The notes under the pieces are model-generated. The model was not told the DNA's origin. It ran no database searches and was given only the letters and a program-made list of their open reading frames with translations. A stretch of 31,222 bases of DNA from a virus, in the IMG/VR virus record IMGVR_UViG_3300030104_005300, positions 1 to 31,222 of that record. One strand, written 5' to 3'. A program made the translations under genes and the position numbers. Shown here piece after piece: positions 1 through 31,222 of the stretch; position 1 is the first letter of the stretch, and each line of letters starts with the position of its first letter.

Positions 1-674
1 CGCCCTTCATTCCCTACTACATTAGCTACACTAACATTAAAGCGTTTATTTAGGTCTAATATAACTTGTTGCATTATATCAACTGCTAAAAAGGTAGCTT
101 TAGCCCTATTTGAAGCCTGATTAAGTAATTCATCCAGCCTTCTATCACTATTCATTAGATCTCCAGTTAAAGCAACCACAACTTGGCTAACTCCGTTAAT
201 CTCGAAATACGCTGATGCCTTTTGTACAAAATATTGGCATCGTTGTGATGCAACTTTAAAATCGTATCGATTATTCTGAAGTTCAACTAACTCATTAAAG
301 TGAACGTCACTAAATTGGATGACCCCAACCGCCCTTTTACTAATCTTATGGCTTTTAGTAAGCTTATGTAGTCTATTATTTTCAAAAAGCTTTTTTAATT
401 CTTTGCTGTATTCTTCTACAGCGTTTTCAATTCTTGCGTGTTCTCTGAAACCTTTTCGCTCTATTCTGGTAACATCTTGAGCTTTCTGCTTCTCTTTTCT
501 GTATCTTACATTCTCTCTAAGAAGCTCTAAATCCTCTATAGGATTAACTGTTCTATGCTTGCAAGCTCCACATTGATATCTTTGTTTGTATTTATCAAAT
601 CCGCTTCTAGATAAACCCGTGTGATAGCATTTAGGGCAAGCTAAAACCTTATTTAAGTATTCTTCAGATGACAT
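1..674 (-). CDS. Metallophosphoesterase-like phage protein with N-terminal zinc ribbon (partial, C-terminus outside window)
   Basis: The first 224 codons are present; the reading frame runs off the left edge. Residues 13-39 form a C-x2-C ... C-x2-C zinc ribbon (CPKC ... CGAC). A basic, charged, probably helical linker follows. The second half has the calcineurin-like phosphoesterase signature in order: SDVHFNE (metal-binding D and H), TGDLMNSDRR (GD motif), and VVGNEGR at the edge, where most family members have GNH. The family uses two metal ions to hydrolyse phosphoester bonds; phage members are often called DNA repair exonuclease or phosphatase. Substrate is unknown. It lies 30 bp downstream of the lysozyme gene in the capsid block. 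The ATG at 674 directly precedes the zinc ribbon. The fold call is fairly secure; activity on nucleic acid is inferred from the zinc ribbon. Confidence 0.75.
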   Translation of the reverse strand, partial: MSSEEYLNKVLACPKCYHTGLSRSGFDKYKQRYQCGACKHRTVNPIEDLELLRENVRYRKEKQKAQDVTRIERKGFREHARIENAVEEYSKELKKLFENNRLHKLTKSHKISKRAVGVIQFSDVHFNELVELQNNRYDFKVASQRCQYFVQKASAYFEINGVSQVVVALTGDLMNSDRRLDELLNQASNRAKATFLAVDIMQQVILDLNKRFNVSVANVVGNEG

Positions 675-704
675 AAGTTAATGTTTGGCAGTAGAAAGAA
701 GCAA

Positions 705-1109
705 CTAAAGAGATTTTATAATCTCACTTAGTTCATTTGCTCTATTAGGCGTTTGCTTTGCCCACTTAGAGTCTAGCATTTCTTTAGAAGCGCTTTCCCA
801 CTCAGCGTTCTTTAGATAGCTTAAAGTTTTCTTGAATTTGCAAAAACCTCTAAATCCAAGCTGATAAGCCATATTTAACATAACATTCCTGACTTCTACA
901 GGAGATGTTTTAAACCAATCAAATTTATCTTCAAATCTTTCTTCTAATGCTTGTAGTTTTTCTTTTAGGATCAATTCGCAAACATCCTCAGATAACTCTA
1001 AGTCTTTAATAGCAAAGCCGATTCCTATTGTATCTACACCAGCCGTGCATTTATATACTTTAGGTTTATAGCCTTCGTGTATCTTTAATTGTTCTATAAT
1101 GTCTTTCAT
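705..1109 (-). CDS. T4-type lysozyme / endolysin (muramidase)
   Basis: Predicted to cut the glycan strand of peptidoglycan for lysis or genome entry. From the ATG at 1109 the product is 134 aa and aligns closely with T4 lysozyme: catalytic Glu12 in IHEGYKPKVYKC, Cys21 where T4 has Asp20, and Thr27 in DTIGIGF, equivalent to T4 Glu11/Asp20/Thr26. Cysteine at the second position is a known functional variant in many phage endolysins. A TTG start at 1187 is possible but would overlap the upstream 47-aa gene by 47 bp and add an unneeded N-terminus. No signal peptide or SAR segment is visible, and no holin-like gene is adjacent. It sits between capsid genes and the metallophosphoesterase, so it could be virion-associated or expressed late. 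Confidence 0.88.
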   Translation of the reverse strand: MKDIIEQLKIHEGYKPKVYKCTAGVDTIGIGFAIKDLELSEDVCELILKEKLQALEERFEDKFDWFKTSPVEVRNVMLNMAYQLGFRGFCKFKKTLSYLKNAEWESASKEMLDSKWAKQTPNRANELSEIIKSL

Positions 1110-1140
1110 AATATTATATTGCTCTGTCCAGTATTGATAT

Positions 1141-1284
1141 TTATTTTGCACTCTTTTTAGATTTTTTCTTTTTTGGAGTTGCTCCAATTTCTTCCCAGCC
1201 CAATGCTTTTGCAGAGCCTACATCTTCTTTTTTAAATTCTTTAATTAGTTTTGTTCCGTCTGATTTTTTTATCGTTAGTTTCAT
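1141..1284 (-). CDS. Small lysine-rich protein (47 aa)
   Basis: ATG at 1284, preceded by AAAGGAAACT on the coding strand, a recognisable ribosome binding site. The product starts MKLTIKKSDGTKL, has a short acidic-hydrophobic middle ending GWEEIG, and ends in a tail that is almost all lysine (PKKKKSKKSAK). Small beta-strand proteins with a Lys-rich C-terminal tail are common next to phage capsid genes and may be head-completion or DNA-contacting proteins, but I do not recognise the family. It follows the major capsid gene after a hairpin and precedes the lysozyme. The 60-aa gene at 27107-27289, also adjacent to a virion tube/shell gene, has a similar design (MKIKLKN..., WRDLEAG, Lys-rich end). 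Confidence 0.7.
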   Translation of the reverse strand: MKLTIKKSDGTKLIKEFKKEDVGSAKALGWEEIGATPKKKKSKKSAK

Positions 1285-1301
1285 AGTTTCCTTTGATTGT
1301 A

Positions 1302-1325
1302 AAGGGGGCAGTTTCCCACCCCCTT
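1302..1325 (-). terminator. Hairpin after major capsid gene, possible terminator or attenuator
   Basis: On the minus strand AAGGGGG (1325-1319) pairs with CCCCCTT (1308-1302) across a 10-nt loop. It lies between the major capsid stop (1342) and the next start (1284). There is no long U-tract after it, so partial termination or 3'-end protection of the abundant capsid message is more likely than a strong stop. The same hairpin also forms in the other direction. Confidence 0.5.
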
Positions 1326-1341
1326 AATTTGTAGCTACTTA

Positions 1342-2499
1342 TTAAGAAGCTGGGCTTACTAGTGCGAAAACTTTTTTGTTTCCAGCAGTAGTATTACCAG
1401 TAACTAAACATCCATATACGCTATCTGCAACAAATCTTGTAGATAGAGAAGGTAAATGATAGTCACTTTGCACTCTTGCCTTTAATCCTGAAGAATAAGC
1501 AATATGCATAGCATCTTTATGTATTAAGAACCCAAGCAACTTTTCACTTTCATCTGAAACGCCATTTGCGCTAAAGTTACCAACTGGTGAAGAAGAAGCA
1601 GCTGCGGTAGCAGAGCCTGCGCCATAGTGCATAAAGTTATTAGAGACAATAACTTGCACTCCACCTAACTGACCAGCAAAACCATTAATAAATGGGTTTT
1701 CATTTCCAGCTAAACCAGTACCTTCATATTTAGCAAATTCAGCTAACTTAAATAAGCTACCATAAGTTGCTGGCGTAAGTACCATAAAGTAGTCACTTGC
1801 GTTAGAGTCGTTTGTGTAAATAGCTTCTAACATATTAGATACACCTGCTGCTATAATATCTGTTGAGTCGTGAGTAGTATTTAGCTCAACAGTATTGCCA
1901 GCCTGCCCGCCATCGTCTGTTCCGTTTGCATAGTTAAATGCAACCGCATCAAACACTTTAAGTGCTAAATATTGGTCTACTTTTTTAGCTAAAGCGTATC
2001 CAAGTTTAGATGTATAAAGATTCATAACATCGTAACCTGATTGAACTTTTGCAACATCTGTAATTGAGATTGCGCTATGGATAGCCTGATTGATATCTAA
2101 AGTATAAGCGTCTTCAGCATCAGTAGATTTAGCAAAAGCTAAATTTGTATCAATCAATTCTTCTACAGCAACTGTGCCGCCACCGTAAGTGTCAGACGCA
2201 GTCAGCTCAGTTTGTCTTGGCAAATGAATTCTATCTCCACCACCTGCAATTAAAGCAGATTGATCGTTTGCCATAGCGCCAAATACTAGATTTTTTTCCA
2301 TATAATCCATTATTGACGCACCCCATACTTCAGGGATAAACTCTTGTAATGTAGCAGTAGCAGAATCTGAGTCCCGCAAACCACCAGCAAGAGCAACATT
2401 ATTTGTGCCAGCCAAATTCATTTGGATTCTTGATGTAATGCTAAAATCAGCACCTGAAGCAATCCAAGGATTTTGACCTTCAAAGTTTAAGTTAAACAT
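1342..2499 (-). CDS. Major capsid protein
   Basis: 385 aa. The main shell protein of the head. The N-terminal part holds FIPEVWGASIMDYMEKNLVF followed by GDRIHLPRQTEL, then a long helix with LYTSKLGYALAKKVDQYLA, the pattern of HK97-fold major capsid proteins of the class found in many podo- and siphophages without a protease-cleaved delta domain. The C-terminal half carries predicted substrate-like segments (YFMVLTPATYGSLFKLAEF; VIVSNNFM) typical of A-domain strands. Strong ribosome binding site CAGGAG before ATG at 2499. It follows the scaffold gene by 16 bp in the same operon, the classic scaffold-capsid order. No protease gene is visible in this window. Confidence 0.87.
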   Translation of the reverse strand: MFNLNFEGQNPWIASGADFSITSRIQMNLAGTNNVALAGGLRDSDSATATLQEFIPEVWGASIMDYMEKNLVFGAMANDQSALIAGGGDRIHLPRQTELTASDTYGGGTVAVEELIDTNLAFAKSTDAEDAYTLDINQAIHSAISITDVAKVQSGYDVMNLYTSKLGYALAKKVDQYLALKVFDAVAFNYANGTDDGGQAGNTVELNTTHDSTDIIAAGVSNMLEAIYTNDSNASDYFMVLTPATYGSLFKLAEFAKYEGTGLAGNENPFINGFAGQLGGVQVIVSNNFMHYGAGSATAAASSSPVGNFSANGVSDESEKLLGFLIHKDAMHIAYSSGLKARVQSDYHLPSLSTRFVADSVYGCLVTGNTTAGNKKVFALVSPAS

Positions 2500-2515
2500 T
2501 TATTTCTCCTGTGAT

Positions 2516-3031
2516 TTAATTGCCCTTTGCTTTGCTGGCATAGAAAGCCCTTCTTTCGGAATCATTCATATCCTTCCATTCCTTGTCTATGACGATATCT
2601 TTGCTTCTTCCTATAACCTCTGGAGCATTAGGCTTTGTGTTATTAATTTTACTTGTAACAAATTCAAGGGTCTCTAAAGGCAAACCTGCCAATGTCTCCC
2701 TTTCGCTCTCAGGATGCTGGTCTAACAAAGAGGTTCTTTTAGCCTCTTCATACTTGCTCCATTTTTCAGCGTTAGATGACAAACTTTCGTTTTCAGAGGA
2801 CACCTTTTCATACAAGGCTTTAAAATCCTCTTTTTCTTTAAGTTTTTCTTCCTCTGCTTTTGCAAATTTATTTTGCATTCGCTTTACACGAGCCTCAGCT
2901 TCCTGCGCCCTAGTTCTATACTTTTTGCTTTCTGCTATTAATGCACCAACATCAGGCGAACTTGCTGGTGTTTCTTGGATAGGTTGCTCACTTACTGTTT
3001 CGCTTGCTACTGATTTTGTTTCTTCGGACAT
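2516..3031 (-). CDS. Head scaffolding protein
   Basis: 171 aa, predicted to guide procapsid assembly and to leave before maturation. The N-terminus is rich in Ser, Glu and Pro; residues about 30-100 form a highly charged coiled coil (AEARVKRMQNKFAKAEEEKL, then KALYEKVSSENESLSSNAEK); the C-terminus is mixed charged with WKDMNDSERRAFYASKAKGN, a short helical end like the capsid-binding tail of scaffolds. It has a strong AAGGAGG site before ATG at 3031 and lies directly upstream of the major capsid gene. The call rests on composition, coiled coil, size and position rather than on a strict motif. Confidence 0.8.
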   Translation of the reverse strand: MSEETKSVASETVSEQPIQETPASSPDVGALIAESKKYRTRAQEAEARVKRMQNKFAKAEEEKLKEKEDFKALYEKVSSENESLSSNAEKWSKYEEAKRTSLLDQHPESERETLAGLPLETLEFVTSKINNTKPNAPEVIGRSKDIVIDKEWKDMNDSERRAFYASKAKGN

Positions 3032-3090
3032 ACTGCCCTCCTTATTGTGTTTTTGTAAAATAAAAATACTATATCTTGTATTTATACTAC

Positions 3091-3110
3091 GCCATAAGTT
3101 AGATTATGGC
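3091..3110. promoter_or_regulatory. Inverted repeat in the divergent scaffold/TerL promoter gap
   Basis: GCCATAA-GTTAGA-TTATGGC is a 7-bp perfect inverted repeat with a 6-bp centre. It lies midway in the 100-bp gap (3032-3131) between the divergently transcribed scaffold and large-terminase genes, where promoters for both directions must sit. It could be an operator for a dimeric regulator or a hairpin in the TerL leader RNA. No regulator is identified. Confidence 0.4.
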
Positions 3111-3131
3111 AGTTGTTTATTGCAACCTTTA

Positions 3132-4454
3132 ATGGAAAATAATTTACAAGAAGAATTAAAATTTAAGAAGTCTTGGTTTGACTTTATGGGGTATAAACCT
3201 CACAAAGGTCAAGAAAAACTACATTTTCCAACTAAAGATACATCAAGATTTTTTGTAATGGTATGTGGCAGAAGGTTTGGTAAAACAACTTGCTCTGCAA
3301 TGGAAGCTACATTTGTAGCATCACAGCCGAATAAAAGAATATGGTGTGTTGGATTATCTTACGATAAAGCTGACTTGATGTTTAGAGAAATATGGAAGAA
3401 GATGGTAGTAGGGCATCAAAACGATATTATAAGAGCTTCTGAAAAAGAAAGATATATAAAATTTAAATGGGGAACAGTAGTTGAAGGCAAGTCTGCTGAT
3501 AACCCTGACTCATTAGTAGGGGAAGGTTTAGATCTTCTTATTATTGATGAGGCTGCAAAAGTAAAAAGAAAGATATGGGATATGTATTTGTCTCCTACTT
3601 TATCAGATAGAAAAGGAAAAGCAATATTTATTACGACCCCTGAAGGATTTAATTGGGTTTATGATTTATACTTGCTAGGTCAGAAAGACAAGTTATGGGA
3701 ATCGCACCAAGCTCCATCTTGGGATAATCAGTTTTCCTTCCCTGACGGGCAAAACGATGAGTTTATAGTTGAAAGAAAAAGAAATATGTCAACTGAATCG
3801 TTTAACCAAGAGTATGGTGCTAAGTTTACAACATTTGCAGGTCAAGTATACCCGTTTGACAGAAGCTTAGATGTAGGTTATTTCCCATACAACCCAAATT
3901 ACCCTACATTTTGTAGTGTAGACTTTGGATATAGGATGCCAGCAGTAGGGTGGTTTCAAACTCAAATGATTAACGGGGAATGGCATATAAACATAATTGA
4001 TGAAATTATACACGAAACAAATATTAAGACTGATGAGCTTGTTAAGCGAATTAAAGCAAAACCGTATTACGTTAGAGAGTATTATGGAGACCCAGCTGGA
4101 CAACAAGCTCAAGGACAGTCAGGGATGGGCGATATAGAAATTTTTAGGCAAAATGGAATCCGAATACACACAATAAGAGATAAAGTGTCTAGAAATATTA
4201 CATCTGGGATTAGCCACGTAAGAGGGTTTATTGAAAACGCTATGGGTAAGCGTTATTTACATATAGACAAAAAATGTCAAGGAATAGCAGAAGATTTAGA
4301 AAACTATCGATACCCAGAACATAAAGAAGGGTCTGACTTAAAACAAGACCCTTTAAAAGACGGATTTCACGACCACGGATGCGATATGATAAGATATTTT
4401 TTTATAAACAGATTTCCAATTAAACAGCAACAACTAATAGTGAGGAAGAGATGA
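3132..4454 (+). CDS. terL: Terminase large subunit (packaging ATPase-nuclease)
   Basis: 440 aa, usual length for the family. It pumps DNA into the prohead and cuts the concatemer. The ATPase half has a Walker A variant CGRRFGKT at 45-52, Walker B LLIIDE at 135-140 and the coupling motif TTPEG at 168-172. The RNase H-like nuclease half has Asp264 (SVDFGYR), Asp320 (YYGDPAG) and the third acidic site in FHDHGCDMIRYF (Asp414 or Asp418). The ATG at 3132 is chosen because it begins right before the conserved N-terminus; the frame stays open to 2583 but that stretch is antisense to the scaffold gene. No clear Shine-Dalgarno precedes this ATG, which is odd here. It overlaps the portal start by 4 bp. 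Confidence 0.95.
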   Translation: MENNLQEELKFKKSWFDFMGYKPHKGQEKLHFPTKDTSRFFVMVCGRRFGKTTCSAMEATFVASQPNKRIWCVGLSYDKADLMFREIWKKMVVGHQNDIIRASEKERYIKFKWGTVVEGKSADNPDSLVGEGLDLLIIDEAAKVKRKIWDMYLSPTLSDRKGKAIFITTPEGFNWVYDLYLLGQKDKLWESHQAPSWDNQFSFPDGQNDEFIVERKRNMSTESFNQEYGAKFTTFAGQVYPFDRSLDVGYFPYNPNYPTFCSVDFGYRMPAVGWFQTQMINGEWHINIIDEIIHETNIKTDELVKRIKAKPYYVREYYGDPAGQQAQGQSGMGDIEIFRQNGIRIHTIRDKVSRNITSGISHVRGFIENAMGKRYLHIDKKCQGIAEDLENYRYPEHKEGSDLKQDPLKDGFHDHGCDMIRYFFINRFPIKQQQLIVRKR

Positions 4455-5719
4455 CAGTCGAACAAATAATTCAAGAATCAGTAAAAGATTACAAGCAATC
4501 TGAAGCTTCAGCAAGAAGAAGGCATATAAGGAAATTAATAGATTATTATTGCGGCTCAAATACCGCAAACTATATAAATCAATATTTTGACTCTGATGCT
4601 TTTAGGGAAATCCCTTGTTATGAAGCTAATTTTACTAAAAGATTTATTAATAAAATGAGCCGAATATACACAGTAGGAGCTAATAGAAATGTGGGAAATG
4701 TCTATAGCAATTTAACTGTAATGAAAGACGCTAGGATGAAGCATATTGAAAGAATGACACGTTTAATTGGAACCGTTGCTACTCAAGTTGTATTTATTGA
4801 TGATGATATGCCTCATTTTGACTATAGACCTGTTTATTACTTCGATGTCCATCTTGGCGACAATCCTTTTAAGCCTGAAGCTATTACTTATCCTGTTTTG
4901 GGGAATTCAGACGATATATCGCAGGCTGAAAAACTAAAGTATGCTTATTGGGATAGCGGTATGTACGCGTTATATGATGAAGATGGCAATATTATTGACG
5001 AATATGAACACGGATACGGAGTTCTTCCATTTGTATTTACTCACAGAGAAAATCAATTAGATTCTTTCTTTGTAGATGGGGCAGATGATATAGTTTCTTG
5101 CAATGAACACGTAAATATAACTATGACTGAGCTTCAATTAGGGTTGAGATTTCAAATGTTTGGTCAACCTTATGTAACTGGGCTTCAAGCCGATAAAAGA
5201 TTAGAAAGAGCTGGATCAGACACTATATTAGACCTCCCCGAAGGCTCTGTGTTTGACATTGTTGCCCCAGATGCTGATTTACAGTCAGTAATAGAGACAG
5301 TTAAGTTTCAAGTTGACTTAGTTGCTCAAAATAATCACTTATATGTTCAATTTGCCCAAGATGGTGGTGAAGTTCCTAGTGGAATTGCTTTAAAAATTAA
5401 AGACTTAGAGAGATTTGAGGACTACCAAGACGATATTGAGCTTTGGAAGATGTATGAACACGAATTATACCACGTTGAAAGAGAAATTGCAGATTATAAT
5501 GGCATAAGACTACCAGAAAGCCTTAAATTAGACTTTAACGAGCCTGAATACCCTAAAACAATGCAAGATCAAATACTTTGGGATAATCATAGACTCCAAA
5601 ACAACCTTACAACGCAATCTAAACTTATGGTTGAATATAATGATGATTTATCATTAGATGAAGCAGATAAGATAATTGCTGAGAATAAAGAAAAAAACAA
5701 GGATAGAAATATACTATGA
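4451..5719 (+). CDS. Portal protein
   Basis: 422 aa. Forms the dodecameric ring at one head vertex through which DNA passes and to which TerL docks. Start ATG overlaps the TerL stop (ATGA) and is preceded by GAGGAAGAG. The N-terminus is helical and charged; the stretch RRRHIRKLIDYYCGSNTANY and the following EIPCYEANFTKRFINKMSRI fit the start of the clip/wing region of SPP1-type portals; the middle is a beta-rich domain, then a long helix around residues 310-360 (ALKIKDLERFEDYQDDIELW), which fits the stem/crown helices. Position directly after TerL supports the call strongly. Confidence 0.88.
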   Translation: MTVEQIIQESVKDYKQSEASARRRHIRKLIDYYCGSNTANYINQYFDSDAFREIPCYEANFTKRFINKMSRIYTVGANRNVGNVYSNLTVMKDARMKHIERMTRLIGTVATQVVFIDDDMPHFDYRPVYYFDVHLGDNPFKPEAITYPVLGNSDDISQAEKLKYAYWDSGMYALYDEDGNIIDEYEHGYGVLPFVFTHRENQLDSFFVDGADDIVSCNEHVNITMTELQLGLRFQMFGQPYVTGLQADKRLERAGSDTILDLPEGSVFDIVAPDADLQSVIETVKFQVDLVAQNNHLYVQFAQDGGEVPSGIALKIKDLERFEDYQDDIELWKMYEHELYHVEREIADYNGIRLPESLKLDFNEPEYPKTMQDQILWDNHRLQNNLTTQSKLMVEYNDDLSLDEADKIIAENKEKNKDRNIL

Positions 5720-6192
5720 TTGGAGCAATAATAAAGTCAAATTTTAAATTCAAAAGCCTTTTAAATTATGTAAAATCAAATAAATGGGAACATTACATTA
5801 CCGCAATAACATCAAAACCTATAGCTGAAAACGCTAAAAAGAACATCTTTGACGGGAAACTGACTCCGCCATTAAAAAATTCTACTATAAGCATAAGAAG
5901 AGAAAGAGGTATTGGGGGAAGTAAGCCTCTCTTTGCAACAGGAGCTTTGTATAACAGTATTAAAGCTACAAGAGGTGGGGTTCAAATGCTTGAATACGGT
6001 ACATTGCACAATAAAAGGGGATTTAAACCAAAATACATCCCTATTGTTGCACGAGGAGAGATTCGGTATTTTAAAAACAAAAAAAATATAAGAGTTCCTG
6101 TTAGAAACTTTTTATCTGTAGATGTTCAAAAAAAGCCTGAAATAGAAGATAAAATAGCTAAAAAATTCAACGAAAAGCTTAAACTAAAATAA
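5716..6192 (+). CDS. Virion morphogenesis / HK97 gp10-like head-tail completion protein
   Basis: 158 aa. Overlaps the portal stop by 4 bp (ATGA), so translation is probably coupled. The region LFATGALYNSIKATRGG, followed by a beta hairpin and VPVRNFLSVD, is the hallmark of the gpG/HK97-gp10 family (T-G-x-L-x-x-S-I ... V-P-x-R-x-F-L), which completes the neck or tail end. The protein is basic at both ends. This family usually lies after the head-tail connector; here it is directly after the portal on the other strand from the other neck genes (27299-28704). Confidence 0.75.
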   Translation: MIGAIIKSNFKFKSLLNYVKSNKWEHYITAITSKPIAENAKKNIFDGKLTPPLKNSTISIRRERGIGGSKPLFATGALYNSIKATRGGVQMLEYGTLHNKRGFKPKYIPIVARGEIRYFKNKKNIRVPVRNFLSVDVQKKPEIEDKIAKKFNEKLKLK

Positions 6193-6212
6193 TCCAACCT
6201 AAAGGAGTCAGT

Positions 6213-6428
6213 ATGAAGATGAGAATTCTAGTAGAATTACTAAAATCAGTTAAAGAGACTAATGAAAGGTTGGATGAGTTAAAAAATTTAATTAATGATC
6301 TAAATAGCGGGTCAAAAGCTCAAATTGAAATATCAGAAGACATAGTAGTCCCTATAACTGAGGATGTTTATGATAAGATATGTGAAGAATTAGGTTCAGG
6401 TAGTCTTTTCTTTATGGGTATTGCTTAA
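6213..6428 (+). CDS. Small hypothetical protein, 71 aa
   Basis: Good ribosome binding site (AAAGGAGT) before ATG at 6213. The first half is a charged amphipathic helix (ELLKSVKETNERLDELKNLI); the second half is acidic with short beta segments (EDIVVPITEDVYDKI). It is the last gene of the TerL-portal unit and its final 33 bp overlap the 3' end of the opposing gene at 6396-6545. Not recognised; might be a small head or chaperone protein from its place in the operon. Confidence 0.65.
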   Translation: MKMRILVELLKSVKETNERLDELKNLINDLNSGSKAQIEISEDIVVPITEDVYDKICEELGSGSLFFMGIA

Positions 6429-6545
6429 ATCATTAATTTGGCTTTGCAAAGCTTGTATAGCTAATTTCATAGCATATATCTCAGCCATACACCAAACTAT
6501 ACCTTTATCCCTGTCTTTGTTCGTTTTCTTTTTGCTCAACTTCAT
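6396..6545 (-). CDS. Small hypothetical protein downstream of TerS, 49 aa
   Basis: ATG at 6545 lies inside the end of the small-terminase gene (41 bp overlap). GGAGG stands just before this ATG, closer than usual. The product begins with a basic segment (KLSKKKTNKDRDKG) followed by a helix (AEIYAMKLAIQALQSQINDL). A second ATG at the AEIYAM segment could be the real start. It overlaps the convergent gene at 6213-6428 by 33 bp. Probably a real translationally coupled gene, function unknown. Confidence 0.5.
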   Translation of the reverse strand: MKLSKKKTNKDRDKGIVWCMAEIYAMKLAIQALQSQINDLSNTHKEKTT

Positions 6546-7161
6546 CCCTCCACGCTTTCCTTTGAGCAGGCGTAGGTCTTCTAGCAGGTAATGGAGCAAC
6601 TCCAACCTTTTTTGCTCTGCGAACCCAACTCTCCCACTCTCTTCGTTTTTTATTATACTCAGCACGTTCGGCAGCAGTTTTCTTTACTTTTTTTATTCTT
6701 TTCCTTTCTTTCTTTGTGCGTTGTATTTGATTTTCAGTATTCCGTTCAGGTAAATCCGCTTCTATATCAGGCATTGATGCAACAATCTCCTCTATTTCAG
6801 CATCTTCAAATTCTATTTCGGCTTTATCTGCCTTCAAGAACTTCTCATAAGGACTATCAATAGTAATATTAACATTCTTAACCAATTTACCACTATGTTC
6901 TAACACAAGTCTTCCTGCTTGCACATTACCCGCTTTAGCTTCTCTTACCATCGCTTCTAATACGGCAACTATATCCACACCGAAGCGAAGCATATACCTC
7001 TCGTAAATTGCATCTATAAAGTTTGGATTCTTGCGCCAAATATAAATCAACTGTGTAGACACACCAATATCCTTAGCTACCTCAGCAGCAGTAATATCAG
7101 GCTTTAAAGCATATAGCTCAACAGCCCTTAATACGTCTGGTCTTTTAAGTAAATCTGACAT
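6505..7161 (-). CDS. terS: Terminase small subunit (DNA recognition)
   Basis: 218 aa. Binds the packaging start site and hands DNA to TerL. Residues about 23-46 form a helix-turn-helix (ITAAEVAKDIGVSTQLIYIW), as in TerS and related HTH_7/terminase_5 proteins. A helical segment (VLEAMVREAKAGNVQAGRLV) follows, fitting the oligomerisation core, where the RLVLEHSGK motif recalls other TerS proteins. The middle is acidic (EIEFEDAEIEEI) and the C-terminal third is very basic. It lies on the opposite strand from TerL and more than 2 kb away, which is unusual. ATG at 7161 immediately follows the stop of the upstream 54-aa gene. Confidence 0.8.
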   Translation of the reverse strand: MSDLLKRPDVLRAVELYALKPDITAAEVAKDIGVSTQLIYIWRKNPNFIDAIYERYMLRFGVDIVAVLEAMVREAKAGNVQAGRLVLEHSGKLVKNVNITIDSPYEKFLKADKAEIEFEDAEIEEIVASMPDIEADLPERNTENQIQRTKKERKRIKKVKKTAAERAEYNKKRREWESWVRRAKKVGVAPLPARRPTPAQRKAWRDEVEQKENEQRQG

Positions 7162-7326
7162 TTAATATTTAAGTGTGTTTTTTAGGTATTTAGCAATCCA
7201 CCAGCACCTACCGTAGTCAGATGCCTCATTTATCGCCTTTTCTGCCCTTTTATAGCGATAATATGATCTAGAGCGGCTCCTTACCTTAGCCCCCTCCTTT
7301 TTAGCGACTAAAGTATCATTTTCCAT
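7162..7326 (-). CDS. Small basic protein upstream of TerS, 54 aa
   Basis: ATG at 7326, stop codon abutting the TerS start with no spacer, so the two are probably co-translated. The product has a Lys/Arg/Tyr-rich middle (KVRSRSRSYYRYKRAEKA) and ends CWWIAKYLKNTLKY. The AKKEGAK stretch in the coding sequence carries AAGGAGG, which may only be chance. No family recognised. First gene of the leftward TerS unit, so it is probably transcribed from the hub at 7327-7809. Confidence 0.6.
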   Translation of the reverse strand: MENDTLVAKKEGAKVRSRSRSYYRYKRAEKAINEASDYGRCWWIAKYLKNTLKY

Positions 7327-7536
7327 ATTCTAATATAATACCATACAGAGTTCTTATGCAAATTTTATCCGTAGTTAGCTTTTGTATTTTGTGGGGAATG
7401 GTACCTCACGCAACCTCACATTTGCTATCCCCCCCGACGGGGTCTAACTATTTAAAGAAGTAGTTCATAATTTTATTATAAGAGGAGGTGAACCCGATTA
7501 AATCAGATTTTGAGATATAATTTTAGATATATTTAT

Positions 7537-7551
7537 TAATTATCATAATTA
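7537..7551. promoter_or_regulatory. Palindrome TAATTAT-C-ATAATTA, possible operator
   Basis: Perfect 7-bp half sites around one base. Because the surroundings are AT-rich, chance occurrence is possible, but a 15-bp perfect palindrome in the middle of the divergent hub is a natural candidate for a dimeric repressor or initiator site. Confidence 0.35.
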
Positions 7552-7740
7552 GTGTTAGTGTATATGTAATTAATTGTATTGGTATATAGTATTAGTAGGT
7601 TTGGCGGGTTTGTTTGGATATGATATTTAAATAATTAATGAATCTTTTTTAATTAGATATATATATAATGTTATTGTATGCAATAGAATGATAATTAGAT
7701 TAGGCTTTTTATTCTTAATAATTCAATATGAAATAAAAGG

Positions 7741-7769
7741 TTGACTTTAATTCTAGTATTATGTAATTT
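7741..7769 (+). promoter_or_regulatory. Sigma70-like promoter for the rightward early genes
   Basis: TTGACT (7741-7746) as -35, 17-bp spacer, TAATTT (7764-7769) as -10. It points at the first early gene, whose ATG is at 7810. The -35 matches consensus at five of six positions; the -10 is weaker. Confidence 0.5.
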
Positions 7770-7809
7770 AATTTTAGTTACAATAAATTAATATAAGGAA
7801 TAAAACAAA

Positions 7810-7983
7810 ATGAATCTAGAAACAGCATATACAATAGTAATAATAATCTTGATGGGCCTACTGCCTGTATTAAGTTTATTAGGCATTATCTTATCACATA
7901 GAATAAAAAGCATTAGATTTTTAATATTTAGCTTTTTTCTTTTTGTTCCTTCAATAATCATAATTTTAAGCATAATTAAATAA
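7810..7983 (+). CDS. Small membrane protein with two predicted transmembrane segments (57 aa)
   Basis: ATG at 7810 after ATAAGGAATAAAACAAA. Two hydrophobic stretches, about residues 6-28 (TIVIIILMGLLPVLSLLGII) and 38-56 (FLIFSFFLFVPSIIIILSII), separated by a short positive loop SHRIKSIR. This is first in the early operon. It could be a holin, a superinfection-exclusion protein or a host-takeover peptide; the size and two segments would suit a class II holin, but it is not near the lysozyme. Function not determined. Confidence 0.6.
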   Translation: MNLETAYTIVIIILMGLLPVLSLLGIILSHRIKSIRFLIFSFFLFVPSIIIILSIIK

Positions 7984-7995
7984 AGGGGCTTTAAA

Positions 7996-8142
7996 ATGGA
8001 TATTATCAAAGAACGTATAAAAGAATATAAAAACAATTTAAATAGGCTTAAATCTACTAAAAAGCCGTGTAAATCTATAATTATTGCAATAAAGCAAGAA
8101 CAATTAAAAATAAAAAGATTAACTAATATATTAACTAAATAA
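7996..8142 (+). CDS. Small basic helical protein (48 aa)
   Basis: ATG at 7996 with the AAAGGGG leader shared by neighbours; the previous stop codon is part of that leader. Product is nearly all helix formers and Lys (ERIKEYKNNLNRL, KQEQLKIKRLTNIL). No family recognised. Codon and base composition match the neighbouring AT-rich tiny genes. Confidence 0.55.
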   Translation: MDIIKERIKEYKNNLNRLKSTKKPCKSIIIAIKQEQLKIKRLTNILTK

Positions 8143-8154
8143 AGGGGTATTAAA

Positions 8155-8409
8155 ATGACTTTAGAAAATCAGATAAAAAAGAATAACTATAAAAGAATAG
8201 ATATTACGAGCTATTCAGAAAATGAATTAAGTCTTATTACATATAATACAGAAGATATATATAATATGAGATTTCACGTAAAGTTTATAGACGTATTAAA
8301 AATATTTTATAGATTTACAGAAAATCAACTGCAGGTATTAATAATGGATCTAGAAAATGAATTAAATGATTATGAATTAATGAAAAAAAAATCTTTAAAA
8401 TTTAAATAA
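8155..8409 (+). CDS. Hypothetical early protein (84 aa)
   Basis: Starts at 8155 after TAAAGGGGTATTAAA. Mixed alpha/beta composition with a middle segment MRFHVKFIDVLKIFYRF and an acidic helix DLENELNDYEL near the end. No recognised motif. In the same leader-spaced series as genes at 7810, 7996 and 8437, so likely co-transcribed from the promoter at 7741. Confidence 0.65.
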   Translation: MTLENQIKKNNYKRIDITSYSENELSLITYNTEDIYNMRFHVKFIDVLKIFYRFTENQLQVLIMDLENELNDYELMKKKSLKFK

Positions 8410-8436
8410 ATAATTAACTAAATAAAGGGGGGTATA

Positions 8437-9267
8437 ATGAGAGAATATAACAATTACTATTTAAAAAATAACATATTGACAATAAATTCCGACCCTAAGA
8501 CTATAAAAGGTCTTAAAAAAGGATATATAACAGCTATCATATATTTAAGCCCACATAAAAAAAGTGGTAAAAATTTGTGTGCGTTTGCGTCACCTGGATG
8601 TATTGACGCTTGTTTAGATATTGCAGGGCGTGGAAAAATGACCTTTACGCAAAAAGCAAGATTAAAAAGGTCACATTTTTTTACAAAAGATAAGATTAAT
8701 TATTTAAATAATGTAGTTTTAAGAATATCTAATTTTATTCAATACGCTAAAAAGAAAAATTTAATACCAGTAATTAGATTAAATGGCACGTCCGATATAC
8801 CATATGAAAATATAAAAATAAAATTAAATGATTTACTACAATATAAAAGATTAAATAATTCCAAACATAAAAACGTTTTTATGTCTTTTATACAAAATAA
8901 CAAAATAAAAGAATCATTAAATATTATGGATATATTTAAAAGTATTCAGTTTTATGATTATTCTAAATACCCATTAAACAAACGCCCTAACGCTATAAAA
9001 CAAGCTAACTATGATTTGACCTTTAGTCGTTCAGAAAATAACGAACAAGAGGCTTTAAAATACTTAAAAAGTGGTGCTGGTCGTAGTGCATTTGTATTTT
9101 CTCATAAATTGCCTAAAGTATATAAAGGATATAGAGTAATTAACGCTGATAAATCAGATTTACGCTTTTTAGAAGATAAAAACGTAATAAGCGGGCTTAT
9201 CTTTAAAGGAACTAAAAAAGACTTAAAAGAAGGAATTGAAAGTAATTTTGTAATATTAAATAAATAA
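8437..9267 (+). CDS. GP88-family phage protein (cysteine-motif protein of unknown function)
   Basis: 276 aa, strong leader AAAGGGGGGT before ATG at 8437. It matches the family named for mycobacteriophage gene 88: early LSPHKKSGKNLCAF-x4-C-x3-C motif (Cys48, Cys55, Cys59), then AGRG, a conserved arginine-rich helix, RLNGTSDIPYE in the middle, FYDYSKYP with NYDLTFSRSE, and VINADKSDLRFLED near the end. The order and spacing of these blocks make the family call strong. Its biochemistry is not established; the clustered cysteines suggest a metal or iron-sulfur site, which is inference. Found in many unrelated phages, usually among early genes, as here. Confidence 0.85.
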   Translation: MREYNNYYLKNNILTINSDPKTIKGLKKGYITAIIYLSPHKKSGKNLCAFASPGCIDACLDIAGRGKMTFTQKARLKRSHFFTKDKINYLNNVVLRISNFIQYAKKKNLIPVIRLNGTSDIPYENIKIKLNDLLQYKRLNNSKHKNVFMSFIQNNKIKESLNIMDIFKSIQFYDYSKYPLNKRPNAIKQANYDLTFSRSENNEQEALKYLKSGAGRSAFVFSHKLPKVYKGYRVINADKSDLRFLEDKNVISGLIFKGTKKDLKEGIESNFVILNK

Positions 9268-9281
9268 AGGAATAAAATAAA

Positions 9282-9362
9282 ATGAAATTACCAGAAAATA
9301 TAAAAGATAATATTGCATTCATAATTTGTATTGTATCAATATATCTTGCGTTCGTTTGCTAA
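9282..9362 (+). CDS. Tiny single-pass membrane peptide (26 aa)
   Basis: ATG at 9282 after TAAAGGAATAAAATAAA, the same leader type as the neighbours. MKLPENIKDN is followed by a hydrophobic stretch (IAFIICIVSIYLAFVC) long enough to cross a membrane. The terminator at 9381 follows 19 bp after the stop, which supports a real last gene of the operon. Confidence 0.5.
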   Translation: MKLPENIKDNIAFIICIVSIYLAFVC

Positions 9363-9380
9363 ATACTAAATAAATAAATT

Positions 9381-9405
9381 AAGCCCTTTTTTAAGGGCTT
9401 TTTTT
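9381..9405 (+). terminator. Rho-independent terminator
   Basis: AAGCCCTT-TTTT-AAGGGCTT followed at once by a T-tract. Classic intrinsic terminator at the end of the 7810-9362 unit. The A-tract before the stem makes it weakly bidirectional. Confidence 0.85.
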
Positions 9406-9485
9406 ATAGCTTGTTTAACATACCATTAAATAAAATTAAAAAAGCTTTAAAAGATTAATTTTTAACCAAATAAAGGAATAAAATA

Positions 9486-9575
9486 ATGATAAATAAAATC
9501 ATAATTAAAATTGTTGTAATTGTATTAAATATTTTTATAGGTAAAAATAAATATATATTACTACATCATAAATAA
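9486..9575 (+). CDS. Tiny hydrophobic peptide (29 aa)
   Basis: ATG at 9486 after AAATAAAGGAATAAAATA, the family leader. The product MINKIIIKIVVIVLNIFIGK is a single hydrophobic segment with a short polar tail. AT-rich DNA easily gives such ORFs, so the leader is the main support. Confidence 0.4.
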   Translation: MINKIIIKIVVIVLNIFIGKNKYILLHHK

Positions 9576-9582
9576 ATAATTT

Positions 9583-9640
9583 GCGCCCCAGCGCCCCAGC
9601 GCCCCAGCGCCCCAGCGCCCCAGCGCCCCAGCGCCCCCCA
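9583..9640. repeat. Tandem array of GC-rich 8-mer GCGCCCCA
   Basis: Six perfect copies of GCGCCCCA (9583-9630) and a seventh altered copy with two extra C (9631-9640). The unit is nearly all G+C in a strongly AT-rich setting. Unit length is not a multiple of three and no frame is used. It sits in the gene-free stretch 9576-9828, beside AT-rich repeats. Possible iterons of a replication origin, a protein-binding array, or an unstable slippage tract. Confidence 0.9.
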
Positions 9641-9653
9641 TTTTTTAGGGGGG
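9634..9653. other. C6/G6 hairpin abutting the 8-mer array
   Basis: CCCCCC-ATTTTTTA-GGGGGG, six G-C pairs with an 8-nt loop, sharing its left arm with the last repeat unit. No T-tract follows in either direction, so it is not a normal intrinsic terminator. Confidence 0.7.
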
Positions 9654-9671
9654 TCTTGAGCCTAGCTTTTT

Positions 9672-9800
9672 ATTATAATTTTGCATTATAATTTGATCTT
9701 TATATTTATAAATTTATATTTTATTTTATTATTTTCTTGCATATTAATTCAATACAACGTAAATTGTCACATACTATTATAAATTGGAATTATAATTTTG
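9672..9800. repeat. AT-rich direct and inverted repeats (candidate DNA unwinding element)
   Basis: ATTATAATTTTG occurs at 9672-9683 and 9789-9800, with a near copy ATTATAATTTGAT at 9685. TTATAAT-TTTGC-ATTATAA (9673-9691) is an inverted repeat. The 9660-9815 stretch is almost pure A+T and holds no gene. The perfect TATAAT at 9791-9796 lies 32 bp before the next ATG but has no good -35 at normal spacing. Confidence 0.5.
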
Positions 9801-9828
9801 ATTAAAAAAACAAAGGGGATTGAGAGTT

Positions 9829-10065
9829 ATGAATATTATATTTCAGTATTATTTTAAAAAAAATCATCAAGTTTATAAAAATAAACTAAGCTATTTAGAA
9901 TTATTAGATATGCTTGAGATGTCTAATGACACCGACAAGAAGGGTCAACCTTATAAAAAAGCACACACCTACCAACTACAATGGATGCAACAATTTTTAT
10001 TAAAATGTAAAGATTTAAAGATATGTAAATGCAATGTCTATGTTGATAACCAAATTATATTATAA
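9829..10065 (+). CDS. Hypothetical early protein (78 aa)
   Basis: ATG at 9829, chosen over an in-frame TTG at 9820 because AAAGGGG lies about 10 bp before the ATG. Basic protein with helical middle (YLELLDMLEMSNDTDKKGQ) and a Cys-containing end (LLKCKDLKICKCNVYVDN). No family recognised. First gene after the candidate origin region. Confidence 0.6.
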   Translation: MNIIFQYYFKKNHQVYKNKLSYLELLDMLEMSNDTDKKGQPYKKAHTYQLQWMQQFLLKCKDLKICKCNVYVDNQIIL

Positions 10066-10079
10066 AGGAGCATAAAAAA

Positions 10080-10226
10080 ATGACATATTATATAAAAGTA
10101 TATTTAAAAAATGGCGATAAAATAACTTCTCACGATATGTATTATCCAGAGTTAATATCTACAAAAAAACGATTGCAAAAAGATAATATTGAATTTAAAG
10201 TTTTTAAAACAAATGGAGGATTATAA
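10080..10226 (+). CDS. Hypothetical small protein (48 aa)
   Basis: ATG at 10080 after TAAAGGAGCATAAAAAA. Starts MTYYIKVYLKNGDKI, a beta-strand pattern, then a charged helix TKKRLQKDNIEF. The stop is within the leader of the next gene. Function unknown. Confidence 0.55.
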   Translation: MTYYIKVYLKNGDKITSHDMYYPELISTKKRLQKDNIEFKVFKTNGGL

Positions 10227-10228
10227 AT

Positions 10229-10399
10229 ATGAGTAAAATATTTAAAACAGATAAAGAGTTAATCAAATATTTAAGAAGTAAAGGCGATAAAAATTATAAT
10301 GAAGCTAGTGATGATTTTATATTTGAAGAAGCATTTACTCAAGGTTGGGCTGAGGTTGTTGGAGATAATTATATTATAAAAGAAAAGGAGCAAAAATGA
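10229..10399 (+). CDS. Hypothetical small protein (56 aa)
   Basis: ATG at 10229 after TGGAGGATTATAAAT. Basic first third (KELIKYLRSKGDKNY), acidic middle (EASDDFIFEEAF). Ends ATGA-overlapping with the next gene at 10396. Function unknown. Confidence 0.55.
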   Translation: MSKIFKTDKELIKYLRSKGDKNYNEASDDFIFEEAFTQGWAEVVGDNYIIKEKEQK

Positions 10400-10596
10400 G
10401 AATATTCGATAGTAGTGTAAAAAACGATATAATGAAATATAGTGAGCCAATAACAGATAGGTTTATATATTTTCTTAGATATATGGCAGATGAAAAAAAA
10501 TACACAGAACACAATATAATTAATATTGTTGAAAAGCCATATAAGTATAATAATGAGTTTAATCAATTTTGCGAGGAGGAGGGTTATAATGGGTAG
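10396..10596 (+). CDS. Hypothetical small protein (66 aa)
   Basis: ATG at 10396 after AAAAGGAGCAAAA, overlapping the previous stop by 4 bp. The C-terminal segment ends FNQFCEEEGYNG, whose codons also provide the GAGGAGGAGG binding site of the next gene. Function unknown. Confidence 0.6.
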   Translation: MRIFDSSVKNDIMKYSEPITDRFIYFLRYMADEKKYTEHNIINIVEKPYKYNNEFNQFCEEEGYNG

Positions 10597-10762
10597 AGTA
10601 AAAGATCACGTACAGGATTTTTTAGAAAATGGTGGTTGGGATTTAGGTTATGATTATGGAAGCCTACCTGATTTATCAGATTTTAAGAATGTTATTTATA
10701 ATCAAATTCATTACTACGATTATATAGGAGAAGGCGAAAATGTTGCTTATAAAGATAGATAG
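10589..10762 (+). CDS. Hypothetical small acidic protein (57 aa)
   Basis: ATG at 10589 with very strong GAGGAGGAGGG site; 8-bp overlap with the previous gene. Product starts MGRVKDHVQDFLENGGWDLG and is rich in Asp, Tyr and Gly, ending YIGEGENVAYKDR. Function unknown. Next gene starts inside its end. Confidence 0.6.
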   Translation: MGRVKDHVQDFLENGGWDLGYDYGSLPDLSDFKNVIYNQIHYYDYIGEGENVAYKDR

Positions 10763-10898
10763 CTTTGAAGTTAATAATGAAAAGTTTATAAAATGGTGTG
10801 CTAAAAATAGAATCGGCAAAGCAGAAGGTAGAAGGATTATAAAATCAGACGTAAACACCTTTATAAATCAGTATATTAAAAATAATAACCTAAAGTAA
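10740..10898 (+). CDS. Hypothetical small basic protein (52 aa)
   Basis: ATG at 10740 with TAGGAGAAGGCGAAA leader, 23-bp overlap with the previous gene. KWCAKNRIGKAEGRRIIKSD is strongly basic and could contact nucleic acid; otherwise no motif. Function unknown. Confidence 0.5.
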   Translation: MLLIKIDSFEVNNEKFIKWCAKNRIGKAEGRRIIKSDVNTFINQYIKNNNLK

Positions 10899-10909
10899 GG
10901 AGAGTTAAG

Positions 10910-11125
10910 ATGAGTTTTAAAAACGATGCTTTATTGCATAAACATCAGGATTGTATAGATAGTATAAAAGAAGAGTTAAAAGGTACTCTTGATTGCGAGT
11001 ATGAATCTTATGAAAATTCAGATAAATCAGATGATGTTTTAAAAGGTTGGATTGAAGGTTTAGAGTATGCTTTAAGTGTAATTGATATGAAAGTGGCAGT
11101 AGTTAAAATAAAGGAGAAAAAATGA
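10910..11125 (+). CDS. Hypothetical small acidic protein (71 aa)
   Basis: ATG at 10910 after AAGGAGAGTTAAG. Helical, acidic (CIDSIKEELKGTLDCEYESY) with LKGWIEGLEYALSVIDM in the second half, the pattern of small phage proteins with a W-x-x-G-x-x-x-A-L helix. Function unknown. Its stop overlaps the next start by 4 bp. Confidence 0.65.
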   Translation: MSFKNDALLHKHQDCIDSIKEELKGTLDCEYESYENSDKSDDVLKGWIEGLEYALSVIDMKVAVVKIKEKK

Positions 11126-11289
11126 ATCAATTAGAATTGCTTGAGCAAATACAAGAAAAAGGCTATAATGTAGTAACGTGTGGTAGTTGTGGTGTGGTTA
11201 ATATAGTGGAATCGAGCGAAGAACTACATACTTGCTATGATTGTGAGTATGAAAGTGAACCTTGCGATTTTCCAGATTTATTTTATTAA
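11122..11289 (+). CDS. Small zinc-ribbon protein (55 aa)
   Basis: ATG at 11122 after AAGGAGAAAAA. Two CxxC knuckles, VTCGSCGVV and HTCYDCEY, about 17 residues apart, then a further Cys (EPCDFPDLFY). A single zinc ribbon of this size may bind DNA, RNA or RNA polymerase; phage versions often modulate host transcription, but that is inference. Function unknown. Confidence 0.65.
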   Translation: MNQLELLEQIQEKGYNVVTCGSCGVVNIVESSEELHTCYDCEYESEPCDFPDLFY

Positions 11290-11302
11290 AAGGAGAAAAA
11301 AA

Positions 11303-11449
11303 ATGAGTGACGGATTATTTGACATTCTGTATTTTTTAAATTCAGTAATAACATCTACTATGAAGGTATTTATAATTGTGTTGTTGATTAAAATTATAAT
11401 TGGCTTCAAAAGAAATTGCAACTTATTAAATGGGAGGAATATAAAATGA
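11303..11449 (+). CDS. Small membrane protein (48 aa)
   Basis: ATG at 11303 after AAAAGGAGAAAAAA. Hydrophobic N-terminal two thirds (LFDILYFLNSVITST, then MKVFIIVLLIKIIIGF) and a basic end. One or two membrane passes. 4-bp overlap with the next start. Function unknown; holin or host-membrane factor are possibilities without direct support. Confidence 0.55.
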   Translation: MSDGLFDILYFLNSVITSTMKVFIIVLLIKIIIGFKRNCNLLNGRNIK

Positions 11450-11658
11450 ACACAATAAACAATAGCACAAAAATAGAGATGTTGTGCGAATTAGCACACA
11501 ACAAGGTAGAGGAAGAATGTATAAATGATAGCAAATCAAGGTACATTAAAAAAAATAAAGGAGAAGGGCAATACACAGACGAAGGGCAAGATTTATTTAA
11601 CGAATGGTATGATTATTATGATACAATAATATTAAGCTATTTAAAGGAGAAAAAATAA
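11446..11658 (+). CDS. Hypothetical small acidic protein (70 aa)
   Basis: ATG at 11446 is preferred because GGGAGG lies just before it. Charged helical N-terminal half (IEMLCELAHNKVEEECI), then a polar acidic stretch ending FNEWYDYYDTIILSYLK. Joined to the next gene by TAATG. Function unknown. Confidence 0.6.
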   Translation: MNTINNSTKIEMLCELAHNKVEEECINDSKSRYIKKNKGEGQYTDEGQDLFNEWYDYYDTIILSYLKEKK

Positions 11659-11822
11659 TGGCTAAAAAACTAAATATAAGAGAGGTTTTACATAATCATA
11701 CTAAGTATAAATGTTGTTTATTAGATGAGTATAAATACCTCGCCAAACAGATTGAGCAAAATAAAGAAAGAATGAAGAAGATCAAACCATTATTAGAACT
11801 AGCAGATGTAAGGGAGGTGTAA
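11658..11822 (+). CDS. Hypothetical small basic helical protein (54 aa)
   Basis: ATG at 11658, one-base overlap with the previous stop, AAAGGAG in front. Mostly helical and basic (LLDEYKYLAKQIEQNKERMK). Its final codons (GTAAGGGAGGTGTAA) supply the ribosome binding site for the lipoprotein gene that follows. Function unknown. Confidence 0.6.
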   Translation: MAKKLNIREVLHNHTKYKCCLLDEYKYLAKQIEQNKERMKKIKPLLELADVREV

Positions 11823-11823
11823 A

Positions 11824-11985
11824 ATGAGCAATATTAAATTTATAATTTTAGGCTATATTTTTGCCTTATGTCTTAATGGTTGTGATTTAAGCTTAAGTAG
11901 TAATCAGGAAGATTTTAATGAGGCTTTAATTAATGGTTTAGGCTCTAGTCCTTTCAACCCTGTATATGTTAAAATCGTTGAATAA
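11824..11985 (+). CDS. Small lipoprotein (53 aa)
   Basis: ATG at 11824 with GGGAGGTG leader. The N-terminus FIILGYIFALCLNGC is a lipoprotein signal with a good lipobox (LNGC), so signal peptidase II should cleave before Cys20 and leave a 34-residue lipidated peptide with an acidic start (DLSLSSNQEDF). Phage lipoproteins of this size act as outer-membrane spanin subunits or as superinfection-exclusion proteins that block a receptor. Which one is not decided; the last gene of the tiny-ORF island before the structured segment. Confidence 0.65.
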   Translation: MSNIKFIILGYIFALCLNGCDLSLSSNQEDFNEALINGLGSSPFNPVYVKIVE

Positions 11986-12300
11986 TACAACCTTTAGTGA
12001 GCTAAAGCATAGAGGAGTCCCTACCCCTATCAAAAGGAGCAGGACACCTATGCCTAATAGAGTTACAACCTTCAGAGTCGCCTCGTGCATACAAACTATA
12101 AATTTAACTTATAATTTGCGAGATCCGATTGATTCATCGTTAATGACATATTCTCTGCTCAGGATCTTTCGTCTTGTATTAGTGGCTATGAGAAATCTAC
12201 CCCTTTTGGTACCACCTTTAAAACCATTATCGCCAAAAGTATTAAACCAAACCAATAATGGACTAGCAAATTACAATAACGCAGATTATAAATGCAAGTT
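11986..12300 (+). ncRNA. Candidate structured RNA (non-coding), GC-richer than surroundings
   Basis: About 315 bp between the lipoprotein stop and the promoter at 12312. By eye it is richer in G+C than the flanking genes, a usual mark of structured RNA in AT-rich genomes. Seen pairings: CTTTAG-TGAG-CTAAAG (11992-12007); a long bulged hairpin GCATA/TATGC, GG/CC, GTCC/GGAC (12007-12053); AGATCC (12121) with GGATCT (12162); and two interleaved 7-bp stems, CTTTTGG (12203)/CCAAAAG (12233) and CCATTAT (12224)/ATAATGG (12255), the geometry of a pseudoknot. An ORF (11966-12343) crosses it but has no ribosome binding site, odd composition, and runs into the promoter. No known RNA class recognised. Could instead be a leader, an antisense regulator or decayed coding DNA. 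Confidence 0.4.
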
Positions 12301-12311
12301 ATATTTTTTAC

Positions 12312-12341
12312 TTGACATCAAAAGGTATATTGATTTATATT
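12312..12341 (+). promoter_or_regulatory. Strong sigma70-type promoter for the replication/recombination operon
   Basis: TTGACA (12312-12317, full consensus), 18-bp spacer, TATATT (12336-12341). A start site near 12348 gives a short leader to the ATG at 12383, which has TAGGAGAG in front. Best promoter match noticed in the window. Confidence 0.7.
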
Positions 12342-12382
12342 AAAGCAATTATATTATAATAATTTATTATAGGAGAGTTAAG

Positions 12383-12976
12383 ATGAACATAAAAGAGTTA
12401 GCAGAAAAGTATGATTTAACAAAAGATGACTTCTGGAAACACAAGCAGAGTGGTAAGTGGATTTTAACACACGATGCCTGTACAATTATAGCACACAAAG
12501 AAAACATTATATTAGAGAGTTTTGAAAATATTTATCAATCTGATATCGATTGCAGGTTTTTAATTGGTATGAGCAAAGATGGAAAGCTTGTTAAGTCTAT
12601 AGGTGAAGCAAATAAATCTAATTGCACATCTAAGTATTTAGGTTGTATGGCAGAGAAAAGAGGGAGAGATCGTTGTGTATTGAAACTTATAAATGCTTAT
12701 GAGTATGGCATTTATTCTGAAGAAGAAAGCGATGATTTTAAAAACCAACCATCAACTAGCACTTATAATTATAATTCTGATATGGCTTCAGATTATATGA
12801 AGAACAATATAAGGAAGATTTTTGTAGCTAGAGGTGATTATATTAAAGATAAAGCCGAGCCTATTATGAGAAGCCTAACAAAAGTAGATGGTCAAAGAAT
12901 AAAGGATTTAATGGAAGGTGGGGACATAGAAATAGCTATAAAAGAATTTTATAATTTAAATAAGGAGAGTAAGTAA
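12383..12976 (+). CDS. Putative DNA recombination protein, possibly a single-strand annealing protein
   Basis: 197 aa. The central block DGKLVKSIGEANKSNCTSKY, then MAEKRGRDRCVLKLINAYEYG and IYSEEESDDFK is a motif set I recall from proteins in phage replication regions, generally unannotated, usually as Y-P-x-x-M-A-E-K-R-A-x-D-R. A beta strand followed by a basic helix with the R-x-x-D-R/K pattern resembles the core of Rad52/Erf/Sak annealing proteins; this link is inference. N-terminal and C-terminal parts are helical and charged; the C-terminus has an HJ-like KVDGQRIKDLMEGGD segment with no known motif. The gene is first behind the strong promoter and is joined by TAATG to an SSB gene, the usual pairing for annealing proteins. 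Confidence 0.5.
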   Translation: MNIKELAEKYDLTKDDFWKHKQSGKWILTHDACTIIAHKENIILESFENIYQSDIDCRFLIGMSKDGKLVKSIGEANKSNCTSKYLGCMAEKRGRDRCVLKLINAYEYGIYSEEESDDFKNQPSTSTYNYNSDMASDYMKNNIRKIFVARGDYIKDKAEPIMRSLTKVDGQRIKDLMEGGDIEIAIKEFYNLNKESK

Positions 12977-13344
12977 TGAGTAAAATTAATTTTGAGATTG
13001 GCAAACCTAGGAAAATGACATTGTCTTTTGATAAGCCAAAACCTGGAACAAACGAATATGGTCCTTGGTATATGTATGGATTTAAACCTGATATAAATAG
13101 TGATGAGGATTGTTTTTTTGCAACGCCAACACTACACGATATGATTCAAACTTTAGGAGCAAAAGAGGGAGATGAAATTACTATAGAAAAGTGTCCTCCA
13201 GAGGAGGGGATGGAATACCCTTATTTTAAGGTTAATGGTTTAACTAGAAATGATATTAAGGAGGGAAAATCTGTTGAAGCAACTAAACGACCGACAACTG
13301 AAGATAGACATACCACTATTAGCGAAGATGACATCCCTTTTTAA
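12976..13344 (+). CDS. ssb: Single-stranded DNA-binding protein with acidic C-terminal tip
   Basis: 122 aa. The last five residues DDIPF (preceded by TTISE) match the SSB C-terminal tip that recruits host and phage replication and repair partners. The body is beta-rich (MTLSFDKPKP, YMYGFKP, DCFFATPTL, ITIEKCPP, YPYFKVNG), compatible with one OB-fold, and the Lys/Arg/Thr-rich linker before the tip is disordered, as in SSBs. It is smaller than typical bacterial SSB and lacks its classic N-terminus, so it is a divergent phage type. One-base overlap with the upstream gene; the downstream replication gene starts inside the tip codons. Confidence 0.8.
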   Translation: MSKINFEIGKPRKMTLSFDKPKPGTNEYGPWYMYGFKPDINSDEDCFFATPTLHDMIQTLGAKEGDEITIEKCPPEEGMEYPYFKVNGLTRNDIKEGKSVEATKRPTTEDRHTTISEDDIPF

Positions 13345-13744
13345 TAATATGCCAGATTTTAAGGAAATCTCTTTTGAAGAGTTTTATAAATTATATCCTA
13401 AGAAAATATCTAGGAGCAATGCAGAGAAATCTTTTAACAAGCTAGACAAAGGGGAAAAGCAGTTGGCTTATGATGGGATTATAAAATACAATAAGTTTTG
13501 GAAGGTAAACAAAACAGAGCCTCAATACATACCTTACCCTGCCACTTGGTTAAATCAAAAGAGATGGGAAGATGAGCTTGCTTTACCTAAAGTTCAAAAA
13601 CCATTTCAATTAGATGCTTCAGGAAATTCATATTTGGGTTATTGTTCACGATGCAATATAAGTGACTTTTACCATAAAGATGATTTGACTGGGGATAGTA
13701 GGTGTTGTAAAGTAGAATTGATGCCAGAAAGAAGGAAAAAATAA
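13328..13744 (+). CDS. Replisome-organiser-like protein (C-terminal-type domain plus zinc knuckle)
   Basis: 138 aa from the ATG at 13328, which overlaps the SSB stop; ATG at 13349 is the alternative. FEEFYKLYPKKISRSNAEKS, with KYNKFW, EPQYIPYPATWLNQKRWEDE, is the conserved C-terminal module of phage O-type or DnaD-like replication initiation proteins, which load the helicase. Here it is alone, without the usual N-terminal winged helix. The C-terminal third adds CSRC ... CC, a possible zinc-binding knuckle. It probably acts with host replication factors, since no polymerase or helicase is in the window. The separate initiator that would bind the origin is not identified. Confidence 0.7.
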   Translation: MTSLFNNMPDFKEISFEEFYKLYPKKISRSNAEKSFNKLDKGEKQLAYDGIIKYNKFWKVNKTEPQYIPYPATWLNQKRWEDELALPKVQKPFQLDASGNSYLGYCSRCNISDFYHKDDLTGDSRCCKVELMPERRKK

Positions 13745-13920
13745 TGGAAGATACGATAAAGAAACTAAAAGACTACGTTGAAGTTATTAAGCTTTTTGAT
13801 GGAGAAGATGGGAGGCATTTTAAGATTGAAAAAACTCTTGTCAATTTCTTATTAGTTAAATTTGAGATGGAAGACGATCTGTCTAGAAAAGCATTAGTTG
13901 AATTAGAAAATCATTTATAA
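13744..13920 (+). CDS. Hypothetical small protein (58 aa)
   Basis: TAATG one-base overlap with the replication gene. Acidic helical protein (LKDYVEVIKLFDGEDGRHF, then EMEDDLSRKALVELENHL). No family recognised. Placement between replication and unknown genes suggests a role in early replication, not more. Confidence 0.6.
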   Translation: MEDTIKKLKDYVEVIKLFDGEDGRHFKIEKTLVNFLLVKFEMEDDLSRKALVELENHL

Positions 13921-13930
13921 AGGAGAAGGT

Positions 13931-14155
13931 ATGGCAAATTATACTAGAAAAGTATATGTCGTCAGATACGAGGACGCAGATATTGAGTTTTGCTCTTTTT
14001 ATTGCAATCAAGCAGAGGCTATGAAAGGCAGAACAGACTTTAAAAGACAATTTGGAAAACTTGGAAGCATAGAGCCTATTGACGTTGATTACACTAAAAA
14101 AGGCTTTATAAAAACATTTGATCGTTATTCTGTTAAATACAGAGAGAGAAAATAA
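13931..14155 (+). CDS. Hypothetical protein (74 aa)
   Basis: ATG at 13931 with AAAGGAGAAGGT. Starts MANYTRKVYVVRYEDADIEF, a beta-strand pattern, then CSFYCNQAEAMKGRTDFKRQ and a basic end. The two cysteines are CSFYC, not a CxxC pair. Not recognised. The structured element follows 5 bp after its stop. Confidence 0.6.
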   Translation: MANYTRKVYVVRYEDADIEFCSFYCNQAEAMKGRTDFKRQFGKLGSIEPIDVDYTKKGFIKTFDRYSVKYRERK

Positions 14156-14159
14156 AACT

Positions 14160-14218
14160 TGGGGCGAAGGAATCTTAACTCTCGTTGGTTACCCGCCAAT
14201 ACCCCTTCTTTCGCCCCA
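14160..14218 (+). ncRNA. 59-nt structured intergenic element
   Basis: Outer stem of 13 pairs (14160-14172 with 14206-14218, one G-U) from TGGGGCGAAGGAA and TTCTTTCGCCCCA; inner hairpin GTTGG-TTACCCG-CCAAT (14184-14200). The 11-nt and 5-nt internal loops are unpaired. No T-tract follows, so this is not a standard terminator. It lies 21 bp upstream of the 39-aa gene at 14239. GC-rich in an AT-rich zone. Could be a leader RNA, RNA stability element or protein-binding site. Confidence 0.65.
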
Positions 14219-14238
14219 CAGCCATATAAGGTTATAAA

Positions 14239-14358
14239 ATGAAAGATAAATTAATAATGACAAAAGAACTTCACTTCGTTTATATTGTGAATGGAAAAAA
14301 GTTTTTAGATGAAGAAGAAGCTAAAAAATACTTAGAAGAGGTTAATAATGATAGATAA
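14239..14358 (+). CDS. Hypothetical small protein (39 aa)
   Basis: ATG at 14239, stop overlapping the next start. LHFVYIVNGKKFLDEEEAKKYLEEV is a beta hairpin plus acidic helix. The leader has AAGGTTATAAA, a weak site. It is the first gene after the structured element. Function unknown. Confidence 0.5.
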   Translation: MKDKLIMTKELHFVYIVNGKKFLDEEEAKKYLEEVNNDR

Positions 14359-14632
14359 AAAACTTATAAAACTATATGCGATTATAATTATATCTATAGG
14401 TTTAATTATATCCATAGTCGTGTCTTTGGTAGATTTTGAAGCAATAGTAGACAAAGCAGAAGAAGAGGTAAAAGAGAAAATTGAAGAAGCTCAGGAAGAG
14501 GTAAAGCAAAACATTGAAAAAGAAGTTGAAAAGGTTGAAGTGAAAGTTGAAGATTTTAAAGAGAAGATTGAAGAAAAGAAGAATGAACTTGAAGATAAAA
14601 TTAAAAACAAATTAAAAGGTTTGGGATTATAA
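14348..14632 (+). CDS. Membrane-anchored coiled-coil protein (94 aa)
   Basis: 11-bp overlap with the previous gene, GAAGAGGTTA in front. Residues about 9-28 (LYAIIIISIGLIISIVVSLV) form one transmembrane segment with a positive N-terminus, so the C-terminal part is likely periplasmic. The rest is a long, highly charged Glu/Lys heptad coil (VDKAEEEVKEKIEEAQEEVK onward). This is the architecture of inner-membrane spanin subunits (Rz type), but it is also seen in other membrane-coil proteins. No adjacent lysis genes support a spanin, apart from the distant lipoprotein at 11824. Call is structural only. Confidence 0.6.
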   Translation: MIDKKLIKLYAIIIISIGLIISIVVSLVDFEAIVDKAEEEVKEKIEEAQEEVKQNIEKEVEKVEVKVEDFKEKIEEKKNELEDKIKNKLKGLGL

Positions 14633-14633
14633 T

Positions 14634-14822
14634 ATGAATTGCAATATATGTGATTCTGATATAGAGGAAGATAATGGAGATGTTGTCGGGTATTTTGGAA
14701 TATCACCTGTTGCCTTCTGCGTTTGGTGTATGTCTTCTATGACAGATATGGTCATACAATGTCAAGGCTTTGATGATATTGATACATTAAAAGAAAGAAT
14801 AGAGGATCTTAAAAATGCCTAA
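14634..14822 (+). CDS. Small CxxC zinc-finger protein (62 aa)
   Basis: One-base gap after the previous stop. Two knuckles: CNIC at residues 3-6 and CVWC at 29-32, 23 residues apart, then an acidic helix (DTLKERIEDLKN). Probably one zinc site. No known family; possible modulator of host proteins. The next gene begins inside its end. Confidence 0.65.
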   Translation: MNCNICDSDIEEDNGDVVGYFGISPVAFCVWCMSSMTDMVIQCQGFDDIDTLKERIEDLKNA

Positions 14823-14928
14823 TAAAAAAGCCAAACAAAGAAAACACGACAAAAAGAAAGCCAGAGAATCTATAAAGAAATGGAAGAGAGAACAAAAAAG
14901 AAAGAAAAATTTAGCAAATAATAAATAA
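14815..14928 (+). CDS. Small highly basic protein (37 aa)
   Basis: ATG at 14815 overlaps the previous gene by 8 bp, with GAGGATC in front. Composition is dominated by Lys and Arg (KAKQRKHDKKKARESIKKWK). Likely to bind nucleic acid or acidic proteins non-specifically. Function unknown. Confidence 0.5.
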   Translation: MPNKKAKQRKHDKKKARESIKKWKREQKRKKNLANNK

Positions 14929-14968
14929 ACTTCAAAAAAACAGAGGAGAACCCTCGAAGGAGAAGACG

Positions 14969-15697
14969 ATGAAAGCTAAAAAAATAAACACAATATATGA
15001 GACTACAGACTACACTATGTTCAAAGCTTTGGATGGAAATAGGAGGTTGAACATACATCACGCCAATAGACTAATGGAATCTATAACCCAAGAGTCTTTA
15101 TGTGTCCCCATTATAATTAACGAGAAATATGAAGTAATAGATGGTCAGCATAGATTATATTGCTGGGAAAAACTAAGTTTGCCAGCATATTATGTTCTTG
15201 TCCCAGGATATAGATTGCCGCAAGTTCAAAGATTAAATAATAATTCTAAGACTTGGAAAATATCTGACTATGCAGATAGTTATTGCGAGTTAGGATATAA
15301 AGATTATTGCAAGTATAAAGAGTTTAGAAAAATGTATAATCTTGGAGATTATGAGTCTATAGCTATGCTTGAGGGAAATATAAGAGGTTCTGGAAAAAGT
15401 TTCGCTAATTTTAGAAATGGTAAATTTAAAATTAAAAGTTGGAATAAGTCCTGCAAAGAAGCAGAAAAGATAATGCAATTTAAGCCTTTGTATGATGGGT
15501 GGAAAAGAAGATCTTTTGTAATTGCTATGCTACATTTAATTAACCACAAAAACTTTGATTTATCTCGGCTTTTAAATAAGTTTGAAAAATTTCCAAGCAA
15601 AGTTCATAACTGTGTTAATACTGAAGAATATGTAGAAATGCTAAACAAACTATACAACTACAAACAATCAGATAAAGTTAGTTTGTTGTATAATTAA
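14969..15697 (+). CDS. ParB/sulfiredoxin-fold nucleotidase-like protein
   Basis: 242 aa, strong AAGGAG before ATG at 14969. N-terminal part has NRRLNIHHANRLMESITQ, PIIINEKYEVIDGQHRLYCWEKL, the ParB-type signature with the conserved VIDGQHR (57-63). ParB-fold proteins bind CTP or act as nucleases and phosphotransferases; phage versions outside partition cassettes are often called ParB-like nucleases. The C-terminal half is helical with KPLYDGWKRRSFVIAM and no HTH noted. No parA is nearby, so a role in partition is unlikely. The gene stands alone between tiny genes and the nuclease cluster. Confidence 0.75.
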   Translation: MKAKKINTIYETTDYTMFKALDGNRRLNIHHANRLMESITQESLCVPIIINEKYEVIDGQHRLYCWEKLSLPAYYVLVPGYRLPQVQRLNNNSKTWKISDYADSYCELGYKDYCKYKEFRKMYNLGDYESIAMLEGNIRGSGKSFANFRNGKFKIKSWNKSCKEAEKIMQFKPLYDGWKRRSFVIAMLHLINHKNFDLSRLLNKFEKFPSKVHNCVNTEEYVEMLNKLYNYKQSDKVSLLYN

Positions 15698-15705
15698 GGA
15701 GAAAA

Positions 15706-16026
15706 ATGACACATCCAAGTAAAGTTAAAGGAAATAAGTTTGAGAGAGATGTTGTTAATGAAGCAAAAGAACTTGGGCTTAAGTCTAAAAGAGCTTACGC
15801 TTCTAATGGGGAATCACTTGGGATGCACGCTGAGGTAGACCTTATAATTGAGGACTACAAAATACAGGCAAAAATTCGCAAAAGTATAGCATCCTACCTC
15901 CTGCCTAATCAGAATGTAGATGCTCAAGTGATTCGCCAAAACAGAGGTGAAGCTTATATAGTGTTTAGGCTAAGGGATTGGCTAAAAGATGTTAGCGGTA
16001 AGACTAACAATAATGTGGGAAGTTAA
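15706..16026 (+). CDS. Holliday-junction-resolvase-like PD-(D/E)XK nuclease
   Basis: 106 aa, AAGGAG before ATG at 15706. KGNKFERDVVNEAKELG at 8-24 matches the start of archaeal Hjc-like resolvases (Glu13 as first metal ligand). YASNGESLG then AEVDLIIED (Asp45) and IQAKIRK (Lys56) place the remaining catalytic residues, with Gln54 instead of the usual Glu before the lysine. The C-terminal strand-helix EAYIVFRLRDWL matches the core fold. Predicted to cut branched DNA formed by replication and recombination before packaging. Activity is inferred; the Glu-to-Gln change is noted. Confidence 0.7.
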   Translation: MTHPSKVKGNKFERDVVNEAKELGLKSKRAYASNGESLGMHAEVDLIIEDYKIQAKIRKSIASYLLPNQNVDAQVIRQNRGEAYIVFRLRDWLKDVSGKTNNNVGS

Positions 16027-16059
16027 TGGAGATAATATCAGAAAGAGACGGAAGCATTG

Positions 16060-16377
16060 ATGAGTTTTACTGCTAAACAGGATTCTTTAAAATATTTAGA
16101 CTATATTCGAGGATGTTATTGTCTAATATGTTTTACGCCAAACCCTGATCCTGACCACCTTGAAGCAATCGGTATGGGGGGAAATCGCAAGAAACCCACA
16201 CTCAAGCATTTCTCTTGCATTCCTTTATGCCGATTGCATCATACCGAAAGACATTCTCTAGGGACTAAAGGATTTGAAGATAAGTATAAAATAAACCTAT
16301 GGAAAGAAGCGTTTAAACTAATAAGGGGATATTATGAGAGAAAATCACAAGAAGTTTTTAAGCCATCTAGACGATAG
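16060..16377 (+). CDS. HNH-type nuclease (DUF968/Ref-like)
   Basis: 105 aa from ATG at 16060 (TTG at 16057 is less likely), with GACGGAAG in front. Two zinc ligands CLIC (21-24), the DPDHLEAIGMGG motif (His33), then FSCIPLCRLHHTERHSLG with Cys and His pairs, and FEDKYKINLWKEAFK. This is the treble-clef HNH layout of the phage/Ref family in which HNH nucleases act with RecA on displaced strands or in recombination. Its end overlaps the next gene by 44 bp. Confidence 0.75.
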   Translation: MSFTAKQDSLKYLDYIRGCYCLICFTPNPDPDHLEAIGMGGNRKKPTLKHFSCIPLCRLHHTERHSLGTKGFEDKYKINLWKEAFKLIRGYYERKSQEVFKPSRR

Positions 16378-16807
16378 TACGGAATCTGTTTTTATCGTAG
16401 CTTTATATTTGCATAAATTAGGGCTAGACGTTAAGATAAACGCAATGCAAAAGGCAAAATCCCATAAAGATTGGAAAAGTTGTAGGGATGATGGAGATTT
16501 AGAAGTTTATAAAAACAATAAAAAGCACAGAGTTGAGGTGAAAGGTTTGGGCTATGATTTTACTTGCGCTGAAGACTGGAAGCATGGAAGTAAGTTTATA
16601 GTTTGCGCAAAACACTCGTATGATCAAGCCAAAACAAAACCATATGCTTACATGCTTTTAAACAAAAACAGAACTCATGTAGCTATAGTAAAAAAAACCA
16701 CAAAAAAAGACTGGTACGTTGAGCATAGAAAAGATAGAAGGTATAATAACTTTGGTCAAGAGTGCTACTTTTGCCCTTTAGATAAAATCGAGTGGAGAAA
16801 GTTATGA
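16334..16807 (+). CDS. Putative PD-(D/E)XK endonuclease-like protein
   Basis: 157 aa, AAGGGG before ATG at 16334, overlapping the HNH gene by 44 bp. RDDGDLEVYK then HRVEVKGL give a D-x13-ExK pattern (Asp55, Glu68, Lys70), the metal site of restriction-type nucleases. The C-terminal half has KFIVCAKHSYDQAKTKPYAY and MLLNKNRTHVAIV, a core strand-helix pattern. Family resembles unnamed phage nuclease-fold proteins. Third nuclease-like gene in a row. Substrate unknown. Confidence 0.6.
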   Translation: MRENHKKFLSHLDDSTESVFIVALYLHKLGLDVKINAMQKAKSHKDWKSCRDDGDLEVYKNNKKHRVEVKGLGYDFTCAEDWKHGSKFIVCAKHSYDQAKTKPYAYMLLNKNRTHVAIVKKTTKKDWYVEHRKDRRYNNFGQECYFCPLDKIEWRKL

Positions 16808-17145
16808 AATTTACAGGAACAATTAAAGAGGGTAAATTAACACTACACGATAGGGACGGTTTTAATCGCTTTTTAAGAGAGGTTGAAGGCGATATATGGA
16901 TTGATTTAAAAACTGCCCCTAAGACCCGTTCTCCGCAACAAAACGCTTATTATAGAACTATTATAAGACAGATAGGATTGCACTTAGGTTATCCTGAAGA
17001 TGAGATGCACGAAGTTATGAAAGAAAAGTTTAAGGTTAAATCTACAAAAGACCTTGATATTGAAGAGTTTAGCGAGTTATTAGATAAAATTATTAGGCTT
17101 GCAGCCGAATATGGTTTTATAGTTAAAGACCCTAGAAGATACTAA
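16804..17145 (+). CDS. NinB-family recombination protein
   Basis: 113 aa from ATG at 16804 with GTGGAG in front; GTG at 16792 would add four residues. The TRSPQQNAYYRTIIRQIG motif corresponds to the NinB RSxDQN-x-x-W signature, and EFSELLDKIIRLAAEYGF-I to the C-terminal EFAELLELI-x-x-F-x-x-x-x-GV. NinB/Orf of lambda binds ssDNA and SSB-coated DNA and helps recombination. Overlaps the upstream stop by 4 bp (ATGA). Last gene of the rightward unit; its stop abuts the opposing tail gene. Confidence 0.8.
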   Translation: MKFTGTIKEGKLTLHDRDGFNRFLREVEGDIWIDLKTAPKTRSPQQNAYYRTIIRQIGLHLGYPEDEMHEVMKEKFKVKSTKDLDIEEFSELLDKIIRLAAEYGFIVKDPRRY

Positions 17146-18288
17146 TTACCAAACTTCTCTAATAACAAAACTAACATCCCAAGTTCTAAAAGCTACTTGT
17201 TTATAAGATATAGAGTCTTGGTCAATCTTACAAATAGCAAACTCTTTATTATCTGCACTAGAGTCAGGATTGAATAAAAAGGGAAGAGACCCGTTAAAAG
17301 TTAATCCCATAAAGCTAGCCATAGAAGCGTCAAATTGATATTCAGGAACTCCTTCTAATTCCTCTGGATCAGTCCAAGTAAAAAACTTATTTTCATTGGT
17401 TGCTGTGTTAAAAATGTTTGTATCTGACAAATAGCTCAATTTTATTCTCCAAGTTCTCCTTGGTGACTGAGAGCCAATATTATAATCATTACCCTCTTGC
17501 TTTTCCAATGTCCAAGCAGGCAAATCTCCCCAATTAGGATTGCCAAGATAATTTATATTAGATAAAGATGAGCCACCAATAGTTGTTTGCTCTTCTATTC
17601 CTTCATAGCTAGTCATTAGCGTAACATCTAAATCTACTGAGTGCTCAGGTTCAAACCATCTTCCCCAGCTTAAAGCTCCCATTGATTCTGTTTCACCTTC
17701 ATTTAAAACTCCACTAGGATTTGAGGCAGTAATTCTAAACATAGTGTAAGCCATTTCACTATATGCACTTGCTCCAAAATTTTTAAAATGTTGTATTGAG
17801 TAGCCATTGTATTCTACAGGAGTAAGAAAATCGCCACAATTAATAAAGCTAGTATAGTCACCTGACGATGCTCCATCAAAATCTCCCTGTCCATCAGCCC
17901 CTGAATATTGTGCATAAAAACTTAAATTTCTATCTGCAAACTTATGACCTAAACAAGCTGCATAAAACCCTGATTTGCTTTCATCACTAGATTCTGGGGC
18001 TTTAGATAACAGCATTTCCAACTCTTTGTTTGCAGCAGGAAGCAAACCTGAATAGTCATCAGTTTCAGGAGGTTCTGTGTTTATGTAAAATTCAAAATAA
18101 TGTCCTGAATTATCAGATGTTGTTAAAGTATATTGAAAAGGTTGAGTTGGGTTCATATTCCAAACTTCCTCGCCTTGCACAAACTCAGTCATATTGCCTG
18201 TTCTTGCTCCTCTATAGTATCCTTTTGCTTTGAGGTATTGGTCTAATGGTGCATAAAATCTTGGTTTGCCTACACTTCTTTTTGCCAT
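17146..18288 (-). CDS. Putative tail or receptor-binding structural protein (380 aa)
   Basis: Last gene of the leftward tail operon. N-terminus MAKRSVGKPRFYAPLDQYLK followed by beta-rich, Gly/Ser/Asn/Asp-rich sequence with segments such as DFLTPVEYNGYSIQHF and LDVTLMTSYEGIEEQ; C-terminus KQVAFRTWDVSFVIREVW is a regular beta strand pair. No enzymatic motif. Position at the distal end of the tail module suits a tail-tip, fibre or decoration protein. AGGAGAT site before ATG at 18288. Family not named; moderate certainty on the structural role. Confidence 0.6.
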   Translation of the reverse strand: MAKRSVGKPRFYAPLDQYLKAKGYYRGARTGNMTEFVQGEEVWNMNPTQPFQYTLTTSDNSGHYFEFYINTEPPETDDYSGLLPAANKELEMLLSKAPESSDESKSGFYAACLGHKFADRNLSFYAQYSGADGQGDFDGASSGDYTSFINCGDFLTPVEYNGYSIQHFKNFGASAYSEMAYTMFRITASNPSGVLNEGETESMGALSWGRWFEPEHSVDLDVTLMTSYEGIEEQTTIGGSSLSNINYLGNPNWGDLPAWTLEKQEGNDYNIGSQSPRRTWRIKLSYLSDTNIFNTATNENKFFTWTDPEELEGVPEYQFDASMASFMGLTFNGSLPFLFNPDSSADNKEFAICKIDQDSISYKQVAFRTWDVSFVIREVW

Positions 18289-18297
18289 TTATATCTC

Positions 18298-18741
18298 CTA
18301 AATTCTAGTCTTTCTAACTGTTTTATGTATAATTTTTTGTGTTTCTATTTCTTCATATTTTCTTGCATCAGAGTTCCAATTACCTCTAGCAAGAATCCAA
18401 TCATTTCTATTTAAATTATTAACTTGTGCTGTTTTATATTGTTCATCCCAAGTAACATATTTAGCAGATGTTATTTCAAGTTCTCCAATATAATCAAACA
18501 ATACATTAGTTATCTCTGATTGTGCTAAACTAAATATAATAACCTTAGATTTACCTGCTTTCATAGTCCAACCTGCACCTAATCTATTTACACCTTTAAA
18601 AGCACCATTATAATTAATTTCAATTAATGCTATCTCACCATTAGATTCTATTTCCACAGTTCCTGTTCCATAACTTATTGCAACATTTGTAGCTGGTGCT
18701 AATTGTCTTATTCCTAATGTATCTCTAAATTCTTGTGCCAT
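18298..18741 (-). CDS. Small tail-associated structural protein (147 aa)
   Basis: ATG at 18741 overlaps the stop of the dockerin-bearing tail protein by one base (TAATG), so the two are translated together. Beta-rich with SYGTGTVEIESNGEIALIEI and WTMKAGKSKVIIFSLAQSE, ending in a basic strand (KIIHKTVRKTRI). Likely a minor tail or fibre-attachment subunit. No recognised family. Confidence 0.55.
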   Translation of the reverse strand: MAQEFRDTLGIRQLAPATNVAISYGTGTVEIESNGEIALIEINYNGAFKGVNRLGAGWTMKAGKSKVIIFSLAQSEITNVLFDYIGELEITSAKYVTWDEQYKTAQVNNLNRNDWILARGNWNSDARKYEEIETQKIIHKTVRKTRI

Positions 18742-21320
18742 TATTCTCCTACAATACTATTTACCATATTTACAATATCTATTACATTTACATCACCATC
18801 ATTATTAGCATCTCCATATTGAAGAAAAGGCAAATATTGTGTTCCTGTAATATGACTGACAACTTGAATAATATCAAGAACAGTTACCTCTCCATCCCCA
18901 TCAACATCTCCTGATACAATATCAGCAGAAATTTGGTTTGCATAAGTAGGATATGTAAAGTTATCCCAAACTAAATCAGAATCTGCATTATGGTGCATTT
19001 GTATTAATTTAATTCTTACATTTTTAATAGACTTGGCTATATCTGTAACCATAAACAACGGCAGTATATATTGACCACATCTAATTGGCATATCATCAGG
19101 ACTTGACAAAACATAACTTTCACTATATATTTTTTTACCTAAAATCATTTCATTAAAATCGCATAAATCGCCAATTTCTAAATTATAGTATTTTAATGGC
19201 AATGTTAGTTCTATAACATTATGCACATTCATATGTAAATACACTAAATGCTCTGCTAGTTTTATAGCAGTTTGCTCATCTCTAATATATTTATTTTCAA
19301 TGCTTAAGAAAGTGTCTTGGTGGTCAAACTTATTAGAGTCTTTATCAAACTTTAAACCATAGTAGTTTTTCTTAGGCATATTGTTTGGGTCTAGTAATCT
19401 AATATCACCATATCTACCTGTTATTCCATAAGTTTCTGCCATAACAATTTCTTCAGGAGAGTATGCAATACCTTCAACATTATAAGCACTTCTAGTAACA
19501 CTTTCTAAATAATTATCTAATCCATAATCATATTTATATTGAACTTGAACTTTTGTATATATTTTATCTAGTGGTGTTCTTGATACTGAGTATTTAATTA
19601 CATCCTGAGCATTTATAGTTAGTGTAGGATCTAAATCATCTGTTTTTGTATAAGTATCCTGTATATATGCAAATGAAAACATACCATTGTTAAAGGTAGG
19701 AACACACTTAGATGATTGTGCTATTTCTTGAAATAAGTTTTTACCTTCTATTTCTTCATTAACTGAAAATCCTAATTTAAAATCAGATTGATTGTTTCTT
19801 GCATTTACTATCTTATCTACATTAACATCTTGATTATATCCAAGCTCTTGCTCTGCTAAATGAAACATAACATCTGATGGGTTTTCTATTGCTACCTCAC
19901 TAGGCACATATTCTTCATCTGTTAATTCAAATCCTTGATAATTAACATCTAAGGTTGTACTACCACCAAATAAAATCTTTTGGTATGGTTCTAATTGTTC
20001 AAAGGGTTCTAAATATGAATTAGGCACATAATCTTCAGTTAAAGAATGTAATACTATATAAAATGTAAAACTATCTGCACCTATTTGACCTGTGGGTTGA
20101 TATGTAAAATTAACTTCATTTAATTGATTATCTGCTATTTCTATGGTTTTACCAAACCCACTACCATCATCAAAATTAACCACTCCATAATTAGCCATAT
20201 CATCTATTTCATTATAGCTTGTATTAATTAATGTAGAGCTAAGTATAGAAGCATATTCAGGTGTTCCAATATCACTATTATCAAACACATAAACACTTGC
20301 CTGACCTATAAAATCATTTACAGAAAAAGTAAAAGTACCACTTACTTGCTCATCAACATTTACAGAAGATGATTCTAAATTGACATTTGATTGGTTTACA
20401 TAAAAATCAAAAGACTGAGAAAACTCATCACCAAAATATAAATATGGAACTAATGCAATACTATCTGTGCTATATGGTGTTAAGTTTGAATCTAAATGGA
20501 ATCTACCTAAAAAACCTCCTGATGCTTGTATAGGTGAGCTTGAACCTGCTGCTCCTATAGTCATAGCAAATCCCATAGCAAACTGCCTTCCAACTATATC
20601 ACCATAATCTATATTACTTAAATTATCATAAGGGTTATTTCCCCAAGATGCACCACCTGTAATTGTATCTACTATATTTTGAACTTCAGGCAAAGTTCCA
20701 TCAATATCTGTTCCCATCCAATTATTACTAGATGCTAAAAAATTAATTGTATCTCCTGTAAATAAATTATTCCATCTTGTATTTTCTATCTTAACTAAAA
20801 CAGATACTAAGCTATCATCTGATGCTCTTTCTAAAGCTGTTATATGTCCTTGTGGAATCATCATTCCATCATTTGAAATTGTATTCCCTGATGAAAATGA
20901 AGATAATTCATTAAAACCTGTAAATAGTGTAAAATAATTTGGCAAATAATAATAATCTTGCCCATTATTAAAAGGCTCAATATTAAATAAATCTGCATTT
21001 AAGAAACCATCAGTCATCCACCCTGTAGTATCTCCACCTGCTTGATATTCTCCTTGATATAAACTCCAATCATCAAAGCCTGTATCTGTGTTGCAGTTAG
21101 TATTTCCTGATCCTAATGTTATTTGAAGATTTGATAAGAAAATAGTATCTTGACCATAAACATAACTTGTGTTTTCTCTTGCAACTATATCTTCTAGCTT
21201 TGCTTGTGTAGCATTACTTGTTGTAGAAACATCACATTTAACATAAACATCACCCCTAGGGTCTACATTGTTTGTAGGATTGCCCTGTGAGTCACAAAAT
21301 TGCAGTAATACATTAGCCAT
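18741..21320 (-). CDS. Tail-tip protein with C-terminal dockerin-like domain
   Basis: 859 aa. The N-terminal 450 residues are beta-rich, Asn/Thr/Gly-rich and variable. The middle (about 480-790) resembles tip-attachment proteins of the J type: IVNARNNQSDFKLGFSVN, CVPTFNNGMFSFAYI, EQTAIKLAEHLVYLHMNVHN, LTLPLKYYNLEIGDLCDF, which build the hub under the tail tube and carry host contacts. Residues 804-859 form two calcium-loop repeats of type-I dockerin design (D805-D807-D809, D816; D837-N839-D841, D848). A dockerin binds cohesin modules, here possibly a host-surface protein, a fibre or another tail subunit. One-base overlaps join it to both neighbours. The dockerin call is strong; its partner is unknown. 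Confidence 0.75.
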   Translation of the reverse strand: MANVLLQFCDSQGNPTNNVDPRGDVYVKCDVSTTSNATQAKLEDIVARENTSYVYGQDTIFLSNLQITLGSGNTNCNTDTGFDDWSLYQGEYQAGGDTTGWMTDGFLNADLFNIEPFNNGQDYYYLPNYFTLFTGFNELSSFSSGNTISNDGMMIPQGHITALERASDDSLVSVLVKIENTRWNNLFTGDTINFLASSNNWMGTDIDGTLPEVQNIVDTITGGASWGNNPYDNLSNIDYGDIVGRQFAMGFAMTIGAAGSSSPIQASGGFLGRFHLDSNLTPYSTDSIALVPYLYFGDEFSQSFDFYVNQSNVNLESSSVNVDEQVSGTFTFSVNDFIGQASVYVFDNSDIGTPEYASILSSTLINTSYNEIDDMANYGVVNFDDGSGFGKTIEIADNQLNEVNFTYQPTGQIGADSFTFYIVLHSLTEDYVPNSYLEPFEQLEPYQKILFGGSTTLDVNYQGFELTDEEYVPSEVAIENPSDVMFHLAEQELGYNQDVNVDKIVNARNNQSDFKLGFSVNEEIEGKNLFQEIAQSSKCVPTFNNGMFSFAYIQDTYTKTDDLDPTLTINAQDVIKYSVSRTPLDKIYTKVQVQYKYDYGLDNYLESVTRSAYNVEGIAYSPEEIVMAETYGITGRYGDIRLLDPNNMPKKNYYGLKFDKDSNKFDHQDTFLSIENKYIRDEQTAIKLAEHLVYLHMNVHNVIELTLPLKYYNLEIGDLCDFNEMILGKKIYSESYVLSSPDDMPIRCGQYILPLFMVTDIAKSIKNVRIKLIQMHHNADSDLVWDNFTYPTYANQISADIVSGDVDGDGEVTVLDIIQVVSHITGTQYLPFLQYGDANNDGDVNVIDIVNMVNSIVGE
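18744..18911 (-). other. Dockerin type-I-like domain (two Ca-binding repeats)
   Basis: Codes for residues 804-859 of the tail-tip protein. Each repeat reads G-D-x-D/N-x-D-G-x-V-x-V-x-D-I-(I/V), with the second repeat about 32 residues after the first, as in cellulosomal dockerins. It ends right at the stop codon. Confidence 0.8.
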
Positions 21321-23251
21321 TAATATCCACCACCCCTACCACCTCTTGTTGGTCTTTTTCTTTGTTTAGCAGGTATTTTTGCAGTTGTAGAAGGTCTTGA
21401 TGTTCTAGCTTGTGTTGTAGGTGCTACTTGATATTGTTCTTTAGGTTGTTGGAATCCTTCTTGCATACCTGAGAATGTTTGTAATTCTGTTGTGCTAGTA
21501 TATCTTAAAGTGTCATTATCTACTCTACCTGTTACATTTGCATATAGATCAAAATCATTAAAGTTTTGCAATATAGCATTTTTCCACAAAGTCAAACTTT
21601 TAAATCCTACAAATTCAACATAACCTGCACCAAAGGCTTCTGTTATAAATCCATGAGTATGTTGTGGGTCAGTATTTATAGAAAATTTAGGATTTTCAAT
21701 GTTTGTTGTTTTTGCAGGAATAGCAAATTGAAATTGATTTAATTCACTAGGAATAGTAAAAGGATAATCACCACTATTTGTTCCACTAAATTCTATTTCA
21801 TTTGGTATATATGTAATATCATCATTTTCAGTACCTGTACCTTCTACCTGCTGTAATGCTTGAAAATTGTGCTGTGGGTCATCTCCTAAAGCACTAAAAC
21901 TAAATAATTTTGGACATTCAGATGCAGTAGTTGCTGAACCAAAATTAAAATGAAATATAGGACTTATCCACAAATCAGTTCCTTTATATGTGCCATTGTA
22001 TTTAATATGAAAATTATAATCTATATATGATACTGCCTGTATAGGTAGATTATTAAATTCTTTTAAAACATCAGAACCACTACAAAAATTATCAACTTCA
22101 AAATTATAGTCATTATAACCTCTTATATATTCATCTGAATAATCATGAAACTCTGTTCCTGTTATTTCAAAAGCATTAGTACAGGCAGTCATTTGATAAG
22201 GAGCTTCATTGTCATTAAAATCTTTTACTTTAATATAAAATGGAAAAGTTCCATCTTTTACATAATCACCATTACTATCTGTTGTTGGTATTAATCTATG
22301 TTCAAATAAATCTATCACTCCTGACTCTTGCCCTTCATAGTTATAGTATTTATATTCACCATCTGTATATCTAGGTGTAAATGACTCTAAAACTTCAACT
22401 AAATTATAAGAAGCTAAATTACCTACAGTGCTATTGGTTTCTTCTGATGTACCTTCATCTATAAATTCAGATGCAGTAGTAGTGCTTTTTTTAATAATAA
22501 ATGAATTATTCTCTATTGTATATTGTTGCTCATTTAATGCTCTTTCTAACTCTACTATGCCACTAACAACATTATGGTCTTTTAAGTTAGATTCTTGTGG
22601 TACTGATAAATAGGCATCACTTGTAAATACTTTTAAATTTTCTATTGTAGATATATCAAAATCATCAGCACTTAATTTATATGTGTTAGCATTATCTTCA
22701 TTATCATTATCTAGATAAACTAAAGGACACCTATCAACCTGACCATATACTATTGGAATAGGCTTATTTCTTTGCTCTTCAGGCAATTCTGTAGTTTTTG
22801 TAAAGTTGTAAGGCACTTTCTTGCCTAATACTTGCTCTGTTCTATCTTCAACCTCTAATAGCACTAAATCTGACTTTTCAGTTATTTTTTTAACATATCC
22901 TGTAAATACTTTTATACAGTCATTCAAAGATACAGCTGACTGTGATTTATAATAAACATCTACAGAAGCATTTATTATTTCACCTGCAAAAAATCTATCC
23001 ATTAATTTTTCATTATTATATTCAGAATTAAAAAAATCCATATTTACAGATGACACCTTGAATTTCTTTTCAAATATATCTATGGATTCTTTTATTTTGC
23101 CAAGCGATTTTAATAATGGATCGTAGTGTTGATTATCTAATGTTACTTTACCTGTCGATAAGTAAATTGAACCATTTATAACCACAAGAGGGACTAAATA
23201 GGTGTTTTTTCCCTGCGTGTCGTTTTTAAATCTTTGTGGAAGTTCTATCAT
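21320..23251 (-). CDS. Distal tail / baseplate hub protein (643 aa)
   Basis: Lies between the tape measure and the J-like protein, the usual position of the distal tail protein and hub proteins. N-terminus has LVPLVVINGSIYLSTGKVTL, then ESIDIFEKKFKVSSVNMDFF and CIKVFTGYVKKITEKSDLVL, a beta-barrel pattern with repeated DFF/GYV segments as seen in phage tail-tip barrels. A variable Asp/Asn/Thr-rich middle follows. The C-terminus is Arg/Pro/Lys/Gly-rich and ends RPTRGGRGGGY, probably disordered. ATG at 23251 overlaps the tape-measure stop by one base. Role in the tail tip is inferred from order and fold pattern. Confidence 0.6.
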   Translation of the reverse strand: MIELPQRFKNDTQGKNTYLVPLVVINGSIYLSTGKVTLDNQHYDPLLKSLGKIKESIDIFEKKFKVSSVNMDFFNSEYNNEKLMDRFFAGEIINASVDVYYKSQSAVSLNDCIKVFTGYVKKITEKSDLVLLEVEDRTEQVLGKKVPYNFTKTTELPEEQRNKPIPIVYGQVDRCPLVYLDNDNEDNANTYKLSADDFDISTIENLKVFTSDAYLSVPQESNLKDHNVVSGIVELERALNEQQYTIENNSFIIKKSTTTASEFIDEGTSEETNSTVGNLASYNLVEVLESFTPRYTDGEYKYYNYEGQESGVIDLFEHRLIPTTDSNGDYVKDGTFPFYIKVKDFNDNEAPYQMTACTNAFEITGTEFHDYSDEYIRGYNDYNFEVDNFCSGSDVLKEFNNLPIQAVSYIDYNFHIKYNGTYKGTDLWISPIFHFNFGSATTASECPKLFSFSALGDDPQHNFQALQQVEGTGTENDDITYIPNEIEFSGTNSGDYPFTIPSELNQFQFAIPAKTTNIENPKFSINTDPQHTHGFITEAFGAGYVEFVGFKSLTLWKNAILQNFNDFDLYANVTGRVDNDTLRYTSTTELQTFSGMQEGFQQPKEQYQVAPTTQARTSRPSTTAKIPAKQRKRPTRGGRGGGY

Positions 23252-25407
23252 TAAGCTATCCCTAAATCTCCACCTTTTCTAAGAGCATCTTTAATTAAAG
23301 GGACAGCCTCATCTTCTATAAAATCTCTGCTTAAAACATTGCCAGAAAAATTAATATTTACCCCTGCTCCGCTCCCAGTTCTATTCATTCTATTTAAGTT
23401 TTCAATACCTATTGATTCAGTAGCATTCCTAGACATAACAAACTCTCCTCTCTCTGCTTCAATAAGAGTTCCTCCCTGAGAATGTCTTTTACCGCCAACA
23501 AGACCACCTTGTTCCATTTTTTTAGCCGCATCTATTTGAGAGTTTATTTGCTGTATCATCACAGCGCCTTGAGATATCAAAGCAAGCCCCTCAATAAAAC
23601 CAAGAAGACCTTTCGCTTTCACAGCCTTAGTCGCTCCAACTACAATATTAACAATACCTTCTGCTTTTGCTAATTGTAAAGCAGCGATTGTAGCTTCTTT
23701 ATTGCCAGCAGCTAAAGTAACAAAATCTTTAGACATTTTGCCTATAGCTCCTCCAATTTTTGAGGCTTGGGAAGTCCAAGTTTGACCAGTAGACTCAAGC
23801 TGTTTTTCTAGCATCTTTAAAACAGCTATTTGCTCTTCTTCAGATTTAAATAACATGTCATTTGTTTCTATTTCTTTTATTTTAGATGTAAGGTTTGCAG
23901 CTCGACCTTCCGCTGTTTTTGCAAAAAGAGCAGCCATTTCGTCTTCTTTTTCTATCATATCTTCCATAGGTCCAGCATAACCTTTGTGTGCCTCTATATT
24001 TGCTAAAATAGATTCTTCTTGTTCTTTAAGCCTGTCATGTTGCTCTTTAAAAGCTGGGTTTACTTTTTCATCTATTAAGCCGTGCGCTCTATTATACTCT
24101 GTTACCATATCTTTAAGAGCTTGTGTTAAATCATCAACTGGTTCATTTTCAACTTCTGGAACCTCAATTCCAGGTATTGTTGCCGCTAAAATAGCCATAT
24201 CTACAGGATTTTCAGCAACCAATCTTAAGTCATCCATTTTAGTTTGGACTTCAAATAATTCATTGTGAAGTTGAGCAAGAGTCAACTTGTTTAAAGAATC
24301 TGCATAAGCATCAGTCACTCTAACTAAAGGTTCTAAGCTTTCATGTTGCTCATCATAAGCTCCCACCAAACCTAAAATCTTTTCCACTAAAAAAGAAGCT
24401 GCTACACCTATTCCTGCAAAAATAAATTTAGCTTGTAGCAATTTACTTGTAAATAATACTGCCGCTTTTGCAGCGACAACATAACCCCCCATAGCTATAG
24501 CTAAATTTCTAATATGCCTTAAAAATTCTTTTATACCAGGTTCTCGAAAGCTATCAGCTATAGAAGAAAGACCGTCCATCAATGGGACTAAAGCCTCTAA
24601 TACAACATTACCAATTCTTACCTGTAAATTTTCCATACTTGAGGCAAATTCATCAAAGGAATCTTGAGAAGACCTAATCTCATCAGGGAGCCTTGAAACT
24701 TTTTCTCTAGCTGCGTCTAACGTAGCGTTTAAAAATGCTTGTTTTTTCTGATTCTCTGTTAAAGATTCCGAGCTGACCCCTAACTGCAAAGCGTACTTGG
24801 CATAGGCTTTATCTGCTTTAACAACAATACCAATATTATCAAGCATAAGCCTTGACTGTCTTCCGATACCAGTAACAAGAGATTCAACTGAAGACCTAGT
24901 GTCTCTACCCAAAGCTCTTCCTAGTCTTTGAGCCATATTAAACATTTCAGCCATTTCTTCGTTATTGTCGGTAATTCCTAAGACTAGCGCATTGTTGGCT
25001 TGTTGAAGCAAGTCAAATTCAGACATAGCACCATTAGTAGCCTCCGTTATCATCTCTAATCCTTGAGTAGACTTTGCAAGCCCTCCAGATAAAGTCTCAA
25101 AAGCTCTAGACATATTTTCAACCTTAGAAGCTTCTTTGGCAAACTGTATTAGTTGCCTTGTCCCCATAGACATAGCAAAAGACATAACTAAGAGCTGAGA
25201 CCTTAATACGGCTATATGACCACCTAAAATGCTTGCCGCTTTAGTGTTGTTCCTCATATTATTGCCTAAAGCTTTGCCTTTCTTAGTTGACTCTCCGCTT
25301 GTAGTGTTTAGCTTGGCTTGAGCTTTTGCTAAAGACTCTATTTGTCTTCTAAGCTCTGGCGCTCCTGCTGCCTTAAACTTTACTGTTATTAGATTGTCTT
25401 TTGCCAT
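23251..25407 (-). CDS. Tape measure protein
   Basis: 718 aa. Sets tail length and is ejected with the DNA. N-terminus is alanine/lysine helical (LRRQIESLAKAQAKLNTTSG), followed by SKVENMSRAFETLSGGLAKS and TEATNGAMSEFDLLQQANNA, a well-known TMP pattern. A hydrophobic segment (IAMGGYVVAAKAAVLFTSKL onward, about residues 300-350) may pass the membrane. The C-terminal part has MEQGGLVGGKRHSQGGTLIE and AERGEFVMSRNATESIGIEN, the conserved TMP end. At about 0.15 nm per residue, the tail would be roughly 110 nm long. Its start overlaps the GT reading frame by 35 bp, as usual for G-T-tape measure order. Confidence 0.92.
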   Translation of the reverse strand: MAKDNLITVKFKAAGAPELRRQIESLAKAQAKLNTTSGESTKKGKALGNNMRNNTKAASILGGHIAVLRSQLLVMSFAMSMGTRQLIQFAKEASKVENMSRAFETLSGGLAKSTQGLEMITEATNGAMSEFDLLQQANNALVLGITDNNEEMAEMFNMAQRLGRALGRDTRSSVESLVTGIGRQSRLMLDNIGIVVKADKAYAKYALQLGVSSESLTENQKKQAFLNATLDAAREKVSRLPDEIRSSQDSFDEFASSMENLQVRIGNVVLEALVPLMDGLSSIADSFREPGIKEFLRHIRNLAIAMGGYVVAAKAAVLFTSKLLQAKFIFAGIGVAASFLVEKILGLVGAYDEQHESLEPLVRVTDAYADSLNKLTLAQLHNELFEVQTKMDDLRLVAENPVDMAILAATIPGIEVPEVENEPVDDLTQALKDMVTEYNRAHGLIDEKVNPAFKEQHDRLKEQEESILANIEAHKGYAGPMEDMIEKEDEMAALFAKTAEGRAANLTSKIKEIETNDMLFKSEEEQIAVLKMLEKQLESTGQTWTSQASKIGGAIGKMSKDFVTLAAGNKEATIAALQLAKAEGIVNIVVGATKAVKAKGLLGFIEGLALISQGAVMIQQINSQIDAAKKMEQGGLVGGKRHSQGGTLIEAERGEFVMSRNATESIGIENLNRMNRTGSGAGVNINFSGNVLSRDFIEDEAVPLIKDALRKGGDLGIA

Positions 25408-26097
25408 CTATTTGTTTCCTTTCCTTCTTAGCAAAGGCATTTTTAATTATAAAAAACTTTTCTACCCATAAAGCTGGTTGATCCCCATAACTGCCAGAGT
25501 ATGGAGGAACGCCTGTTTTTGTGCAATAAGCATACCTTTGTATATCTCTTTGCATATCTTTATCTAACAAAACATTCTTGCATCCAAAAAAAACTATTTG
25601 CGAGGTTATAGATTTAGCTACATCAAATTTTTTATTTTCAATTTCATTTAACTCTTCAGTTTCTTCTATAACTAGATCTACAACCTCTAAAACATCTTCC
25701 TCGCAATTAAAGACTCTTCTTTCTCTTTTTCCGTCTATTAAAACTGGTATAACAGCTTCATAAGGAAAGCTATGATACTGACAGCCCCCGCAAGGCTCTA
25801 AATAAATATTTACTTCGAGCTGGAGGCTTTTCCTTTTCCCAAAAGCAAGTTTTCTTGCATTTTTAAGAAAATCTCAGTTCTATCATCAAAAGAAATACTG
25901 CCAATAAACTCATCAGATGTATCTCCATCTATTCCTAGTCTAAGCCATTTAGTTATAGTTGAGTGCATTGTTTTAACTCCTAAAGGTTTCCCTTTATCGT
26001 CAAATTGATACTCAACACTATCAAGCATCTCATCTCTTTCGTCAAGAGATACATCTTTAAGTTTTATCTTTTTACCGTCTTTTAGTTTAATCTCCAT
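25373..26097 (-). CDS. Tail assembly chaperone GT fusion made by -1 frameshift (241 aa)
   Basis: Ribosomes that slip back one base at GGGAAAA (25840-25834) leave the 95-aa G frame after Lys88 and enter a long open frame that ends at 25373, giving 241 aa. The T part (153 aa) begins RKSLQLEVNIYLEPCGGCQY, contains a CGGC knuckle, a GKRERRVF strand, an acidic helix (EDVLEVVDLVIEETEELNEI) and a basic end. It has no ATG for its first 90 or so codons, so it cannot be an independent gene starting near its upstream end. GT-type fusions chaperone the tape measure during tail assembly. The coordinates span both frames. Confidence 0.85.
25810..26097 (-). CDS. Tail assembly chaperone, zero-frame product G (95 aa)
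   Basis: ATG at 26097 after AGAGGATG. Starts MEIKLKDGKKIKLKDVSLDE, a beta hairpin plus linker, then a helical core EFIGSISFDDRTEIFLKMQE and a Lys/Ser end that comes after the slip site (GKGKASSSK). It sits between the tail tube and tape-measure genes, the invariant place for G/GT chaperones. Most ribosomes would stop here at TAA (25812-25810). Confidence 0.88.
   Translation of the reverse strand: MEIKLKDGKKIKLKDVSLDERDEMLDSVEYQFDDKGKPLGVKTMHSTITKWLRLGIDGDTSDEFIGSISFDDRTEIFLKMQENLLLGKGKASSSK
25834..25840 (-). promoter_or_regulatory. Programmed -1 frameshift slippery heptamer GGGAAAA
   Basis: Read in the zero frame as G-GGA-AAA, the X-XXY-YYZ pattern with both tRNAs able to re-pair after slipping. 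Close to lambda G/T GGGAAAG. Slip occurs at Lys88 of G, 7 codons before the G stop. Confidence 0.88.
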
Positions 26098-26120
26098 TTA
26101 AACATCCTCTTTTTTATTTA

Positions 26121-27107
26121 TTATGAAGTTACATCAAATGTTACTAAAGGATCTGTGCCATCGTCAACTGATTTTAATGATATATCAAGCATCATAATAT
26201 CCCCTTCGCTATATGCAACATTTGTATATACCGCATTGTCTATTAAAACTCCAAAAGCATTATTATTTGTCATTACAAAAGAATTTGAAGTAGTTGGACC
26301 ACTTTGAGTATCGTAAGCATTCACTAAGGTTTTAGTGTTATTGTCATACTTAACTTGCGTATCTACTGTAACTGCTATTTCAGAGCCCCTACTTACAACT
26401 TCATATCCCGTTGAGGTAACTCCCGAGAATACCGCAGGGCTATCTATATTGCAGGAAAATGAGTTCATAGTGACATCATTATTCATTACTTTTAAACCGC
26501 TTGCACTTGACATCAAAGAATGTGTCGTATTAGCATAAGGGGTAATAGTCGGTGTGGCTGTAGAGTTCATATCTGGAACTTTACCTGTTTGTAAAGTAGC
26601 GCTAAACTTGTACCTGCCTCCCTCTGTCCCTGCATCAGCAGATATAGAGAAATTTGTAACAACACAACCAAAAAGCTCTACACCTCTTTGATGGCTAACA
26701 TCAGATGGTTGTATAACAACAGTCAAAGATGATGCTGCGTTAGTTACGGATGCTCCATAAACTTGAGATGCGGCAGTAAAATCTGATGCTACCGATATAT
26801 CGCTTGATACATCGTTGCATATATTCTGCAATAACAATTTATGCCCTGTGTCATTATGCAAAGTACCTGAAATCGTAAACTCAGTCACTCTTAATACGTT
26901 GTCTTGGAAAAAATCTTCATCCTTAAAAGTTCTCCCAGCTCCGCTTCTAACATCTAATACTTGATTAAGATTTAAACTTGGAAAGCCAACTGAATCAACA
27001 TCTAATTGATTCATTGTACTGCCTATCCCCGTTGCACCCGCATTTGATGCGTCTGAAACTACAGCTACTTTGAACTCTTTTGGAGAAAATGCTTGTGCTT
27101 CTGCCAT
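26121..27107 (-). CDS. Major tail (tube) protein
   Basis: 328 aa. Beta-rich, with GIGSTMNQLDVDSVGFPSLN near the N-terminus, VTEFTISGTLHNDTGHKLLL, and GRYKFSATLQTGKV. Many Ser/Thr/Asn/Asp residues, no enzymatic motif. Its place directly upstream of the G/GT chaperone pair is the standard place for the tail tube gene. ATG at 27107 overlaps the stop of the 60-aa gene by one base. The call is from position and composition. Confidence 0.78.
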   Translation of the reverse strand: MAEAQAFSPKEFKVAVVSDASNAGATGIGSTMNQLDVDSVGFPSLNLNQVLDVRSGAGRTFKDEDFFQDNVLRVTEFTISGTLHNDTGHKLLLQNICNDVSSDISVASDFTAASQVYGASVTNAASSLTVVIQPSDVSHQRGVELFGCVVTNFSISADAGTEGGRYKFSATLQTGKVPDMNSTATPTITPYANTTHSLMSSASGLKVMNNDVTMNSFSCNIDSPAVFSGVTSTGYEVVSRGSEIAVTVDTQVKYDNNTKTLVNAYDTQSGPTTSNSFVMTNNNAFGVLIDNAVYTNVAYSEGDIMMLDISLKSVDDGTDPLVTFDVTS

Positions 27108-27289
27108 TACTTATCTCCTTTCTTTTTTGATGTTGATTCTACAACATCTATGTTATTTTCTATTATTTCTGGAACAGATTTAACTTCAACAGTTTTTCCT
27201 GCTTCTAAATCCCTCCACTCTTTTTCTGTCATTCCACAGCTTCTCCAAGCATTAGGAAGAGCTTGTGGGTTTTTTAGTTTTATTTTCAT
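27107..27289 (-). CDS. Small protein upstream of tail tube gene (60 aa)
   Basis: ATG at 27289 after GGAGGGATT. MKIKLKNPQALPNAWRSCGM then KEWRDLEAGKTVEV and a Lys-rich end (STSKKKGDK). Family not named. The NPQALPNAWRSCGMTxxEW motif looks like a short folded domain common between neck and tube genes of siphophages. Design resembles the 47-aa gene beside the major capsid. Confidence 0.65.
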   Translation of the reverse strand: MKIKLKNPQALPNAWRSCGMTEKEWRDLEAGKTVEVKSVPEIIENNIDVVESTSKKKGDK

Positions 27290-27298
27290 AATCCCTCC

Positions 27299-27733
27299 TT
27301 AAGAGATATTTCCTGTGTGTTGTCCTTTCCATTCCCATTGAACCAAATACGCCCCTGACTCTTCATCAGGGTTTAATTCTGTTGTTTCCATTCTACAGTT
27401 ATATAAATTACTACTATCTGCTAATGTAACAGAAGTATTGTCGTGTATCAATGCTTCAATTCTTGATGTATATCTTAAAACGTGGTCTAACGCTGTTTTC
27501 TTTAAATTGTGTTCAGAGAAATAGTAGAATACGTTAATTGTAAATTCTCTTGACTCAGAGGTAGCATTGTATTCTAACATTTCGCTACCTAAAGGGTCAA
27601 GCCGAATAAACTGACTACCCTCTTGCCCTTCATCTCCTATATACACAGGTAAGGCTCCCTTAAATTCAGTACGTAATATACTTCTTAACTTATCGAGAAT
27701 ATTCTTCCAATTATTTGTAAATGATACAGCCAT
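27299..27733 (-). CDS. Tail completion / tail terminator protein
   Basis: 144 aa. N-terminal helix (NNWKNILDKLRSILRTEFKG) then beta strands and LKKTALDHVLRYTSRIEALI, ending CRMETTELNPDEESGAYLVQ before a strand VQWEWKG. The size, the helix-sheet order and the central R-I-E-A-L-I helix fit the neck terminator (gpU/HK97 gp10-neighbour class) that caps the tube. ATG at 27733 overlaps the connector stop by one base. Confidence 0.65.
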   Translation of the reverse strand: MAVSFTNNWKNILDKLRSILRTEFKGALPVYIGDEGQEGSQFIRLDPLGSEMLEYNATSESREFTINVFYYFSEHNLKKTALDHVLRYTSRIEALIHDNTSVTLADSSNLYNCRMETTELNPDEESGAYLVQWEWKGQHTGNIS

Positions 27734-28704
27734 TATTTATAGTACCTTCTTGAAGGGGTTGCGGTTCGTGTCATTTTGATAGACTTCATATCTGAGCTAT
27801 CTACATATTCTTGCCTACCTGTAACTTCTATTTCCCAAACATCGTCTGCGTGAGCCTCAGAATTGTCGGATGCCCCTGCAAATCTAATCTCTAATCCTCC
27901 AGCTAAAGGTTGGAAGTCTCCTGTAATTTTTTCGCTAGTAACGATTTGATTGTTTTTTAAACCATTTGCATCTTTTACATAAACACTATAAGTAGCTGTA
28001 CCTATTGCTCCAGCAGTATCTATATCAAGTTTAATTAAGTCCCAACTACCACTCCACTCTCCCCTTGTATCTACGGGGTACAATGCTCCTTGTATTGTTG
28101 TGGCTTCCCTTATAATCCCTTGAGAAGCGTCTGAAGTGTTTTGCCAAGATAAAGCCGCCTTACCTTCATTTAACAATCCTATATTATTTTCGGCTTCTTC
28201 CATAAATGATGTAGCAAGCTCAGAATTATGATCTTTAGTTCTTATCATAAAGCAAGCTGCAATCAAGCCAACTGTTCTTACTACCATATAGTCATAGTTA
28301 CCTGATTTATCTTTTAATTGCTCTCTTGGGAGGGAGGGGTCAACTCTTGAATCAAAGTATCGGCTTGCATCTGCTCTATATTGAGTTACCATACCTACAA
28401 ATTCTTCTCCCGCTTCCATTAATTTATCTGATGGAGTGTCGGCTGAATAGTAATAACATACATCTTCAGCAGAGTTGTAAAACCACTCCCCTTCAACATT
28501 TAAGTCGGTATGGGCTGATTGAGCTGGACCCAAGTCTTCCCCATTTGCAAATAATTGAGTTACTTGTCCGCTATCGTGAGCAGCATATTTACTACCCGAT
28601 ACTACTACCCATCCATAGATAGGAGACTTTTGGTCAAACTCATCTAATTGAGGAAATATTCTTTTCAATTCTTTATGTGTTATATATGTTGGGGCTGTAG
28701 CCAT
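27733..28704 (-). CDS. Head-tail connector / neck adaptor protein (323 aa)
   Basis: Located between the small basic head proteins and the tail terminator. N-terminus YITHKELKRIFPQLDEFDQK is the helix expected of adaptor (gp6/gp15-like) proteins, but the gene is far longer than the usual 100-150 aa. The C-terminal part (IKLDIDTAGAIGTATYSVYV, GDFQPLAGGLEIRFAGASDN, DDVWEIEV) is a beta-sandwich as seen on virion surface proteins. This looks like an adaptor with an extra domain. AATGG-type start at 28704; no motif beyond these. Confidence 0.6.
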   Translation of the reverse strand: MATAPTYITHKELKRIFPQLDEFDQKSPIYGWVVVSGSKYAAHDSGQVTQLFANGEDLGPAQSAHTDLNVEGEWFYNSAEDVCYYYSADTPSDKLMEAGEEFVGMVTQYRADASRYFDSRVDPSLPREQLKDKSGNYDYMVVRTVGLIAACFMIRTKDHNSELATSFMEEAENNIGLLNEGKAALSWQNTSDASQGIIREATTIQGALYPVDTRGEWSGSWDLIKLDIDTAGAIGTATYSVYVKDANGLKNNQIVTSEKITGDFQPLAGGLEIRFAGASDNSEAHADDVWEIEVTGRQEYVDSSDMKSIKMTRTATPSRRYYK

Positions 28705-28950
28705 TTATTTACCTCTCATTTTTTTTCTTACAGACCTAGAATAACTAGCTCTTTGTTTACCTTTTTTAGTTGCTGCTCTTTTCTTTTTATTCTCATAAGC
28801 TTTTTGCGACTTAGTTAAGCTTTCTCTAACAGATTTAGGTAGATAGCGACCTCTTTTACTCTTAGGTTTTTTCTTATCTTTAGCACTTAAATAATCCCAT
28901 TTTTGAGCAGTCCATTTTTTTAAAGAACGTTGTGATTTTTTAAGAGCCAC
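28705..28950 (-). CDS. Small Lys/Arg-rich head protein A (81 aa)
   Basis: GTG start at 28950 overlaps the upstream stop by one base (TAGTG). KSQRSLKKWTAQKWDYLSAK and SKRGRYLPKSVRESLTKSQK, ending in a basic strand. Families of such small basic proteins occur in the head modules of several marine and freshwater phages. Probably DNA-contacting or capsid-internal. Function not known. Confidence 0.65.
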   Translation of the reverse strand: MALKKSQRSLKKWTAQKWDYLSAKDKKKPKSKRGRYLPKSVRESLTKSQKAYENKKKRAATKKGKQRASYSRSVRKKMRGK

Positions 28951-29135
28951 TATCTATACCCTCCACCTTTTGCTTTATATTGCCTTGCAAGCATTTGAGC
29001 TTTTCTCGCAGACCATTGACCTGCCCTTCCACCCTTACTACCTGCTTTAATTTTATAAAAAAGTCTTTTACGCATAGTAGGTTTAGTATAATTTCCTGCT
29101 TCATTAACTCTGCTTTTTCTTTTTTTTCTAGCCAT
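28950..29135 (-). CDS. Small Lys/Arg-rich head protein B (61 aa)
   Basis: ATG at 29135. Contains KAGSKGGRAGQWSARKAQML and ARQYKAKGGGYR; the GQWSARKAQ motif recurs in small viral proteins I recall from diverse aquatic viruses. Very basic, Gly-rich end. Likely nucleic-acid binding or virion protein; function unknown. Confidence 0.65.
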   Translation of the reverse strand: MARKKRKSRVNEAGNYTKPTMRKRLFYKIKAGSKGGRAGQWSARKAQMLARQYKAKGGGYR

Positions 29136-29138
29136 AAT

Positions 29139-29396
29139 TTACCACATTTTGCAAGACCAGTATCTTGCAGTTGTTCTATCTTTAGCTGTAGCGCACCTAT
29201 GCCTCGCTCTAAAAGACTTGCGCCTTGCTGGGCTTGATTTTTTAATTCTCATATTAGGGTCTCCAAAAGAAACTCTCTTTGTTCTCCCTTTATCTTTAAC
29301 GTATACTTGGAATTTTTTCCTTCCATATCCCGCCTGACCTTTGCGAATACGACTTGGCTTGTTCAATCTAACTGATTTACCCTTAAACTTTGCCAA
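29139..29396 (-). CDS. Small basic head protein C with conserved RARHxC...ARYWSCKMW end (85 aa)
   Basis: TTG start at 29396, supported by AAGGAG about 9-14 bp upstream, and by the conserved start MAKFKGKSVRLNKPSRIRKG. FGDPNMRIKKSSPARRKSFR followed by RARHRC ... ARYWSCKMW gives a widely conserved small phage protein that also occurs in some large DNA viruses. Cys at RHRC and WSCK could bind zinc. Function unknown; the conserved neighbours suggest a virion protein. Confidence 0.75.
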   Translation of the reverse strand: MAKFKGKSVRLNKPSRIRKGQAGYGRKKFQVYVKDKGRTKRVSFGDPNMRIKKSSPARRKSFRARHRCATAKDRTTARYWSCKMW

Positions 29397-29397
29397 C

Positions 29398-29484
29398 TCA
29401 TTTTCTCCTTTTAATTCTTCTTTTCATTTTTCTTTTTTTAGGTCTACCTCTTTTTTTACCGTATGTTCCTTTACCGTATGGCAT
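29398..29484 (-). CDS. Tiny basic protein MPYGKGTYG... (28 aa)
   Basis: ATG at 29484 preceded by AAAGGAGGAG, a near-perfect ribosome binding site. Product MPYGKGTYGKKRGRPKKRKM continues with six basic residues out of eight. The MPYGxGTYG start recurs in short phage peptides. Shares the operon with the three larger basic proteins. Function unknown; a short DNA- or capsid-binding peptide is likely. Confidence 0.7.
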   Translation of the reverse strand: MPYGKGTYGKKRGRPKKRKMKRRIKRRK

Positions 29485-29494
29485 AACTCCTCCT

Positions 29495-31054
29495 TTATCC
29501 TAAGCTTATTACTCTAATATCTGTATCAACTTTTTGATTGCAACTTCTAGCTTCTAATGTTGCAATCCCATTAATTGTTGTTGCGTCGCTCTCTACACCC
29601 CCTGAATGACCTGCCTGTGTATTAGCACTTACCACAAACTCTGCATTAGCTGGTCCTGTAAAACTAATTGCCCCTGTTTCATAATTTATTGCTCCTGATC
29701 CACCACCACCTGAAAGAACACCTTTGCCATTGTCTGTCATAAATACTGCACTATTCTTAGTCTGTGTGTATGTTTCTTTGTCATAAAGAACATCATCAGG
29801 AAGTTTAGCTGCAACAGCAGCTTCTAACACACCAACTGCTGGGACAATTCCAACTCCAAATGGGGTAGTCCCACTTGATGGGGCTGCCATTAATATTGCA
29901 CCTGTAGAAAGTCTTGAGCTATCAGTTATTCTAATATCTCCATCAACTATACCTATTGTAGCTTTTTTACCTTTTAAATTAGTACCTGTTGTAAATTTAT
30001 CATTAATAGCACTTTGTATCTTAGTAATCACATTGCCAAAAGTAACATCTGAGCTATCAGTAGTAAATGCTACATCATCAGATGAACCGCCTGATATTGT
30101 TAGTGCAAATGTATATGTTGTTGATGTTGCTAGCCCTGACTTTGTACTTGCAGATATACCTGCTAATCCAAATTCTTGATAGCCTTGATTATAAAATTTT
30201 AATGCAACTGAACCTGGAACTAAGCCATCTGCTACTGCATCAGCTGTTCTTCCGTATCCAAAGAAGTTACTTGCTTTAAATTTACCTGAAAGATTTGTTT
30301 TAGCTACTGTAGCGCTACCATTACCACCCCCATTATAAGATGTGTCATCAAAGTCGTGGTGCATATTAAAGAAAGGCAATCTAACTGCAACATCATCTGC
30401 GTGAGTTGCTGCTGTCGAGCCATATAAACCTCTTACTATTGTGCAGGTACTATTAGCTAAATCTGCTCCTGTGCCAACTGCTGTTACTTCACATATCTCA
30501 TTTTCCAATCTAATTAAATCACCTACTTTAAAATATTTACTATGACCATCCTCTAAGTTAAGAGTTGTATGCGTTGCATCAGAGCCCATAGTGGCTGATG
30601 TGGCGTGGTCAACATCTGCGCCACTATCAACATAGTCATCTGAATGAGGTGCTGCATTATCAACCTTAACACCCATTCCCCCACCAACTGCTCCTGATGC
30701 TCCTATAAGTCTGTTATTAGGTAAGTAAACACACTCACCAGCAGGTAATAACATAGCTAAATAATGCGTTGCATCACTCATAGAGTCTGCTGTATTGTCT
30801 GCATCTGTAGTCCATTCTGCTGTGCTAATCAACAACTCACAAGCAACTGAACCTGTATTCTCTACAAGTATTGCTTTTGGAGCCACCATAGTATCATTTG
30901 CCACATCTCTTGAATAATTAACTAGATCAATTCCCCCATTAGAATTGTCTACTTTTATAGTTTTATCAAAGATAACATTATATGCACCTGATATTCTTTT
31001 TAAATACTCACCTCTTGGTGTTGTAATTTTTATTTCTTTTGTATAACCTGCCAT
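29495..31054 (-). CDS. Virion surface structural protein, capsid decoration or fibre (519 aa)
   Basis: Ser/Thr/Gly/Ala-rich and beta-rich. N-terminus has GEYLKRISGAYNVIFDKTIK and a segment HYLAMLLPAGECVYLPNNRL. Residues about 170-230 hold FKVGDLIRLENEICEVTAVG then TCTIVRGLYGSTAATHADDV, the V-G-D-L-I-x-x-x-x-E/D-x-M pattern of phage fibre/decoration modules. Later, TYTFALTISGG ... SDVTFGNVITKIQSAINDKF is like flagellin hook-hinge repeats found in surface proteins. Likely exposed on the head or collar. GGAGAG site before ATG at 31054. No enzyme motif. Confidence 0.6.
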   Translation of the reverse strand: MAGYTKEIKITTPRGEYLKRISGAYNVIFDKTIKVDNSNGGIDLVNYSRDVANDTMVAPKAILVENTGSVACELLISTAEWTTDADNTADSMSDATHYLAMLLPAGECVYLPNNRLIGASGAVGGGMGVKVDNAAPHSDDYVDSGADVDHATSATMGSDATHTTLNLEDGHSKYFKVGDLIRLENEICEVTAVGTGADLANSTCTIVRGLYGSTAATHADDVAVRLPFFNMHHDFDDTSYNGGGNGSATVAKTNLSGKFKASNFFGYGRTADAVADGLVPGSVALKFYNQGYQEFGLAGISASTKSGLATSTTYTFALTISGGSSDDVAFTTDSSDVTFGNVITKIQSAINDKFTTGTNLKGKKATIGIVDGDIRITDSSRLSTGAILMAAPSSGTTPFGVGIVPAVGVLEAAVAAKLPDDVLYDKETYTQTKNSAVFMTDNGKGVLSGGGGSGAINYETGAISFTGPANAEFVVSANTQAGHSGGVESDATTINGIATLEARSCNQKVDTDIRVISLG

Positions 31055-31063
31055 AATTCTCTC

Positions 31064-31222
31064 CTATTGGTAATGATATTTTACTATTAATTGTGCTGTA
31101 ACGTCATCTGTTCCACCTATGTTTTCTACAAAGGCTAAAACTACTTTATCTGCTACTACATCTGCTGAATCTACAGTTAATGTTGCTGATGTTATCCTGT
31201 CATCCCCTACTGTCAATGCACT
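31064..31222 (-). CDS. Structural protein fragment (C-terminal 52 aa; start outside window)
   Basis: The frame is open from the right edge to a TAG at 31066-31064. Beta-rich: RITSATLTVDSADVVADKVV and TAQLIVKYHYQ. Likely another virion protein upstream of the 519-aa protein, possibly a capsid cement or major-virion-type repeat, but only the tail is seen. Confidence 0.6.
   Translation of the reverse strand, partial: SALTVGDDRITSATLTVDSADVVADKVVLAFVENIGGTDDVTAQLIVKYHYQ

Follow-up and report, generated by a model that had tools for sequence, protein, structure and literature searches.

The dockerin-like ending of a putative phage tail-tip protein raises the question of what, if anything, it docks. 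The protein, P0001, is encoded in IMG/VR virus record IMGVR_UViG_3300030104_005300, all 31,222 nucleotides of which were analysed and are referred to here as the window. The original prediction described P0001 as a J-like tail-tip protein (the hub in what follows) ending in two calcium-loop repeats, and proposed that these could dock the product of another gene or a cohesin on the host surface. The J-like label is a reasonable one given that P0001 comes after the tape measure protein and P0002 in gene order and that Phage-tail_3 (PF13550) is present in 3 of 20 relatives, whereas P0001 itself matches only Dockerin_1 in Pfam, with no Phage-tail_3, and has no PHROG match. The features considered are listed in Table 1. 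In its early region, on the plus strand, the window also encodes a protein of 242 aa (14969-15697) that contains a ParB-like motif (VIDGQHRL).

Table 1. Tail-module features in the window.
Feature	Position	Strand	Basis
P0003, tape measure protein, anchors the tail module	23251..25407	minus	PHROG 3779 (tail length tape measure), E 4e-17
P0002, ends in -GGGY, conserved neighbour between tape measure and hub	21320..23251	minus	Translation; relatives
P0001, putative tail-tip (hub, J-like) protein, 859 aa	18741..21320	minus	Translation; lies downstream of P0003 and P0002
Dockerin type I domain, residues 804-854 of P0001	18759..18911	minus	Pfam Dockerin_1; conservation in relatives
Calcium loops of the dockerin: residues 805-816, DVDGDGEVTVLD; residues 837-848, DANNDGDVNVID
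P0004 (P4), predicted cohesin-like protein, 147 aa	18298..18741	minus	Translation; AlphaFold and Foldseek
Beta core of P4 (residues ~11-110), predicted to be cohesin-like	18412..18711	minus	AlphaFold; Foldseek
Conserved C-terminal tail of P4, residues ~114-147, ...WNSDARKYEEIETQKIIHKTVRKTRI	18301..18402	minus	Low model confidence
P0005 (P5), 380 aa, gene after P4	17146..18288	minus	Translation; distance correlations

The translated C-terminal sequence of P0001 is ...VSGDVDGDGEVTVLDIIQVVSHITGTQYLPFLQYGDANNDGDVNVIDIVNMVNSIVGE. Its residues 804-854 scored 30-33 bits against Pfam Dockerin_1 (PF00404), above the curated cut-off of 22.9 bits, with E-values of 6e-7 by hmmscan against 24,736 families and 2e-9 in a search of the whole window, where it is the only dockerin. 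Both loops are intact and 12 residues long; positions 1, 5 and 12 are Asp, position 3 is Asp or Asn and position 6 is Gly. They follow the type-I pattern with a helix after each loop (the helices are seen in the model of the relative L008). The two repeats are arranged in type-I order as originally predicted, and the coordinates given (18744-18911) were also correct; the stop codon occupies 18741-18743. Relatives of P0001 were taken from viral contigs, reaching down to about 30-32% identity. The segment is present in all seven of the other records found first, each with the same C-terminal ending and a score above the Dockerin_1 cut-off, and Dockerin_1 matched 17 of 20 family members. The columns of calcium-ligand Asp and of Gly vary little or not at all, even as the rest of the protein falls to about 35% identity, which indicates that the dockerin is under selection and is not a random tail. 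On this sequence evidence the dockerin on P0001 is real and conserved. Some relatives have reduced dockerins with one loop (L010/L016 and L019/L022) or degenerate loops (L021, L028 and L040), so calcium dependence may vary, and calcium may not always be needed.

The gene that follows P0001 encodes a small protein, P4. Its ATG shares one base with the P0001 stop codon (TAATG), and a ribosome-binding-type site, AGGAG, is found within the last dockerin codons; the one-base overlap fits matched production of the two proteins. Loci were gathered by three independent queries (the hub, P4, and the dockerin alone) and all ORFs were scored with purpose-built HMMs. Among 84 distinct ORFs with hub and dockerin in viral contigs, P4 was the next gene in 79 and was fused to the hub in three; the remaining two lie within 65 bases of a contig end. 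P4 is present in all 82 hub-dockerin ORFs that have sequence beyond the dockerin, a count that should not be read as a probability because related sequences are not independent. The dockerin-only query gave the same picture of coupling as the others. Every P4 found lay by a dockerin gene, save for a fragment at the start of contig L009, which is a continuation of contig L005. Hub ORFs without a dockerin were either truncated (L069 and L072) or distant (L074/L075), and L074, in which the downstream sequence is present, has neither dockerin nor P4. Another 12 dockerin ORFs, distributed over 10 loci and encoding viral proteins unrelated to the hub, were accompanied by P4 in no case.

These non-hub proteins include trypsin-like protease sequences (L153 and L094), a lamin-tail-domain protein (L078), and large, often cysteine-rich proteins (at loci including L097, L104, L117, L128 and L146, none with P4), and some of the ORFs may belong to the host and derive from auxiliary or mis-binned regions. 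At another locus, L147, the P5-family gene directly after P4 (2778-4100) encodes an internal dockerin at residues 239-299 (Pfam E 1.4e-7), which adjoins a 'GCTDPLATNYNSYATEDDGSC' repeat. There, P4 is flanked by two virion-module genes that both carry dockerins.

The pair has been rearranged without being separated. In-frame fusions in the order hub, dockerin, linker and P4 were found in L006, L008 and L073. The hub tree places them in two separate parts, and just 1% of bootstrap trees recovered one common origin; the hub-P4 fusion arose in two separate events. In the lineage of L033/L070 the dockerin is located at residues 123-187 of 880 instead of at the C-terminus, and P4 is still the next gene; the lineage is nested among relatives with C-terminal dockerins. 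Fusion and relocation are separate evolutionary events that kept dockerin and P4 together.

The fused P4 homologues in L006 and L008 led us to propose a cohesin-like partner, which was recorded before the structure search. The AlphaFold model of P4, built with 21 relatives, has an all-beta core with pLDDT of about 90 over most blocks (75.6 overall). When this model was compared by Foldseek with 350,542 PDB chains, ranks 1-9 were all cohesins with probabilities of 0.82-1.00. The best match was 5nrk (E 1.4e-3, probability 0.99), the nine also including 4dh2, 1g1k, 5n5p and the archaeal cohesin 2xdh, and CBM-like beta sandwiches ranked below them. An independent model of the natural L008 fusion (pLDDT 79.3, pTM 0.68) again returned cohesins at ranks 1-4 (best 2vo8, E 3.3e-4) and at most of the top 19. 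The TM-scores of the P4 models against cohesins are modest, at 0.3-0.4, owing to the smaller size of P4 and to partial disorder in its model; its core is about 100 aa, compared with about 140 aa for a cellulosomal cohesin. The cohesin fold of P4 is a predicted one.

Sequence comparisons gave a different picture. The original prediction had suggested scanning the phage genome for cohesin domains, and a Pfam search (PF00963) that covered the window together with seven related records found none. The 21 P4 members scanned with Pfam and PHROG gave only weak unrelated matches. When P4 profiles of 21 and then 76 sequences were aligned by hhalign with six solved type-I cohesins, the probability was 0.1%, and the alignments were no better than those with shuffled columns; two of the cohesin profile-seed sequences were identical to solved PDB entries. 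In view of this lack of sequence support P4 is termed cohesin-like and is not filed as a cohesin. The partner went undetected by Pfam and became visible only through structure prediction together with gene neighbourhood.

The C-terminal part of P4 differs among relatives. In near relatives it is a conserved, basic tail, and in distant ones the N-terminal cohesin-like core is followed by longer, variable extensions, with predicted proteins of up to about 270 aa. The long proteins of L079, L080, L087, L091, L136 and L147 share a second motif after the core, for example 'GQY.Y.DG.PVPANELIHIHADGV.MTGGVHTEDS' or 'YKGSYHIHLSDNAAMTGKEHTEDS', that had no Pfam match in those tested. A docking core with a variable extension would suit an adaptor, one end of which sits on the tip while the other carries the variable part. 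In mirror-tree comparisons the P4 distances correlated with those of the hub with r 0.89, and those of P5, which were more mosaic, with r 0.46. P4 therefore looks like a part of the hub assembly and not like a freely exchanged adhesin. Co-variation of dockerin and P4 beyond that of the hub was not detected in this analysis (partial r 0.15, p 0.10). Nearly all loci retain P5 behind P4, and P5 has no family match; it evolves less in step with the hub than P4 does, a behaviour that a receptor-facing protein could show. Endings in GGY recur in 35 of 118 P2-family ORFs and 28 of 144 P4-family ORFs, often behind a Gly/Ser-rich stretch, and are possibly a shared assembly or processing signal.

Taken together, the best explanation, and one that we consider probable, is that the phage encodes its own clip of the cohesin-dockerin type, by which P4 is docked to the tail tip. 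The hub would display the type-I dockerin on the tip and the small cohesin-like product of the next gene would dock onto it, presumably in a calcium-dependent manner and probably with one copy of P4 per hub subunit. The clip would fix P4, with its variable C-terminal extension in relatives, to the tail tip, where P4 may carry or position a part used in host contact or in tip assembly. In the three fused relatives both putative halves of the clip would be in one polypeptide. Of the two targets originally proposed for the dockerin, a separate gene product has strong, though indirect, support, with P4 always next to or fused with the hub dockerin and predicted to be cohesin-like; that P4 physically docks there, and does so with calcium, is what we infer from these observations.

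Three other explanations were weighed. The dockerin could be a structural part of the hub that is stabilised by calcium and packs against the same subunit or an adjacent one, with P4 as a co-inherited tail accessory that does not bind it. The close agreement of P4 and hub distances, the non-significant dockerin-P4 co-variation once the hub is accounted for, and the degenerate loops of some relatives are all compatible with such a role. It is nevertheless unlikely, because the fold predicted for P4 is that of the known dockerin partner, P4 is retained when the dockerin relocates within the hub, hub and P4 have been fused twice through the dockerin, and dockerin and P4 are jointly absent in L074. 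It is also conceivable that P4 is a beta-sandwich adaptor of superficial likeness to cohesins that binds the hub elsewhere, the dockerin being a cheap stabilising C-terminal repeat from marine bacteria. Although P4 has no sequence similarity to cohesins, and CBM-like beta sandwiches do come after the cohesins in the Foldseek list, two independent models placed cohesins first, and P4 accompanies 82/82 evaluable hub dockerins against 0/12 non-hub dockerin ORFs, which makes this account quite improbable.

The other target originally proposed was a host-surface cohesin, with the dockerin acting as a device for receptor binding; P4, if cohesin-like, would then bind host dockerins or serve otherwise. 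The tail tip is the right location for such a device, and many bacteria and archaea carry dockerins and cohesins on surface proteins unconnected with cellulosomes (PMC9012536). Yet a phage-encoded cohesin-like partner adjoins the dockerin in every evaluable case, and for this reason docking to the host is ranked below docking of P4. Moreover, the dockerin of L033 lies in the N-terminal part of the hub, those of the fusions lie between hub and P4 and not at a free end, and cellular genome contigs scanned with the hub and P4 contained no relative of either, hence no clue to the host. We found no support for host-surface docking and regard it as very unlikely.

With docking of P4 by the hub dockerin as the preferred reading, we lean towards a wider conclusion, namely that a large group of uncultured phages assembles its tail tip with a cohesin-dockerin joint of its own, that P4 represents a new cohesin-fold family unrecognisable by sequence and serves as an adaptor with a phage-variable C-terminal part, and that gene fusion has more than once turned the joint into a permanent one. 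The reading assigns a putative function to P4, a widespread orphan phage gene, and the dockerin-P4 gene pair is a signature for finding such phages in metagenomes. If confirmed, a virus particle would contain a plug-and-socket joint of a kind hitherto known from cells, providing a calcium-controlled, modular attachment point on the tail tip and a model for how parts of the tip are attached or exchanged by phages, along with a new minimal cohesin-like fold.

The statement that no well-described phage is known to use a tail-tip dockerin in this way agrees with our survey: the literature searched, which left out most subscription journals and all bioRxiv preprints, gave no phage-encoded cohesin-dockerin pair. 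INPHARED phages had no match to P0001 or P4, and two weak dockerin matches in that collection were in unannotated faecal phage records. A dockerin-related match was reported for gene 40 of VvAW1, which is near a putative integration site (PMC3558961), and the 'dockerin' of HSE2 Gp02 is a match to a carbohydrate-binding module, PDB 2wz8 (PMC5967307); neither report mentions a cohesin. These earlier cases are isolated BLAST or structure matches, in contrast to the present one, in which a cohesin-like partner is encoded by the adjacent gene.

P0001 resembles phage tail-tip hubs of the lambda J and T4 gp27 type, and those with Phage-tail_3, in its position after the tape measure gene and its conserved hub core. 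Known phage hubs attach fibres or adhesins via fusion, chaperones or dedicated domains, and no dockerin-based joint on a hub was described in the literature searched. Like cellulosomal type-I cohesin-dockerin pairs (PDB 1ohz, 4dh2, 2vn5 and 5nrk), the phage pair includes a C-terminal dockerin with duplicated calcium loops and a partner predicted to have the cohesin beta-sandwich. Unlike them, it belongs to a tail tip and consists of a single dockerin and a single partner, with no scaffoldin or enzymes, and P4, the product of the adjacent gene, is shorter than a cellulosomal cohesin and does not match cohesins in sequence. A cellulosome, defined by a multi-cohesin scaffoldin and dockerin-bearing enzymes, was ruled out, the window having one dockerin, one P4 and no Pfam cohesin. 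Cohesins and dockerins also occur outside cellulosomes on bacterial and archaeal surface proteins (PMC9012536). The phage pair resembles such modules, among them the Archaeoglobus cohesin 2xdh and the ANME proteins (PMC9012536), in being a putative plug-and-socket joint outside cellulose degradation. However, those modules belong to cellular surface or secreted proteins, while the phage pair is part of a virus structural module and also exists in fused forms.
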